Shown here in pieces: positions 1 to 64,000 of a DNA stretch of 64,000 nucleotides. The translations under genes and the position numbers were made by a program. Each line of letters begins with the position of its first letter. The first letter of the stretch is position 1. The notes under the pieces were generated by a model. The model was given only the letters and a program-made list of their open reading frames with translations, had not been told where the DNA came from and searched no databases. Origin of the DNA: Woeseiaceae bacterium (GTDB lineage Bacteria > Pseudomonadota > Gammaproteobacteria > Steroidobacterales > Woeseiaceae); contig JABDOQ010000082.1 of the NCBI GenBank assembly GCA_013043165.1, positions 96,847 to 160,846 on the forward strand, read 5' to 3'.

Positions 1-139
1 GGCAGGTTCGTGAACCAGGTACCAGTACGCGAGCGGCGTCCCGGAGTAGGGACAATCCACAGGCTGTGGGCCGCGCCCCGCTGGGACGTTTGCTATAGAA
101 TTCGACGCCACTTCAATTGCGTTGCCATAAGGACGAACC

Positions 140-1816
140 GTGACCGTAAAAAGTGACATTGAAATTGCCCAGGCTGCCAAAGTCAGGCCAATTCAGGAAA
201 TCGCCGCGAAGATCGGCGTGCCGATCGACGCGCTCATGCCCTACGGTCATGACAAGGCGAAGATCAGCGCAGACTTCATTAACTCGCTGAGCCGGTCACA
301 GGACGGCAAGTTGATCCTGGTTACAGCGGTCTCGCCCACGCCGGCGGGAGAGGGCAAAACAACGACGACGGTCGGTCTGGGGGACGCGCTTGGCAAGCTC
401 GGCAAGAATGCGATTATCTGCCTGCGCGAGCCGAGTCTCGGTCCGTGTTTCGGCATGAAAGGCGGCGCGGCCGGTGGTGGCTATGCCCAGGTTGTTCCGA
501 TGGCCGACATCAACCTGCACTTCACGGGTGACTTCCACGCGATCGGTGCGGCCAACAACTTGCTGGCGGCCTTGATCGACAATCACATGCACTGGGACAA
601 CGCGCTGGATATCGATCCGCGTCGGGTCACCTGGCGGCGTGTCGTTGACATGAACGATCGTGCACTTCGATCCGTGACCTCTGGCCTGGGCGGATATAAC
701 AACGGCGTCGTGCGCGAAGCAGGTTTCGATATTACGGTCGCATCGGAAATCATGGCTATTTTCTGCCTGTCGACCGATCTCAAGGACCTGGAAAATCGGC
801 TGGGTGATATCGTGCTCGGTGCCACGCGCAGCAATGAGCCCATCACCGTCAGGGAACTCAATGCACACGGAGCGATGACGGCGTTGCTGCGCGACGCATT
901 TCAGCCAAACCTGGTTCAGACGATGGAGAACAACCCGGCGCTGATGCACGGCGGCCCGTTCGCAAATATCGCACACGGCTGCAATTCCGTCATTGCGACG
1001 ACTACCGCTATGAAGCTCGCCGACTATGTCGTTACGGAGGCTGGATTCGGCGCCGACCTCGGGGCTGAGAAATTCTTCAACATCAAGTGCCGCAAAGCGG
1101 GACTCTCACCCGATGCTGTCGTTTTGGTTGCTACGATCAAGGCGCTCAAGATGCAGGGCGGCGTCGCGAAGACGGATCTTGGAGTCGAAAACGTCAAAGC
1201 GGTACAGATTGGATGCAAGAATCTCGAACGTCATATTCGTAACCTCGGCAAGTTCGGGGTTCCAGAGGTGGTCGCGATCAATCGCTACACGGCCGACAGC
1301 GACGAGGAAGTTCAGGTTGTTCGTGATTTCTGTCACAAATATGGTGTTCGTGCCGTCGACTGCACACACTGGGCCGATGGAGGTGCAGGTGCCGTGGAGC
1401 TCGCTGAACACGTCGTCGGACTGTGCGACAGTGGCGCTGCCCAGTTTCGTACACTGTACGACGATGACATGTCGCTGTGGGAGAAAACTGCAACGATCGC
1501 CCGGGAAATCTATGGCGCCGACGATATCATCGCCGACAAGAAAGTGCGTGCAGAGTTCGCGAGGTTTGAGCGTGAAGGGCGCGGTAAATACCCAATTTGC
1601 ATGGCCAAGACCCAGTATAGTTTTTCCACCGATCCGAACCTGCTTGGTGCGCCTTCCGGCCACCATGTGCCTATTCGGGAAATCCGGCTCGCCGCCGGTG
1701 CCGAATTCCTGGTCGTCGTATGCGGAGAAATCATGACTATGCCGGGATTGCCGCGAGTCCCGGCTGCAAATTCCATTCGGGTCAACGACGCAGGTCGAAT
1801 CGAGGGACTGTTCTAG
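140..1816 (+). CDS. fhs: Formate-tetrahydrofolate ligase
   Basis: This cytosolic enzyme makes 10-formyl-tetrahydrofolate from formate, ATP and tetrahydrofolate and so feeds one-carbon metabolism. The 558-residue product is full length for the family. The nucleotide-binding loop is clear at residues 67-77 ([11 protein letters not shown]), and the family segment [11 protein letters not shown] follows. The ATG at 140 begins a protein with the expected N-terminus ([14 protein letters not shown]). The gene stands alone; no folD or other folate gene is adjacent, and the next gene is convergent. Many gammaproteobacteria, including E. coli, lack fhs and use FolD instead. Confidence 0.97.
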
Positions 1817-1857
1817 TCAAGCTGCTGCTCAGGACGCACGACATGCCCGCCTTGGTT

Positions 1858-2112
1858 TCATGTCTCAGTTTCAATAAGGCGATGGCTGTCATTCGCCGTC
1901 AATTTGCAGCCGTAGACCTGTTTCAGCCGCTCAATAACCTCGCGCGTGTCCGACGAGAAGGGCGCTTTGCCCTCGAAAGCATGTAGAACGATACCCTCGA
2001 GAAGATCGCCAAGGGTGAGGTCGGTGTATTCGGCCAGGGCCTTCAGTACCTTGAGCAGGGAAGATTCAATGCGCACGCCGGTTTGCGTGCGTTTAACGAG
2101 CGTTGTTGTCAT
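1858..2112 (-). CDS. Small ribbon-helix-helix-like protein, putative regulator
   Basis: This 84-residue protein has no function I can name. Residues 8-50 (KRTQTGVRIESSLLKVLKAL and on) look like a short basic strand followed by two helices, the pattern of ribbon-helix-helix DNA-binding proteins, and a second helical part follows (TREVIERLKQVYG). A strong Shine-Dalgarno GGAGGTG precedes the ATG. A perfect 16-bp palindrome lies about 29 bases upstream of the start, where an autoregulatory operator would be. No toxin-like partner is adjacent: fhs is convergent and arfB lies upstream. The gene is very likely real because of its ribosome site; the DNA-binding role is inference. Confidence 0.7.
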   Translation of the reverse strand: MTTTLVKRTQTGVRIESSLLKVLKALAEYTDLTLGDLLEGIVLHAFEGKAPFSSDTREVIERLKQVYGCKLTANDSHRLIETET

Positions 2113-2140
2113 GATGGGGCACCTCCGTAAAGAGGTACCA

Positions 2141-2156
2141 TGTTACCTAGGTAACA
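2141..2156. promoter_or_regulatory. Perfect 16-bp palindrome, putative operator
   Basis: TGTTACCTAGGTAACA is a perfect inverted repeat located just upstream of the small ribbon-helix-helix-like gene that starts at 2112. Its position between the probable promoter and the ribosome site suggests an operator, perhaps for that protein itself. The palindrome is seen directly; binding is inferred. Confidence 0.55.
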
Positions 2157-2271
2157 CTCAATTTTCAAGCACCAGTTTCAAGCCGCGAGTGACCGCCAAA
2201 CTGCCGTGCATGTTGGAAAAAGGCGATCTCTTCGAGGGATTCACGATTTGGCAAACGGCCGGCGGCCGAAT

Positions 2272-2697
2272 TCAATCGTCCATCACTTTGCCGCGTGCCT
2301 TCTTGATCGCACTGCGACGGCCCTTGGCATCCAATCGTTTTTGTTTCACAGTCTTGCCGAGCCTGGTCGGTATACGCGGTTTGCGCTTTTTCATCGATGC
2401 GCGCAGGAAATCGGCGAGTCTTTGCAGCGCGTCCTGCCGGTTGCGCTCCTGGCTGCGGTATTGCTGGGATTTGATAACCAGGACCCCCTCCGCATTGATG
2501 CGCCGATCATTCGTTGCGAGCAATTTCGATTTCAGAGTGCGGGACAGCGCCGTGCTGTTGCGAATATCGAAGCGCAGATGAATAGCGGTCGCGACCTTGT
2601 TGACGTTTTGGCCACCGGCACCCTGAGCACGCACCGCGGTCATGTCAATTTCCGACATCGGGATGGTGAGCTGAGCTGATATATCGAGAACGTCCAC
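2272..2697 (-). CDS. arfB: Alternative ribosome-rescue factor / peptidyl-tRNA hydrolase ArfB
   Basis: ArfB releases peptides from ribosomes stalled at the end of truncated mRNAs. The 141-residue length is that of the family. The catalytic GGQ loop is at residues 28-30 within GAGGQNVNK, and the C-terminus is a lysine/arginine-rich tail (KKRKPRIPTRLGKTVKQKR) of the type that threads into the empty mRNA channel. The single-domain size and basic tail separate it from release factors RF1 and RF2. It is monocistronic here. Confidence 0.93.
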   Translation of the reverse strand: MDVLDISAQLTIPMSEIDMTAVRAQGAGGQNVNKVATAIHLRFDIRNSTALSRTLKSKLLATNDRRINAEGVLVIKSQQYRSQERNRQDALQRLADFLRASMKKRKPRIPTRLGKTVKQKRLDAKGRRSAIKKARGKVMDD

Positions 2698-3016
2698 GAC
2701 GCTCTCATTGTACCGCGAGAATCCCGCGCGGCGCTCAAAACACGAATATGTGAAAATGCGCCCATCGCTTCTGGATTCGCAGGACTATGCCCTTTCGTAA
2801 GCTCACGCTTCTCGTCACCTGTCAGCTCATTTCGGCGACGGGCTCGATTGTAATGGTGCGCGAGGATCCGTTGTTGCATCGAAGGGCCGCGGCGGTCCGC
2901 GGGTGACACGAAATGAACGCCACGAAGCAGTCGCGCAAACGGCATAAGGACGCAGCCGGATTTGGCATCCGATACCGGGGGCAGAGGGCTGCGTCATCAG
3001 TAAGGGAGACATTCGC
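2698..3016. other. Intergenic region with a 39-codon ORF resembling a transporter N-terminus
   Basis: These 319 bases lie between divergent arfB and the FAD oxidoreductase gene and should hold both promoters. A plus-strand ORF at 2787-2906 begins MPFRKLTLLVTCQLISATGS, which looks like the first membrane helix of an MFS-type transporter, but it leaves that pattern after about 25 residues and stops. It may be a decayed remnant or chance. I see no RNA gene here. Confidence 0.35.
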
Positions 3017-4363
3017 GTGAAGCGGCTTTACGACGACAACCTCTACCGGTTTGATATACCGCAGCCGAGCTATTGGGAGGCAACAGCATCAGGTATCGAT
3101 GTACCCGCCACTCCACTGCAAGCCGCTGAGTCGTGCGACGTCGCAATCATCGGCGGTGGCTACACGGGCCTTTCTGCGGCGCTGCACCTGGCAAGGGATT
3201 ACAGCATCGATGTGCGCGTGCTCGAAGCGGGCCATATTGGCTGGGGTGCGTCGGGCCGCAACGGCGGATTCTGTTGTGTCGGCGGGTCTGGCGTACACCG
3301 CAAGGACCTGATCAAGCTGCGGGGCGAGGGCAATGCCAGGGATTTTTATCGGTCGCAGGTCGACGCGGTTGAGCTCGTGCGCCAACTCGCAAACGACGAG
3401 GGCATCGAGTACCAGGCCTTCGGCGAAGCGGAGTTGGAGGTCGCCCATACTCCCAGGGCGTTTGAGCGACTGCAGGAGGATCATGAGATCCTGTCCAAGA
3501 CGCTCGGCCTGCAATCGGAGATTGTGAGCGCAGGCGAGTTTCGCGAGCGATTTTTCGATTCCACGGAGCAGTTCGGCGCACTGGTGCAACGCCCCGGGTT
3601 CGGCCTGCATCCGCTGCGATACTGTCGTGGCCTGGCGAATGCGGCGACTCGTCGCGGCGCCGTGTTGCACGATCGCAGTGAGGTACTGGAGTGGAGCAAG
3701 ACGGACGCCGGGGCGCATCGACTCCTGACTTCCGGCGGCAGCATGACGGCGCGGCGCGTTCTTTTTGCCACGAACGGATTCATGCCGGAACGGCTGAATC
3801 CGGAGTTCTACGGCCGGACGATACCGGTAATTAGCGCGATTATCGTCACCCGCCCGTTGACGGATGACGAAAAGAATGCCCATTACTGGCGCACAGAACA
3901 TCCGGCCATCAACTCGAGGAACATACTCAATTACTTCAGGCTACTCCCTGACAATCGCTTTCTGTTCGGTGGGCGAGGCCACAGCACCGGGCATGCCAGC
4001 GGCGAGCGACAAATGGCCGCTGAACTCGCAGCAACGCTGCGTCGTTTCTGGCCCGCTTGGTCAGGGGTCGAGATCGATTTTAGCTGGCATGGTCTGATCT
4101 GCTACACGCGCACGCTGACTCCATGCATCGGCCACTTGGATGACGATCCGAGCGTGTATTTCGGATTCGGCTATCACGGCAACGGCGTCAGTGCCGGGAC
4201 CTGGACGGGCAAGCAACTGGCAGACTGGGTGGGTAGCGGCCAGCCACCGGCACTTCCCGAGATTGTGAAAGGCCTCGGGCAGAAGTTTCCGCTGGCGAGC
4301 ATGCGCTTGAGATACCTGCAGCTGGGGCTCGCGCTGTCGGGATGGCTGGATCGCCGGGCGTAG
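3017..4363 (+). CDS. FAD-dependent oxidoreductase, DAO family, gamma-glutamylputrescine oxidase-like
   Basis: A D-amino-acid-oxidase fold flavoenzyme that probably oxidises an amine or amino acid. The dinucleotide-binding motif GGGYTGLSAALHLA is at about residues 46-59, followed by an acidic strand end (VLEAG) and the GWGASGRNGGF segment typical of PuuB/OrdL-type oxidases. The C-terminal FAD contact region FGYHGNGVSAGTWTGKQLA is present. Length (448) suits PuuB-like enzymes. No polyamine-catabolism partner such as puuA or puuC lies next to it, so the substrate is unknown. The ATG at 3017 is preceded by TAAGGGAGA, a good ribosome site. Confidence 0.85.
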   Translation: MKRLYDDNLYRFDIPQPSYWEATASGIDVPATPLQAAESCDVAIIGGGYTGLSAALHLARDYSIDVRVLEAGHIGWGASGRNGGFCCVGGSGVHRKDLIKLRGEGNARDFYRSQVDAVELVRQLANDEGIEYQAFGEAELEVAHTPRAFERLQEDHEILSKTLGLQSEIVSAGEFRERFFDSTEQFGALVQRPGFGLHPLRYCRGLANAATRRGAVLHDRSEVLEWSKTDAGAHRLLTSGGSMTARRVLFATNGFMPERLNPEFYGRTIPVISAIIVTRPLTDDEKNAHYWRTEHPAINSRNILNYFRLLPDNRFLFGGRGHSTGHASGERQMAAELAATLRRFWPAWSGVEIDFSWHGLICYTRTLTPCIGHLDDDPSVYFGFGYHGNGVSAGTWTGKQLADWVGSGQPPALPEIVKGLGQKFPLASMRLRYLQLGLALSGWLDRRA

Positions 4364-4376
4364 GGCCTGTTGTTAC

Positions 4377-5036
4377 CTAGAAGTTATAGATGAAGGCAAT
4401 GGAGACAACCGGCCAGGCTTTGAAGTCGCTCATTTCGTCCTCAAGTTCAAGGCGTTCGGCTTCGAGCGCGTCCTGAAAAACCTGCTGGCCCGCCGCGAAT
4501 CCATCGGCCTGCAAACTGACTGTCGGTTCACCCTGCCAGAGTACGCCGAAGTCGAAGTTCAGACCGACCTTGCCCAGGACTTCGAAGTCGTAGCCGACAC
4601 CAAGATAGGGCGCAGTACTGGCGAATGACGTCAAGCTTTGCAGGGAACCAACATCAGCAGGGCTGAAGGTGTTCCCGCCGATTTCGAAGTTGGCACCGGC
4701 GGTATCCTGGCTGATCATGCCAAATTCATTGTTGTTCGAAAACGCTCCGGCGGTTACGCGGAACGGGCTCAGCGGGAAACGAAAGTTTCCTGTGGCGTAA
4801 TACGTGTCCAACGCGAACGTGGCGTCATAATTGATGCCAGCCTGCGAGCCATCGTCGTCGTATTCGTAGCTGTTGGCGCCAACGCGTACGTCCAGCCAGG
4901 GCAATAGACTCCAGCGTCCTTCGACACCGAGTCCAAGCGTGCCGGCCTTCAGTCCAATACCAAAATCGGCACTGGCCGTACCGAACGCAGCCAGTGCGAG
5001 CGCGGCCAGCGCCACCTTCATAAATGCTGTTTTCAT
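4377..5036 (-). CDS. Outer-membrane beta-barrel protein, unknown function
   Basis: The 219-residue product begins with a Sec signal peptide (MKTAFMKVALAALALAAFGTASA) and ends in VSIAFIYNF. The terminal phenylalanine and alternating hydrophobic pattern are typical of outer-membrane barrels assembled by BamA. The mature part has alternating aromatic strands (DFGIGLKAGTLGLGVEGRWS, PYLGVGYDFEVLGKVGLNFD) resembling small eight-strand barrels of the OmpA/OmpW type. No specific family can be assigned. Its stop lies 13 bases from that of the convergent FAD oxidoreductase. Confidence 0.75.
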   Translation of the reverse strand: MKTAFMKVALAALALAAFGTASADFGIGLKAGTLGLGVEGRWSLLPWLDVRVGANSYEYDDDGSQAGINYDATFALDTYYATGNFRFPLSPFRVTAGAFSNNNEFGMISQDTAGANFEIGGNTFSPADVGSLQSLTSFASTAPYLGVGYDFEVLGKVGLNFDFGVLWQGEPTVSLQADGFAAGQQVFQDALEAERLELEDEMSDFKAWPVVSIAFIYNF

Positions 5037-5251
5037 CGTTGTTTCAGCCCAAATCGAATTAACGGTCCCGAGCGTATACCCGCGTCTCTGACCTGACTGT
5101 GCGACGTATCACAGCTCCGAAAATTTTGCCGGTTTATGTCAAATCTCCCCAATCTGCCGGATTTTGCGGGCGGCCGCAGCGCGTTGGCAGGGGTAGCTTG
5201 AGATGGCGCAGGACGCGCGTCAGTAAAAAGGCATTCAACAAGGAGATGGAA

Positions 5252-5431
5252 ATGCGTGAACTAACGATGAGTGAAGTTGAGTTTGTATCGGGTGGGTGCA
5301 CACCGGGCAGCAGTAATACATTCGGCGGAATTCGAGATACCTACGGTTTGGGTCAGGACATTATCAATATCTATGAAGGACTCATTGAGGCGACTTCGTA
5401 CGTCATCGAACGCGTCGCAAACGCTCTGTGA
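5252..5431 (+). CDS. Small peptide with double-glycine leader, bacteriocin/microcin-like
   Basis: A 59-residue peptide starts MRELTMSEVEFVSGG, which matches the double-glycine leaders cleaved by peptidase-containing ABC exporters (MRELxxxEvexVSGG type). Cleavage after GG would free a 44-residue core rich in glycine and serine, with one cysteine at its first position and an amphipathic C-terminal stretch (IINIYEGLIEATSYVIERVA). The start at 5252 is preferred over the ATG at 5246 and the track start at 5099 because AGGAG lies six bases upstream. A strong terminator follows at once. No exporter or modification enzyme is in view; the closest partner is the convergent CPBP protease gene. The leader is clear by eye; antimicrobial activity is inference. 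Confidence 0.75.
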   Translation: MRELTMSEVEFVSGGCTPGSSNTFGGIRDTYGLGQDIINIYEGLIEATSYVIERVANAL

Positions 5432-5436
5432 CACGT

Positions 5437-6264
5437 TCAGCGCCGCGGCGGTTGCTCGTCGCGGCGCTTTTTTGCGTCGCCTGTCAGGCGGACGACTAAA
5501 ATTGTCGCGATAAGCAGCATTGCCGTCGCCGCAATGCCAATACGCCACAGCGGCAGATCCGATATCGGTGGATTCCAGATTCCATGCAGGCAGCGCCAGT
5601 CGACCTGTACCAAGCCGTTGAAGGTGGCGTGTGAAATCAGCGACGGCCAAAGCGACTGCGAGTTCCAGTACTGGATTCCGAACACGACTCCCGCGACAAA
5701 GGTGAACAACCAGTGTGAGGGTGGATGAAAGATGGCAAAAACTGTCGCCGACACGGCGATCGCAACGACGGGCCCGCCGCGATGCAGCGAAGACTGGACA
5801 TAGGCACGATTCGTCACTTCTTCGACAATCGGTATCATGATGACCATCACCAGAAATCCGACCATCGCCACCTTTGCTGGCGGGCACTGGAACCAGAATA
5901 ACGGCCCTTCGATCGCGAACGGATCATTGTCGCGGTAAACGCCGAACGCAACTCCGGCGATCGTCATACTCCACCACAGGACTCTGATTAGCATGCCGAC
6001 AGCAATGGCACGCAGAACTGTGGAAAGTGAGAGCGTTGACGGCCGAAACTGCTCCAGGAGAAACGCCTTGTCCAGGCGCAACATCGGCAACATCAGGACC
6101 AGCAAGAGCGGAAACACCACCAGGTAGGACAGGTCAGCCGCGTGGTCTTTTTGCAGGCCTTCGCGTAGCAGCTCCATCTGCAGCCACGAGCGCGCGAACA
6201 GAGCGGCTGTGGTAGCAACAATGACGGCAATTGCGTTCTTGCCAGAGGGACGACTGACTTCCAT
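5437..6264 (-). CDS. CPBP-family intramembrane glutamic protease
   Basis: A multi-pass membrane protein of 275 residues from the CPBP (CAAX protease and bacteriocin-processing, Abi) family. The three catalytic motifs are all present: EEVTNR at 148-153, FAIFH ending at His180, and HATFN at 212-216. The basic C-terminal tail (DAKKRRDEQPPRR) is partly encoded by the terminator of the facing peptide gene. Family members prenyl-process proteins, mature or give immunity to bacteriocins, or process sorting-signal proteins. Next to a GG-leader peptide, an immunity or processing role is attractive but inferred. The gene lies 77 bases downstream of alkB on the same strand and may be co-transcribed with it. 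Confidence 0.88.
   Translation of the reverse strand: MEVSRPSGKNAIAVIVATTAALFARSWLQMELLREGLQKDHAADLSYLVVFPLLLVLMLPMLRLDKAFLLEQFRPSTLSLSTVLRAIAVGMLIRVLWWSMTIAGVAFGVYRDNDPFAIEGPLFWFQCPPAKVAMVGFLVMVIMIPIVEEVTNRAYVQSSLHRGGPVVAIAVSATVFAIFHPPSHWLFTFVAGVVFGIQYWNSQSLWPSLISHATFNGLVQVDWRCLHGIWNPPISDLPLWRIGIAATAMLLIATILVVRLTGDAKKRRDEQPPRR
5439..5473 (+). terminator. Rho-independent terminator of the GG-leader peptide gene
   Basis: A 12-bp GC-rich stem (AGCGCCGCGGCG paired with CGTCGCGGCGCT, one G-T pair, loop GTTGCT) is followed by six T residues. It begins 8 bases after the peptide stop codon and lies within the last codons of the convergent CPBP gene, so the two genes share this DNA. Confidence 0.85.
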
Positions 6265-6341
6265 CGCAGCAATCGTAGCTGCAGCCCGGTCGGGGTCCCG
6301 TCAGCAAAACCGGGCATTGTCGGGATAAATGATTTCGGCGT

Positions 6342-7556
6342 CTAGAGACCTGGTATGTCCGTAATGGTCGGTTCAACCATCTTGTCCCGGCCCCATTTCA
6401 GAAATAGTGACGCGCGTGCGTCCGGGTCGATGTTTACTTTGTCCAGATCACCTTGCACATGCGGCAAAGCCATAAGGCGCTTGTCCATGACATAAAACCA
6501 AAGCCACGGGATGTAGGCCATTACGTACATACCAAAGTACCCGTTGGGCAGTGAGGGCAGATCCTCAAAATGCCGCAAGGACTGGTAGCGCCTGAGCGGA
6601 TGGGCATGATGATCGGAGTGCCGTTCGAGGTGAAACATCACGAGGTTGCTCAGTATGTGATTGCTGTTCCACGAGTGATGCGGCTGGCAGCGTTCGTATC
6701 GGCCGCGGACGTCCCGCTGTCTCAACAGTCCGTAGTGCTCGACGTAGTTGGCGCTGGTCAGCTGCCAGTAGGCAAATACGTTGTGGAGAAACAGAAACGG
6801 TACGACCGACCAGCCAAATAACCACAGCAATATAGCGCTGAGGGCTGCCGTCATGGCATACGACTGCAGAATAGCGTTACTGCGGTGCCATACGGATTTG
6901 CCACGAAGCGTCAGGCGTTCTTTTTCTATTTGCCACGCCCTCCGAAACGCAGAGGGTATTTCGCGCCGAGCAAACTTGTAAATACTCTCGCCCATCCGGG
7001 AACTTGCCGGATCAGCGGGTGTGGACACGTCCCTGTGATGGCCCCGATTATGCTCAATCGAAAAGTGACCGTACGCGGGGATAGCCAGTACGACTTTGGC
7101 CAGCAGCTTCTCGATCTTCGAGTTTTTGTGGCCGAGTTCATGCCCGGTGTTTATTGCGAGGCCCGATGTCAGCCCGGCAGTGATCGCGATTAGTACGAAA
7201 GCCCACCAGCTGACCGACGCAGACGTGGCGTACCAGACACATCCGACAAGCGCAATAAGATGCAGCGGCACCACGGCATATGTCAGCCAGCGATAGTACC
7301 GGTCCTGATCGAGCTGCATGACAATTTCTTCGGGTGGGTTGTTGCGGTCTTCGCCGATCGCCCAATCGAGCAACGGTGCAATAATGTAGCTCGTTGCGAA
7401 CGGCAGCAAAAACCACAGTTCGTTGCCTGTCTTGAAATGCAGCCAGATCGCCAGAAACGGCTGCAGCGGGTATACGACTGACAGCAGCCAAAGCCAGCGT
7501 TTGCGATCAACGTAATGTAACTCGCCGTCAGGTAATACTGCGGTGTAGCCTTTCAT
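6342..7556 (-). CDS. alkB: Alkane 1-monooxygenase (membrane di-iron hydroxylase)
   Basis: AlkB hydroxylates the terminal carbon of medium-chain alkanes using two iron atoms held by histidines, with electrons from rubredoxin. All signature motifs are seen: HELGHK (139-144), EHNRGHH (168-174), NYVEHYGLLR (270-279) and LERHSDHHAHP followed by RRYQSLR (310-329). About six hydrophobic helices surround them. Length (404) is normal for AlkB. No rubredoxin, rubredoxin reductase or AlkS regulator is in the window, so electron donors must be encoded elsewhere. The next gene downstream on the same strand is the CPBP protease. Confidence 0.95.
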   Translation of the reverse strand: MKGYTAVLPDGELHYVDRKRWLWLLSVVYPLQPFLAIWLHFKTGNELWFLLPFATSYIIAPLLDWAIGEDRNNPPEEIVMQLDQDRYYRWLTYAVVPLHLIALVGCVWYATSASVSWWAFVLIAITAGLTSGLAINTGHELGHKNSKIEKLLAKVVLAIPAYGHFSIEHNRGHHRDVSTPADPASSRMGESIYKFARREIPSAFRRAWQIEKERLTLRGKSVWHRSNAILQSYAMTAALSAILLWLFGWSVVPFLFLHNVFAYWQLTSANYVEHYGLLRQRDVRGRYERCQPHHSWNSNHILSNLVMFHLERHSDHHAHPLRRYQSLRHFEDLPSLPNGYFGMYVMAYIPWLWFYVMDKRLMALPHVQGDLDKVNIDPDARASLFLKWGRDKMVEPTITDIPGL

Positions 7557-7800
7557 TTCCGCTCCAGCTCACTGTCTCGCGATCAGAGGCGATTATCGCC
7601 CAGGCGCCGATCGTCGTCCATTTATACATAATGACATTGCGGCAGCGAATGCCGGATGAGTAGCGAAGCTCGATAACAAACTAATAAGGCATTGGTTGAC
7701 ATTTTGTTCTATATTGAGTGGAAGCTGTATATCCCGGTCTGCAGTTGCCGATTGGCCGTAGACGATAACTAACAAATAGAAACAGCAGGGGGGCACAGGT
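7557..7800. other. Intergenic region upstream of alkB and the DUF5658 gene
   Basis: This divergent region should contain the alkB promoter and the promoter of the plus-strand membrane-protein gene. It is more AT-rich than its surroundings (for example the TTGACATTTTGTTCTATATT stretch near 7696). I could not identify a well-spaced sigma-70 promoter or a regulator palindrome with confidence, and I see no RNA gene. Confidence 0.4.
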
Positions 7801-8256
7801 ATCAGCACTGTCATATCAGACGCGCGTGCCGACAATGACCGGCGTAACTTCAACTGGCGAACCGTTGTTTACGGATTTGCCCTGTCCCGACGCCATGCTC
7901 ACAGGCGCGAGAGCGACAACGAAGTAATATTTCTCGACCGGCATCATCCCTGGTTGTTCTTCCTCGCGGTCAGCACCATGCTTCTCTCCTCTGCCGATGC
8001 GTTCCTGACATTGCTGCTGATCGAGAAGGGAATGGTCGAGGCGAACCCCGTCATGCAGGCTGCGATGACTCAGGGCACCGGGTTCTTTATCGGCGCCAAG
8101 CTTTCGTTGACGGCATTGGGCATTTTTTCGCTCGTGTATCTTGCCAAATCGCATTTCCTGAACCGATTCAGGACCGGCCTGTTCCTTACGGTTTTTTTCA
8201 GCGCCTACGCCTGCCTGGTGTGCTACGAACTGGTCAACCTCTTCCGCCTGATGTGA
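7801..8256 (+). CDS. DUF5658 family membrane protein, start codon unclear
   Basis: A small integral membrane protein of unknown function. The ORF track starts it at a TTG inside the first helix (7954), but the same frame is open back to the stop at 7777 and encodes DARADNDRRNFNWRTVVYGF and then a basic stretch and VIFLDRHHPWLFFLAV. That is the arrangement I expect of DUF5658 proteins: a basic cytoplasmic head, the HHPW motif, then three helices. No ATG, GTG or TTG exists in the upstream part. Candidates are AUC at 7801, which follows AGGGGG by about nine bases, or CUG at 7882. A frameshift or sequencing error is the alternative. The start given is a best guess. Confidence 0.6.
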   Translation: MSTVISDARADNDRRNFNWRTVVYGFALSRRHAHRRESDNEVIFLDRHHPWLFFLAVSTMLLSSADAFLTLLLIEKGMVEANPVMQAAMTQGTGFFIGAKLSLTALGIFSLVYLAKSHFLNRFRTGLFLTVFFSAYACLVCYELVNLFRLM

Positions 8257-8333
8257 CCCGGGGAATTCAATTCCCTACGGAGGATGCTTGGGATAAACTA
8301 CGGTCCCTTCGCAATCAGCACTTTCAGCCCCTC

Positions 8334-8364
8334 TTGACCATTGCGCCCAAATGCAGCGTAATCC
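8334..8364 (+). promoter_or_regulatory. Possible sigma-70 promoter of the sucA operon
   Basis: TTGACC (8334-8339) and TAATCC (8359-8364) resemble -35 and -10 elements, with a rather long 19-base spacer. Transcription would start almost at the sucA ATG (8373), which has no Shine-Dalgarno sequence before it. This is a weak match by eye; another promoter further upstream is possible. Confidence 0.3.
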
Positions 8365-8372
8365 CTTAAATT

Positions 8373-11252
8373 ATGAGTAATTCCCTAAAGGAACAGCTGG
8401 CGTCGTCACCGTTGTTTGGTGGTAATGCGAGTGCCGTCGAGAGGCTCTATGAGCAATACCTCGAGAATCCGGATGCCGTAGCCGGCGGCTGGCGGGAGTA
8501 TTTCGAGGCGATGGGTGACCCGGATACCGAGGTTGTCCACTCGGCGATTCGCGATGAGCTGCTGGCCGAGGCCCGGCACGGACGTAAAGCCGGACGCATA
8601 TCGGCACGGCAGACCGGTAAAGCCGCGCCCTCGGGTGAAAAACAGGCGGCGGTATCGCGTCTGATCCAGGTTTACAGCCTGCGTGGCCACCAGATCGCCG
8701 ATATCGATCCGCTGGGATTGATGGAACGGCGCGTGCCCGGCGTACTCAAGCCCGACTACCTCGGATTGACCGAGGCGGATATGGACACCGAGTTTTTCAC
8801 AGGTGGCCTGGCCGGCACCGGCGATGAGCGCATGCAGCTGCGCGAAATCCTCGCGCTACTGAAAAGAATCTACTGCGGCAAGATCGGCGCGGAAGTAGCG
8901 CACATATCGCGGGCGCGGGAACGATTGTGGCTTCGCAAGCGCTTCGAGCAGGGCATGGCGTCGGATACGCTGACCGACGAGGAGCGACTCTGGATCCTCG
9001 AACACCTGACCAGTGCGGAGGGTATCGAGCGCTACCTGCATACCCGCTACGTCGGCCAGAAGCGATTCTCACTCGAGGGCGGCGAGAGCCTCATCCCGTT
9101 GCTCGACGATCTCATTCAGCAAGGCGGTGCGTCGGGTATTCGGGAAATCGTCATTGGCATGGCGCATCGCGGCCGGATCAACGTGCTCGTCAATATTCTG
9201 GGCAAGTCGCCCGAGGAGCTGTTCGAGGAATTTGAGGGCAAGCACGATCCGGAGGAGCAAAAGGGCTCCGGCGACGTCAAGTATCACAAGGGATTTTCGG
9301 CCGACATGAAAACGCCCGGCGGCAACGTGCATATTGCGCTGGCATTCAATCCGTCGCACCTGGAAATCGTCAATCCCGTGGTTGAAGGCTCGGTGCGGGC
9401 ACGGCAGCAGCGACGTGGTGATACGGAGCGGCAGGAGGTACTGCCGGTGTTGATCCACGGCGACGCCGCGTTTGCCGGCCAGGGCGTCGTCCCGGAAACC
9501 TTTCAAATGTCGCAAACCAACGGCTTCCGCACCGGCGGTACCGTGCACATCGTCATCAACAACCAGATAGGATTCACAACCAGTCGCCCGTCGGATGCCC
9601 GCTCGACTGAATATTGCAGCGATGTCGCAAAGATGATCGAAGCACCGATCTTCCATGTTAACGGCGACGATCCCGAGGCCGTAATATTCGTGACGCGGCT
9701 TGCTCTGCAGTATCGCGAGAAGTTCAAGAAAGACGTTGTCATCGACCTGGTCTGTTACCGGCGGCATGGACACAATGAAGCGGACGAGCCGGCAGCGACA
9801 CAACCGATCATGTACGGTCGAATTCGAGAGCACAAGACAACCCGCGAGCTTTATGCGAACCGACTGACGGAGCACAAGATCACTACGGCGACGACGGCAA
9901 CGGAGTTGCAGGACAATTATCGCGATCGTCTTGATCGTGGTGAGCCGGTGCCTAAGTCGTCGCTCGGCATGATTGGTGATGCGTATACGGTCGACTGGAC
10001 GCCTTACCTGAAAACCGAATGGGATGACGTTGCCGACACTACGGTCAGCCCTAAAACCGTCGCCCATCTCGGCAAGGCAATTACCGCAATTCCACCCGAC
10101 CTGCGTCCGCACGGCCGCGTGCAGCGCATCATGGACGATCGTGTCAGGATGGCCAGCGGCGAAATGGATATGGATTGGGGCTTTGCCGAGACGATGGCCT
10201 ACGCCTCACTGCTACTCGATGGTCACAATATTCGCTTGGTGGGGCAGGACAGCGGTCGAGGAACGTTTTTTCACCGCCACGCGGTACTGCACAACCAGCT
10301 GAACAATCGGGAATACGTTCCGTTAGCGCACGTGGTCGACAGGCCGGACGCATTTCGTGTAATCGATTCGCTGTTGTCGGAAGAAGCCGTGCTGGGATTC
10401 GAGTATGGCTACGCGAGCACAGAGCCAAACACGCTGGTCATCTGGGAAGGCCAGTTTGGCGACTTCGTCAATGGTGCGCAGGTCGTAATCGATCAATTCA
10501 TAAGCTCCGGCGAGGCAAAATGGGGGCGATTATGCGGGCTGACGATGTTCCTGCCGCACGGATACGAAGGACAGGGACCCGAGCACTCGTCGGCGAGACT
10601 GGAGCGCTTCCTGCAGCTGTGTGCCGAACACAATATCCAGGTTTGTGTGCCGTCGACGCCGGCACAGATGTTTCACATGATCAGGCGCCAGCAGGTACGC
10701 TTGTTCCGCAAGCCGCTGATTGTGATGACGCCGAAAAGCCTGCTGCGCCACAAAATGTCCGTTTCATCGTTGACTGAATTGTCGAGCGGACACTTCGAGC
10801 TGGTCATTCCCGAAATAGAAGCGATTGCGACCAAAAAGACGCGACGCCTGGTCTTTTGCAGCGGCAAGGTGTATTTCGACTTGCTGGAGGCGCGCGAATC
10901 ACACGGTATCACTGATATTGCAATCATTCGGATAGAACAGCTATACCCGTTTCCGATCACTGAATATGCAGAACTGCTCGGGGAGTACCAGCATGTCAAG
11001 GAGATCATCTGGTGCCAGGAAGAGCCACTCAATCAGGGTGCGTGGTACCAGATCAAGCATCGCCTTCAGGAACCGCTGAAGAAGAATCAGCAGCTCTATT
11101 ACGCGGGCAGGCCCGGTGCCGCGGCGCCGGCTTCGGGCATATTCAAAGTTCACTTGCAGCAACAGCAGGCACTGGTTGAAGCCGCGCTCGACATAAAAAG
11201 TGAGGCGAGCAAGGTGGTCAAGCCTCAGAAAACCAAACGGAAGACAACATGA
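8373..11252 (+). CDS. sucA: 2-Oxoglutarate dehydrogenase E1 component
   Basis: This thiamine-diphosphate enzyme decarboxylates 2-oxoglutarate in the TCA cycle and passes the succinyl group to the E2 lipoyl arm. The 959-residue length is normal. Seen features are the N-terminal E2-binding segment ([31 protein letters not shown]), [18 protein letters not shown], the cofactor region [15 protein letters not shown]-like ([14 protein letters not shown]), and the C-terminal [10 protein letters not shown] loop. It is first in a three-gene operon and overlaps sucB by four bases (ATGA). No ribosome site is visible before its ATG. Confidence 0.98.
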
Positions 11253-12466
11253 CGATTGAGATCAAGGTGCCCGCGTTGCCGGAATCAGTGACGGACGCTA
11301 CGCTGGTTGGCTGGCATAAGAAAGTGGGCGACTCCGTTGCCCGCGACGAGAACCTGGTCGACCTCGAGACCGACAAGGTCGTTCTCGAAGTTCCCGCCCC
11401 CGCGTCCGGAACTATCACGAAGATTGTCGCCAAAGACGGTGCCACCGTCGAAGCGGGCGATCTGCTCGCCGTACTGGAGGAGGGCGAGGCGGTTGTTGCA
11501 GAAACGCCGGCCGAGGAAAAAACCGAAGAGCAACCAGCCGAGTCGAAGACGAAGGAGGCCAAGGGTCCCGTCAAGACCAGCCCGGCCGTGCGTCGACTGC
11601 TCGACGAACATGATCTCGATGCGACGATGGTGACGGGAACCGGAAAAGACGGGCGCCTGACGAAAGCTGATGTCATGGCTTTTCTCAAAGCGGACGACAG
11701 CGACAATGTTACGCCGGGAGATCCGACGCCGGCCGCGGTTGACGACAGTGTCACCACAGGACTGGCAAGAAACGAACAACGCGTGCCGATGACACGCTTG
11801 CGGGCCCGCATCGCCGAGCGGTTGATTGAAGCACAGCAGACGGCTGCGATGCTGACGACGTTCAACGAGGTCGATCTGACGGAAGTCATGGCTTTGCGCA
11901 GTCGCTATCGTGACAGGTTCGAGGAAAAGCACGGCGTGCGACTGGGTTTCATGTCCTTCTTTACCATGGCGTCAGTCGCGGCACTCAAGAAGTTTCCGGT
12001 AGTCAATGCCTCCGTCGAAGGCAGCGATATCGTGTATCACAATTACTACGATGTCGGCATCGCTGTCTCAAGCGAGCGCGGCCTGATGGTGCCCGTGATT
12101 CGCGACGTTGACCAAATGAGCTTTGCCGAGTTCGAGGCCGCGTTGAATTCCGTGGCGAAGAAGGCGCAGGACGGAACGATCAGCATGGAAGACCTGACGG
12201 GCGGCACGTTTACGATCACCAACGGCGGGATTTTCGGTTCCATGATGTCCACACCGATCCTCAATCAGCCGCAGAGCGCTATTCTCGGCATGCATAACAT
12301 CCAGCAACGACCGATGGTCGTCGATGGAGAAATCGTTGCTCGCCCGATGATGTACCTGGCCGTGACGTACGACCATCGCATAATTGATGGCAAAGAGGCG
12401 GTGCAATTTCTTGTCGCAATCAAAGAGCAGTTGGAGGACCCGAGTCGCCTGTTGTTACAGGTCTGA
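11249..12466 (+). CDS. sucB: 2-Oxoglutarate dehydrogenase E2, dihydrolipoamide succinyltransferase
   Basis: The core subunit of the 2-oxoglutarate dehydrogenase complex, moving succinyl groups to CoA. Domains in order: a lipoyl domain with the modified lysine in [10 protein letters not shown] (about residue 43), an acidic/alanine linker, a peripheral-subunit-binding domain ([14 protein letters not shown] to DGRLTKADV, about 110-145), and the catalytic domain ending with [16 protein letters not shown], which carries the active-site His and Asp. Only one lipoyl domain is present, as is normal for this E2. Start overlaps the sucA stop. Confidence 0.97.
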
Positions 12467-12497
12467 AGGGTTCTGACGAACAGGATCAACAAAACAG

Positions 12498-13925
12498 ATG
12501 AGCAGAAGTTTTGACGTCGTAGTTATTGGTGGCGGCCCGGCAGGTTATATTGCGGCGATCAGGGCGGCGCAGCACGGTCTGACGGCAGCGTGTATCGATG
12601 AGTGGGAGAACAGGGATGGCAAGAACGCCTTCGGCGGCACCTGTCTCAACGCCGGATGTATTCCATCCAAAGCGCTGCTCGAATCCACAGAGCTGTATCA
12701 TCGCGCACAGCACGAGTTCAAGAAGCATGGCATCCAGACCGGCGACGTCGCGATGGACATCGCCGCGATGCAGAAGCGCCGTGCGAGCATCGTTCGGCAG
12801 TTGACGGGTGGCATAGCCGGCTTGTTCAAAGCCAACAAGGTCGAAGGTCTGGTCGGGCATGGCAAGCTGCTCGCCGGGAAGAAAGTCGAGTTCACCCCTG
12901 TATCGGGCGACGTTGAGGTGATCGAGGCGAAGCATGTCGTGCTTGCATCGGGATCATCGCCGATCGATCTCGGTATCGCACCATTCGATGGTGACAAGAT
13001 CATCGACTCCTGGGACGCCCTGGAACTGGAAGCCGTCCCGCCGCGGCTTGGTGTTGTCGGTGCCGGCGTGATCGGGCTCGAGCTTGGCAGCGTTTGGGCG
13101 AGACTGGGGTCGAAGGTCACGATACTGGAAGCGATGGATGATTTTTTGTTCATGGCCGATCGAGATGTTGCCAAAGTCGCCGCGCAGGACTTCAAGAAGC
13201 AGGGTCTCGACATCAAGCTCGGTGCAAAAGTGGCCAAGGGAACGGCGGGCAAGAAGAGTGTCAAGGTGGAATACGCCGACAAGGACGGCGCGCAGTCTAT
13301 CGAAGTCGACAAACTGATTGTTGCAGTCGGGCGTCGACCTCACACGGAAAACCTGTTCGCGGACGACGCAGGCATTCAACTGGATGAACGCGGCTTTGTT
13401 GTCGTTGACGATGAGTGCCGCACGCGTGTGAAAGGCGTTTTTGCCGTAGGCGACTGCGTGCGCGGACCCATGCTCGCTCACAAGGGCTCTGAAGAGGGGG
13501 TGATGGCGGCCGACCTGATCGCGGGTGAGGTCGCGGAAATGAACTACGACGTGATTCCGTCGGTGTTGTATACGAGCCCGGAAATTGCCTGGACCGGCAA
13601 GACCGAAGCAGAAGTGAAGGACAGCGGGCGGCCCTACAAAACGGGCTCGTTTCCGTTCATGGCCAGCGGCCGTGCGAAGGCGATGGAGCAGACTTCAGGC
13701 ATGGTCAAGATCATTTCGTCAAAGGAAGACGATGAGATCCTCGGTGTTCACATCGTCGGGCCTATGGCCGGCGAGTTGATCGCCGAAGCGGTACTTGCAC
13801 TCGAGTTCTCAGCCAGTACCGAAGATTTACAGCGCACTATTCATGCACATCCCAGCCTGGCCGAGGCCGTGCACGAGGCGGCCCTGGCCGTGGACAATCG
13901 CGCTCTGAATTTCCCAAACAAATAA
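12498..13925 (+). CDS. lpdA: Dihydrolipoyl dehydrogenase (E3)
   Basis: This flavoprotein reoxidises the dihydrolipoyl group of the E2 component and reduces NAD. The FAD-binding GGGPAGYIAAIRAA is at the N-terminus, the redox disulfide is in GGTCLNAGCIPSKALLE, an NAD-binding GAGVIGLELGSVWARLG lies mid-protein, and the C-terminal catalytic HAHPSLAEAVHEA is intact. It follows sucB by 31 bases, completing the operon with a dedicated E3. A REP-like element and a hairpin follow the stop. Confidence 0.97.
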   Translation: MSRSFDVVVIGGGPAGYIAAIRAAQHGLTAACIDEWENRDGKNAFGGTCLNAGCIPSKALLESTELYHRAQHEFKKHGIQTGDVAMDIAAMQKRRASIVRQLTGGIAGLFKANKVEGLVGHGKLLAGKKVEFTPVSGDVEVIEAKHVVLASGSSPIDLGIAPFDGDKIIDSWDALELEAVPPRLGVVGAGVIGLELGSVWARLGSKVTILEAMDDFLFMADRDVAKVAAQDFKKQGLDIKLGAKVAKGTAGKKSVKVEYADKDGAQSIEVDKLIVAVGRRPHTENLFADDAGIQLDERGFVVVDDECRTRVKGVFAVGDCVRGPMLAHKGSEEGVMAADLIAGEVAEMNYDVIPSVLYTSPEIAWTGKTEAEVKDSGRPYKTGSFPFMASGRAKAMEQTSGMVKIISSKEDDEILGVHIVGPMAGELIAEAVLALEFSASTEDLQRTIHAHPSLAEAVHEAALAVDNRALNFPNK

Positions 13926-13947
13926 CCGTTATCAAAACGTTCCGCCA

Positions 13948-13971
13948 GCAGGAGCGGCCAGTGGCCGCGAA
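13948..13971. repeat. REP-like palindromic element after lpdA
   Basis: AGCAGGAGCGGCCAGTGGCC and the following GCGAAG form a GCGGCC/GGCCGC hairpin with a three-base loop. The flanks GGAGCG and GCGAAG match the general shape of gammaproteobacterial REP units. Only one copy is seen in the window, so repetition in the genome is not shown. Confidence 0.45.
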
Positions 13972-13979
13972 GCGAAGCG

Positions 13980-13998
13980 GCAGCCGCCAGGCTGCTTT
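13980..13998 (+). terminator. Possible terminator hairpin of the suc operon
   Basis: GCAGCC-GCCA-GGCTGC is a six-base-pair hairpin followed by only three T residues, located between the convergent lpdA and symporter genes. The short T run makes it a weak intrinsic terminator. Confidence 0.4.
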
Positions 13999-14007
13999 AA
14001 GTGACGG

Positions 14008-15474
14008 TCATTCCCAGAAATCGGCGTTCTTGATGCCCAGTTCCTTTGGATTGAAGGTGTACTCAGATACGCCGGCATTGCGCTGCTTTTCGTAGTCCTT
14101 GAGCGCTTTTAATGCCGGGCTGCCCATCAGGAACAGGATCAATATGCCGACGATATTCAGCCACGCCATGATGCCGACACCGACGTCCCCGAGCGCCCAG
14201 GCCAGGTCCGCGGAGCGAATCGTCCCGTAGAACACCGATGCCATCAGCGCGAGCTTCAAAATGACAAGTTCGCCCGGAAAGCGGATCGTGCGCCGGATGT
14301 AAGCGACGTTGGTCTCCGCAATGTAGTAGTACGCCAGCAACGTCGTGAAGGCGAAAAAGAACAGCGCCACCGCGACAAAGGTCTTGCCGAAACCGCCGAG
14401 GACGCTTTCAAGCGCATACTGCGTAAAAGCCGGGCTGTTTGCCTGGATTTCGGTTCCCAGCATGCCGCCGCTGACTACGACATCGAGGTCCGTTACGTAG
14501 TACTGGTTGGTGATTAGAATCATGAACGCCGTTGCCGAACAGACAAACAGCGTGTCGACATAGACAGAGAATGCCTGCACGAGGCCCTGCTGCGCCGGAT
14601 GCTGAACTTCGGAGGCCGCTGCTGCATGTGGGCCGGTTCCCTGGCCCGCCTCGTTCGAATAAACGCCGCGTTTTACGCCCCAACCGATGGCGGCACCGAC
14701 GCCGGCCATCGGCGTGAATGCATCCTTGAATATCAGCGCGACGATATCGGGTAATTCGCCGATATGAAGGCCGATGATCCCGATCGCCATTACGATGTAG
14801 CCGAGCGCCATGAAAGGCACCACGATCTGCGTGAAATGGGCGATTCGCTTGACGCCGCCGAAGATGATGAAGCCGAGCACGGAGACGACGATGACGGCAG
14901 TCGCGATCTTCGTTGCGCTGACGTTGTCGCCAAAGAAATTGAGTATGGTCTCACCGCCAAATGCCAGCTCCGCGGCATTGCCAATGCTGTTCGACTGCAC
15001 GCCGGGAAGCAGGAGACCGGTCGCAACGATCGTCGTAATGGCGAAAATCCATGCATACCATTTCTGGCCCATCGCTTTCTCGATGTAGTAGGCTGGCCCG
15101 CCGCGATATTGCCCTTCGTCATCTTCCTTGTAGATCTGGCCGAGCGCTGACTCAATGTAGGCCGTGGAGGCGCCGAGAAAGGCGACGACCCACATCCAGA
15201 AAACGGCGCCCGGCCCACCGAAGCCGATCGCAGCGGCGACTCCGGCAATATTGCCTGTGCCGACGCGCCCCGATAGCGATACCGAGAGGGCCTGGAACGA
15301 TGAGATGCCGCGATCGGATTCCTTGCTCGCAAATAGCAGACGAATCATTTCCTTGAACAGGCGTACCTGTACGAAACGCGTGAGTATCGAAAAGAACAGC
15401 CCCGCGCCAAGGCACAGGAAGATCAGGGCATTACTCCAGATGATCCCGTTAAGCCAGTCGACGATCTCTTGCAT
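14008..15474 (-). CDS. Sodium:alanine (AGCS family) amino-acid symporter
   Basis: An inner-membrane transporter importing alanine, glycine or a similar amino acid with sodium. The 488-residue length and about eleven helices fit the AGCS family. Diagnostic stretches are QALSVSLSGRVGTGNIAGVA (about 60-80), GGPGAVFWMWVVAFLG and KRGVYSNEAGQGTGPHAAAA. It is monocistronic, convergent with lpdA. The substrate cannot be told from the sequence. Confidence 0.93.
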   Translation of the reverse strand: MQEIVDWLNGIIWSNALIFLCLGAGLFFSILTRFVQVRLFKEMIRLLFASKESDRGISSFQALSVSLSGRVGTGNIAGVAAAIGFGGPGAVFWMWVVAFLGASTAYIESALGQIYKEDDEGQYRGGPAYYIEKAMGQKWYAWIFAITTIVATGLLLPGVQSNSIGNAAELAFGGETILNFFGDNVSATKIATAVIVVSVLGFIIFGGVKRIAHFTQIVVPFMALGYIVMAIGIIGLHIGELPDIVALIFKDAFTPMAGVGAAIGWGVKRGVYSNEAGQGTGPHAAAASEVQHPAQQGLVQAFSVYVDTLFVCSATAFMILITNQYYVTDLDVVVSGGMLGTEIQANSPAFTQYALESVLGGFGKTFVAVALFFFAFTTLLAYYYIAETNVAYIRRTIRFPGELVILKLALMASVFYGTIRSADLAWALGDVGVGIMAWLNIVGILILFLMGSPALKALKDYEKQRNAGVSEYTFNPKELGIKNADFWE

Positions 15475-15565
15475 GCCGTTCCCCTTATTATTATTCGCTG
15501 CCGGCGCAGTGGATAGTAACCGAATTCAGGATATTGTGGGCGTCTGCAAATTACCGAGTGGCGCA

Positions 15566-15733
15566 ATGACTTGGTGGGGTTGGATGATTCTCGGCGCGGT
15601 ACTACCGGGTGCAGAACTTATCGCAATCGATGCGCAGTTCTACCTGTTGTTCCTGGGCATTTCTGCGGCGCTCGTCACCGATATCGTCAAAGGCAGACCG
15701 CGCGCGACAGGCGCTACGCAGCCGCCAGAATGA
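15566..15733 (+). CDS. Short NfeD-like membrane protein or fragment
   Basis: A 55-residue ORF begins MTWWGWMILGAVLPGAELIA and continues with a second hydrophobic segment (FYLLFLGISAALVTDIV), as in the N-terminal half of short NfeD/YbbK proteins. These normally run to about 140-150 residues with a soluble OB-fold domain at the end. Here the frame stops after a polar tail, and I see no continuation in other frames, so it is either a truncated remnant or a minimal version. The track lists it inside a longer ORF (15164-15733) whose first part is antisense to the symporter. Confidence 0.45.
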   Translation: MTWWGWMILGAVLPGAELIAIDAQFYLLFLGISAALVTDIVKGRPRATGATQPPE

Positions 15734-15746
15734 CGCAAACTTAGCC

Positions 15747-16268
15747 CTAAAGAGCGGGGGTCTCGTCGAGGTCGAGCTCGGCTTCGGCGCTGGCGCTCGA
15801 AGGTAGTTTCGCCATTGCCTCTCGCAGCATGTCGACGTGCTCCATTTCCTCGTCGCGAAGCTCTGTGAAAAGTTCCCGGACGTCCGGATCGGTGATGCCG
15901 GGCAAGGCCATGTCGTAAAAGTCGTACGCCTTTTTCTCAGCGGCGAGCCCGATTTCGAACGCTTGAACGGTGGACATGCCGCGGCGCGGCGCCCCCATGT
16001 CCGGGGCCTCGACGTCGAACAGGTCGTCCAGTGTCAGCCGTGCAGGCGCATCACCGAACAGAGCCTTGCGCCGGGCCTCTATTTCCTGGCCATGCTTGGC
16101 CTCATTCTCGACCATGGTGGAGAAAAAGGCTCCAGCATCGTAACCGCCGCTGCGACCGAGCTGGGAGGCAAACATCTGGTAGCGGTGGCACGCCTCCATC
16201 TCGATCAGTTTCGCGAGGTCTAGGGCGTCCATCAGGCTGAGTTTTGACAGGTCAAGACGGGTGGACAT
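15747..16268 (-). CDS. Ferritin-like / rubrerythrin-type protein
   Basis: A four-helix ferritin-like protein of about 173 residues, probably binding two metal ions. Metal-ligand-like motifs are EMEACHRY, ENEAKHG, AAEKKAYDFYD and RDEEMEHVDML, in the order expected for rubrerythrin-type di-iron helices. No rubredoxin-like CxxC domain is present. The start is set at the ATG encoding MSTRLDLSKL (16268) rather than the track start 16310, because the extra 14 residues do not look structured. Role in oxidative-stress or iron handling is inferred from the family. Confidence 0.8.
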   Translation of the reverse strand: MSTRLDLSKLSLMDALDLAKLIEMEACHRYQMFASQLGRSGGYDAGAFFSTMVENEAKHGQEIEARRKALFGDAPARLTLDDLFDVEAPDMGAPRRGMSTVQAFEIGLAAEKKAYDFYDMALPGITDPDVRELFTELRDEEMEHVDMLREAMAKLPSSASAEAELDLDETPAL

Positions 16269-16440
16269 TGAATCGGCTCCTGGTTTGGGGTTGACGGCCC
16301 GAAGCGGCACGTCGGATGCGCCTCAAGCGATCGGCAAAAGCCGAGTTCCGTCCGGGGGCTGTGATGATAACACCGCCGGGCGGATTCGAGCCAGATTACG
16401 GCAGCGTTCCATTTTCCGTTCGCCTATCTGTCGGATCACA

Positions 16441-18573
16441 TCAGCCGCTTCGCCGCACCGACACGACGTTGGGTATCTGCTCCAGCCGCGTGATAGCCGT
16501 ACTTAGCGTCGGAAGATCGCTGATCTCGATGCTGATAGCCATGACGACCTGCATCGATTTCTTGTCGGTGTGGCTCTTCAGGTCGATGACGTTAGCATGG
16601 TCGTCGGCGAGCACCGACGTTATGTCCCGGATCAGTCCGCTGCGATCAAACGCATGCAGCGTGAGGTCGACGGGATACACACCGGCATCCTGCTTTCCCC
16701 AGGCGATCTCGACGATGCGTTCGGGATAGCGGCGATTCAGGCCCAGAAAATTTCCACAGTCCTGGCGGTGGATGCTGACACCGCGGCCCTGGGTGATGTA
16801 GCCGACGATTGGCTCGGGGGGAACGGGGCGGCAGCAACGCGCGAAGTTGCACATCAGGTCACCAATGCCACTGACCGCGACGGATTCCGGTTGGCTGCCT
16901 TTCTGCCTCGCAGGTCTCCGCGCTCGGATGCGGCCTGGCATTTCTGTTCCGCGCAGGTTTTGCAGTGCGGTCGCGATAGAGGCAGACGTCAGATCACCGG
17001 CACCCAGCGCAACGCAAAGCGATTCGGTGTCCTTCAGTTTCAGCTGTTTCGCGATACGATCTGTGGCCATGTCCTTGACGCCGAGGCGCGCCAGCTCTCG
17101 ATCGAGAACTTCGCGGCCCTGACGCTGGTGCTGGTCGCGGTCCTGCTGGCGAAACCAGTTTCGGACCTTGGCGCGTGCCCGAGCACCGGCCAGGTAGCCG
17201 AGCTTCGGGCTGAGCCAATCTCGGCTTGGCCTGGGCTGGCTCCCCGTAATGATTTCGACCTGATCGCCGTTTTCAATGTGGTAGGTGAGCGGCACAATCC
17301 TGCCGTTGACCTTGGCGCCTCGGCAGCGGTGACCGACTTGCGTATGCACGTGATAGGCAAAGTCCAGCGGTGTGGCCCGCGCGGGCAGTTCAACGACGTC
17401 TCCCTTGGGACTCACGGCATAAACACGGTCCTCGAAGAAATCGTCGCGAATCTGATCGAGCAGGTCGGCACCGTCGTCCGTGGGCTCGAGCAGCTGCCGC
17501 AGGAACTGGATTTTCTGGTCGAAAGCCGCCGGTGCTCCGCCACCTTCCTTATAGCGCCAGTGTGCCGCAACGCCGAGTTCGGCATGGCGATGCATATCGT
17601 GTGAGCGAATCTGTACTTCGAGGGTTTTTCCCGCGGGGCCGAGGACTGCCGTATGCAGCGACTGGTAGTTGTTTTCTTTCGGGTTGGCGATGTAGTCGTC
17701 AAACTCACCCGGAATATACGACCAGAGGTTATGTACTACACCCAGCGCCGCGTAACAGGCGCCGATGTCGTTTACCAGGATACGCACGGCGCGAATGTCG
17801 TACAGCGACTCCATACCGCGGTCCTTGCGCTGCATCTTTCGCCATATGGAATAGATGTGTTTCGGGCGCCCGGAAATCGTGGCTTCGATTCCTTGCTCGC
17901 TGAGTTCCCGCCTCAGCGTCGTCTGCACTTCGTCCAGGTAGCCTTCACGTTCGGTGCGCTTTTCTTTGAGAGCGCGCGCAATTTCGAGGTAAGTGTCGGG
18001 ATCGAGGTAGCGGAAGGCAAGGTCCTCGAGCTCCCATTTGAGCTGCCAGACACCGAGCCGGTTGGCGAGCGAGGCATAGATTTCGCGCGCTTCGAGTGCC
18101 AGTGCCTGCTGGGTTTCTCGCGCTGCTGTTTTTGCCTGGCGGAGCCGAAACAGCTGTTCGGCAATTCGGACGAGCACCAGGCGAACGTCGGACACGACCG
18201 CAAGCAACATTTTACGCAGTGCCTCCGACTGCTGCACAGCCAGGGCCTCACCCGGCTGCCAGTCATCAGGCAGCGAGAACTGATTCAGTTGTTCCAAACC
18301 TATAATCAATCGAGATATATCACTTAATGGTTTGTTTTGTATAGATTTACTACTGAGCAGTTTCTCTCGATAAAGCGGATAAACATGCACGGCTGCGAGC
18401 AGGTCTTGCGGTAGCCCAAGCGGAGCAACGATCGCGGCAATTTGACGCCCCTCGTCGATGGCGCTCTGCAAGCGGTGTTGTTCGGGCAAGCTACCGAGAA
18501 AGCTTTGCACTGCGCCAACGACATTATCCGCATCATTGCTTGCGTTAAGATTTTCGAGGTCTGTCGCGGCCAT
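16441..18573 (-). CDS. relA: GTP pyrophosphokinase RelA, (p)ppGpp synthetase I
   Basis: A 710-residue ribosome-associated alarmone synthetase of the stringent response. The N-terminal hydrolase-like region is degenerate: the His-Asp metal site of SpoT-type enzymes (HDxxED) is not seen, so it should be synthesis-only. The synthetase domain is intact ([61 protein letters not shown]), followed by a TGS domain ([27 protein letters not shown]), a zinc-finger-like region with CNFARCC and a C-terminal ACT domain. It is divergent from yebC. Confidence 0.93.
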
Positions 18574-18656
18574 TCGCAGGGAGTCTCAGGTGTGCCTGTC
18601 GCTGGAATACCCGTTATCATACGCGCAGTTTCGTTGTGCACGAAAAGCAGGCCAGC

Positions 18657-19412
18657 ATGGCAGGACACAGTAAGTGGGCGAATATCCAGCACCGCAAGGG
18701 CGCGCAGGATAAGAAGCGCGGCAAGTTGTTCACGAAGTTGATTCGTGAGATCACGATCGCCGCGAAGATGGGCGGCAGCGATCTGGACGCCAATCCGCGC
18801 CTGCGCCTCGCCGTCGACAAAGCCAAAGCGCAGAGCATGCCGAAGGACAATATCGAACGTGCCATCAAGCGCGGCGCCGGCGAAACCGAGGGCGCTGATT
18901 ACCTGGAGATCAGCTACGAAGGCTACGGGCCGGGAGGCACGGCGGTTATGGTTCATTGCCTGACGGACAACAAGAATCGGACGGTCGCCGACGTTCGCCA
19001 CGCTTTTACCAAGTTCGGCGGCAACCTGGGTGCGGACGGATCGGTCAATTATCTCTTCAACCAGGTCGGGCAACTGTTGTTCCCCACCGGCAGTGACGAA
19101 GAGGCCGTCATGGAGGCAGCGATTGAAGCGGGCGCCGAGGATGTCGTAGTCGATGCGGATGGATCCATCGAGGTTCTGACTGAGCCCGGCGAATTCGAGA
19201 AAGTTCGCGACCTCGTGCGCAAGGCGGGACTCAAGCCGGAGAGCGCCGAGGTAACCATGCGCGCCTCGACCAACGCCACGCTCGAGCTGAAGGAGGCCGG
19301 ATCAATGGTAAAGATGCTCGAGATGCTCGAGGATCTCGACGACGTGCAGGATGTTTATAGCAACGCCGACATCAGTGAAGATGTCCTGGCGCAGCTCGAA
19401 GACGGCAGTTGA
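18657..19412 (+). CDS. yebC: YebC/PmpR family protein (TACO1-like)
   Basis: A conserved cytosolic protein, formerly annotated as a DNA-binding regulator; members are now also linked to translation of proline-rich stretches. The product starts [20 protein letters not shown], the classic N-terminus, so the ATG at 18657 is chosen over the track start 18636. The 251-residue length is normal. It is the first gene of the ruvCAB run and its stop overlaps the ruvC TTG start (TTGA), a coupling common in gammaproteobacteria. Confidence 0.96.
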
Positions 19413-19930
19413 CCGACAGTCGGCGCATTCTCGGCATCGACCCGGGTTCACGCCTGACCGGCTTTGGCGTGCTCGACTTTCAGGGTGACACGCCGGCCTA
19501 CGTGGCCAGCGGCACAGTCAAGAGCGCGGATGGTGCATTTGCGGATCGACTCCGGCAAATATTCGATTCGGTCGGCGGGATCGTGCAGGAATTCCAGCCG
19601 GATATCGTCGTGTTCGAGAGCGTGTTTATGCACAAAAACGCGGGCAGCGCCCTGAAACTCGGTCACGCGCGTTCGGCGGCAATATGCGCGACGTTCGCGC
19701 ACAAGCTCGAGGTATTCGAATATGCGCCTCGCGAGATCAAACAAGCCGTTGTCGGCACGGGTGCGGCGACCAAGGAGCAGGTCCAGCACATGGTCGTGTC
19801 GATCCTGAAGCTCGGCGGCACACCTGCGCCAGATGCTGCCGACGCGCTTGCGGCGGCGCTGTGCCACGGCAACCAGCGGCGCATGCGCGCGCGGCTCGGC
19901 AGCCGCAGCGTGACTGTGGGTCGACGATGA
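19409..19930 (+). CDS. ruvC: Crossover junction endodeoxyribonuclease RuvC
   Basis: RuvC cuts Holliday junctions in recombination repair. The 173-residue protein has the RNase H-like fold with acidic active-site residues seen in [13 protein letters not shown] (Asp), VVFESVFM (Glu) and the C-terminal [14 protein letters not shown] (Asp pair). The start is TTG at 19409 overlapping the yebC stop; no ATG lies near the conserved N-terminus. The stop overlaps the ruvA ATG. Confidence 0.96.
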
Positions 19931-20517
19931 TCGGATCATTGCGCGGACGTTTGCTCTCGAAACAGGCGCCGCGAATCGTCATCGATTGCAATGGTGTCGG
20001 CTACGAGGTCGAGACGCCGATGTCTACATTTCTCGATTTGCCCGCAGCCGGCACTGAGTTGTTTCTGCATACGCATTTGCTGGTGCGCGAGGACGCTCAG
20101 ATCCTCTACGGGTTTGCCACCGAAGACGAGCGCCTGCTGTTCCGAACGCTCCTCAAGGTCAATCGGGTCGGTGCAAAAATGGCGCTGGGCGTTTTGTCAG
20201 CGATGACCGCCGGCGACTTCCGGCGTTGTGTCGAGTTCGAAGACACGACGACGCTCTCTAAAATTCCCGGTGTCGGCAAGAAGACGGCAGAGAGATTGAT
20301 CATCGAGATGCGCGATCGTATCGACAAGGTCGCGCCCATGGCGGCAGGTGCTGCGCCGCCAGGCGCCGGGGCCAGTGCACGTAGCGAGGCATTTGATGCA
20401 TTGGTCTCGCTCGGCTACAAGCCGAACGAAGTCAACAAGCTGATTGCTAAACTGGATACGGACAAAATGTCAGCCGAGAGCATCATTCGGCAGGCTCTGA
20501 AACAGGCGGCGCACTAG
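19927..20517 (+). CDS. ruvA: Holliday junction DNA helicase subunit RuvA
   Basis: RuvA binds the four-way junction and loads RuvB for branch migration. The real start is the ATG at 19927 ([10 protein letters not shown]), which overlaps the ruvC stop as ATGA; the track extends the frame upstream to 19684 without support. The 196-residue product has the OB-fold start, two helix-hairpin-helix motifs (LLKVNRVGAKMALGVLS and LSKIPGVGKKTAERLI) and a C-terminal domain III (EAFDALVSLGYKPNEVNK) that contacts RuvB. Confidence 0.97.
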   Translation: MIGSLRGRLLSKQAPRIVIDCNGVGYEVETPMSTFLDLPAAGTELFLHTHLLVREDAQILYGFATEDERLLFRTLLKVNRVGAKMALGVLSAMTAGDFRRCVEFEDTTTLSKIPGVGKKTAERLIIEMRDRIDKVAPMAAGAAPPGAGASARSEAFDALVSLGYKPNEVNKLIAKLDTDKMSAESIIRQALKQAAH

Positions 20518-21564
20518 ATGTCGGGAATTGAGCAAGATCGACTGACCAGCGCCGAGCCGGCGCCCGAGGACAAGGCGTTTGATCGGGCGATACGACCGAA
20601 GTCGCTGAATGATTACGGTGGGCAGCCCGGCGTGAAGCAACAAATGGAGGTCTTTATCGAGGCCGCCAGGCGGCGCAGCGAGGCGCTGGATCACGTCCTG
20701 ATCTTCGGACCACCCGGGCTGGGCAAGACGACTTTGGCGCACATCGTCGCCAATGAGATGGGCGTAAACCTGCGGCACACGTCGGGCCCGGTCCTGGAGC
20801 GGCAGGGGGATCTCGCGGCGCTGCTGACCAATCTCGAACCGAACGACGTGCTTTTCATCGATGAAATTCACCGCCTGAGCCCGGTAGTCGAGGAAGTGTT
20901 GTATCCGGCGATGGAGGATTTTCAGCTCGATATCATGATTGGCGAGGGACCGGCCGCGCGCTCGATCAAGCTCGACGTGCCGCCCTTCACCCTGGTCGGC
21001 GCGACCACGCGGGCCGGGTTGCTGACGTCTCCACTGCGCGATCGCTTCGGCATCGTACAGCGTCTCGAGTTCTATTCGAGTCGCGACCTCGAATCCATCG
21101 TTAATCGATCGGCCCGCATATTGGATCTTCCCATTGAAGAAGAAGGCGCCACGGCGATCGCCACGCGCTCACGGGGCACGCCGCGTATTGCCAATCGGCT
21201 GCTGCGCAGGGTACGAGACTTTGCAGAAGTGGAGGGCGACGGCGTCGTGACAGGCAAGGTCGCGGAAGGTGCAATGGATGTTCTGCAGGTCGATCCGCAC
21301 GGTTTTGACGCGATGGATCGGCGCCTGCTGCTGACCATTATCGAGAAATTCGACGGTGGCCCGGTTGGCATCGAGAGCCTGGCGGCGGCCATCGGTGAGG
21401 AGCGCGGTAATATTGAAGATGTCGTTGAGCCCTTCCTGATCCAGCAGGGATTCATGATGCGGACCGCACGCGGCAGGGTAGCGACCAGGAATGCCTACCT
21501 GCACTTCGGACTCACGCCACCGGCGACTTCAGCGAATCAGGAGTTACCGTTTGACCGAAGCTGA
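20518..21564 (+). CDS. ruvB: Holliday junction branch-migration ATPase RuvB
   Basis: A hexameric AAA+ motor that drives branch migration with RuvA. The 348-residue protein has Walker [14 protein letters not shown], Walker B LFIDEIHR, sensor region [19 protein letters not shown] with the arginine finger, and a C-terminal winged helix. Its ATG follows the ruvA stop with no gap, so translation is probably coupled. Confidence 0.98.
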
Positions 21565-21973
21565 CGCGAAACCCTTCCAGTGGCCGGTGCGCGTTTACTA
21601 CGAGGATACGGATGCTCAGGGCGTTGTTTACTATGCCAACTATTTTCGATTCCTCGAGCGCGCTCGCACCGAATGGTTGCGATCGCTCGGCGTTGACATG
21701 GTGGCGCTAATGCACGACGAGCGCCGCATTTTTGTTGTTGCCGAAGTGCAGGCGCGCTTTCTTGCGCCCGCGCGGCTCAGTGACCAGTTGATCGTGACCG
21801 CGCGGCTCAAGAAGCTGACGAGAGTGTCATTCGACATCGAACAGAATATCTATCGTGACAGCGTCGATGGCGAAATACTTATTGCATCCAATGTTAAAGC
21901 CGCGTATCTGGACGCTGATACGATGCGGCCGAAACGAATTCCACTTTCCTTATTCGGGGAACAGACAACATGA
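21551..21973 (+). CDS. ybgC: Tol-Pal-associated acyl-CoA thioesterase YbgC
   Basis: A hotdog-fold thioesterase of the 4-hydroxybenzoyl-CoA thioesterase family that sits at the head of tol-pal operons. The active-site segment [24 protein letters not shown] is seen near the N-terminus. The chosen start is the TTG at 21551, inside the end of ruvB, giving 140 residues, close to the usual length; the track start at 21491 would add a non-conserved piece. The stop overlaps tolQ (ATGA). Confidence 0.92.
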
Positions 21974-22656
21974 CTGGAGATATGTCCGTAATCGGACTTT
22001 TGCTGGAAGCGAGCCTACCGGTGCAGGTCGTGATACTGCTGCTGGTCATTGCGTCGCTCGTGTCCTGGACCATTATTTTCACCAAGCGCCGACTGTTGCG
22101 GCGGACGACGCATGCCTCGGACGAGTTCGAGGCGGCGTTCTGGTCGGGCGGTGACATGAATACGCTCTATAGCAGCGCGACGCGAGCCAAAGGCGGCAGT
22201 GTCGGCATGTCGAGCATCTTCGAGGCCGGTTTCCGGGAATTCAATCGCGCGCTGCAGGCTGGCGGCAGCAGCACCGACAAGATCATCGAAGAATGCCGGC
22301 GCGCCATGCGCGTCGCCCAGATGCGCGAAGTTGATCGCCTCGAGCAAAGCCTCGCGACGCTCGCGACTATCGGCTCGACGAGCCCCTACGTCGGCCTGTT
22401 CGGCACGGTGTGGGGCATCATGGTTGCCTTCATCGAGATCGGCAACCAGCAGACGGCAACGCTGGCCGTCGTTGCGCCGCCGATCGCCGAGGCGCTGATC
22501 GCCACGGCCATGGGCCTGTTTGCTGCGATCCCGGCCGTCATCGCCTATAACCGTTATGCCGACAAGGTGGTGCGCCTCGAATATCGCTACGACGGCTTCT
22601 CGGAAGAATTCGCGAGCATCCTGCAGCGGCACGCTCGCGCCAAACAGGGAGCCTGA
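21970..22656 (+). CDS. tolQ: Tol-Pal system protein TolQ
   Basis: An inner-membrane proton-channel subunit of the Tol-Pal machine, homologous to ExbB and MotA. The 228-residue protein has a first helix near the N-terminus (VVILLLVIASLVSWTIIFTKRRLL) and two later helices bearing the conserved GLFGTVWGIMVAF and APPIAEALIATAMGLFAAIPAVIAYN. It follows ybgC with overlap and precedes tolR by one base. Confidence 0.97.
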   Translation: MTGDMSVIGLLLEASLPVQVVILLLVIASLVSWTIIFTKRRLLRRTTHASDEFEAAFWSGGDMNTLYSSATRAKGGSVGMSSIFEAGFREFNRALQAGGSSTDKIIEECRRAMRVAQMREVDRLEQSLATLATIGSTSPYVGLFGTVWGIMVAFIEIGNQQTATLAVVAPPIAEALIATAMGLFAAIPAVIAYNRYADKVVRLEYRYDGFSEEFASILQRHARAKQGA

Positions 22657-22657
22657 G

Positions 22658-23101
22658 ATGCCTGCTTCAGTGAAAAAGCGCAAACTCATGGCCGAAATCA
22701 ACGTCGTGCCGTATATCGACGTGATGCTTGTGCTGCTGATCATATTCATGGTCACGGCACCGCTGTTGACGCAGGGCATCGAGGTCGAGCTGCCCAAGGC
22801 CAATGCCGAGCCGATCGAATCTGTGCCGGACCACGACCCGCTGGTCGTGAGCGTGGATGCCGAGGGCAATCTCTACATCAACGCAGGTGACGATGAAGAC
22901 AAACCGTCTTCTGGCAAGAAGATCGTCACGATTGTCTCTGTGGTACTCGGGGAAAAGCCGGCGACGCCGGTGTTCGTCAAGGCAGACCGTGCCGTGCCGT
23001 ACGGGAACGTCGTCGGCGCCATGGTGCTGCTGCAGCAGGCCGGCGCCAATAACATCGGCTTCGTCACCGATCCGCTGGATACTTACCCGGTCCCGGAGTA
23101 A
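22658..23101 (+). CDS. tolR: Tol-Pal system protein TolR
   Basis: A single-helix inner-membrane protein that works with TolQ to harvest proton motive force. The ATG at 22658 (MPASVKKRKLMAEINVVPYI) is chosen over the track start. The single transmembrane helix DVMLVLLIIFMVTAPLL contains the conserved proton-carrying aspartate at its start, and a periplasmic domain follows, ending FVTDPLDTYPVPE. Length is 147 residues. Confidence 0.96.
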   Translation: MPASVKKRKLMAEINVVPYIDVMLVLLIIFMVTAPLLTQGIEVELPKANAEPIESVPDHDPLVVSVDAEGNLYINAGDDEDKPSSGKKIVTIVSVVLGEKPATPVFVKADRAVPYGNVVGAMVLLQQAGANNIGFVTDPLDTYPVPE

Positions 23102-23109
23102 TCGACCGC

Positions 23110-23961
23110 GTGCTTCGCGACTCTCACAACATCATTCCGGCCAGCCTGGCCGTGCTGCTGCACGTGCTGATCCTCGGTTCCATGATCGCGGCCTACGACC
23201 TGGCTAGGCCGACGCCGTTCACGCCGCTGGCCGTGCAGGCGACGCTCGTCACCGAGATTCCCGAAGTCACTCCGCCCCGCGCGGTTGAGCCCGAACCCGA
23301 GCCCGAACCCGTCGTGGAAGATCCTGAGCCCGAGCCCGAACCGATCGTGGAAGAGCCCGAACCGGAACCGGACAACAGCGAGGAGCTGCGACGCGAGGCG
23401 GAGGAGGAAAAGCGCCGGCTCGACGCGCTGCTCGAAAAACAGCGCCTGGAGAAGATCCGTCAGCAGGAAGAGGCCGAGCGCAAGAAAAAAGAGAAGGAAG
23501 AGGAAGAGCGCAGGAAACGCGAGGAAGAGGAAAAGGAAAAAAAGCGCATCGAGGCCGAGAAACAGCGCGAGGAAGACATCCGCCGGCAGCGCGAGGAGAA
23601 CGAGCGGCTGCGGCGCGAATTGGAGGCGGAACAGCGCCAGGACGAGATCGATGCGGAATCGGATCGGCTCGCGGCCATAGATTCGGGCCAGCTGGCCGTG
23701 TACCAGGCGATGATTCAGCAGAGGATTTACCGCAACTGGAAGGTGCCCGCCAGCGCCCAGGACGACCTGTCTTGCTCGGTTCGGGTACGCCAGGCACGCG
23801 GTGGTCACGTGCTTGGTGTATCTTTCGTGCGCTGTAACGGTGATGAAGCCGTCAAACGGTCCATCGAGGCAGCTATTTTGCGGTCTTCGCCGCTGCCGGA
23901 CCCGCCGGAGCCGAATCTGTTCGACCCCAACATATTGTTAAACTTAAGCAAACAGCAATAG
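23110..23961 (+). CDS. tolA: Tol-Pal system protein TolA
   Basis: TolA spans the periplasm from TolQR to Pal and TolB. It has an N-terminal membrane anchor (IPASLAVLLHVLILGSMIAAY), a glutamate/proline-rich segment, a long charged helical domain of Glu/Lys/Arg (about residues 90-185), and a C-terminal globular domain with two cysteines (LSCSVRVRQ, FVRCNGDEAV) and a short extension. The 283 residues are shorter than E. coli TolA (about 420) because the helical domain is shorter. Start is GTG at 23110. Confidence 0.92.
   Translation: MLRDSHNIIPASLAVLLHVLILGSMIAAYDLARPTPFTPLAVQATLVTEIPEVTPPRAVEPEPEPEPVVEDPEPEPEPIVEEPEPEPDNSEELRREAEEEKRRLDALLEKQRLEKIRQQEEAERKKKEKEEEERRKREEEEKEKKRIEAEKQREEDIRRQREENERLRRELEAEQRQDEIDAESDRLAAIDSGQLAVYQAMIQQRIYRNWKVPASAQDDLSCSVRVRQARGGHVLGVSFVRCNGDEAVKRSIEAAILRSSPLPDPPEPNLFDPNILLNLSKQQ
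23287..23370 (+). repeat. Glu-Pro repeat tract in TolA
   Basis: A tract of imperfect GAGCCC/GAACCC hexamers codes for EPEPEPEP-type sequence interrupted by VVED and IVEE spacers. It forms a stiff extended linker after the membrane anchor, as in TonB. Such tracts may vary in copy number between strains. Confidence 0.7.
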
Positions 23962-23989
23962 GTCAGAAACGACAAGCAAAGAGGACATT

Positions 23990-25288
23990 GTGCTGAACAG
24001 ACTCAAATTTAGCCTGGCCATACTGGTGTTCGTGGCCGGAAGCAGCTACGCGGAGCTCGTCATCGACGTCCAGGGCGTTGCCCAGCCGACTCCTGTCGCG
24101 ATCGTGCCGTTCGGCTGGGAGGGCAGCGGCGCTGCAATGCCGCTCGACGTGGCCGCCGTGATCACGAGCGACCTCAGGCGCAGCGGGCGATTCGAGCCCA
24201 TTCCCGAGAGCAAGATGCTGCAGAAGCCGACCAGCGGTGCCGATGTCGATTTCCAGGACTGGAGCTTCGTCGGTGTCGAGGCGGTTGTCGTTGGCAGCGT
24301 TACGCAAAGCGGCGCAAATGACTATACGCTGCAGTTCCAGCTATTCGACGTGTTCGGCCGCAGGCAGCTGCTCGGCTATCGCATGCCGGCCACTCGCGGC
24401 ACGATGCGTGAGGCCGCTCACAGGGCGGCTGACATGATTTACGAGAAGCTGACCGGCATCAAGGGTGTGTTTGGCACCAAGGTGGCCTACGTGACAGCGG
24501 CGGAGCAGGGGCAGAAGCGCCTCTACTCGCTGATCGTGTCCGACCAGGATGGCGAGAACGAATACACGATCATGGAGAGCAACAATCCAATCATGTCGCC
24601 CGCCTGGTCACCGGACAGCCGGCAGCTTGCCTACGTTTCTTTTGAAGACAACAAGTCCTCGATTTTCGTGCAGACGCTCAGGAGCGGTAACCGCTTCAAG
24701 GTCTCGAGCAAGCCCGGCATAAACGGGGCGCCGTCATTTTCGCCCGATGGCCGCAAACTCGTTGTGACGCTCGGCGGGATCGAGGGCAACCTCGACATCT
24801 ACACGCTGGATATCACATCGCGACAGCTGCAGCGGCTGACGACTCACCGCGCTATCGATACCGAGGGCACGTGGTCCCCGGATGGCCGATACATCTATTT
24901 CACGTCAGACCGGGCGGGCGGCCCGCAGGTCTACCGGGTTTCGGCAAAAGGTGGAACCCCTGAGCGTATTACCTTTGAGGGGAGTTATAATGCGCGGCCG
25001 CGCCTGTCACCGGACGGTACTCGAATGGCGATGGTGCATAACGATCGCGGCAATTACCGCATAGCCGTGATGGACCTGGCCCGCAAGGATCTGCTGGTGG
25101 TGTCGAGCGGCCAGCAGGATGAGAGCCCGAGCTTTGCGCCCAACAGCGATATTCTGATTTATGCGACGCGACAGGCTCGCAACGGTGTGCTGGAAACGGT
25201 ATCGGCGGACGGCCTCATTCGTCAAAAAATGGCCTCCGGGCGCGGCGACGTAAGAGAACCGGTCTGGTCGCCGTTTCCACGCTTTTAG
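23990..25288 (+). CDS. tolB: Tol-Pal system beta-propeller protein TolB
   Basis: A periplasmic protein that binds Pal and TolA. It starts with GTG at 23990 after GAGGA, and has a signal peptide (LNRLKFSLAILVFVAGSSYA). A small N-terminal domain is followed by a six-blade propeller whose repeats are visible as SPAWSPDSRQLAYVS, APSFSPDGRKLVV, GTWSPDGRYIYFTSDR, RPRLSPDGTRMAMV and SPSFAPNSDILIYA. Length of 432 residues is normal. Confidence 0.97.
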   Translation: MLNRLKFSLAILVFVAGSSYAELVIDVQGVAQPTPVAIVPFGWEGSGAAMPLDVAAVITSDLRRSGRFEPIPESKMLQKPTSGADVDFQDWSFVGVEAVVVGSVTQSGANDYTLQFQLFDVFGRRQLLGYRMPATRGTMREAAHRAADMIYEKLTGIKGVFGTKVAYVTAAEQGQKRLYSLIVSDQDGENEYTIMESNNPIMSPAWSPDSRQLAYVSFEDNKSSIFVQTLRSGNRFKVSSKPGINGAPSFSPDGRKLVVTLGGIEGNLDIYTLDITSRQLQRLTTHRAIDTEGTWSPDGRYIYFTSDRAGGPQVYRVSAKGGTPERITFEGSYNARPRLSPDGTRMAMVHNDRGNYRIAVMDLARKDLLVVSSGQQDESPSFAPNSDILIYATRQARNGVLETVSADGLIRQKMASGRGDVREPVWSPFPRF

Positions 25289-25377
25289 ATACAATATTTT
25301 AGATTAAGTAATACGCATTATGCATTGTTTTTATTAACTTTTATTCGTCTTAAATGATGATACGCAAGGACTTACAG

Positions 25378-25893
25378 ATGTCTTATATTAAATTGCTTGC
25401 TGCCGGCCTCATGGCCGCTTTGCTGGTCGGTTGTTCCCAGCCCACGATTCCCGACCCCGAGCCGACGGATACCACTTACGGTGACAGCGGCGCGTCGACC
25501 GGCGGCATGGGTGATGGCGGCCTGGGTGCCGGCGAGTTTATTGAAGATCCTTCGGCGGGCGAGCTGGGGACCGTTATCTATTTCGACTTCGACTCATCCG
25601 AAGTGCGGCCGCAGGATCAGGACCTCGTATCGCGTCATGCCATGCAGCTGGGCCAAAACACGCGCCTCAGGGTTCGTCTGGAAGGCCATGCCGATGAGCG
25701 GGGTTCGCGCGAATACAATATCGGCCTTGGCGAGCGTCGCTCACAGGCGGTTCGGCAAATGCTGATGATCCAGGGCGTTTCCGGATCTCAAATTTCCACC
25801 GTGAGCTTTGGTGAGGAACGTCCGGCTTCGTTCGGCAGCGCCGAAATGGACTATGCCCAGAATCGTCGCGTCGAGATCCGGTACACCAATTAG
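25378..25893 (+). CDS. pal: Peptidoglycan-associated lipoprotein Pal
   Basis: An outer-membrane lipoprotein that anchors the outer membrane to peptidoglycan. The start is placed at the ATG encoding MSYIKLLAAGLMAALLVGC (25378), eight codons after the track start, because the lipobox LLVGC then sits at a normal distance and AAGGA lies upstream. The OmpA-like domain is clear: VIYFDFDSSEVRPQD, LEGHADERGSREYN, IGLGERRSQAV and NRRVEI. The AT-rich 65-base gap before it may hold an internal promoter. Confidence 0.96.
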   Translation: MSYIKLLAAGLMAALLVGCSQPTIPDPEPTDTTYGDSGASTGGMGDGGLGAGEFIEDPSAGELGTVIYFDFDSSEVRPQDQDLVSRHAMQLGQNTRLRVRLEGHADERGSREYNIGLGERRSQAVRQMLMIQGVSGSQISTVSFGEERPASFGSAEMDYAQNRRVEIRYTN

Positions 25894-25896
25894 TCG

Positions 25897-26670
25897 ATGA
25901 CGATGCGGACAAGGAAATTACTGCTGTTGCCGTTGCTGACAGCCCTCGCGGGATGTGAGTTGTTGCAGCCTGTTGACGACCCGACGCTTACAAAACTCGA
26001 TGAGTTGGAGCGCCGCATGCAGGCAATCGAACGCGTCATGCAAAACCAGAGCCTGGTGAACCTGTCGCAACAGGTGGGCACCCTGGAACGGCAAAACGAC
26101 GAAATCGTCGGCCGTCTGGAGGGGCTGGAACACGGCTCGGAGACTACGGCGGACCGGCAGCGGCAGCTTTACGCCGATCTCGATGCGCGCATTCAGCAGC
26201 TGGAGGCAGCATTGCGGTCACGAAATGCCGTCAGTGTAATGGAAGGCGGTACGCTGTCCCCTGGTCAGCTTCCCATGCCCGGGGGGTCGGATCGGGATAA
26301 CTACCAGGCCGCGTTCGAGCTCCTGAAACAACAACGCTACGAACCGGCCGCGATGGCTTTCGAGCAGTTCCTGGTCGCCTATCCGGACAGCGACCTCGCC
26401 GACAACGCCCAATACTGGTTGGCGGAGTCGTTCTATGTGACGCAGAAGTTCGATGAAGCCCTTGCTGCATTCGAGGTCGTGATCAAGGACTTTCCGCGCT
26501 CACGCAAAGTGCCGGACGCACTCTTGAAAATCGGCTACTGCAACTACGAACTCAAACGCTGGGATTCGGCGCGCGATTCGTTGCGGCGTGTGCAGGCCGA
26601 CTACCCGGAAACAACGGCCGCACGACTAGCGGGGCAAAGGCTAAAGCGTATGGGAGAAGAAGGCGTCTAG
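25897..26670 (+). CDS. cpoB: Cell division coordinator CpoB (YbgF)
   Basis: A periplasmic Tol-Pal partner that coordinates outer-membrane constriction with septal peptidoglycan synthesis. The 257-residue protein begins with a signal peptide that may carry a lipobox-like cysteine (LLTALAGCEL), then a coiled-coil trimerisation region (LDELERRMQAIERVMQNQ and on, about 25-110) and C-terminal TPR repeats (YQAAFELLKQQRYEPAAMAF, NAQYWLAESFYVTQKFDEAL). It lies three bases after pal and ends the operon. The possible lipoprotein modification is unusual for CpoB and uncertain. Confidence 0.94.
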   Translation: MTMRTRKLLLLPLLTALAGCELLQPVDDPTLTKLDELERRMQAIERVMQNQSLVNLSQQVGTLERQNDEIVGRLEGLEHGSETTADRQRQLYADLDARIQQLEAALRSRNAVSVMEGGTLSPGQLPMPGGSDRDNYQAAFELLKQQRYEPAAMAFEQFLVAYPDSDLADNAQYWLAESFYVTQKFDEALAAFEVVIKDFPRSRKVPDALLKIGYCNYELKRWDSARDSLRRVQADYPETTAARLAGQRLKRMGEEGV

Positions 26671-26771
26671 GTTTGTGAGGAGCCATTGCGGATGATGCTT
26701 GTCATTTGAAGTGTATCCGGTATCATGCCGCCGAAATTCCGATGGCATCCCCGCCATCCCGAGGTTCCAAA

Positions 26772-26846
26772 GGGGCGTTAGCTCAGAGGTAGAGCATTCG
26801 GCTTTTAACCGACTGGTCGTAGGTTCGATCCCTACACGCCCCACCA
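26772..26846 (+). tRNA. tRNA-Lys (anticodon UUU)
   Basis: The acceptor stem GGGGCGT pairs with ACGCCCC, the anticodon loop is CTTTTAA giving UUU, and the T arm contains GGTTCGATCC. The encoded 3' end is ACCA, so CCA is genomic. The gene follows cpoB, a position where tRNA-Lys is also found in other gammaproteobacteria. Confidence 0.96.
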
Positions 26847-26930
26847 CTTCATTGATTTCACCTAAAACAGGCGACGGCGCCGACAAGTGCCGTTATCATT
26901 CACCGTTTTCTGCACAGGGCCTTCTGCAAA

Positions 26931-29408
26931 GTGGCGGAGAATCGCTGGAAAATCCACAAGTTTGGCGGCAGCAGCCTCGCTGATGCGGCCTGCTTCCGTC
27001 GCGTAGCCGGAATCGTGCTGAGCTACTCCGATGCACGCATCGGTGTGGTCGTCTCCGCCATGGGTGGCATGACCGATGCGTTGATCAACCTGGCGATACT
27101 TGCAGAGCAGGATGACGATCATTTCCTCGATCAATTGCACGCGATTGGCGAACGCTACGCGAAAACGGCGAGTGCGCTCGTGGACGGCGATCGACGCGTG
27201 TCTGTTCTGGATGCCTGGGGCCGGGACGCCGAAGACATAACCGACGTCCTGAAAGCAATTGCCCTGGTGAAATCAGCACCCAGGCGCAGTCGTGACGTAA
27301 TCGCGGGCTATGGCGAGATCTGGTCCGCACGGTTGCTGGCCGCCTGCCTTGAACAGGAAGCGCCCGAGCGGGGCGGAACCTGGATCGACGCACGCGACGT
27401 CGTAACCGTACACCAGACCGAACTGGGTCCTTCTGTCCTGTGGGAGGCATCACGAAAGAAATTTGCCGATGTAGTGCCCGAAAATTTCGCCGGCATCGCC
27501 GTGATTACCGGGTTTATCGCAACCGACGAAGACGGGCTGCAGACGACGCTCGGACGAAATGGCAGCGATTACTCGGCCGCCATTTTCGCGGCACTGAGTA
27601 ACGCCTCCGAACTCAGCATCTGGACCGACGTTGACGGCGTTATGAGTGCCGATCCGCGCCGTGTACCCGAGGCGCAGGTCATCGATGAGCTTACCTATAA
27701 CGAAGCGATGGAGCTGGCGTACTTTGGTGCCAATGTCATCCACCCCCAGACGCTCGGGCCCGCTATTGACAGCGACATTCCCGTCGTTATCCGCAGCAGC
27801 CACAATCCATCGCACCCGGGCAGCCGCATCGGCAAGCAGGCCGAGCGGGTTGAAAATATCAAAGGCATCACGGCGATCGGCGGGATGGCGCTCGTCAACC
27901 TCGAAGGCTCGGGGATGATCGGCGTACCGGGTACGGCGGATCGACTTTTTGCGGCGCTCAAGAATGCCGGTGTCTCGGTGACGTTGATATCGCAGGCCAG
28001 TTCGGAACACTCGATCTGCATCGCGGTGCCGGAGGATGTGGCAGAACGGGCAGGAAAAGTGATAACCGCAGCGTTCGCCGACGAACTTGAGAGCGGCCAG
28101 ATCCAGAGCGTAGAGGTTACAAAGGCGCAGAGTATTGTCGCCGTGGTTGGCGACGGCATGGCGGGCACGCCAGGCATTGCAGCGCGGTTTTTTGGCACGC
28201 TGGGGCGTGCCGGCATCAACATTCGCGCGATCGCGCAGGGTTCTTCAGAGCGCAATATTTCGGCCGTGGTCGATTCCGAAGATGCCACCAGGGCGCTGCG
28301 CGCGGCGCACTCCGGTTTTTACCTGTCTGCCAAAACGCTTTCAATCGGACTGATCGGCCCGGGCACGGTTGGCACGTCGCTACTGCGCCAGATCGAAAAG
28401 CAGGCGCAGCGGCTTCACGATGAATTCAACCTGGATCTTCGTGTCCGTGCTATTGCCCGCTCGCAAACGATGTTGCTTGGGGATCGTAGTATCGACCTGG
28501 CGCGATGGCAGCAAGACCTGGCTGAAAGCGGTGCCGCTTGTGATCTCGGCAAGCTGGAGGCACATATCAATCCGGATCACCTGCCGCACGCAGTCATCAT
28601 CGACTGCACGGCGAGCGAGCATATTGCCGGCCGGTATTCGGGCTGGCTGGAGCGCGGCATCCATATCATCACGCCAAATAAAAAAGCATTCAGCGGACCG
28701 TTCGAAAACTACGTCGCGCTGCGCGAGAGCGCTGCGCACGGCAACTCGCATTGTTTTTATGAGACGACCGTTGGTGCTGCCCTGCCAATTATCACGACGT
28801 TGCGAGACCTGATTGATACGGGTGATGAAGTACACCTGCTGCAGGGCATCTTCTCGGGGACGCTCGCGTATCTCTTCAACGTCTACGATGGCACGACGCC
28901 CTTTTCCGAAATCGTCCGTACCGCGCGCACCAGCGGCTACACTGAACCGGATCCCCGTGACGATTTGTCCGGCATGGACGTAGCCCGCAAGCTGACGATC
29001 CTGGCGCGGGAGCTCGGACAGACGATCGAGATAGGTGATTTTCCGGTGCAGAACCTCGTGCCGGAACAGCTGCGTGATTGCAGCCTGGAAGAGTTCCTCG
29101 ATCGCTTGCCCGAGGTTGATGCCGACATGAAAGCGCTCTATGAGACAGCGCAAGAGAAAGGTGAGAAACTGCGATACGTCGGCCGCCTCAGCGCTGACGG
29201 GACGGCTACGGTCGGGCTCGCTGCCGTCGGTTCCGATCATGCGTTCAGCAACATCAACCTCACCGACAACATTGTGCAATTCGAAACGGACCGTTATTCG
29301 GCGAACCCGCTTGTCGTTCAGGGACCCGGAGCAGGTCCGGAAGTGACGGCCGGCGGCGTATTCGGCGACCTGCTGCGCCTCGCGCAATACCTCAGCTCGG
29401 GAGCATGA
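26931..29408 (+). CDS. thrA: Bifunctional aspartokinase / homoserine dehydrogenase
   Basis: This enzyme carries out the first and third steps of threonine synthesis from aspartate. The 825 residues resemble E. coli ThrA in length. The kinase domain starts with WKIHKFGGSSLAD, two ACT-like regulatory segments follow in the middle (VNLEGSGMIGVPGTADRLFA; VAVVGDGMAGTPGIAARFF), and the dehydrogenase domain has the NAD-binding IGLIGPGTVGTSLL and the catalytic-region KKAFSGP and DPRDDLSGMDVARKL. Start is GTG at 26931. Threonine feedback control is expected from the family. Confidence 0.97.
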   Translation: MAENRWKIHKFGGSSLADAACFRRVAGIVLSYSDARIGVVVSAMGGMTDALINLAILAEQDDDHFLDQLHAIGERYAKTASALVDGDRRVSVLDAWGRDAEDITDVLKAIALVKSAPRRSRDVIAGYGEIWSARLLAACLEQEAPERGGTWIDARDVVTVHQTELGPSVLWEASRKKFADVVPENFAGIAVITGFIATDEDGLQTTLGRNGSDYSAAIFAALSNASELSIWTDVDGVMSADPRRVPEAQVIDELTYNEAMELAYFGANVIHPQTLGPAIDSDIPVVIRSSHNPSHPGSRIGKQAERVENIKGITAIGGMALVNLEGSGMIGVPGTADRLFAALKNAGVSVTLISQASSEHSICIAVPEDVAERAGKVITAAFADELESGQIQSVEVTKAQSIVAVVGDGMAGTPGIAARFFGTLGRAGINIRAIAQGSSERNISAVVDSEDATRALRAAHSGFYLSAKTLSIGLIGPGTVGTSLLRQIEKQAQRLHDEFNLDLRVRAIARSQTMLLGDRSIDLARWQQDLAESGAACDLGKLEAHINPDHLPHAVIIDCTASEHIAGRYSGWLERGIHIITPNKKAFSGPFENYVALRESAAHGNSHCFYETTVGAALPIITTLRDLIDTGDEVHLLQGIFSGTLAYLFNVYDGTTPFSEIVRTARTSGYTEPDPRDDLSGMDVARKLTILARELGQTIEIGDFPVQNLVPEQLRDCSLEEFLDRLPEVDADMKALYETAQEKGEKLRYVGRLSADGTATVGLAAVGSDHAFSNINLTDNIVQFETDRYSANPLVVQGPGAGPEVTAGGVFGDLLRLAQYLSSGA

Positions 29409-29409
29409 C

Positions 29410-30351
29410 GTGAGTGACACCATTACGGCATTTGCACCGGCATCGATCGGCAACGTCGCCGTCGGATTTGACATGTTGGGACTGGCACTGACGAATGTTG
29501 GCGACCGCGTTCAGGCACGCAAAATAGACGGCACGAATGTCACGCTCGCCGAGGTGCGCGGACTTGACGGTGAAATTCATCCCTATCTCTCGACCAACGT
29601 CCATGAGAACACAGCCTCGATCGCGGCCCAGGCCTTATGGAACGAGCACGGCGCTGCCTGCGGCGTCGAGCTGAAAGTCCACAAGGGTGTGCCGCTGCAG
29701 TCCGGTATGGGCAGTTCGGCCGCATCCGCAGTTGCAGCAGTCGTGGCCGTCAATGCCTTGCTCGAGGCACCGCTGCCCGCCGAGGCTTTGCTCGTTTACG
29801 CGCTGGAGGGTGAAAAATATGCGAGCGGTGGCCTGCACGCCGATAACGTGGCGCCCAGTTTGCTCGGCGGCCTGATCCTCTGCCCGCAGGTACTGCTGCC
29901 AGACGTTGTCAGGCTGCCGGTACCTGACGGGGTCAGCGCCGTGTTATTGCATCCGGACCTGCAGGTAAATACGGCCCATGCGCGCCGGCGCCTGGCGAAG
30001 AGTTACTCGATGGCGCAATGGCTGGAACAGCAAGGCCTGCTCGCCGGGTTTATCGCAGCCTGTGCCGCCAGTGATATCGATTTGATCAGGAAGACGCTGC
30101 GTGACGTCATCATAGAGCCGCAGCGATCTGCAGCCGTACCCTGTTTTGCGGCTGTCACCGAAGCCGCCAAGCGCGCCGGGGCGCTCGGCTGCAGCCTGTC
30201 CGGCAGCGGTCCGAGCATTTTTGCATTTTGTGCGGAAAGCGAAGCCCGAAACGTTGCGAGCGCGATGGAGCACGCCTGTCGACAGCAGGGTATCGGCTGC
30301 CAGTCTTGGGTTAGTCCGATGACGGCGCCAGGCGCGCGCGTCGAGGATTGA
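29410..30351 (+). CDS. thrB: Homoserine kinase
   Basis: A GHMP-family kinase that phosphorylates homoserine, the second-last step to threonine. The 313-residue protein has the ATP loop PLQSGMGSSAASAVAAVVA (about 97-115), the N-terminal FAPASIGNVAVGFDMLG and the C-terminal LSGSGPSIFAF. It starts with GTG two bases after the thrA stop and lies in the classic thrABC order. Confidence 0.96.
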   Translation: MSDTITAFAPASIGNVAVGFDMLGLALTNVGDRVQARKIDGTNVTLAEVRGLDGEIHPYLSTNVHENTASIAAQALWNEHGAACGVELKVHKGVPLQSGMGSSAASAVAAVVAVNALLEAPLPAEALLVYALEGEKYASGGLHADNVAPSLLGGLILCPQVLLPDVVRLPVPDGVSAVLLHPDLQVNTAHARRRLAKSYSMAQWLEQQGLLAGFIAACAASDIDLIRKTLRDVIIEPQRSAAVPCFAAVTEAAKRAGALGCSLSGSGPSIFAFCAESEARNVASAMEHACRQQGIGCQSWVSPMTAPGARVED

Positions 30352-30353
30352 GC

Positions 30354-31655
30354 ATGCAGTATTTCAGTACTCGCGGGGATGGTCCGGTCAGCCTCGATGA
30401 GGCATTGCAGAAGGGTATCGCGGACGACGGCGGGTTGTTTCTTCCGCAGCAGCTGCCTTTTTTTGAGGCCGGCGATTTTGACGACGCCGATTCCATACCG
30501 CAGGTCGCTGAACGTTTACTACGGCCGTTTTTCGTCGGCTCAGGCCTTGAAGACGCGCTTGAAGAAATACTCGCTGAAACCTTCAGTTTTCCGATTCCTT
30601 CAACCCCACTGCCGGCCGCCGGTCGTGCGCTGCTGTTGCTGGAGCTCTATCACGGCCCGACCGCGGCGTTCAAGGATGTGGGTGCCGGATTTCTCGCCGC
30701 CTGTTTATCGCGTCTCGAAAGTGACGAGGACTCGCCGCTAACGATTCTGGTGGCAACATCAGGCGATACCGGCGGCGCCGTTGCGGCGGCGTTCGACGCC
30801 CGACCCGGCATGCGGGTGGTGGTGCTGTTTCCGGACGGTCGAGTCTCCGACCGCCAGGCACATCAACTGTGTTGCTGGAGCGACAATGTAGTGTCTCTGA
30901 AAGTGCAGGGATCGTTCGATGACTGCCAGGCATTGGTCAAGGCAGCGATGGCGGACCCGCAATTGGCCGCTGCTCACCGTTTCAGTTCTGCAAACAGCAT
31001 CAACATTGGTCGGCTATTGCCGCAAAGTACCTATTATGCGGAGTCGAGCCTGCGACATTACCGGCGCACCGGCAACAAACCCGGGTTCATTATTCCAACG
31101 GGGAATCTTGGCAACGCTTTCGCCTGTATCATGGCGCGCGAGATGGGCCTGCCGATAGGCCCGGTCATTCTCGCGACAAATGCGAACCGTACCATCGCGG
31201 ATTACTTTGAAACGCTGCAGTGGCTCCCGCGCGCGAGCCTGCAGACGCTGGCGTCTGCGATGGACGTGGGTGACCCGAGCAATATGGAACGGCTGCGCAA
31301 GCTGGTGGGCGAAGCGGACGTGCTCCGCGAGCGGCTCGGCGTACTGTCGGTCAGCGATGCCGAAATCGAGACGGCGATCCGTCAGGACTACAGTGAGTTC
31401 GGATTCGCAACCTGCCCGCACACGGCGACGGCAACCCACACCTGGCGTCATCTTGATGACGAAGTGGCGAGCGCGCACGACTGGATCCTGGTTGGCACGG
31501 CACATCCGGCCAAGTTCGAGACGATTGTAGAACCCATCATTGGTGAAATCGTGCCGCTGCCTCCGGAGCTGGCGGAAATACTGGCGAGGCCCGCACATTC
31601 GATCACAATTGAAGCGGATCTCAAGTCGCTTGCCACTGCCATTGGCGGCGCTTAG
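30354..31655 (+). CDS. thrC: Threonine synthase
   Basis: A PLP enzyme converting phosphohomoserine to threonine. The PLP lysine lies in ELYHGPTAAFKDVGAGF, the phosphate-binding loop in ATSGDTGGAVAAAF, and the N-terminus is MQYFSTRGDGPVSLDEAL. The start is the ATG at 30354, two codons after the track start, which lies in the thrB stop. Last gene of the operon, 433 residues. Confidence 0.97.
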   Translation: MQYFSTRGDGPVSLDEALQKGIADDGGLFLPQQLPFFEAGDFDDADSIPQVAERLLRPFFVGSGLEDALEEILAETFSFPIPSTPLPAAGRALLLLELYHGPTAAFKDVGAGFLAACLSRLESDEDSPLTILVATSGDTGGAVAAAFDARPGMRVVVLFPDGRVSDRQAHQLCCWSDNVVSLKVQGSFDDCQALVKAAMADPQLAAAHRFSSANSINIGRLLPQSTYYAESSLRHYRRTGNKPGFIIPTGNLGNAFACIMAREMGLPIGPVILATNANRTIADYFETLQWLPRASLQTLASAMDVGDPSNMERLRKLVGEADVLRERLGVLSVSDAEIETAIRQDYSEFGFATCPHTATATHTWRHLDDEVASAHDWILVGTAHPAKFETIVEPIIGEIVPLPPELAEILARPAHSITIEADLKSLATAIGGA

Positions 31656-31685
31656 GATAATTGCTGGGAAGAGATCTCCAACTTG

Positions 31686-32267
31686 ATGCCGGAATTCCTA
31701 CAACTCGAATCAAGGCCCTGGCTGCTACCGGCACTCGCCGTGCTGTTACTGCTGTTGGCCTGGCTGCTTTACCGGTTTGTTCGTAGCAGACGCAATTCGT
31801 TGCGGCAGGCGTTCAAGGAAATCAGTTTTGAGCGCATTGAGGGCCTTATCATCCCCAGCGCAGATGAGGGTGAAATTCAGATCGATCAACTGCTGCTGAC
31901 CTCGAAGGGTCTTTTGATCGTCGATATCAAAGACGTGCAGGGCACCGTTTTCGGCAGCGACAAGATGCAGGACTGGGCCGTTATCAGTGACGAGCGCCGC
32001 TACACCTTCTCGAATCCACAGCCCATGCTTTACGATCGCATAGCTGCCGTGCGACAGGTCGTCCGCCAGGTTCCAGTCGCGGGGCGAATACTTTTTCTCG
32101 ACGGTGCTGAATTCACCAAGGGCATCCCCGGACTCGTTTGCACGCTCAATGATCTCGTCGAAGAGTTTGGCGAGCCCGACAAGAAGGCGGCCAAGTTCAA
32201 AATCGAGGCTTTCCGGCCACACTGGGAGCTCATTCAAGAGGCGGCGATAAGCTCCACCAGCCGCTAG
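31686..32267 (+). CDS. Membrane-anchored NERD-domain protein
   Basis: The 193-residue product has one N-terminal membrane helix (WLLPALAVLLLLLAWLLYRFV, about 10-30) and then a domain resembling the nuclease-related NERD fold: IDQLLLTSKGLLIVDIKDVQGTVFGS, with a DIK that fits the D/E-x-K nuclease core, and later GRILFLDGAEFTKG. NERD domains are often predicted nucleases without shown activity. The ATG at 31686 is preferred to the TTG one codon earlier. It lies 30 bases after thrC and may be read with it. Confidence 0.7.
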   Translation: MPEFLQLESRPWLLPALAVLLLLLAWLLYRFVRSRRNSLRQAFKEISFERIEGLIIPSADEGEIQIDQLLLTSKGLLIVDIKDVQGTVFGSDKMQDWAVISDERRYTFSNPQPMLYDRIAAVRQVVRQVPVAGRILFLDGAEFTKGIPGLVCTLNDLVEEFGEPDKKAAKFKIEAFRPHWELIQEAAISSTSR

Positions 32268-33064
32268 CTATCCGGTAAACCGAAAAACCGAATCGCATTG
32301 CGCGTCGTTATTCTGGCCACGTGGTCGATGCTCTGGCCGCGCGCTTCGGCAACGGTCTTCAGCACTTCCGGCAGATAGCCCGGCTCGTTGCGGCGGGTCC
32401 CGGGTTTGGGCCGGATGGTTCGCGGCAGCAGGTACGGTGCGTCGGTTTCCAGCAGCAGCCGATCGTCAGGGATGACGGGGACAATATCGTGCAAATGCTG
32501 ACCGCGCCGCTCATCGCAGATCCAGCCGGTGATGCCAACGTACAGTCCCATAGCAACGTATTCGTGCAGCGACTCGCCTTCGCCCGTAAAGCAATGTGCA
32601 ACAGCCCTCGACAGGTCGGGCATGGCCGGTTCGAGCACCTCAATGAAATCGTCGTGTGCGTCACGTTGATGCAGGAAGACCGGCAGACCGCAGTCCATAG
32701 CGATTTCGAGCTGTCGGCGGAACGCGTCGAGCTGCGCCTCGCGCGGTGAGAAATTTCGATAGTAGTCAAGTCCGCATTCGCCGACGGCCACGACGGCATC
32801 TTTCTTGACCAGTTTGCGGATCAGGGCATCGCTTTGCTCGCTGTAGTCGGAAGCATGGTGCGGGTGTACACCTGCCGTCGAATACAGGATGCCGGGTCTC
32901 GACTCGGCGAGCGCGGCGGCTTTGACGTTGCTGTCGTCGCTGCTGCCGGTCACGATTATCCTGGCGACGCCGGCGTCGGCTGCACGCTGCAGAATTGCGT
33001 CCCGATCTTCATCGAAGCTGTCATGCGCAAGGTTCGCGCCAATATCTATCAGGGAGTAGCTCAT
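32264..33064 (-). CDS. TatD-family metal-dependent hydrolase / DNase
   Basis: A TIM-barrel hydrolase of about 266 residues with the TatD metal-ligand pattern: GVHPHHA, AVGECGLDYYR, LHQRDAH, AHCFTGEG and ETDAPYL. The N-terminal metal motif normally HxH is here DIGANLAHDSF, as in TatD proper, which has N-L rather than H-x-H in many members. Family members act as 3'-5' exonucleases or D-aminoacyl-tRNA deacylase-like hydrolases. It lies 14 bases downstream of the ABC permease, probably in one transcript. The stop overlaps the convergent NERD gene. Confidence 0.92.
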   Translation of the reverse strand: MSYSLIDIGANLAHDSFDEDRDAILQRAADAGVARIIVTGSSDDSNVKAAALAESRPGILYSTAGVHPHHASDYSEQSDALIRKLVKKDAVVAVGECGLDYYRNFSPREAQLDAFRRQLEIAMDCGLPVFLHQRDAHDDFIEVLEPAMPDLSRAVAHCFTGEGESLHEYVAMGLYVGITGWICDERRGQHLHDIVPVIPDDRLLLETDAPYLLPRTIRPKPGTRRNEPGYLPEVLKTVAEARGQSIDHVARITTRNAIRFFGLPDS

Positions 33065-33078
33065 ATCATTTCAACCGC

Positions 33079-34101
33079 CTAGTACTGACCCCATCGAAAC
33101 ACCCTGGCGCCGATGCCGATGAAAACCGCGCTCAACGCCGTGAGCGCAAGCAGGCTCGGCGCTACGTCACCGAGCGTTGCGCCATCCAGCATCACCGAGC
33201 GCGCGGCATCAAGGACGTGCGTCAAAGGAAAAATCCTGGCCAGGTTCTGCACGAACGAACCCGCACCTTCCAGTGAGAACCAGACACCCGACAATAACAT
33301 CATCGGCCAGTTGACCATGTTCAACAACCCGCCGGCGAGTTCTTCGCTCGTGACCCGTGCAGAAATGATGAGGCCCAGCGACACCATCGAAATTGCGCCG
33401 ACAATTGCAACCAGGAACAGTGTGAAATAACTGCCCTCCATTCGTGTGTCGAGAATCATGTGAGTTGCGGTGAAGACAATCACGGTAATACATGTGATCA
33501 GGACCATGCGCGATGCGACCTGCGCCGAGATAAACTCGAATGATGTGAGCGGCGTTGCACGCAGCCGTTTCAGGAAACCGTTCTTGCGGTAGCGAACGAC
33601 TACGTAGCCAACCCCGAACATGCAGCTGAACATCATGTTCATGCCGAGGATGCCCGGCAGTACCCAGTCGGCGTAGCGAATCGCTGCACCCGTAATTTGT
33701 TCCTTTTCTATCGTTGCTGTTGCCAGTGCATCGGACTGCAGCAACGCCAGCTCGGCAAAGTAGCCTTTGGATGAATCGGGGTTAACCCAGTAGCGGGGCG
33801 CATCGCCAAACTCAACGAGCAGATCGAGCTGATGTCGCGAAACTTTTCGCAACGCATCGTCTTTATCCCGGGTTGGCACGAAACGCATGTAGCGTGTGTC
33901 AAGAAACGGATGCTGTTCGGTTACGATGACGTCGCTGTCCTGGAGTACACCGACCGTGTAGGCATTGCGGTCGCCACCCAACGCGAACGACAGGCCAAAT
34001 ATCAGCACTACGGGCAACAACATGTTCCAGGCGAACGAGGCTTTGTCACGAAGAAATTCTCGATTGCGGCCCTGGAAAATTGCGTAGATACGTCTGAACA
34101 T
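33079..34101 (-). CDS. ABC-2 type transporter permease
   Basis: A 340-residue integral membrane subunit with one N-terminal helix (MLLPVVLIFGLSFALG), a large extracytoplasmic domain of about 130 residues, and five C-terminal helices ending before a short tail, the layout of the ABC-2 / DrrB-YhhJ type exporters. The C-terminal signature region PMMLLSGVWFSLEGAG is present. It lies four bases downstream of its ATPase gene. The exported substrate is unknown. Confidence 0.9.
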   Translation of the reverse strand: MFRRIYAIFQGRNREFLRDKASFAWNMLLPVVLIFGLSFALGGDRNAYTVGVLQDSDVIVTEQHPFLDTRYMRFVPTRDKDDALRKVSRHQLDLLVEFGDAPRYWVNPDSSKGYFAELALLQSDALATATIEKEQITGAAIRYADWVLPGILGMNMMFSCMFGVGYVVVRYRKNGFLKRLRATPLTSFEFISAQVASRMVLITCITVIVFTATHMILDTRMEGSYFTLFLVAIVGAISMVSLGLIISARVTSEELAGGLLNMVNWPMMLLSGVWFSLEGAGSFVQNLARIFPLTHVLDAARSVMLDGATLGDVAPSLLALTALSAVFIGIGARVFRWGQY

Positions 34102-34105
34102 TGTC

Positions 34106-34990
34106 TCAGGCCCGCAGTGAATGGCCGGTCAGGTCAAGAAACAGGTCTTCAAGATTGGGCTGTCGGATTTTGATGTGGTTCAGGTTTGTAACGTGCGGTG
34201 AGAGCTGCTGAAGGCTGGAACCGACGTCGCTTGTCACGACTTCGACGATGCCCAGTTTCTCGTGCACGGTGTGTTCTATCTGTCCCAGGTCGTCGGTCAG
34301 GTCGCTGATCGGCAGTTCGATGATTAGCCCCTGGTAGCGCTGGCGCAGCAGCTCATTCGGCGACCCCTGTGCAATGATTTCGCCGGCGTCCATGATTGCG
34401 ATGTCGTCGCAAAGCACCTGTGCTTCGTCCATGTAATGGGTTGTTAATACGATCGATGCACCTTCTGCACGGATGCTTTGCACGAGGTCCCAAAAATTTC
34501 GGCGGGCCTGTGGATCGAGCCCGGTGGTCGGTTCATCGAGAAAAACAAGGCGCGGCCGGTTTACCAGCGCGACGGCCAGAAGCAGGCGTTGGCGTTGACC
34601 ACCGGAGAGCTTTCGATTATCCCGATCCAGCAAGTCGCCCAGTGAGCATTGCTCGATAATATGGTCCAGGTCCGCCTTGCGATCGTACAGTGCCCGGAAC
34701 ATCTGGATGGTTTCGCGGACCGTGAGGAAATCCTGCAATGCCGTGTTCTGGAACTGAATACCGGCTTCCTGGCGAAACCGGGTACCGGCCGGCTCACCGT
34801 AGTAGCAGACCGCTCCCGAAGTGGCCGATATCACGCCTTCTATGATTTCCACCGTGGTCGTTTTGCCAGCGCCATTGGGTCCCAGCAGCCCGAAACAGAC
34901 CCCCTCGGCGACGGAAAAGCTGACGCCATTGACGGCGATTACACCAGGGTATTCCTTGACCAGATCACGGGCTTCGAGGACGGTTGTCAT
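34106..34990 (-). CDS. ABC transporter ATP-binding protein (drug/export type)
   Basis: The ATPase partner of the adjacent ABC-2 permease. Walker A is GPNGAGKTTTVE, the signature is LSGGQRQRL, Walker B is RLVFLDEPTTGLD and the H-loop is VLTTHYMDEAQ. A C-terminal domain of about 85 residues follows, as in DrrA/CcmA-like exporters. The ATG encoding MTTVLEARDLVKEYPG (34990) is chosen; the track adds 15 residues that are not conserved. It is first in the operon with the permease and tatD, and divergent from the VNG-repeat gene. Confidence 0.94.
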   Translation of the reverse strand: MTTVLEARDLVKEYPGVIAVNGVSFSVAEGVCFGLLGPNGAGKTTTVEIIEGVISATSGAVCYYGEPAGTRFRQEAGIQFQNTALQDFLTVRETIQMFRALYDRKADLDHIIEQCSLGDLLDRDNRKLSGGQRQRLLLAVALVNRPRLVFLDEPTTGLDPQARRNFWDLVQSIRAEGASIVLTTHYMDEAQVLCDDIAIMDAGEIIAQGSPNELLRQRYQGLIIELPISDLTDDLGQIEHTVHEKLGIVEVVTSDVGSSLQQLSPHVTNLNHIKIRQPNLEDLFLDLTGHSLRA

Positions 34991-35090
34991 CGCGGCCAAG
35001 AGTACCGGACGCAGGCGTGGGCAGCCACCTTGCAACCAAACGGCGATTTGCGGTATCTAATTGACAAGAACGGAAATAAGGGTCCGGAAA

Positions 35091-35816
35091 ATGTCCAGAA
35101 CTGTCACAAAAACGACTTTTACAATCGCTTTGTTGCTCATGCTAATGGCGGTCCCGGCACTGGGAGCCACGGTCAACAAGAGCATCAAGATCGAAGCCAA
35201 TAGTGAAGCGGGCGGCGCGACATCGGTAAACGGCAGTATTTCCATTGGTGAGCGCGCCGTTGTAACGGGTAACGTCAAGACGGTCAACGGCACCATTCGA
35301 GTCGACACCGGTGCGTCGATCGAAGCAGCGTCGACGGTGAATGGAAGCGTCAGGCTTGCCGCCGGCGTGCAGAGCGAAAGCCTGAACACGGTAAACGGCT
35401 CGATCAAGGTCGGTGAAAACGCGGCCGTCGATGGCGAGATTCAGGCCGTCAACGGGCGCATCACTGTCGACAGCGGCAGCACCGTTGCGAACGACGTTAG
35501 CAACGTGAATGGGCAGATTGAGCTTGTTGGCACCGAAGTCGGCGGGAACCTCAAAACAGTCAATGGTGACATCACACTCGAACAGGAATCCGTTGTCAAA
35601 GGCGACCTTTTTGTTGAGAAAAACAGCGGTTGGGGCTGGGGCAAGTCCAGGAGCCGCAAGCCACGCATCATCATCGGCCCCGGTTCGCGTGTCGAAGGCA
35701 AGATCATTCTCAAGCGCGAGGTCGAGCTATTCATTAGCGATACCGCCGAGGTGGGTGGTGTCGAGGGTGAAATGAGTATGGATGATGCCGTTCGTTTCAG
35801 TGGAGATCGTCCATAA
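35091..35816 (+). CDS. Exported VNG-repeat beta-solenoid protein, unknown function
   Basis: A 241-residue exported protein. The start is the ATG at 35091, giving MSRTVTKTTF and a signal peptide ending near VPALGA. The mature part contains seven VNG units (SVNGSI, TVNGTI, TVNGSV, TVNGSI, AVNGRI, NVNGQI, TVNGDI) about 20 residues apart, separated by short GA/VxG turns, suggesting a right-handed beta-helix like polymer-forming bactofilins or DUF4097-type repeats. A tryptophan/glycine-rich insert (SGWGWGKSRSRK) breaks the series, and the end (RVEGKIILKREVELFISDTA) resembles bactofilin strands. Function is not known. Confidence 0.72.
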   Translation: MSRTVTKTTFTIALLLMLMAVPALGATVNKSIKIEANSEAGGATSVNGSISIGERAVVTGNVKTVNGTIRVDTGASIEAASTVNGSVRLAAGVQSESLNTVNGSIKVGENAAVDGEIQAVNGRITVDSGSTVANDVSNVNGQIELVGTEVGGNLKTVNGDITLEQESVVKGDLFVEKNSGWGWGKSRSRKPRIIIGPGSRVEGKIILKREVELFISDTAEVGGVEGEMSMDDAVRFSGDRP

Positions 35817-35877
35817 GGCCAGCCCATAGCTTCAGGCCCGTAGATGCATTGCGTGACAATTCAGTAGAATAGGCGCT

Positions 35878-36633
35878 GTGCGAAATACCGCTACTCAATT
35901 GCCGCTGTTCTCAGAGGTTGATGAGCCCGACTCCGCGTCGGGCTTTTCCGTACGTGAAAGCGGCCGTGCCCGCCGCCTGTCGATAAAGGTATTCCCTCGC
36001 GGGCGCGTGGAAGTAGTAGTTCCGAGGCGCACGCGGCCCGCCGATGTCCGGGAATTCGTCGAGGCACACCGCGACTGGATTCGGCAGGCCCGGGCCTCGT
36101 TTGCCGCAGATCACCCGCCCGAGCCTTTCGCTCTGCCAGAAGTTGTGACACTCAGCGGCATCGCTCAAGAGTTCGCCGTGCACTACGAGCCCGAACGAGG
36201 CGCAAGAACCGTGCGCTACCGGACTCGCAACGGCGCCGTGGTGCTGTGCGGCCATACGCGAGATGAAAAACTCTGCGTGCAGGCATTGAAACGCTGGCTG
36301 ACGAATCTCGCAAAGCGGGAGTACGCACCGCGTCTGCGGGCGCTGTCCGGGTTGACCGGCAACTCCTTTAAAAAGATGCACGTGCGCGGCCAGCGGACCT
36401 GCTGGGGCAGCCATTCGAGCACAGGAACCATTTCACTGAACTTCTGTCTGTTGTTCCTGGATCCCGGGCACCTGCGCTACGTCATGATTCACGAACTTTG
36501 CCATGCAAGGCACATGAATCATTCGCGGCGCTTCTGGAGCCTGGTCGCGCGGTTCGAGCCGGACTACCGACAGCTGGACAAAGACCTGAATGGCAGTTGG
36601 AAACGGATACCGACCTGGGTCGGCATTTACTAG
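35878..36633 (+). CDS. YgjP-like metallopeptidase-domain protein (DUF45)
   Basis: A 251-residue protein with a zinc-peptidase motif IHELCHARHMNHSRRFW (about 202-218), where the HExxH and downstream His supply ligands. The N-terminal half has VRESGRARRLSIKVFPRGRVEVVVPRR, typical of the YgjP/WLM-related family. The segment HVRGQRTCWGSHSSTGTISLN is also characteristic. Start is GTG at 35878. Proteolytic activity of this family has not been clearly shown. It stands alone between the solenoid and porin genes. Confidence 0.88.
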   Translation: MRNTATQLPLFSEVDEPDSASGFSVRESGRARRLSIKVFPRGRVEVVVPRRTRPADVREFVEAHRDWIRQARASFAADHPPEPFALPEVVTLSGIAQEFAVHYEPERGARTVRYRTRNGAVVLCGHTRDEKLCVQALKRWLTNLAKREYAPRLRALSGLTGNSFKKMHVRGQRTCWGSHSSTGTISLNFCLLFLDPGHLRYVMIHELCHARHMNHSRRFWSLVARFEPDYRQLDKDLNGSWKRIPTWVGIY

Positions 36634-36721
36634 CATTTCGGATTCGGACTATTGACTTCACTGCGCATGGCGCATCAACCTTGCGTTCCGTGACCTTCAA
36701 ACAGAAACAGAGGAAGACAAA

Positions 36722-38068
36722 ATGCGTGGCTTGCTTGCGCTCATCGTTGTGACGCTATTTTTCGCCGGTTTTGGCAGTGCCGAGGCACAGGAGTCGGAAA
36801 TTGAAGCACTGCGGGCCGCAGTCGAGCAGTTGCGAGCTGATTACGACGCGCGCATTGCGGAACTGGAGCGCAGGCTGGCTGTCGCCGAACAAAGCGCGAT
36901 GCAGGCGAAACGCACCACTCAATCGACCAAAGGATTGCAAGCCGGCACGCCGGCCGGCAATACCGGCAGTTCGGCATTTAATCCCGCGATCGGCGTTATC
37001 TTTCAGGGACAAGCCTGGAATTTCAGCAGGAATCCGGACGACTACGCGATACCGGGTTTTCCGTTTGGTGGTGAGGCCGGCCCGGTCGATGAGGGCCTGG
37101 GCATTGGAGAAACCGAACTTATCCTCAATGCCAACGTCGATGACAAGTTTACGGCCTGGCTGACCGTGGCGCTGGCACTGGAGGATGGCGAGTCCGTTGT
37201 TGAAATAGAGGAGGCGTGGGTCGAGGCGACGGCGCTTCCGGCCGGGCTAGGCATGAAGTTCGGGCGATTCTTTTCGGGGATCGGCTACCTGAACAGCAAA
37301 CACTCGCATACCTGGGACTTTGTGGATCAGCCGCTGCCATACCAGGCTTTTCTTGGCGACCAGTTTCTCGACAACGGGCTGCAGTTTCGCTGGCTGGCGC
37401 CGACAGACCTGTACATGGAGTTTGGTGGTGAGGTTTTCCAGGGTAGCCGATACCCGGCAGGAGGTAATGCGGACTCGGGATTCGGCAGCTACAGCCTGTT
37501 CGCAAAATTCGGCGGTGATGTTGGTGCCAACAGCAGTTGGCTGGCCGGCATCTCATATCTGGACGCGACCGCCATCGATCGTCCTTCAGGCGATGAGGAC
37601 GATCCACTCGTTTTCAACGGCGATTCCCAACTCACCGGCGCCCAGTTCGTCTGGAAGTGGTCGCCAAACGGCAACTGGAAACAAAAGAATTTTGTATTTC
37701 AGTCGGAGTTCTTCTGGCGCAGTGAAGACGGCAACTATACGTTGCCGGGCGGTACGCCTTTGCTGTACGACGTTGATCAGACCGGGTGGTACGCGCAGGC
37801 TGTGTACCAGCCGGTTCCGCGCTGGCGTTTCGGCGGACGAGTCGATGGCTTGTCCACGGACAGCCCCGGCCCATTATTTGATGACTCAGTCCTGTCGCGG
37901 CCGGGCAGTAACCCTATGCGTTACAGCATGATGGCCGACTGGTCCAACAGCGAATTCAGTCGTTTGCGGCTGCAGTTCACGCGAGACGAGGCGGGGCCCC
38001 TGGATGACACGCAGTGGGGTATTCAATACATACACAGCATTGGTGCCCACGGCGCTCACGCTTTCTAG
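36722..38068 (+). CDS. Outer-membrane porin-like protein linked to a metal ABC system
   Basis: A 448-residue protein with a signal peptide (LLALIVVTLFFAGFGSAEA), an N-terminal coiled coil (SEIEALRAAVEQLRADYD to RRLAVAEQ, about 23-60) and then a long beta-barrel-like region rich in aromatic strand ends, finishing in HAF with a terminal phenylalanine. The coiled coil may form a trimer stalk, as in OprO/OprP-like porins. It lies 11 bases upstream of a zinc-type binding protein gene and is probably in the same transcript, so metal passage or binding is plausible but not shown. Ribosome site AGAGGAAGAC precedes ATG. Confidence 0.75.
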   Translation: MRGLLALIVVTLFFAGFGSAEAQESEIEALRAAVEQLRADYDARIAELERRLAVAEQSAMQAKRTTQSTKGLQAGTPAGNTGSSAFNPAIGVIFQGQAWNFSRNPDDYAIPGFPFGGEAGPVDEGLGIGETELILNANVDDKFTAWLTVALALEDGESVVEIEEAWVEATALPAGLGMKFGRFFSGIGYLNSKHSHTWDFVDQPLPYQAFLGDQFLDNGLQFRWLAPTDLYMEFGGEVFQGSRYPAGGNADSGFGSYSLFAKFGGDVGANSSWLAGISYLDATAIDRPSGDEDDPLVFNGDSQLTGAQFVWKWSPNGNWKQKNFVFQSEFFWRSEDGNYTLPGGTPLLYDVDQTGWYAQAVYQPVPRWRFGGRVDGLSTDSPGPLFDDSVLSRPGSNPMRYSMMADWSNSEFSRLRLQFTRDEAGPLDDTQWGIQYIHSIGAHGAHAF

Positions 38069-38079
38069 GGGCGCTGCGG

Positions 38080-38982
38080 ATGACCAGAACGATTTGTGTG
38101 TTTCTGTTTGCCCTGATGCCGGTTATCGCCGTCGCGGACCTTGAAATATTCGCCTGCGAACCCGAGTGGGCGGCTCTGGCGAAAGAAATCGGCGGGTCAC
38201 ATGTCAATACCTTTAGTGCGACGACGGCGCTGCAGGACCCGCACTACATCCAGGCGCGACCGAGCCTGATCGCCAAAGTCCGGCGCGCGAACCTCCTGAT
38301 CTGCAGCGGTGCGCAACTGGAAATTGGCTGGCTACCCGCGCTGCTGCAAAAAGCGAACAATCGCAAGGTGTTGCCGGGATCGAATGGCTACATGGAGGCC
38401 AGCGCCTACGTCGTGCGGGTCGACGCTACCGGCAATGTTGATCGTGCGCAGGGAGATATTCATCCCGAAGGAAATCCGCACATTCAGACCGACCCACACA
38501 ACATTGCCGCCGTGGCCAAGCCGCTTGCCGAGCGACTGATGTCGCTCGATCCTGAAAATGCTGCCGCATACGCGGCCGGTCTCGAGGACTTTCTCGGCCG
38601 CTGGCACGATGCGATCGAGACCTGGGAGGCGCAAGCCAGGATATTGCGCGGTGCAAGAGGGATCACGCACCACAAGTCGTGGGTTTACCTCGAGCGCTGG
38701 CTCGGTATCGAAGAGGCTGCCAATCTGGAGGCCATCCCGGGTTTGCCGCCAACGGCAACACACCTGAGTCGATTGACGAAGCAATTCGAACAAGGTGGTG
38801 CGGACTTCATCATTCGCTCCCCGTACCAGGACGCCCGGCCCTCGGAGTGGTTGTCGGAAAGAACCGGTATTCCGGCAATCGTCTTGCCGCTGACGGTCGG
38901 TGGTACCGAGCGGGCGCAGGACCTGTTCTCGTTGTATGACGACATTGTTGATCGCTTGCTAACGGCCAGCAAGCATGAGTGA
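38080..38982 (+). CDS. Zinc/manganese ABC transporter substrate-binding protein (ZnuA-like)
   Basis: A periplasmic cluster A-I metal-binding protein. The start is the ATG encoding MTRTICVFLFALMPVIAVAD (38080), which gives a clean signal peptide; the track extension is in the porin end. Metal ligand candidates are the histidines in LQDPHYIQARP, NPHIQTDPHN and THHKSW plus an acidic residue near the C-terminus. The histidine-rich loop of E. coli ZnuA is absent. It overlaps the permease gene by eight bases. The metal cannot be told from sequence. Confidence 0.88.
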   Translation: MTRTICVFLFALMPVIAVADLEIFACEPEWAALAKEIGGSHVNTFSATTALQDPHYIQARPSLIAKVRRANLLICSGAQLEIGWLPALLQKANNRKVLPGSNGYMEASAYVVRVDATGNVDRAQGDIHPEGNPHIQTDPHNIAAVAKPLAERLMSLDPENAAAYAAGLEDFLGRWHDAIETWEAQARILRGARGITHHKSWVYLERWLGIEEAANLEAIPGLPPTATHLSRLTKQFEQGGADFIIRSPYQDARPSEWLSERTGIPAIVLPLTVGGTERAQDLFSLYDDIVDRLLTASKHE

Positions 38983-39739
38983 GCTTGTTGACTGGACGAT
39001 TGTCGGACCGGCCATGTTTGCTGGTTTGATTGTCCTGAGTACCCATGTCCCGCTGGGTCAGGAGGTGCTGAAACGCGGCATCATCTTCATCGATCTCGCC
39101 ATTGCACAGGTGGCCGGCCTGGGCGTCATTGCCGCACACACAATGGACTGGGACCCTGAAGGTATGCAGGTGCAGGTGGCTGCCGTCAGCGCCGCGCTTA
39201 TCGTTGCAATAGGGCTGAACTGGACAGAGAAACGGTGGCCGCGAATCCAGGAACCGCTGATCGGTATCGTTTTCATCCTGGCAGCGACTGGCGGAATTTT
39301 GTTATTGGCAGGTAATCCGCACGGCAGCGAGCACCTCAAGGAGCTCCTGGTCGGCCAGATTCTCTGGCAAACCTGGTCGTCATTGCTGCCGATCGCGGCA
39401 CTCTATGCCGTTGTGTTGCTCTTGTGGAATGCCTTGCGCGCCCGACTTGGTGCCCTGATCTTTTACGTGGCGTTTGCCGTCGTTGTAACGGCGTCAGTGC
39501 AGATCGTTGGCATCTACCTGGTGTTCGCAAGCCTGATCATCCCGGCGCTGGCGACGACCGGGATTCGTAAAGGCAACCGACTGGCCGCCGGCTACCTGAT
39601 TGGCGTCGTCTCATATTTCACCGGTATCGCGACGTCGGTGCTGCTGGACCTGCCGACCGGCGCCGTCATCGTCTGGAGCATGGCGCTTGTAGCATTGCTC
39701 GTGGGCTTCTTTATCTCGGACAAACGCGCGGCTGGTTAG
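38975..39739 (+). CDS. Metal ABC transporter permease (ZnuB-like)
   Basis: An inner-membrane permease of 254 residues with seven or so helices of the ABC-3 family (for example MFAGLIVLSTHVPLGQEVLKRG, IFIDLAIAQVAGLGVIAA, VFASLIIPALATT). The segment FIDLAIAQVAGLG matches the family FxxHALxxxxxxG region with His changed. The ATPase expected for this transporter is not in the operon or elsewhere in the window. Downstream is a convergent DUF2333 gene sharing the stop region. Confidence 0.88.
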   Translation: MSELVDWTIVGPAMFAGLIVLSTHVPLGQEVLKRGIIFIDLAIAQVAGLGVIAAHTMDWDPEGMQVQVAAVSAALIVAIGLNWTEKRWPRIQEPLIGIVFILAATGGILLLAGNPHGSEHLKELLVGQILWQTWSSLLPIAALYAVVLLLWNALRARLGALIFYVAFAVVVTASVQIVGIYLVFASLIIPALATTGIRKGNRLAAGYLIGVVSYFTGIATSVLLDLPTGAVIVWSMALVALLVGFFISDKRAAG

Positions 39740-40737
39740 CCCTGGTCGAGCAGGTCGCGAAGATTGATTACGGCCGCATTGGCGCGTGCCAGGTAGTTGG
39801 CCATGACCAGCGAGTGGTTGGCAAACAAACCGTAACCACCACCGTTCAGGACAAGCGGTGAGCGCAGCGGATCGAGGCTCGCTTCCAATTCGCGGATGAT
39901 TTGCCGTACGCTGACTTCGGCGTTTTTGTCGGCCAACACGTGTGCAAAATCGAATTCGGCGGCACGGAAGAAGTGTACCAACGCCCACGCCGTACCGCGT
40001 GCTTCGAAAAAGATATCGTCGACTTCGAACCACGAGGTCCTGACATTCACGGTATCCGGCTGCGCGCCGGCGGCTTCCGCGGCCGGCTCACCGGCAAGGT
40101 CGTCATTGATGCGGTTGCTGGCGACGCTGTCTCCGAGTCGTCGTGTCAGGCTGCCGAGGCGCTTCTCTACCTGCGAGAGCCATTCGCGGAGATTGTCGGC
40201 GCGTGCGAAAAAATGCGTATCAGGATCGCCGGATGCGAGGCGTTCCCGATATTTTGAGAAGCCTTTGATAGCATCGCGATACTCGGATTCCGTGGCCGGA
40301 AGAATCCAGGAATCATTGTCGAAAAAGAATCTTGGCTCAGCCGCGGCAACATCTTCGTCTTCTTTCGACTGAGATTGGCTGCGGCTGTAATCGTTGCGGA
40401 TGACGCGGGCGAGGTCGCGCACCTGCTGCAAGACCCCGTATTCCCAGTTCGGGATATTGTCGAGAAACACATTGGGCAATATTTTGTCGTTGGTCAGGTA
40501 GCCGCCGGGTTTCTCCAACAGTGTCTCGGATACGCGGATAAGCGTGTCGGCTGTCGAGAACCCTACAATTGCAGAGTCCGGGTCCGCCGGCCGGTTGACC
40601 CAGAAAACATCGGGTTCGCGCGAGAACCAGAAGCCGAATACGAACATGACGAGCAAGAATACGCCGAGTGACCAGCTGCTGATTCTTGTCCATTTCTGGG
40701 TTGCCAGTATGCTATCGGCGGAACGTTTCATCGGCAT
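39736..40737 (-). CDS. DUF2333 family membrane-anchored protein
   Basis: A conserved gammaproteobacterial protein of unknown function, 333 residues, with an N-terminal membrane helix (ISSWSLGVFLLVMFVFGFWF) and a periplasmic domain. Family-typical stretches are ETLLEKPGGYLTNDK, PNVFLDNIPNWEYGVLQQVRDLARV and YGLFANHSLVMANYLARANAAV. It lies downstream of the sirtuin gene on the same strand. Confidence 0.85.
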   Translation of the reverse strand: MPMKRSADSILATQKWTRISSWSLGVFLLVMFVFGFWFSREPDVFWVNRPADPDSAIVGFSTADTLIRVSETLLEKPGGYLTNDKILPNVFLDNIPNWEYGVLQQVRDLARVIRNDYSRSQSQSKEDEDVAAAEPRFFFDNDSWILPATESEYRDAIKGFSKYRERLASGDPDTHFFARADNLREWLSQVEKRLGSLTRRLGDSVASNRINDDLAGEPAAEAAGAQPDTVNVRTSWFEVDDIFFEARGTAWALVHFFRAAEFDFAHVLADKNAEVSVRQIIRELEASLDPLRSPLVLNGGGYGLFANHSLVMANYLARANAAVINLRDLLDQG

Positions 40738-40759
40738 ATTCTCCGGTGTGGGACAAGGC

Positions 40760-41533
40760 TCAGGTAGCCAGTGATTCTACCAGTTCCGGCAGTACAACTC
40801 CGGCGTTGCCGGCTATTGCAAAGTCGTAGGTCTCAGAGTTCAGCGTGGGATTGGGATTGATCTCGGCCACGATGGCGTGGGTTTCCCTTGCGACGTCGGC
40901 CAATCCGGCAGCCGGGTAAACCAGTGATGAAGTGCCTATCGACAGGAATACGCTGCAGTCGGCTGCCGCCGCGAACGATTGTTCCAATGCTTCATCAGGA
41001 ATAGCCTCGCCAAACCAGACCACGCCGGGACGCAGGTTGGCACCGCAATTCGGGCACACAGGCACTGCCGCTTGCTGATCGTTTACAACGACGCAGCCTT
41101 CAGCATGACATCGATCATCGAACAGGTTGCCGTGAAATTCGATAACGTCGCGACTGCCGGCTCGCTGGTGCAGCCCGTCGACGTTCTGCGTCACGAGCGT
41201 CAAACGTGGCACCAGCTCGGCCAGCCGCACGAGGGCGAGGTGACCGGGATTTGGATTGGCTGCTGCAACGAGTTCACGGCGCCAGCGATACCAACGCCAG
41301 AGCAGCTCCGGATTTTCTTCGAATGCCTCCGGTGTCGCGAGCTGGTGCGGGTCGTATCTGGCCCACAAACCCTTTTGAGCGTCCCGAAAGGTCGGCACGC
41401 CGCTCTCGGCGGAGATGCCGGCGCCGGTCAGCACACACACGTTGCGTGCATCGCGCAGCGCTGTGATTAAACCGGGGTCGTACCGAGATTTCTCGAAAGG
41501 AACTTCGGTTCGACCCCGGTCAGACGCCCTCAT
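40760..41533 (-). CDS. cobB: NAD-dependent protein deacylase, Sir2 family
   Basis: A sirtuin that removes acyl groups from lysines using NAD. Motifs are VLTGAGISAESGVPTFRDA, TQNVDGLHQRAGS, catalytic His in IEFHGN, and a zinc site formed by RCHAEGC and CPNCG. A YxxR pair (YRWR after ENPELLWRW) matches the Tyr/Arg of class III sirtuins that prefer succinyl or malonyl lysine. The start lies 3 bases after the acnA stop on the same strand, so the two are likely co-transcribed. Confidence 0.9.
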   Translation of the reverse strand: MRASDRGRTEVPFEKSRYDPGLITALRDARNVCVLTGAGISAESGVPTFRDAQKGLWARYDPHQLATPEAFEENPELLWRWYRWRRELVAAANPNPGHLALVRLAELVPRLTLVTQNVDGLHQRAGSRDVIEFHGNLFDDRCHAEGCVVVNDQQAAVPVCPNCGANLRPGVVWFGEAIPDEALEQSFAAAADCSVFLSIGTSSLVYPAAGLADVARETHAIVAEINPNPTLNSETYDFAIAGNAGVVLPELVESLAT

Positions 41534-41536
41534 TTA

Positions 41537-44200
<2,664 letters not shown>

Positions 44201-44287
44201 TGTCTTGTTCTCCGGAAGTGTCAGGTTGCACACAGTGGCCAGACGGCCACAGGGTTGCGCATTATAACGAAATGGCAAGGCCGGCGC

Positions 44288-45394
44288 TTAGCCACTTTTG
44301 TCGATGACGGCACCACCGAGGCACTGCTCGCCGACGTAAAATACAACAAACTGACCTGGCGCCACGGCTTTCTGGGCCGAATCAAAGCGGACCTTTAGCG
44401 TCGAGTCGTCGAGCTCGGTGACGACACAGTCCTGGTCGGTCTGTCGATAGCGAATTTTGGCTTTGCACACCAGGTTTTCACCGAGTCCGGCTGGCGGCGG
44501 CCCAATCCAGCTGGCATCCGTTGCCAGCAACCAGTTGCTGAAAAGCAGATCGTGCTCGCCCTGGGCGACGATCAACGCGTTGTCGTCGATGTCCTTGGCC
44601 ACGACATACCATGGCTCCTCGCCACGATCGTTGCGGCCACCGATCCCAAGCCCCTGGCGCTGCCCCAGCGTGTAATACATAAGCCCCTGGTGGGTGCCGA
44701 TCTCTTCTCCGCCCGGTGTTCTCATGGGGCCAGGGTTTGCCGGCAGGTAGGTACTCAGGAACTGACGAAACGGCCGTTCGCCGATGAAGCAGATGCCCGT
44801 GCTGTCTTTCTTGGCATGAATCGATAACCCGGCATCGCGTGCAATTCGACGTACGTCCGCCTTTTGCAGATCACCGAGCGGAAAGACAGTTTCGGCGAGG
44901 GCTTCTGCGCTGACGGCGTGCAGGAAGTAACTCTGGTCCTTGTTCTTGTCCGCGCCTTTAAATAATGCGCCATGGCCATCGACAATTTTCTGACGAGCAT
45001 AATGTCCAGTAGCCAGCAAATCGCCGCCGAGGCGTTTCGCATAGTCGCGGAACACGCCGAATTTAATCTCACGGTTACAAAGCACATCGGGGTTCGGCGT
45101 ACGGCCCTTGCGGTATTCATCGAGGAAGTATTCGAACACCTGGTCGCGGTATTGCCGTGCGAAATTTGCGTGGTGCAGCGGAATGTCCAGTTGCTCGCAG
45201 ACAGCACGAGCATCCTGCAGATCGTCGGCCGCGGTGCAGTAACCGTCGTCATCCTCCCAGTTGGTCATATGCAGCGCGTGTACGTCGGCGCCTGCTTCCC
45301 GCAGAAGAACAGCGGCGACAGCAGAATCGACACCGCCGGACAGTCCGAGGATGACTTGCTGGTTGGCTACCTGGTTTTCGAGGAACGATGCCAT
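44288..45394 (-). CDS. mnmA: tRNA-specific 2-thiouridylase MnmA
   Basis: MnmA thiolates U34 of tRNA-Lys, -Glu and -Gln. The PP-loop is [16 protein letters not shown]; the two catalytic cysteines are in [14 protein letters not shown] and [15 protein letters not shown]. The 368-residue length is normal. In many gammaproteobacteria mnmA sits next to nudJ, hflD and purB; here a lipoprotein gene on the other strand separates it from nudJ. Confidence 0.97.
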
Positions 45395-45477
45395 AGGCGG
45401 CGCATTCTACTGCAGATAGACTGCTGACGCCGAGCCACCGATAATCGGTGTACGATGTCCAATTTGGAGCTGGAATT

Positions 45478-46713
45478 ATGAAAGCGATTGCAATGTCACT
45501 CGGCGTGCTGAGCTTGAGCGCTATTCTGTCAGCTTGCGGTGGCGGCGGTAACAATTCGGCAGGGCCATCGGGTCCCGACACAACCCCGCCATCGGGACTC
45601 AGTACTGGTCCGGAGACTTGTGTCGGTGGCAATGCCGGCGATTTTTCGTGCCTGGGCATCTCGCTGCGTAGTCGCGTGTCACTTGCAGCAATGGGCGGCA
45701 CAACGGGCAACGATATTTGGGGCTGGTTTGACTCCCAATCCGGCAAAGAATATGCCCTGATGGGTATGACGAATGGAACAGCGTTTGTCGACATTTCGGA
45801 CCCGGACAATCCGGTCTACCTCGGCATTTTACCCACTCGTACTGTAGCGTCGGTTTGGCGCGATATTAAAGTCTTTGCGGATCACGCCTTCATCGTCGCG
45901 GACGGGGCCGGTGCGCACGGTATGCAGGTGTTTGACCTGACGCGGCTGCGGGGTCTCATGACGCCGCAAACATTTTCCTCCGATGCTGTCTACAGCGATT
46001 TCGGGAATGCGCACAATCTCGCCATCAACGAAGACGCAGGATTTGCCTATGCCGTAGGCACGAACACCTGCGCCGAGGGCCTGCACATGATTGATATCAG
46101 CATACCGGGCAACCCGCTGTTCGCGGGCTGTCACTCGGCATTCGACACTCACGATACTCAATGCGTAGATTACCAGGGACCCGATGCAGATTATTTGAAT
46201 AGTGAGATTTGTTTCAGCTCCGCCGAGGACCGGGTCGAGATCGCCGACGTTACGTTCAAGGCGTCTCCCTTTACGGTCTCGACCAGCATCTATCCTGAAT
46301 TGGGTTTCGTTCATCAGGCCTGGTTGACCGAGGATCACCGGTTTTTGCTTGTGGGCGACGAATTCGATGAGAATGTTTTTAATGTACCGACGCGAACCCA
46401 CGTCCTCGACGTATCCGATCTCGATGCGCCGCTTTATGTCTTCGCTTATGAGGCGGCGACGGCGTCAATTGATCATAACCTGTACGTGCTGGGCAACCGC
46501 GTATTCGAAGCGAACTACACCTCGGGTTTGCGAGTTCTCGAGTTTGCGGATTTGTCGAATCGCGAGATGATGGAAATCGCATTCTTTGATACCTATCCGC
46601 AAAGCGATGCTACGGATTTCTCCGGAGCATGGAGCGTGTACCCATTCCTGCCCTCCGGAACAATAATCGTAAGCGACGTGACGAATGGCTTGTTTATTCT
46701 GTCACTTCAGTAG
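45478..46713 (+). CDS. LVIVD-repeat lipoprotein, choice-of-anchor B type
   Basis: An exported lipoprotein of 411 residues. The start is the ATG at 45478, giving MKAIAMSLGVLSLSAILSACGGG with lipobox LSAC and a glycine/serine/proline linker (GGGGNNSAGPSGPDTTPPSG). The rest has repeats of the form VDISDPDNPVYLG, IDISIPGNPLFAG and LDVSDLDAPLYVF, which suggest a beta-propeller like the choice-of-anchor B or LVIVD families. An HxxHN-like stretch (FGNAHNLAINEDAGFAYAVG) is typical of that group. Function is unknown. It lies on the opposite strand between mnmA and nudJ. Confidence 0.8.
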   Translation: MKAIAMSLGVLSLSAILSACGGGGNNSAGPSGPDTTPPSGLSTGPETCVGGNAGDFSCLGISLRSRVSLAAMGGTTGNDIWGWFDSQSGKEYALMGMTNGTAFVDISDPDNPVYLGILPTRTVASVWRDIKVFADHAFIVADGAGAHGMQVFDLTRLRGLMTPQTFSSDAVYSDFGNAHNLAINEDAGFAYAVGTNTCAEGLHMIDISIPGNPLFAGCHSAFDTHDTQCVDYQGPDADYLNSEICFSSAEDRVEIADVTFKASPFTVSTSIYPELGFVHQAWLTEDHRFLLVGDEFDENVFNVPTRTHVLDVSDLDAPLYVFAYEAATASIDHNLYVLGNRVFEANYTSGLRVLEFADLSNREMMEIAFFDTYPQSDATDFSGAWSVYPFLPSGTIIVSDVTNGLFILSLQ

Positions 46714-46859
46714 TGATTCCGGGTCTGCGCCGTTCATGACATTGTGTGGCAGCTAGCCGGAAGCTGACGCTTGCGCAGAAAATCGTGAAAGCAACGACAC
46801 CGGTGACACGAATTAAATACCTTGGAACAGGCTTCGCGAAGGCGCTTGCGGGTAAATAC

Positions 46860-47351
46860 CTATACGAGGGCAGCGGTAGCGATCACTCGATCGACATTCT
46901 GCTGCAGCGGTAACATGCCCGTCAGCAGTGCGTCCGATTGGCGCTCGCCGGCGACATAGTCATTGACGCAACGCAGCACGGCCGGAGAGCGCAGTCTGGC
47001 CTGGCGACTGGCAATCTCTTCGAGCGTAAACCAGTGCCGACCAATGATGCCGTCATCCAGTCGGCTGTCTTTGTTGAAGTTCAAAAACCGCGCGGCGAAA
47101 ACAATGCGCAGAAATTGCTGTCGAGTCTGAGGGTGGATCCACAAATAAACGCCGACCAGCTCTCCGCAAGCAATATCACAGGCGGTTTCTTCGCGGGTTT
47201 CGCGGATGACGGCCTGTTCCGGTGATTCCCCGGCTTCAATGTGTCCGCCAGGCTGGCTGAACACGCGTCGGCCCGAGGCATATTCTTCGACGAGGAGGAA
47301 TCGTCCTTCATGCTCGACGACAGCCGCAACGGTAAGATCAGTCGGTTGCAT
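46860..47351 (-). CDS. nudJ: Nudix phosphohydrolase NudJ
   Basis: A Nudix hydrolase that in E. coli acts on thiamine pyrophosphate-type and nucleoside diphosphates and triphosphates. The Nudix box GHIEAGESPEQAVIRETREE is complete. The ATG encoding MQPTDLTVAAVV (47351) is chosen because it matches the NudJ start; the track adds 26 residues from the preceding gene. It lies 7 bases after the PLD-like gene and belongs to the purB-roxA-nudJ strand. Confidence 0.9.
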   Translation of the reverse strand: MQPTDLTVAAVVEHEGRFLLVEEYASGRRVFSQPGGHIEAGESPEQAVIRETREETACDIACGELVGVYLWIHPQTRQQFLRIVFAARFLNFNKDSRLDDGIIGRHWFTLEEIASRQARLRSPAVLRCVNDYVAGERQSDALLTGMLPLQQNVDRVIATAALV

Positions 47352-47358
47352 ACTATTG

Positions 47359-47856
47359 TCAGATGCCGAGTTGACGAAATTCCATTTCGACTTCACTGGC
47401 CAGCCAGATTTCGTCGAACATTTTTCCATACAGCCTGGCTACGGCCGGCTCGTGGGTATCGGCGATACCCTCCCAGCGGCTCGCCTGCAATCGATAGACA
47501 AGCGCGGTCTCATCGGCGATGCAGAATGCCTCGGCATGCGTCCGCAAATCTTCGCGTACATGACGAAATTCAATGTAAGTGTTCAGGCGTCGGCCGAGAT
47601 GCACAAAATTGTTGCCATTCTTCACGGCGCGGGAAGGGTCAGCAATCAAGACGCGAATTCGTGCATAAGTTTGTGAGAGGACAAGCTTTTTGATGATCTC
47701 GAGGAATTCGGAATTATCGTAAATGCCCGGCTCGAGGTCATGCGTGAAGATCGAAACTTTGCGAGAAGCTTCACTCACGATATCGATGGCGGCCTGGCGC
47801 ATTTCTTCGCGGGTCGAGATGACCCAGCGCTTGCCGTGTTCGTTTGCCTGTTCCAT
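47359..47856 (-). CDS. Small PLD-like conserved protein (DUF7931 type)
   Basis: A 165-residue soluble protein that I cannot assign a function. The sequence TREEMRQAAIDIVSEASRKVSIFTHDLEPGIYDNSEFLEI, followed by YARIRVLIADPSRAVKNGN, resembles half a phospholipase-D-superfamily domain without a clear HxK(x)4D motif. Similar domains occur fused to GNAT acetyltransferases. It is directly upstream of nudJ, probably in one transcript. Confidence 0.65.
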   Translation of the reverse strand: MEQANEHGKRWVISTREEMRQAAIDIVSEASRKVSIFTHDLEPGIYDNSEFLEIIKKLVLSQTYARIRVLIADPSRAVKNGNNFVHLGRRLNTYIEFRHVREDLRTHAEAFCIADETALVYRLQASRWEGIADTHEPAVARLYGKMFDEIWLASEVEMEFRQLGI

Positions 47857-48013
47857 AGGCCGACCATATTACCGGCGGGCGGGAATTCAACTTGCCAACT
47901 GCGTCACGTTTTGGCGCATGTTTCCCAGTTGCAAATCATTCGCATCCCGCGTCGCTAGGCCATTTCAGACCGCTTGCGCCAATAATCCCAGCTTGATTCA
48001 ACTTTACATATGG

Positions 48014-49060
48014 TCATTTCGGCTCAGGCAGCTCAAACGCGCCATGGGCCAGGAGCCAGCGCAGGGTTCGTTTTCCGAGAGCGGCCGCCAACGGCCCGTC
48101 AAGGCGGCGACTGGCGCAGAGGGCCGCAATGCACGTGCGTGCGCGGTCATCGAGTGGCCGGCTGACACCGTTCAGATAGAGCGAATAGTCGTCAAATGCG
48201 AGGCGCGCCATGCCGTGCAGGCGCAATTTGTGCAGGACGGACGGTCCCTCGAGCAGCGCTGTTATCTCATCGTCGCCAGGCGCAAGCGGCTGCAGCCACT
48301 CTTTGAGTTCAGTGACAGAGCGGCCGAGTTGGCCGGCGTTCTTTCCTGCACGCCTGAGTGCGGCGGGCGAAAGGTAGCCGGGGCGGACTTCGGCAAGCTG
48401 CAGGTCAGGATCGGCATAGTAAGGCGGTGCGCGCATGCCGATGGAATAGGTCATGCAAGCCCTTGTCGCCGTGCCCCAGTGCGCGACGCCAGGTGGCAGG
48501 TAAAGAACATCACCATGCTGCGTGACATGACTTTCACCGCCCCTGAATTCCTGCAACAGGGCAAGGTCATGACTCGCCCCATGATCCTCGGGAACAGGTG
48601 CCGTTGACGTCCGCCACTCACGAACGCCGATACCCTGGCACAGGAATACATCGTAATTATCGCGGTGTGGACCGACGCCGCCTCCGGGAGCCGCAAAACT
48701 GATCATCAGGTCATCAATGCGCCAGTCGGGAATGAACGGCACCAGCGTCAACAATCGACGCATCGAGGGCAGGTGTTTTTCGACGTCGTGAACGAGCAGC
48801 GACCAGTCGCGTTTGGGCAGCGCCGCGAGGAATTCGACTGCGAACGGCCCGGTCTCGACCCGATATCGGGTCCGTTCGCCTGCGCGATCGGTGAATACTA
48901 TGCGCGATTCGACGTCGTCCAGCGTCGCGAGCCAGGCCAGTTCATTGCGTGTGACTGCGGGCCGCACGGCGTCGACGGCCTGCGGCATGAACAGGGGTTT
49001 CCTCTGCCAGTAACCGGCAAGAAACAAATTGTCCGTCAGGTCCCCGGGAAATTTCAGCAC
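48014..49060 (-). CDS. roxA: Ribosomal oxygenase RoxA (L16 arginine hydroxylase)
   Basis: A 2-oxoglutarate/Fe(II) JmjC-type oxygenase; in E. coli (YcfD) it hydroxylates arginine 81 of ribosomal protein L16. The segment DWRIDDLMISFAAPGGGVGPHRDNYDVFLCQG holds the HxD metal pair, and QHGDVLYLPPGVAHWG holds the third histidine. Length (348) and the C-terminal winged-helix-like part match RoxA. It lies 10 bases downstream of purB. Confidence 0.92.
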   Translation of the reverse strand: MLKFPGDLTDNLFLAGYWQRKPLFMPQAVDAVRPAVTRNELAWLATLDDVESRIVFTDRAGERTRYRVETGPFAVEFLAALPKRDWSLLVHDVEKHLPSMRRLLTLVPFIPDWRIDDLMISFAAPGGGVGPHRDNYDVFLCQGIGVREWRTSTAPVPEDHGASHDLALLQEFRGGESHVTQHGDVLYLPPGVAHWGTATRACMTYSIGMRAPPYYADPDLQLAEVRPGYLSPAALRRAGKNAGQLGRSVTELKEWLQPLAPGDDEITALLEGPSVLHKLRLHGMARLAFDDYSLYLNGVSRPLDDRARTCIAALCASRRLDGPLAAALGKRTLRWLLAHGAFELPEPK

Positions 49061-49070
49061 TGCGCGTTGC

Positions 49071-50531
<1,461 letters not shown>

Positions 50532-50540
50532 TCAATTCCT

Positions 50541-51929
50541 ATGAAAGACAAGGCAATTCGTATCGAAAAGGACAGCATGGGCGAACTTGAGGTCCCCGCT
50601 GATGCCCTCTGGGGTGCGCAAACGCAGCGTGCCGTCAACAACTTCCCGATCAGCGGACTGACGATGCCCCGGCAGTTCATTGCCGCGCTCGGCCTGGTGA
50701 AGTGGGCGGCAGCCGGCGCCAATGCCGAGCTGGGCCTTATCCAGAGCGACATCGCCGTTGCCATCCAGAAAGCGGCACTGCTCGTCTCCGAAGGCGATTA
50801 TGACGCGCATTTTCCGATCGATATTTTCCAGACAGGGTCAGGCACCAGCTCGAACATGAATGCCAACGAGGTCATATCGCACCTGGCGAGCGCAGACCTT
50901 GGCAAGGAGGTGCATCCGAATGACCACGTGAACATGAGCCAGAGCAGTAATGACGTTATCCCGACCTGTGTGCATGTCAGCGCCGCGCTGGCCATTCAGG
51001 AGCAGCTGCTGCCCGCACTGGAACACCTGTCGAAAGCCCTGGAAAACAAGGCCGATGAAACGCGCGACGTCGTCAAGACCGGGCGCACCCACCTTATGGA
51101 TGCGATGCCCGTAACCCTCGGCCAGGAACTCGACGGCTGGCGCTCGCAGATCGATCACGCCAGTGAAAGGCTGGCAGACACGATGAAGCGCCTGACTGCG
51201 CTGGCGCAGGGCGGGACGGCCGTCGGCACGGGCATCAACGCACATCCCAAATTTGGACCGAAAGTCGCTGTCTTGCTCAGTGAACACACCGGCGTGCCGT
51301 TCAAACCGGCGGACAACCTGTTCGAGGCGCTGAGTAGCCAGGATGCCGCGGTCGAGACCTCGGCACAGCTGCGCGTCCTCGCCGTGAGCCTGACCAAGAT
51401 CGCCAATGATCTTCGCTGGATGAATGCCGGGCCCCTTGCCGGCATCGGTGAGATTGCGCTGCCTGCGCTGCAGCCAGGCTCGAGCATCATGCCGGGCAAG
51501 GTCAATCCGGTCATTCCCGAAGCGGTTGCCATGGTCTGTGCGCAGGTGATCGGCAATGACGTGACCATCACGATCGGTGGGCAATCGGGCAACTTCCAGC
51601 TCAACGTCATGCTGCCGGTGGTCGTTTACAACCTGATTCAGAGCATCGAGATCCTGGCGACGGCCAGCGTCTGCCTGGCGGATAAAGCCATCGCCGGATT
51701 CACGGTCAATACCGACAATATCAATCGCGCGCTGGGCCGCAACCCGATACTGGTGACGGCGCTGAACCCGGTTATTGGCTACGAGAAAGGCGCCGCGGTC
51801 GCCAAGAAAGCGTACAAAGAAGGACGGTCCGTGAAGGATGTCGCGCGTGAAATGACGGATCTGACCGACGAGGAACTCGATCGCCTGCTGGATCCGGCGA
51901 GCTTGACCGAGGGTGGTATTAAACATTAG
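50541..51929 (+). CDS. fumC: Fumarate hydratase class II
   Basis: The iron-free, oxygen-stable fumarase of the TCA cycle. The superfamily signature GSSIMPGKVNP is present, with TGSGTSSNMNANEVI, and KTGRTHLMDAMPVTLGQE. The 462-residue length is normal. It is divergent from purB, so the two members of the same fold superfamily lie back to back. The Nudix gene downstream overlaps its end. Confidence 0.96.
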   Translation: MKDKAIRIEKDSMGELEVPADALWGAQTQRAVNNFPISGLTMPRQFIAALGLVKWAAAGANAELGLIQSDIAVAIQKAALLVSEGDYDAHFPIDIFQTGSGTSSNMNANEVISHLASADLGKEVHPNDHVNMSQSSNDVIPTCVHVSAALAIQEQLLPALEHLSKALENKADETRDVVKTGRTHLMDAMPVTLGQELDGWRSQIDHASERLADTMKRLTALAQGGTAVGTGINAHPKFGPKVAVLLSEHTGVPFKPADNLFEALSSQDAAVETSAQLRVLAVSLTKIANDLRWMNAGPLAGIGEIALPALQPGSSIMPGKVNPVIPEAVAMVCAQVIGNDVTITIGGQSGNFQLNVMLPVVVYNLIQSIEILATASVCLADKAIAGFTVNTDNINRALGRNPILVTALNPVIGYEKGAAVAKKAYKEGRSVKDVAREMTDLTDEELDRLLDPASLTEGGIKH

Positions 51930-52572
51930 TGCGCTCCGCAAACCGGGCGCGGTGACGGCGGAGTGGCTGCGCGAGCGTCTCGCGGATACGCGGCTACCCG
52001 AAAACCCGCTGAATGTGACCCTGCCGCCCGGAATCGGGCGATGGCCCGCGGCGCTGCGAGAAAGCCCGGGCACGGCACTCACGCCCGCTGGCGTGCTGAT
52101 CCCCATATTGGAACGCGCCGGCGATCTGTCGGTGTTGCTGACACAGCGCTCGGCCGCACTCAAGCACCACGCCGGACAGATCAGCTTTCCGGGCGGGAGC
52201 ATGGAGGAACAGGATCGGGACGTGGCCATGACGGCCATACGGGAAACGCGGGAGGAGGTGGGCATCGACCCGCAGCATGTCTCCGTGATCGGCTACCTGG
52301 GGCCCATGCCAACGATCACGGGCTACGCCGTAACACCGATCGTGGGGCTGGTCAGCGCGGCCGCGGAGCTGGTAATCGATCGCAGCGAAGTCGAGTTCGC
52401 ATTTGAGGTGCCGCTCGAATTCCTGCTGGATGCGAGAAACGACAAGCGCGTCGAGCGCGAATTTGAGGGCCATTCGGTCGCTATGGTGGAGTTCCACTAC
52501 GAGCAGCGACGTATTTGGGGGGCGACGGCTCACATGGTTCTTTTGCTCAGGCAATACCTTATAAATAAATAA
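51913..52572 (+). CDS. CoA pyrophosphatase-type Nudix hydrolase (NudL-like)
   Basis: A Nudix hydrolase of up to 219 residues. The UPF0035 motif LLTQRSAALKHHAGQISFPGG and the Nudix region ending AIRETREEVGI identify it as a CoA or nucleotide pyrophosphatase of the NudL group. Two GTG starts are possible: 51913, inside the fumC end, or 51952; neither has a clear ribosome site, and the first is given. It precedes mazG by three bases, so two house-cleaning enzymes share one transcript. Confidence 0.87.
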   Translation: MVLNISALRKPGAVTAEWLRERLADTRLPENPLNVTLPPGIGRWPAALRESPGTALTPAGVLIPILERAGDLSVLLTQRSAALKHHAGQISFPGGSMEEQDRDVAMTAIRETREEVGIDPQHVSVIGYLGPMPTITGYAVTPIVGLVSAAAELVIDRSEVEFAFEVPLEFLLDARNDKRVEREFEGHSVAMVEFHYEQRRIWGATAHMVLLLRQYLINK

Positions 52573-52575
52573 TTT

Positions 52576-53355
52576 ATGACTACTATCAATAAATTACTTG
52601 AAGTCATGCAGAAGCTCCGGGATCCCGAAACCGGGTGCCCATGGGACGTCGAGCAGAGTTTTGCAAGCATTGCGCCATACACCGTTGAAGAGGCCTACGA
52701 AGTCGCCGATGCGATCGCGAGGGAGAATTACGAAGACCTCAGGGATGAACTCGGAGATCTGCTTCTCCAGGTTGTCTATCACGCACAAATCGCAGCCGAG
52801 GCCGGCCATTTCGATTTTGACGACGTGGCCGCAGGCATCGCCGAGAAGATGATCCGCCGGCATCCGCATGTGTTTGGCAGTGCAGCGGAGCGCGAGGCGG
52901 GCAAGGTCGACGGGAGCTGGGAGGAAATCAAGGAATTGGAGCGCTCCGGTGGTGACGACGCCAGCGCGCTGGCAGGCATCGCGCGAGCACTGCCGGCCCT
53001 GAAACGGGCACAGAAGCTGGGCAAAAGGGCCGGGCGTGTCGGTTTTGACTGGCCCGACCGCCAGGGCGTGCATCACAAGATCCAGGAAGAGCTTGTTGAG
53101 CTGGAGGAAGCGGCCGGGACACGCGATGTGGCCCGCATCGAAGAAGAGTTTGGCGACATGTTATTCGCCGTGGTCAACCTGGCCCGTCACCTGGACGTAG
53201 ACCCCGAAAAGGCGCTCAGCGGCGCAAACAGCAAGTTCGAGCGCCGGTTTCGCGACATGGAGGCTGTCATCGCCGAAAACGGCAAACGGATCAAGGACTT
53301 CTCGCTGGAGACTCTGGACCAGGAATGGCGTGCCGCGAAAAAGCGCGTCGGCTAG
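52576..53355 (+). CDS. mazG: Nucleoside triphosphate pyrophosphohydrolase MazG
   Basis: MazG hydrolyses NTPs to NMP and pyrophosphate and, in E. coli, dampens ppGpp-linked responses. The 259-residue protein has two MazG domains: the first with GCPWDVEQSFASIAPYTVEEAYEVADAI and DELGDLLLQVVYHAQIA, the second with KIQEELVELEEA and EEFGDMLFAVVNLARHL. The start ATG at 52576 directly follows the Nudix gene. Confidence 0.96.
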   Translation: MTTINKLLEVMQKLRDPETGCPWDVEQSFASIAPYTVEEAYEVADAIARENYEDLRDELGDLLLQVVYHAQIAAEAGHFDFDDVAAGIAEKMIRRHPHVFGSAAEREAGKVDGSWEEIKELERSGGDDASALAGIARALPALKRAQKLGKRAGRVGFDWPDRQGVHHKIQEELVELEEAAGTRDVARIEEEFGDMLFAVVNLARHLDVDPEKALSGANSKFERRFRDMEAVIAENGKRIKDFSLETLDQEWRAAKKRVG

Positions 53356-53489
53356 CCCGCGAAGCGTTCATAAACCGTTCACAAATCTCAAGTTTTTCCT
53401 GTTTCCTGTTCAGGAACAGTTCATTGCCTGCGGCTTAATCTTGTCCACAGGCTGGCGGATGCCGGCTGTTTGGGACAAGGAGCAGGACT

Positions 53490-54053
53490 ATGAACACTCG
53501 AATCACAGCTTTGACCGCCGCCGTATTGTTCATCGGCACAACGACTGTCGCTTTGGCAGATCACAGCTACCGCGTGGCACGCGATGACCGGGCCATGTAC
53601 GACTACGCCAAAGTGATTTCCTCGCAGCCCATCGTCAACTACGTGACCGTAAAAACCCCGGTTCGCGAGTGTTGGGAAGAAATGCAGTACTACACGGTTG
53701 ATCGCCGCGCTCGCAGCAGCGGCGGCGCGACGCTCGTCGGCGCGCTGATCGGCGGCGTAATCGGTCACCAGTTCGGCAGTGGCCGTGGCAACGATGCGGC
53801 CACAGTCGCGGGCACGCTGATCGGTGCCGCTGTTGGCAGTGACGCAAATCGTCAGCGCTACGACGGGCATGATGTTGAGCGCATTGCACGCCCGGTCGAG
53901 CGTTGTGAGACGCGCTACCAGGCGCGCCAGGAAAAGCGTATCGACGGCTACCGGGTGACCTACCGTTATAACGGCCAGAAATACATGACCGAGATGCCGT
54001 ACGACCCCGGCCGAAAGATACGTGTGCGTGTCGACGTAAGGCCGGCTGGCTAG
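53490..54053 (+). CDS. Glycine-zipper 2TM-type envelope protein
   Basis: A 187-residue exported protein with signal peptide (MNTRITALTAAVLFIGTTTVALA). The centre carries a glycine-zipper segment (GATLVGALIGGVIGHQFGSG and TVAGTLIGAAVGSDAN), which inserts in or lies against membranes in the SlyB/PcpB-type family. Flanks contain cysteine in VRECWEEMQYYTV and RPVERCETRYQ, which may form a disulfide. Unknown function; it lies upstream of the PepSY protein and the two-component pair and may be a stress-related envelope gene. Confidence 0.75.
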   Translation: MNTRITALTAAVLFIGTTTVALADHSYRVARDDRAMYDYAKVISSQPIVNYVTVKTPVRECWEEMQYYTVDRRARSSGGATLVGALIGGVIGHQFGSGRGNDAATVAGTLIGAAVGSDANRQRYDGHDVERIARPVERCETRYQARQEKRIDGYRVTYRYNGQKYMTEMPYDPGRKIRVRVDVRPAG

Positions 54054-54067
54054 ATCCGAGGTACGAT

Positions 54068-54424
54068 GTGACGCGTTTCATTGCAATCAAACCGCCGTCG
54101 TACGACACTTGGCGCATGCGGTTGGTTTTGACATTTTTGCTACTGGCCGGGTTGGTTTTTTTGCCGACCCGGTCAGACGCGTTCGATATCGAACAGACCC
54201 TGAAAGCACAGCATGTGCAGTACCAGGGAGAGCAGTCCTACAGCACGGCGCAGCAGGGCGGCATGTCGCTGGCGCAGGCGATCGAGTCGGTTCGCAGAAA
54301 GACCAACGGCCGCGTTGTCAGCGCCGAGACCAAGATCCAGGGCGGCCGCGAAGTGCATTACATCAAGGTTCTCACCAGGGACGGCAAGGTCAAGACTCAC
54401 AGAGTCAATGGCCGAAGCCGCTAA
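54068..54424 (+). CDS. Small PepSY-like periplasmic protein
   Basis: A protein of up to 118 residues with a hydrophobic export signal (MRLVLTFLLLAGLVFLPTRSDA) and a PepSY-type domain: MSLAQAIESVRRKTNGRVVSAETKIQGGREVHYIKVLTRDGKVKTHRV. The GTG at 54068 has GAGG at a good distance, while ATG at 54116 gives a shorter, cleaner signal peptide but no ribosome site. PepSY proteins often precede PhoPQ-like pairs, as here, and may inhibit proteases or act as sensor ligands; that role is inferred. Confidence 0.72.
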   Translation: MTRFIAIKPPSYDTWRMRLVLTFLLLAGLVFLPTRSDAFDIEQTLKAQHVQYQGEQSYSTAQQGGMSLAQAIESVRRKTNGRVVSAETKIQGGREVHYIKVLTRDGKVKTHRVNGRSR

Positions 54425-54446
54425 CCCGGCTTCAGGAACCGCGAAC

Positions 54447-55133
54447 ATGCGACTGCTGGTAATAGAAGACGACGCGACCTTGCTCGAATCCCTGGTGCGC
54501 AAACTCGGCGAATCCGGCTTCGCGGTAGAGCAGGCGGCCGACGGCAAGGAAGGACTGTACTTCGCGCTCGAGTACCCTGTTGACCTCGCAATAATCGATT
54601 TGGGACTTCCTGAAGTATCCGGCCTGGAGATTATTCGCCAGGTACGTGAGCAGGGTAAGAGCTACCCGATTTTGATCCTCACGGCGCGCGATCGCTGGGA
54701 AGACAAGGTCGATGGCCTTAGCGCCGGTGCCGACGACTATGTCGTCAAGCCATTCCACTTCGAGGAAGTCAGCGCGCGCGTAAACGCGCTCTTGCGGCGC
54801 AGCGGCGGCTGGGCTTCGTCGGTATTGACCGCGGGCCCGGTATCCCTGGACATGTCGCGCCAGGAGCTCACGGTCAACGAGGACACGATCGACCTGACGA
54901 GTTTCGAGTACAAGATTATCGAATACCTAATGGTTCGTGCCGGCCAGGTTATTTCCAAAGCCGAGTTGACGGATCGACTCTACGACCAGGACTTCGAACG
55001 GGACAGCAACGTGATCGAAGTGTTCATCGGTCGTTTGCGCAAAAAAATGGATCCGGAAAACTCCATCAAGCCCATTGAAACGCTACGGGGTCGCGGCTAC
55101 CGCTTCGCGCTGGAGCGAAATCAGTCAGGCTGA
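54447..55133 (+). CDS. OmpR-family response regulator (PhoP-like)
   Basis: A 228-residue DNA-binding response regulator. The start is the ATG at 54447 (MRLLVIEDDATLLESL); the track extends upstream into another frame's gene. The phosphoacceptor is Asp51 in AIIDLGLPEVSG, with the acidic pair at 8-9 and Lys101 in DDYVVKPF. The C-terminal winged helix has SFEYKIIEYLMVRAGQVISKAEL and ETLRGRGYRF. It lies 8 bases before its sensor kinase. The signal and targets are unknown. Confidence 0.94.
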   Translation: MRLLVIEDDATLLESLVRKLGESGFAVEQAADGKEGLYFALEYPVDLAIIDLGLPEVSGLEIIRQVREQGKSYPILILTARDRWEDKVDGLSAGADDYVVKPFHFEEVSARVNALLRRSGGWASSVLTAGPVSLDMSRQELTVNEDTIDLTSFEYKIIEYLMVRAGQVISKAELTDRLYDQDFERDSNVIEVFIGRLRKKMDPENSIKPIETLRGRGYRFALERNQSG

Positions 55134-55141
55134 CGCAGTTC

Positions 55142-56524
55142 ATGCGTTCTCTCAGCAGCCGATTGCTGGTATCCGTCAGTGTACTGTTGCTGCTTTTCTT
55201 TGGCGCAACCATCGCTGTGCTGGATACCGCATTCAGCGAAGCCGGTGAACAGGCGCGCCGCGATATTCTCGATGGGCACCTCGTTGCCCTGTTGGCCGCC
55301 GCGGAGCCCGATGACGCCGGCAAATTGATGTTGCCCCAGCGTTTGCGCGAGCCCCGATTCGAGAACATCGGTTCCGGTCTGTACGCGGAATTGCTGGACG
55401 CCGACAGCACGGTGTTGTGGCGATCGCGCTCAGCACTTGGCCTCGAAATCCCGAGTGGCGTTGCCCCTGAACTCGGGAATCATCTGTTCGCCAGGGAAAG
55501 CCTTGAAGATGGCACACCGTTGCTGACCCTGAGCCTGGCCGTCGAGTGGGAGTTTGATGACGGTACCCTGCAGTCTTACGTCTTCAAAGTTGCCGAAAGT
55601 CTCGATTCGTTCAACGCGCAGGTTGCCGGCTTCAGGCGCCAGCTGTTCGGTTGGTTTGCGGCCGTCGCACTGACCATGTTGCTGGCGTTTTCAATGTTGT
55701 TGCGAGGGCTGCTCAAACCGCTGCGCAAGATCGAAACGGAGATTACTGAAATTGAAGAGGGCAAACGCGTTGCGCTCTCGGGCAAGTTTCCAACCGAGCT
55801 GACAGGCGTTGCACGAAACATGAACCTGTTGATCGACAGCGAACGCGCGCGATCGGATCGCTACCGGTATACGCTCGATAATCTGGCGCACAGTTTGAAA
55901 ACACCGTTGGCGGCGATGCGCTCGTTGGTCAACGATCGTCAGAACGAAGGGTTTGGCGGTCGGTTCAACGAACAGATCGATCGCATGGATGAAATTGTCC
56001 GCTACCAGTTACGTAAACCCGCGGCCTCGGTTGCCGATAACCTGGTCCTCAAACCGATCAACGTGGAAAGCGAAGTAACGCGCCTGGTCGACGGGCTTCG
56101 CAAGGTCTATCACGACAAGAAACCTGACTTCGACGTGCGCGTCGCACGCGGCATGCAGTTTCGGGGCGACACGGGGGACTTTCTGGAGCTTGCCGGTAAC
56201 CTTCTCGACAACGCGTGCAAGTGGTGTGAGAAAAGTGTGCGCATCAGCATCGTGCCGTCAGTGGGTGCGCGGGCGATCGCGAGTGGCATGGTGCTGACCG
56301 TGGCGGATGATGGGCCGGGGATACCGCAGGATGCAGCCGATGCGCTGCTGGAACGCGGCATGCGTCTCGACGAATCTACGCCCGGTCATGGCATTGGTCT
56401 GGCCGTCGTAAGAGACATTGCCCGCTCCTACGGCGGGCGACTGTCAATCAGGCGCAGTTCCGATCTGGGCGGCGCGGAGATTACGGTCTCGATACCGCCT
56501 GTTGCCAGTTCGCGGCCAGAGTAG
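55142..56524 (+). CDS. Membrane sensor histidine kinase (PhoQ-like)
   Basis: The partner of the upstream regulator, 460 residues. Two membrane helices (about 8-28 and 168-190) enclose a periplasmic sensing domain of about 135 residues, then a HAMP-like linker. His250 lies in the H-box LDNLAHSLKTPLAAMRSL, and the ATPase domain shows ELAGNLLDNACKW, ADDGPGIP and GHGIGLAVVRDIARSYGG. The H-box form HSLKTPL is that of PhoQ-like kinases. The periplasmic domain does not show an obvious acidic magnesium patch, so ligand is unknown. Confidence 0.92.
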   Translation: MRSLSSRLLVSVSVLLLLFFGATIAVLDTAFSEAGEQARRDILDGHLVALLAAAEPDDAGKLMLPQRLREPRFENIGSGLYAELLDADSTVLWRSRSALGLEIPSGVAPELGNHLFARESLEDGTPLLTLSLAVEWEFDDGTLQSYVFKVAESLDSFNAQVAGFRRQLFGWFAAVALTMLLAFSMLLRGLLKPLRKIETEITEIEEGKRVALSGKFPTELTGVARNMNLLIDSERARSDRYRYTLDNLAHSLKTPLAAMRSLVNDRQNEGFGGRFNEQIDRMDEIVRYQLRKPAASVADNLVLKPINVESEVTRLVDGLRKVYHDKKPDFDVRVARGMQFRGDTGDFLELAGNLLDNACKWCEKSVRISIVPSVGARAIASGMVLTVADDGPGIPQDAADALLERGMRLDESTPGHGIGLAVVRDIARSYGGRLSIRRSSDLGGAEITVSIPPVASSRPE

Positions 56525-56530
56525 TCCGTC

Positions 56531-57304
56531 TTAACCGCGCTTGTCGGCGGCGGATCTCGTCAGTTTTACGAGCGGCTCGATGAGTTCCAGCGGCAGCGGG
56601 AACACGATCGTATTGGAGCGCTCGTTCGCGATTTCCTTCAGCGTCTGCAGGTAGCGCAGCTGCAGTGCCTGCTCTTCCTTCGCGAGCATGCGCGCTGCTT
56701 CGGCAAGCATTTCGGCGGCCTGTTTTTCCGCCTCGGCGTTAATGATCTTGGCGCGTCGGGCTCGCTCCGCTTCGGCCTGCTGTGCAATTGCTCGAATCAT
56801 GCTTTCATCGAGATCGACATGCTTGATTTCGACATTCGCGACCTTGATGCCCCAATTGTCGGTGCGTGCGTCGAGCAGATTCTGAATATCCGCATTGAGT
56901 TTTTCACGTTCCGCGAGCATGTCATCGAGTTCGTGTTGACCGAGGACCGAACGCAGTGTTGTCTGTGATAGCTGACTGGTTGCTTCAAATACATTGGCGA
57001 CACGAATGATCGCTTTCTCCGGATCGACAATGCGAAAGTAGATGACCGCGTTCACTTTGACCGAGACGTTGTCTCTCGAGATGACGTCCTGTGTCGGCAC
57101 ATCGAGAACAATTACTCGCAGGTCGACCTTGACCATTTTCTGGATGCCCGGGATGAGGATGATCAATCCCGGCCCTTTGACTTTTTGAAAACGCCCGAGC
57201 AGGAAAATGACGCCGCGCTCATACTCCTTGAGGATCTTGATCGTGTTATACAGCACCACGATAATTGCGGCACCGATAATGGCGAACAGTGGAAGTTGTG
57301 GCAT
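56531..57304 (-). CDS. Slipin / stomatin-like SPFH protein
   Basis: A membrane-scaffold protein of 257 residues with an N-terminal membrane-insertion helix ([22 protein letters not shown]) and an SPFH domain ([52 protein letters not shown]). A helical region with [25 protein letters not shown] follows. It lies 13 bases downstream of nfeD on the same strand, the standard slipin-NfeD pairing thought to organise membrane microdomains. Confidence 0.93.
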
Positions 57305-57317
57305 TGGAGACTCCTTC

Positions 57318-58724
57318 TCAGGTTTGTAGCTGGGCGTCGTTAGACGTGCTGGAAGCGACGGGCTCTATATCAAGGATCAGGCCGTCCATCGCGCGGACGA
57401 CGACTTCCTGGTCCTTCGAAATGGGTACTTTCGATCTCGCATGCCAGGATTCGCCCTCGAGCCAGACCATCCCGTCGCCGGAAAAGTCCTGCATCGCTGT
57501 CGCGACGCCGCCAACAATCGAATCTCTGCCCGACACCGCGCCACGGCGGCGGAGCTTCACCAGGTAGCTCAGCATCCAGATGATCAGTAGCGCAAATACG
57601 AGGGCAAGACCAAAGACAAAAGTCAGGGATATACCAAAACCGGGGATGCCGCTGTCAAACATCATAATGGTGCCAAAGACAAACGCAGCGATGCCGCCGA
57701 TGCCCAATGCGCCGAAACTCGGGGCGTAGGCTTCCGCAACCATCAACGCTATGCCGAGGAAAATCAGCGCCAGGCCTGCATAGTTAACGGGCAGCACCTG
57801 TAGCGCGTAGGCCGCCAGCAGCAGGCAGATAACGCCGACAACGCCCGGTACAATCGCCCCCGGATTCCATCCTTCATACATCAGTCCGTAGACACCGATC
57901 AAGCCGAGCAACAGCACGATTTCGGGGTTGGAAATAATGCCAAGCAGCTTGATACGCCAGTTGGCTTCGTATGGCTGAACCTCTGCATCCTTGGTTGCGA
58001 GCACCCTGGTTTCGCCGGCTATCTCGACCTCGTGGCCATCCAGAAGCTGCAGCAGCTCATCGCGGTCCGCAGCGATGAACTCGATGACATTTTGTTCCAA
58101 AGCCTCCGCCGCCGTCAGGGTTGCGGCTTCGGTGACGGCTTTTTCAGCCCAGTCGGCGTTGCGTCCATGGCGTTCGGCGAGACTGCGAATATACGAAACC
58201 GCATCGTTCATCACTTTGCGGTCCATCGCGCTGCCGGACGGCTGCGCCGGCGTGTCGGTGTCCGTATCGTCATCGCCATCATCGGCGGGTGGCGCCGTCT
58301 CCTGGCCTCCCAGCGAAACCGGCGTTGCGGCGCCAAGGTGCGAGGTTGGCGTCATTGCCGCGACGTGGCTGGCCAGCAGGATATAGGTGCCTGCGCTGTC
58401 GGCTCTTGCGCCGGCCGGAGTGACGTAGGTGACCACGGGCACCGACGAGGCGAGGATTTTCTGCACCATGTCCCGCATCGGTTTCATCAGGCCGCCGGGT
58501 GTGTCCATGTTGATAATAACGAGCTCAGCGCCGATTTCTTCGGCATGTTCGATGCCGCTGACGAGGTACTCTGAGGTTGCAACACCGATGCCGTCCTTGA
58601 CCTCGAGTTCGACAACCTGGGCGGCAGCTGAGGCTGAAAAACTGGCCCCGAACATGACAAGGATCAGCGCAAAAAGTTCCGGCAGTGCAGGCCACCGGTG
58701 ACCGGGCAAGGGTAACGTTTTCAT
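57318..58724 (-). CDS. NfeD-type membrane serine protease
   Basis: A long NfeD protein of about 468 residues. The ATG encoding [20 protein letters not shown] (58724) is chosen because a signal peptide follows; the track start adds 49 unlike residues. Domain order is an N-terminal ClpP-like periplasmic protease with the nucleophile in [20 protein letters not shown] and a lysine in [17 protein letters not shown], an acidic insert ([18 protein letters not shown]), four to five membrane helices and a C-terminal OB-fold domain. Partner of the slipin downstream; such proteases cleave the slipin C-terminus in archaea. Confidence 0.92.
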
Positions 58725-58830
58725 CCCCTGATAATACCAGTCTGGCGACGATTGTCGCGCCTTATCGGCCTTTCGATTCATGCCGGCAGCTGGCATGCTG
58801 ACGGCCTCCTTCGTTTCCACGGCGTGCGCG

Positions 58831-59325
58831 ATGTTTATTCGATTCATAACCACCGGCGGGACCATCGACAAAATCTACTTTGACGACCTCAGCCAGTTCG
58901 AGGTCGGGGAATCGCAGGTGCAGCATATCCTGGCCGAGGGGCGTATCGAATTTGATTTTGAGGTTGAGGCGTTGATGCACAAGGACAGTCTCGACATCAA
59001 CGATGCCGATCGTGCCAGGCTGCGCGACTTCATCGAGCAGGACCACGCGAAGCTGTTCGTTATTACACACGGCACGGATACGTTGCCGGAGACCGCCGAG
59101 GCGTTGGCGGACTTGCAGAACAAGACGATCGTCCTGACGGGTGCCCTGACGCCGGCGCGTTTCAAGACGACTGATGCGGTTTTCAATGTAGGCATGGCGG
59201 TGGCAGCCGTGCAGGTCGCCGCGCCAGGCGTTTATATCGCGATGAGCGGCCAGGTCTTCGAAGCGGGCACCGTACGCAAAAACCGCGCTGAGAATCGCTT
59301 TGAGAGACTACCGCAGGAGCGGTGA
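58831..59325 (+). CDS. Asparaginase N-terminal-domain protein
   Basis: A 164-residue protein equal to the N-terminal half of L-asparaginases. The catalytic threonines are present in FITTGGTIDK and the second in THGTDTLPETAEAL, but the C-terminal domain of full asparaginases (about 330 residues) is absent. Such short asparaginase-domain proteins are widespread and have unknown substrate. The ATG at 58831 gives MFIRFITTGGT; the track start adds 17 residues antisense to the nfeD leader. Confidence 0.85.
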   Translation: MFIRFITTGGTIDKIYFDDLSQFEVGESQVQHILAEGRIEFDFEVEALMHKDSLDINDADRARLRDFIEQDHAKLFVITHGTDTLPETAEALADLQNKTIVLTGALTPARFKTTDAVFNVGMAVAAVQVAAPGVYIAMSGQVFEAGTVRKNRAENRFERLPQER

Positions 59326-59347
59326 GGAGCCCACGAAAGGGAATCCG

Positions 59348-60865
59348 CTACAGGTCGAAATTGATACCCTGTGCCAACGGCAGGTCCCGGCCCCAGTTAA
59401 TCGTGTTGGTCTGGCGGCGCATATAGGCCTTCCACGCATCGCTGCCGGCTTCACGCCCGCCACCGGTCTCTTTCTCCCCGCCGAACGCGCCGCCAATCTC
59501 GGCACCGGAGGTGCCGATATTGACGTTCGCGATGCCGCAGTCCGATCCGCCACTCGACAGGAAGTACTCCGCGTTTTGCAGATTGTCGGTGAAGATCGCG
59601 GACGAGAGTCCCTGAACGACGCCGTTCTGCATGGCGATCGCCTCATCGAGTGTGTCGTAGGGAATCAGGTACAGGATCGGCCCGAAGGTCTCGGTTTGCA
59701 CGATATCCGAGTCGTTGTCTGCAACCGCAATGGCCGGTGTGATGAAATGACCCGGCCCGTCGATGCGTTCGCCGCCACACAGGACTTCGCCACCGGTTTT
59801 GCGAACGGTTGCGCATGCGGACTCGACGCGCTCGATTGAAGACTCATCGATGAGTGGGCCCATCAGCGTGTCAGGATCGAGTGGATCACCAATGCGAATC
59901 TGACCGTAGGCTTTGACCAACGCATTCTTCAATTCATCGAAGCGGCTGCGATGCGCGATGACGCGACGCGTTGACGTGCAGCGCTGGCCGGCGGTGCCAA
60001 CCGCACCGAATACGATGGCAGGTACCGCCAGTTCGAGGTTTGCAAACTCATCGACAATGATCGCGTTGTTGCCGCCCAGTTCGAGCAGGCTCTTACCCAT
60101 GCGCCCGGCGACGCGCTCGCCGACCTGGCGACCAACCGCGCAGGATCCTGTAAACGAAATCAGGTTGACGCGGAAGTCGTCGACGAAGCGTTGTGCAAGT
60201 TCGTTGGAGCCGTCGTTGATCAGGAAAAATATCGGCGGCAGGTCCATATCGGCCAGCGCTTCATTAAATATCTTTTGCACGGCGACGCCACACAGCGGCG
60301 CTTTCGGCGACGGCTTCCAGATATTGACGTTGCCGCAGACCGCCGCAATGCAGGAGTTCCACGAATAAACCGCAACCGGGAAGTTGAACGCCGAAATCGT
60401 GCCAACAACGCCGAGCGGATGCCACTGTTCGTACATACGGTGTTTTGGCCGCTCCGAGTGCATCGTGCGTCCATACATCATGCGCGACTGGCCGACCGCA
60501 AAATCGGCGATATCGATCATCTCCTGGACCTCGCCGTCGCCCTCAGCCTTGATCTTGCCCATCTCGAGGGACACCAGGCTCCCAAGGGCGTCTTTGTGGT
60601 CACGAAGACAGTCGGCGATCCTGCGAATAGCCTCGCCGCGAACCGGCGCCGGTATATTGCGCCAGGCGAGGAAAGACTCCTGAGCTTTGCCGATGACCTT
60701 TTCGTATTCGGCTTTCGATGTGGAGCGCACGCTCGCGATGAGTTGACCTGTCGCCGGATTGACGGATTCGATAATGGCCGCCGACTTGTCGGCACTGGAC
60801 ACGGCGCCTGACCAGGTGCCGTCGTTTACGTCGTCGAGTCCGAGTTGTTCAAGTATTGATTGCAT
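59348..60865 (-). CDS. Aldehyde dehydrogenase, ALDH7 type (aminoadipate-semialdehyde dehydrogenase-like)
   Basis: A 505-residue NAD-dependent aldehyde dehydrogenase. The family segments [36 protein letters not shown] and [15 protein letters not shown] (with the catalytic cysteine) and the C-terminal [30 protein letters not shown] match ALDH7 enzymes that oxidise alpha-aminoadipate semialdehyde in lysine breakdown. The ATG encoding [12 protein letters not shown] (60865) is chosen over the track start. No other lysine-catabolism gene is in view, so substrate is inferred from the family. Confidence 0.9.
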
Positions 60866-61126
60866 GGTTTGTTCTCCGCTGGGCGCGCATTGTGCCAATC
60901 TCATGGTGCCCTTGCCACACCCCTTGCGATGTTTGTCATTGCGAAAAACGCAGGAAAAACAGAGACCTTGCCCGGCGGCGCGCCGAACCTAAAAATCCAG
61001 TGAAGAAACGATTCCTAAATTGTTGATTACATGAGAAACTTTTGAGCCCTGCAGTGCGGCATGGCATAGTCCGCGCTTTAGAGGCGCCACGATTCACGTG
61101 CCCGCCGCCAGGGACAAACAACGATC

Positions 61127-62482
61127 GTGAGCAGAACCGTACCGAAAAACGAATGGCATCCCGCAAGCTGGCAGAGCTTCGACGCGTCCCAGCAGGCTTC
61201 ATATCCCGACAAAGCCCAGCTTGACCGGGTGGTCGCCGAGCTGAGCCGGTTGCCACCGATTACGACCTCGTGGGAGGTCGACGCGCTTAAGGACCTGATT
61301 GCAGCGGCCCAGCGCGGTGAGGCTTTCGTCCTGCAGGGCGGTGACTGCGCCGAGACCTTCGACGAGTGTACCTCCGAGAACATCGTCGACAAGCTGAAGA
61401 TCCTGCTGCAGATGAGTCTCGTCATGATCTATGGCCTCAAGAAACCGGTCGTACGCGTCGGTCGCATGGCTGGCCAGTACGCGAAACCGCGTTCGGCGGA
61501 TACCGAAACACGCGAGGGCAAGACCTTGCCGAGCTTCCGCGGTGACCTGGTTAATCGCAGCGGCTTCACGCCTGACGATCGAATTCCCGACCCGCAGATG
61601 ATTCTGCGCGGCTATGAACGAGCGGCGCTGACGTTGAATTTCGTGCGTTCACTGGTTGATGGCGGCTTTGCTGATTTGCACCATCCCGAGTACTGGGACC
61701 TGGGTTGGGTAGGTCATTCGTCGGCGGCCGACGAATACCATGCGATCGTCGCATCGATTTCCGACTCGCTCGATTTCCTCGAAACCGTATCGGGACGGCA
61801 GTTTCACAACACCCAGCGCGCCGATATCTACGCCGCGCATGAAGGCCTGCACCTGCATTACGAACAGGCGCAGACGCGCTACCTGGACCGCCGCGAGCGC
61901 TGGTACAACCTGACGACGCATTTTCCATGGATCGGCATGCGAACCGCGCAATTGGATGGGGCTCACGTCGAGTATTTTCGCGGCATCGCCAATCCGATCG
62001 GCATCAAGGTCGGCCAGGGCATGACGCGCGAGTGGATCCAGGAGCTGGTGCGCACCCTCAATCCGCACAATGAGCCCGGCCGCCTTACATTGATTCATCG
62101 CTTCGGCGCGAAGGCGATTGAGGAACATCTGCCGGCGCTAATTTCGGCCGTCCGTGAAACCGGCTCACCCGTGCTTTGGGTCTGCGATCCGATGCACGGC
62201 AACACCGAAAGCACCGCGGACGGCACCAAAACGCGACGATTCGACAACATTGTCTCCGAGCTGGAATCCGCATTTCGTGTCCATCAATCAATGGGCAGCT
62301 ACCTCGGCGGCGTCCATCTCGAACTAACCGGCGAAAACGTCACGGAGTGCACCGGAGGCGCCCGGGGACTCACCGACGGCGACCTTGCCAGGGCCTACAA
62401 GTCGACGGTCGATCCGCGGCTTAACTACGAGCAGGCCATGGAAGTGGCCATGCGCATCTCGGGACTCAAGAACGGCAATTAG
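61127..62482 (+). CDS. 3-Deoxy-7-phosphoheptulonate synthase, class II
   Basis: The first enzyme of the shikimate pathway, plant/actinobacterial type II form, 451 residues. Key stretches are LQGGDCAETFDECTSENI (metal-binding cysteine), RVGRMAGQYAKPRS, THFPWIGMRTAQLDGAHVEY and DPMHGNTESTADGTKTR. E. coli uses only type I enzymes (AroF, AroG, AroH), so this is a different lineage. The start is GTG at 61127. Its upstream 222 bases, shared with the divergent aldehyde dehydrogenase, show no clear attenuator. Confidence 0.95.
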   Translation: MSRTVPKNEWHPASWQSFDASQQASYPDKAQLDRVVAELSRLPPITTSWEVDALKDLIAAAQRGEAFVLQGGDCAETFDECTSENIVDKLKILLQMSLVMIYGLKKPVVRVGRMAGQYAKPRSADTETREGKTLPSFRGDLVNRSGFTPDDRIPDPQMILRGYERAALTLNFVRSLVDGGFADLHHPEYWDLGWVGHSSAADEYHAIVASISDSLDFLETVSGRQFHNTQRADIYAAHEGLHLHYEQAQTRYLDRRERWYNLTTHFPWIGMRTAQLDGAHVEYFRGIANPIGIKVGQGMTREWIQELVRTLNPHNEPGRLTLIHRFGAKAIEEHLPALISAVRETGSPVLWVCDPMHGNTESTADGTKTRRFDNIVSELESAFRVHQSMGSYLGGVHLELTGENVTECTGGARGLTDGDLARAYKSTVDPRLNYEQAMEVAMRISGLKNGN

Positions 62483-63036
62483 AGCGCTTTCCAGGCATCC
62501 TCTGTCGAAATCTGTCGGCTTTCACCGGGTCTCAGGCCGGCCAGCGACCAGGGCCCGACCGAATATCGAATCAACCGCAGTGTCGGCAGGCCTACAGCCG
62601 CCGTCATGCGCCGGACCTGGCGATTTCGCCCCTGGGTCAGAGTCACTGTAATCCAGCTATCCGCCACGCTGGCGCGATAACGAATGGGCGGGTCGCGACT
62701 CCAGAGATCCTCTGGTGGCTTAATCGAAGCCGCTGACCGGGCCTTCGCCGGGCCGTCCTTCAATTGCACGCCGCGCAACAGGGCGTTGAGCTGCTGTTCG
62801 CCCGCTGTTCCTTCAACCTGCGCCCAGTAGGTCTTGGGGATTTTTGACCTCGGCTGACTGATTCGTGCCTGCAATTTGCCGTCGTCGGTAAGCAACACAA
62901 GGCCTTCGCTGTCGTAGTCGAGCCGACCAGCCGGGTAGACGCCGGGGGCGTCGACGTAATCAGCAAGAGTAGCCCGTCCACGGGCATCGCTGAACTGGCT
63001 CAGCACCTGGTAGGGCTTGTTGAGAAGAATCAGCAC
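62479..63036 (-). CDS. rluE: 23S rRNA pseudouridine synthase RluE-like
   Basis: A RsuA/RluB/E/F-family enzyme making a pseudouridine in 23S rRNA (U2457 in E. coli). The catalytic aspartate is in YPAGRLDYDSEGLVLLTDDG, with the family strand TLTQGRNRQVRRM. No S4 domain is present, consistent with RluE. The start is set at GTG 63036 (VLILLNKPYQVLSQF), because the 84 residues added by the track are antisense to icd. It overlaps the DAHP synthase stop by four bases and is divergent from icd. Confidence 0.9.
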   Translation of the reverse strand: MLILLNKPYQVLSQFSDARGRATLADYVDAPGVYPAGRLDYDSEGLVLLTDDGKLQARISQPRSKIPKTYWAQVEGTAGEQQLNALLRGVQLKDGPAKARSAASIKPPEDLWSRDPPIRYRASVADSWITVTLTQGRNRQVRRMTAAVGLPTLRLIRYSVGPWSLAGLRPGESRQISTEDAWKAL

Positions 63037-63096
63037 TATGGATGGTCCCCGGCGATCTGTACAATGCACGCCCACTGAAATCCGGCCGAGAACAAG

Positions 63097-64000
<904 letters not shown>

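Follow-up and report, generated by a model that had tools for sequence, protein, structure and literature searches.

Introduction

The leaders of class II microcins comprise 15–18 amino acids, end with GG or GA, and carry hydrophobic residues at positions −4, −7, and −12 (PMC11494933). Biofilm formation can be another function of GG peptides that leave the cell through C39 transporters, as exemplified by EbfG/PteB of Synechococcus (PMC4997328). CPBP intramembrane proteases have been associated with small peptides in different contexts: self-immunity was proposed for SkkI, MroQ and AgrD provide a precedent for peptide processing (review PMC10482373), and the angicin bacteriocin locus includes a CPBP gene (PMC8692603). 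In the open-access papers searched, no Gram-negative system combining a GG peptide, a dedicated CPBP protein, and an unlinked exporter was found.

In marine sediments, the Woeseiaceae belong to the most abundant bacterial groups, and little is known about their interactions. Here, a 64-kb stretch of DNA from a member of this family (contig C107; in the following referred to as the window) was analyzed. It contains a short peptide gene facing a CPBP gene, with the following features:

4377–5036, minus strand: gene of an outer-membrane beta-barrel-like protein (OMP) weakly similar to CarO; left border of the cassette
5237–5251, plus strand: ribosome-binding region (AACAAGGAGATGGAA), kept as AAGGAGATTGAA in relatives
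5252–5431, plus strand: gene of the precursor peptide (59 aa; predicted GG leader, residues 1–15, and 44-aa core)
5439–5474, plus strand: intrinsic terminator of the peptide gene, whose stem also codes for the last CPBP residues on the opposite strand
5437–6264, minus strand: gene of the CPBP intramembrane protease (275 aa; Pfam PF02517)
6342–7556, minus strand: fatty acid desaturase gene (FADS); right border of the cassette

Results and Discussion

The peptide gene and its product

A preliminary description of this DNA had reported a 59-residue ORF with a ribosome-binding site. Judged by 47 aligned homologues from several genera, this ORF is a genuine conserved gene. Its product begins with MRELTMSEVEFVSGG/CTPG... 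(the slash marks the predicted cleavage point), and the ribosome-binding region lies directly upstream. ATG 5252 is the conserved start: relatives keep an AAGGAG ribosome-binding site together with an MRELT start, and their reading frame is often closed shortly 5′ of this codon. The 110-aa version starting from GTG 5099 is therefore an over-extension, in line with the earlier suspicion that the annotated start lay too far upstream. The gene is easily overlooked by annotation, and a search of Pfam and NCBIfam returned no family for the peptide. It occurs once in its own genome, where a degenerate leader pattern had one match in 3.19 Mb with at most one mismatch (the reversed control had none); with up to two mismatches, only the 59-aa peptide and two unconvincing matches were obtained.

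Homologues of the peptide are encoded in 38 of 73 genomes of the same genus and in additional genera of this family; outside the family, one genome from the same order has a homologue. Carriers in the public contig collection include several uncultured Woeseiaceae. A 39th listed hit (genome G078), which sits within a 508-codon frame, was left out of the 38. The 47 aligned homologues have in common a 15-residue leader ending with GG or GA, an invariant cysteine in the core, and a C-terminal helix that is likewise conserved; the invariant residues are M1, R2, L4, E8, G14, C16, G26, Y41, E42, S49, E53, and R54. The leader is hydrophobic at positions −12, −7, and −4, with a single exception at −7 among the 47 sequences, and thus is of the C39-exporter type, as had been claimed when a GG leader for peptidase-containing ABC exporters was first noticed. 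Every aligned peptide has exactly one core cysteine, usually three residues beyond the GG/GA site. A cysteine immediately after GG was found in the window genome only, so that the core-initial cysteine, formerly singled out as unusual, is peculiar in its position but not as a residue.

The mean column identity in the alignment is 70% for the leader, 60% for the cysteine-carrying segment, and 77% for the helix, and the AlphaFold2 model of the peptide consists of a low-confidence leader helix and a confident C-terminal helix (residues 30–58). The median dN/dS of the core is approximately 0.2, a rough value owing to saturated synonymous sites, and by this rough measure the peptide frame is under purifying selection. 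Glycine accounts for 13.6% of the core in the window peptide and 6–23% in relatives (class II microcin criterion, 12–26%), and the core is acidic, with a net charge of −3 in the window peptide.

These properties bear on the possibility that the peptide is a microcin or bacteriocin, whose core would kill or inhibit relatives while the CPBP protein confers self-immunity by cleaving or sequestering the returning peptide at the inner membrane. For the window peptide, the leader and the glycine content lie in the class II microcin range. However, typical bacteriocins are diversifying and cationic, whereas this core is acidic and conserved across genera with a low dN/dS. A core that is conserved, acidic, and mostly single-copy is less in keeping with a diversifying toxin than with a signal or structural peptide. 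A structural function is conceivable in the form of a secreted surface or biofilm peptide resembling EbfG, for which the CPBP protein would provide membrane quality control or turnover. The gene is conserved, mostly single-copy, and located in a core-genome context, and EbfG/PteB is a precedent for GG peptides leaving through C39 transporters; on the other hand, the peptide has no repeat or amyloid-like sequence, and we know of no CPBP partner in EbfG systems. This explanation is considered quite improbable.

The peptide gene is followed by a hairpin with a stem at 5439–5468 (13 pairs, loop of 4) and a T run (folding z-score −4.3), in agreement with the strong intrinsic terminator described previously. 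Since the CPBP stop codon occupies positions 5437–5439, the last CPBP codons are located inside the hairpin, also as described. The notion that the terminator is common to both genes had to be abandoned, as there is no U-tract on the CPBP strand; with a T-tract on the peptide side only, the hairpin serves the peptide gene alone as intrinsic terminator. In nearly all relatives the CPBP stop lies within approximately 30 nt of the peptide stop, and most of them have a GC-rich hairpin 3′ of the latter.

Joint presence and absence of the peptide and CPBP genes

The locus comprises, in this order, the genes of a DAO-type oxidoreductase (forward), OMP (reverse), the peptide (forward), CPBP (reverse), the desaturase (reverse), a DUF5658 protein (forward), and sucA (forward), and the order around the peptide gene is preserved in public relatives as far as their contigs extend. 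A CPBP gene is located beside the peptide gene in 37 of the 38 peptide-positive genomes of the genus; the contig of the 38th stops inside the peptide gene. No CPBP gene without the peptide was found among the 73 genomes. A separate CPBP search took in 61 of them and identified the same 32 genomes as the peptide search, and the remaining peptide-negative genomes, all taken from the same genus, were checked at the fetched locus. Both flanks lie on a single contig in 20 peptide-negative stretches (representing 19 genomes, as G022 has two copies). In these stretches, the gap between the desaturase and OMP genes measures 102–224 nt and contains no cassette remnant; partial loss of the peptide or CPBP gene was not seen in these intact empty junctions. 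In 30 of 31 measurable positives, the gap is 1264–1434 nt long with both genes inside, and in G010 it is 2974 nt. Most assemblies are drafts, many of them from metagenomes, and absence calls hinge on their completeness, whereas the empty junctions do not.

A SucA tree shows 11 changes of state for the cassette, at least 7 of them on well-supported branches. Outside the genus, 12 genomes have the peptide and CPBP genes next to each other at this locus, one of which belongs to another family; one of the 12 is a single contig of 4.06 Mb. The joint empty junctions and the repeated state changes indicate that both genes are gained or lost together, and their occurrence at this locus in other genera suggests that they were inherited vertically and repeatedly lost as a pair. 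The pairing of peptide and CPBP proposed in the preliminary description, along with its expectation of co-occurrence in relatives, thus gains support from joint presence and absence and clean junctions in the 73 genomes; neither a CPBP gene of this type lacking a neighboring peptide nor an unconserved frame or leader was seen.

The absence of CPBP-only genomes also weighs against the immunity explanation, because immunity genes without toxin genes are expected in non-producers. Taken with the strong conservation and the acidic core, it leans against an ordinary bacteriocin. Alternatively, the two genes may merely be neighbors with a shared ancestry, which have no common function and are jointly deleted at a favored site. 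The locus is constant, so that joint loss could be physical, and in a mirror-tree test the peptide and CPBP did not co-diverge more closely than the species tree accounts for (partial r 0.07; 202 of 1000 permutations as high), a result that favors neither processing nor immunity. Nevertheless, the lack of partial loss in the 20 intact empty junctions, the 7 or more state changes, and an unlinked exporter that goes with the cassette (see below) make such an explanation highly improbable.

Several other observations were made at this locus. In G077 (L184, 2410–3993), two diverged peptide genes flank the CPBP gene, one of them at the usual desaturase side, although the desaturase gene itself was not found in this stretch. 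The 1.7-kb FADS–OMP gaps of two peptide-negative genomes, G066 and G078, were rejected as diverged cassettes because they contain a membrane acyltransferase-like gene (L178, 5382–6770; L180, 5923–7224). A CRP-like palindrome (TGTGCGACGTATCACA) at window positions 5098–5113 is conserved approximately 50–83 nt upstream of the OMP gene. As genomes lacking the cassette likewise have it in front of this gene, it was dismissed as a cassette-specific regulatory site and probably controls the OMP gene.

An exporter encoded elsewhere in the genome

No C39 domain is encoded in the window. The preliminary description had noted the lack of a nearby exporter and considered one elsewhere possible, and indeed the genome encodes two C39 domains, on contigs C63 and C97 only. 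Contig C63 codes for a 709-aa C39-ABC exporter with C39, ABC membrane, and ATPase domains adjoining an HlyD-type adaptor. This exporter aligns over nearly its full length with PCAT1, with the C39 residues Cys, His, and Asp in register. The C39 protein of contig C97 was rejected as exporter, since it consists of a standalone peptidase and is encoded within a Fap-like cluster; the region (L073) also encodes DNSDNS-repeat-rich proteins and a beta-barrel protein and resembles a Fap functional amyloid cluster. An outer-membrane efflux (TolC-type) protein is also encoded on contig C97.

Within the genus, an exporter was detected in 36 of 38 peptide-positive but only 5 of 35 peptide-negative genomes (Fisher p 4.6e-13, phylogeny ignored). 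A phylogenetic test yielded 7 independent contrasts on starred branches; 5 to 7 of them were concordant, no contrast ran the other way, and the sign test had a median p of 0.016. Outside the genus, 11 of the 12 peptide-bearing genomes encode a C39 domain within a long frame of the exporter type. The two peptide-positive genomes without a detected exporter, G079 and G085, are incomplete or fragmented. Among the negatives with an exporter, the locus is assembled in G030 and G078, whereas G008 and G093 are 62–64% complete and lack it altogether. The exporter of G013 (L228) is a doubtful exception: identity with the window genome is 83–94% for its flanking genes, as compared to approximately 80% for SucA, and the assembly is 6% contaminated, so that the contig probably is a contaminant from a close relative of the window genome. 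The exporters share approximately 30–100% identity with that of contig C63, and because of this wide variation several exporter types may serve the peptide. The location of the exporter apart from the peptide gene is a further point against the microcin or bacteriocin explanation.

No leader peptides similar to the window peptide were seen near the fetched exporters. A weak peptide match in G122, which belongs to another family and likewise encodes C39 proteins, was rejected as homologue; it is a different GG-leader peptide (MRELTLDEISLVAGG..., with a glycine-rich core; L243, 3704–4087).

The CPBP protease

By its sequence, the protein encoded opposite the peptide is a member of the CPBP family (PF02517; 69.4 bits versus a cut-off of 22.4). 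It contains the motifs EEVTNR (148–153), FAIFH (176–180), and HATFN (212–216), corresponding to EExxxR, FxxxH, and HxxxN, and an alignment of 44 CPBP sequences shows no variation at residues E148, E149, R153, F176, H180, and H212. Retention of the catalytic residues suggests that the protease is active, and it also counts in favor of a function in self-immunity. The median dN/dS is 0.35, again a rough value due to saturated synonymous sites. A search against the sequences of solved structures gave no match for the protein, but its structure model (mean pLDDT 95.8) has as nearest solved fold SpdC, a CPBP protein (probability 1.00, with an E-value of only 0.0096). Two further residues, C127 and C225, are also invariant in the 44 sequences. 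In the model they are located beside short strands (122–125 and 226–229), and with the positive-inside rule this makes a periplasmic C127–C225 disulfide plausible.

A candidate secreted-peptide system

The joint inheritance and loss of the peptide with the CPBP gene and the parallel distribution of the exporter point to an undescribed secreted-peptide system. Its three parts would be the 59-aa precursor, the convergently encoded CPBP intramembrane glutamic protease as its obligate partner, and the C39-ABC exporter with its HlyD adaptor on contig C63. The exporter would cut after GG15 and secrete the 44-aa core, which would probably pass through a TolC-type channel. The CPBP protein in the inner membrane would also act on the peptide; its most likely role is that of a second processing enzyme, which would recognize the conserved amphipathic C-terminal helix. 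We infer cleavage and export of the core from the leader rule, the exporter domains, and co-occurrence; the substrate of the CPBP protein and the direction of its effect are inferred as well.

That peptide, CPBP protein, and exporter form one functional system is considered very probable, even though the peptide and CPBP genes are convergent and not co-operonic. With regard to the CPBP protein, a role in processing or maturation rather than immunity is favored, above all as no genome keeps CPBP without the peptide, and also by the MroQ–AgrD precedent and the conserved amphipathic helix as possible recognition element; we give this role an even chance. The complete three-part proposal, with CPBP as second processing enzyme, could equally well prove right or wrong. 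Self-immunity, for which SkkI-type Abi/CPBP proteins and the angicin locus are precedents, appears rather unlikely. A more specific form of the processing model would be Gram-negative signaling of the AgrD type, though with other machinery, in which the exporter trims the peptide at GG and the CPBP protease cuts in or before the C-terminal helix. The released signal would be the more variable segment with the invariant cysteine, and C127 and C225 of the CPBP protein, periplasmic according to the positive-inside rule, might engage this cysteine. We regard such signaling as improbable.

An exported-type peptide with a dedicated CPBP protein in several genera is a concrete candidate, amenable to testing, for a factor in signaling or competition of these sediment bacteria, and the cassette naturally lends itself to studying how bacterial CPBP proteases act on peptides. 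Furthermore, GG-peptide systems with an unlinked exporter, which are missed by exporter-centered searches, are detectable by joint presence and absence.

Comparison with described systems

With class II microcins of the MccV type (CvaAB/TolC) the window family shares the 15-aa GG/GA leader with hydrophobic residues at −12, −7, and −4, a glycine-containing core, and, in the window genome, a C39-ABC exporter with catalytic Cys, His, and Asp and an HlyD adaptor. In contrast to these microcins, whose exporter is linked, the C39 proteins are encoded on contigs C63 and C97 and the cassette on C107; a 275-aa CPBP protein takes the place of a small membrane immunity protein (51–216 aa), and the core is acidic and conserved across genera. 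Because the exporter is unlinked and the peptide has no known activity, it was not filed as a class II microcin.

The arrangement also resembles the SkkI/PlnI family of CPBP/Abi self-immunity proteins in that a CPBP protein with intact catalytic motifs is encoded beside a GG-leader peptide gene, but here the host is Gram-negative, the genes are convergent, CPBP-only genomes are lacking, and no other bacteriocin genes were seen. MroQ–AgrD of staphylococcal quorum sensing offers an analogy in its CPBP protease and small peptide with an amphipathic helix and an invariant cysteine, although the window peptide differs by its C39-exporter-type leader and the C-terminal position of its helix. Finally, a GG peptide of the C39-exported type is shared with EbfG/PteB of Synechococcus elongatus, in which the role of EbfG is non-antibacterial and lies in biofilm formation.

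Follow-up and report, generated by a model that had tools for sequence, protein, structure and literature searches.

Introduction

Three described systems are among the closest to the protein analysed here. Bactofilins are cytosolic and form filaments independently of nucleotides; their core of about 110 amino acids is a right-handed triangular beta-helix whose coils measure about 18 residues. Unstructured terminal regions flank this core (PMC12448750). The Toastrack domain, in which DUF4097 was unified with DUF2154 and DUF2807, was predicted in the reference survey to be intracellular, and docking by its long faces has been proposed (PMC11237479). The C-terminal domain of LiaX, which is built of beta-strands, reportedly inhibits LiaFSR, and protein–protein contact is the probable means (PMC10269926, PMC11601895); docking by long faces has been proposed for this domain too (PMC10269926).

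The stretch of DNA that we analysed (the window) comprises 64,000 nucleotides and comes from a genome of 3.19 Mb, the named relatives of which are Woeseiaceae MAGs. In marine sediments, Woeseiaceae rank among the most common bacteria. The window carries a gene for a protein with VNG repeats that is present in most of the Woeseiaceae genomes searched, is strongly constrained and is covered by no curated family. The encoded family resembles two solenoid groups, Toastrack and bactofilin, which are themselves without a direct match to each other in our analysis.

Results

The VNG gene and its seven repeats

The VNG gene is complete (35091..35816, plus strand, as are all protein features given below) and encodes 241 amino acids between an ATG start and a TAA stop. 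A sequence-only reading of the window had reported seven VNG units about 20 residues apart, and all seven were recovered. They start at residues 46, 65, 83, 101, 120, 139 and 157, with spacings of 19, 18, 18, 19, 19 and 18 residues; the predicted solenoid has seven coils of 18–19 residues (residues 42–180; 35214..35630). In 100,000 shuffles of the same residues, with periodicity not required, the mean VNG count was 0.27 and the maximum was 5. Several positions within the triplets are invariant in 66 homologues: V65 and G67 in unit 2 (residues 65–67; 35283..35291), N84 and G85 in unit 3 (residues 83–85; 35337..35345), N121 and G122 in unit 5 (residues 120–122; 35448..35456) and G141 in unit 6 (residues 139–141; 35505..35513). 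Units 1 (residues 46–48; 35226..35234), 4 (residues 101–103; 35391..35399) and 7 (residues 157–159; 35559..35567) are defined by their residue positions. The units differ in their codons (GTAAACGGC, GTCAACGGC, GTGAATGGA and others), and because of this variation we infer that the repeat is kept by selection at the protein level and does not stem from a recent DNA duplication. The 66 homologues share no conserved Cys/His/Asp constellation; Gly, Asn and hydrophobic residues make up most of their invariant positions. An Rfam search of positions 29000–41600 and a plasmid search gave no match.

The dN/dS ratios against the two nearest orthologues were 0.115 and 0.085 over the whole gene, which indicates strong purifying selection. 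A match at E≤0.001 was obtained in 38 of 60 related genomes, and at least 31 genomes of its genus carry orthologues that are 52–92% identical over nearly the whole length. In a scan of named genomes, the family was found in Woeseiaceae, in Luteibacter, Dokdonella and other Rhodanobacteraceae/Lysobacteraceae, and also in a Steroidobacteraceae MAG, Wenzhouxiangella and two Acidobacteriota MAGs. Sampling of the phylum yielded 18 positive genomes among 399, belonging to three families besides the window's own genome.

Export signal, loop and C-terminal module

Residues ~1–25 (35091..35165) read as a Sec signal peptide without a lipobox cysteine. Judged by eye, the N-terminus (MSRTVTK..FTIALLLMLMAVPALG/A) has a Sec-type layout with a K/R n-region, a hydrophobic core and a PALG/A cleavage motif; AlphaFold2 placed a helix of low confidence at residues 6–19. 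The sequence-only reading had also proposed a signal peptide. A search for VNG-repeat proteins with signal peptides, suggested along with that proposal, brought up an exported family, some members of which are lipoproteins: every homologue whose N-terminus is readable has either a signal peptide or a lipobox. The lipobox is found in homologues from Acidobacteriota, Wenzhouxiangella, Steroidobacteraceae and several further families, and is absent from those of Woeseiaceae, Luteibacter and Dokdonella. About five changes between lipobox and plain signal peptide fall on the tree, at least three of them on supported branches. In the literature that we searched, no report on lipoproteins annotated as polymer-forming cytoskeletal protein was found.

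The solenoid is followed by an aromatic/basic loop (residues 178–190; 35622..35660; NSGWGWGKSRSRK). The W/G-rich insert noticed in the sequence-only reading is real (SGWGWGKSRSRKP, residues 179–191), and it is predicted to be disordered, with a pLDDT of ~57 that falls below 50 at residues 183–186. Its dN/dS was the highest in the protein (0.63 and 0.23 against the two nearest orthologues, for a short stretch). Of the 58 non-lipoprotein members, 53 carry a Trp in the loop, as do 5 of the 17 lipoproteins; the loop has a mean net charge of +3.7 in non-lipidated versus about +1.2 in lipidated members; these counts follow the tree and are non-independent, and the independent switches are too few for a statistical test. 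The direction of the counts would fit membrane attachment that alternates between the lipid and the loop. We treat this as a lead and not as a result, because one independent contrast alone has well-supported branches.

The C-terminal module (residues 191–241; 35661..35813) consists of further, non-VNG coils and ends in an aromatic-x-G-x-x-P signature. Eight of its residues are invariant among 66 sequences (G196, G203, L213, A219, V221, G222, G226 and G238), and position 236 is always F or Y, so that the end signature reads (F/Y)xGxxP. Against the nearest orthologues, the module had the lowest dN/dS in the protein (0.047). The end of the protein had been described as unusual and acidic. It is mildly acidic, with nine D/E versus four K/R in the final 34 residues, but the acidity is not conserved, whereas (F/Y)xGxxP is.

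Predicted structure

With the 66-sequence alignment as input, AlphaFold2 predicted the fold with a mean pLDDT of 88.4 and a pTM of 0.84. Residues 30–240 form a beta-solenoid, mostly in blocks of pLDDT 94–97, and the last 20 residues are ordered (pLDDT 84–93); the VNG core modelled alone (residues 27–180) reached a mean pLDDT of 93.3. VNG triplets 2, 3 and 4 lie within long strands of 14–15 residues with tight turns between them. The beta-helix suspected from the repeat pattern is therefore predicted with confidence.

With the full-length model, Foldseek gave no PDB match below E 0.15, and a search of PDB and viral models gave nothing below 0.06; the VNG core had no PDB match below E 0.05. The best geometrical matches of the core were the SufB/SufD beta-helix and phage tail-fibre beta-helices (1vh4, 2zu0, 9rkv), with TM scores of at most 0.57, E-values of 0.06–0.3 and unrelated sequences, and we take them as a general beta-helix likeness. 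Ribosomal protein L10, the sole PDB match of a single-sequence search (E 0.1), was judged a chance match. The coil length of the model resembles that of bactofilin, and no bactofilin was among the best 50 PDB matches listed for either the full chain or the core.

Relationship to Toastrack, bactofilin and LiaX

The VNG protein belongs to a real, exported family that lies outside every curated family cut-off. Members, i.e. the window protein and 66 aligned homologues, have an export signal, about seven VNG-type coils and the module IGPxxxVxGxIxxExxVxLYxSxxAxVGxxxG. With Pfam, bactofilin (PF04519) scored 23.8 bits against a gathering cut-off of 27.9 and was missed. DUF4097 (PF13349) scored 22.8 bits (22.7 in the genome scan) and just missed its cut-off of 22.9; its match spans only model positions 83–185 of 247 and leaves the N-terminal part of the model unmatched. 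The confident assignment to a well-described family such as DUF4097, with known function, that the sequence-only reading had envisaged as its refutation was thus not obtained. The NCBIfam model for LiaX (NF038025) was matched at model residues 361–426 of 512 with E 2.6e-10 and 39.6 bits against a cut-off of 350.

We compared the VNG family by hhalign with profiles from the window's order, representing bactofilins, exported DUF4097 proteins and, as a control, LpxA. The E-values were 2e-06 for bactofilin, 1.8e-10 for DUF4097 and 0.008 for LpxA. After removal of signal peptides, DUF4097 still matched with E 2.2e-08 and a score of 60.5 versus 15.9 for the reversed control; bactofilin scored 42.0 versus 30.7, and LpxA did not stand out. 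Because the LpxA hexapeptide profile reached a probability of only 4.9%, the matches to DUF4097 and bactofilin exceed general beta-helix noise. The bactofilin and DUF4097 profiles did not match each other. Taken together, the profile comparisons place the VNG family among exported solenoids that are nearer to Toastrack than to bactofilin and belong to neither by curated score. With Toastrack it has in common (T)V(S/N)G-type repeats, the beta-helix class and a homologous repeat core; it differs in its own C-terminal signature and in the lack of an adjoining PSP, Lia or sigma partner in the neighbourhoods examined. A family of lipoproteins from another gammaproteobacterial family (L143–L146, L150) is much closer (profile E 5e-42). 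It has the same VNG-type coils and a LERPVEL-like segment, but carries a lipobox and lacks the terminal aromatic-x-G-x-x-P.

The main rival to a Toastrack-like role is that of an exported bactofilin, the solenoids of which would join by their ends into a filament in the periplasm or at the cell surface; from outside the membrane, this filament would pattern the cell wall. The coils of 18–19 residues match the bactofilin coil length, bactofilin ranks first among the Pfam families matched by the set (31 of 66 members with E≤0.01), and a weak profile similarity, strongest at residues 101–216, as well as the envC neighbourhood in Xanthomonadales would be consistent with such a filament. However, the Pfam match of the window protein is below cut-off, the profile score is modestly above its reversed control, and neither fold search listed a bactofilin among its best 50 PDB matches. 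Moreover, the VNG protein differs from bactofilins in being exported and in having seven VNG coils plus extra coils, its terminal segment is ordered and conserved, and its own genome encodes three ordinary cytosolic bactofilins, separate from the VNG gene. Exported bactofilin identity is thus weakly supported, the bactofilin-like label of the sequence-only reading does not hold as it was given, and we consider the filament rather unlikely. As the genome encodes an exported DUF4097 protein in addition to the three bactofilins, the roles of these proteins and of the VNG protein are presumably separate.

A LiaX-type regulator of envelope stress, in which the solenoid would keep a sensor inhibited and be displaced upon an insult to the envelope, is quite improbable in our judgement. 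All 66 family members match part of the LiaX model, and in the same genome an exported DUF4097 relative adjoins an ECF sigma factor and a 182-aa possible anti-sigma factor (L165:1492-3555, contig C95). Yet the score is far below the LiaX cut-off and the N-terminal helical, sensing part of LiaX is absent. Unlike LiaX, the VNG protein comes from Gram-negative lineages with no liaYZ-like neighbours seen, and genes for a sigma factor, a kinase, PspC or a LiaF-like protein adjoin the VNG gene neither in the window nor in the neighbourhoods examined elsewhere.

Gene neighbourhood

The downstream neighbour in the window is a gene with a YgjP-like metallopeptidase domain (PF01863; 35878..36633, plus strand; 155.5 bits), which directly follows the VNG gene in 45 of 46 judgeable Woeseiaceae loci with a median match-end gap of 24 bp. 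The pairing recurs beside a 37%-identical VNG paralogue in two genomes that belong to a different family (L035, L036). Since YgjP lacks an evident export signal, it is not an obvious periplasmic partner. On the other side, a divergent gene for an ABC transporter ATPase (ABC_tran; 34106..35035, minus strand) is present in 31 of 44 loci. We rejected the transporter as an obligatory operon partner, since tatD takes its place in the other 13.

Several minor features were noted around these genes. The L035 and L036 genomes (G043 and G056) each carry two distant VNG paralogues, the more divergent of which lies directly before the YgjP-like gene. In a 1.5 Mb genome of the same genus (G004), fragments of a decayed VNG gene (L049:4880-5300) are left between an intact YgjP-like gene and the divergent ABC ATPase gene. 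About 110 bases past the VNG stop codon, within the first part of the YgjP frame, a perfect hairpin (GCCCGAC-TCCGC-GTCGGGC) is followed by TTTT (35925–35950, plus strand); it could act as an attenuating terminator or could be a coincidence of the coding sequence. Further downstream (36722–39739, plus strand) lies a gene for an exported protein of 448 aa that has no Pfam match, followed by znuA- and znuB-like genes. In related genomes (L041, L042, L044, L050), these genes move together as one block.

In Rhodanobacteraceae/Lysobacteraceae and two further families, the surroundings are different. The VNG gene adjoins gpmI-envC in 16 of these genomes, in divergent orientation and often with an M28 peptidase gene next (L096, L098–L101, L109, L114, L116, L130–L132, L134–L138), and it precedes an M28 peptidase gene in 12. 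In seven genomes, six of them Luteibacter, it lies beside gpmA. No neighbour is common to all lineages, as YgjP, EnvC/M28 and the Wenzhouxiangella neighbours differ. The proximity of EnvC, a murein hydrolase activator, and of an exported peptidase gives at most a hint of a role in the cell envelope. The conserved adjacency to gpmI-envC and to the M28 gene would also agree with a protein that regulates or holds a cell-wall or periplasmic peptidase, such as an EnvC-type M23 factor or the M28 peptidase. Nevertheless, gpmI-envC is a stable gene pair on its own, E. coli included, and this placement is seen neither in the Woeseiaceae loci nor in Luteibacter, which has gpmA instead, nor in Wenzhouxiangella. 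We therefore give this explanation a low likelihood.

Discussion

Export, repeats, fold class and constraint of the VNG protein are shown or well supported by the results above. By analogy with Toastrack, we see about an even chance that it is an exported, non-enzymatic beta-solenoid that serves as a rigid docking scaffold of the cell envelope, most likely in the periplasm or at the outer membrane. Judging from the register of the repeats, VNG would occupy the same place in each coil, and its Asn and Gly could line up from coil to coil as a stacked ladder and so stiffen the rod. The C-terminal aromatic-x-G-x-x-P may fold over the end of the rod as a cap, which would leave the protein a monomer or small oligomer. 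Lipoprotein members would be held at a membrane by their lipid anchor, the others possibly by the Trp/basic loop, and the long faces of the solenoid would bind proteins of the envelope, with cell-wall or proteolytic factors as plausible candidates. Such a protein resembles known envelope scaffold domains and does not involve a new principle.

In a bolder version, the widespread family would form a scaffold on the outer face of the inner membrane or on the outer membrane, as a periplasmic counterpart of bactofilins. Lipid and Trp/basic loop would be interchangeable means of its attachment, and it would position enzymes that act on the cell wall or in proteolysis, EnvC-type factors for instance. 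We give this version a slim chance. A ligand- or ice-binding solenoid that acts through a regular Thr/Asn face is extremely unlikely: the weak profile matches (PDB 5uyt, E 0.028; Pfam Ice_binding in 2 of 66 members) are not significant and are common to many beta-solenoids, and the Luteibacter and Dokdonella members would have no evident need for it.

The occurrence of Toastrack-type repeats with signal peptides in the Woeseiaceae lineage is of interest, as an intracellular location had been predicted for the domain in the reference survey (PMC11237479). The function of the VNG family is testable in the cultivated Luteibacter and Dokdonella members. A separate observation concerns a 1414-residue open frame in another genome (G021:C7:139742-140116), which has two bactofilin-like stretches above the Pfam cut-off and is unusually long for the bactofilin type.
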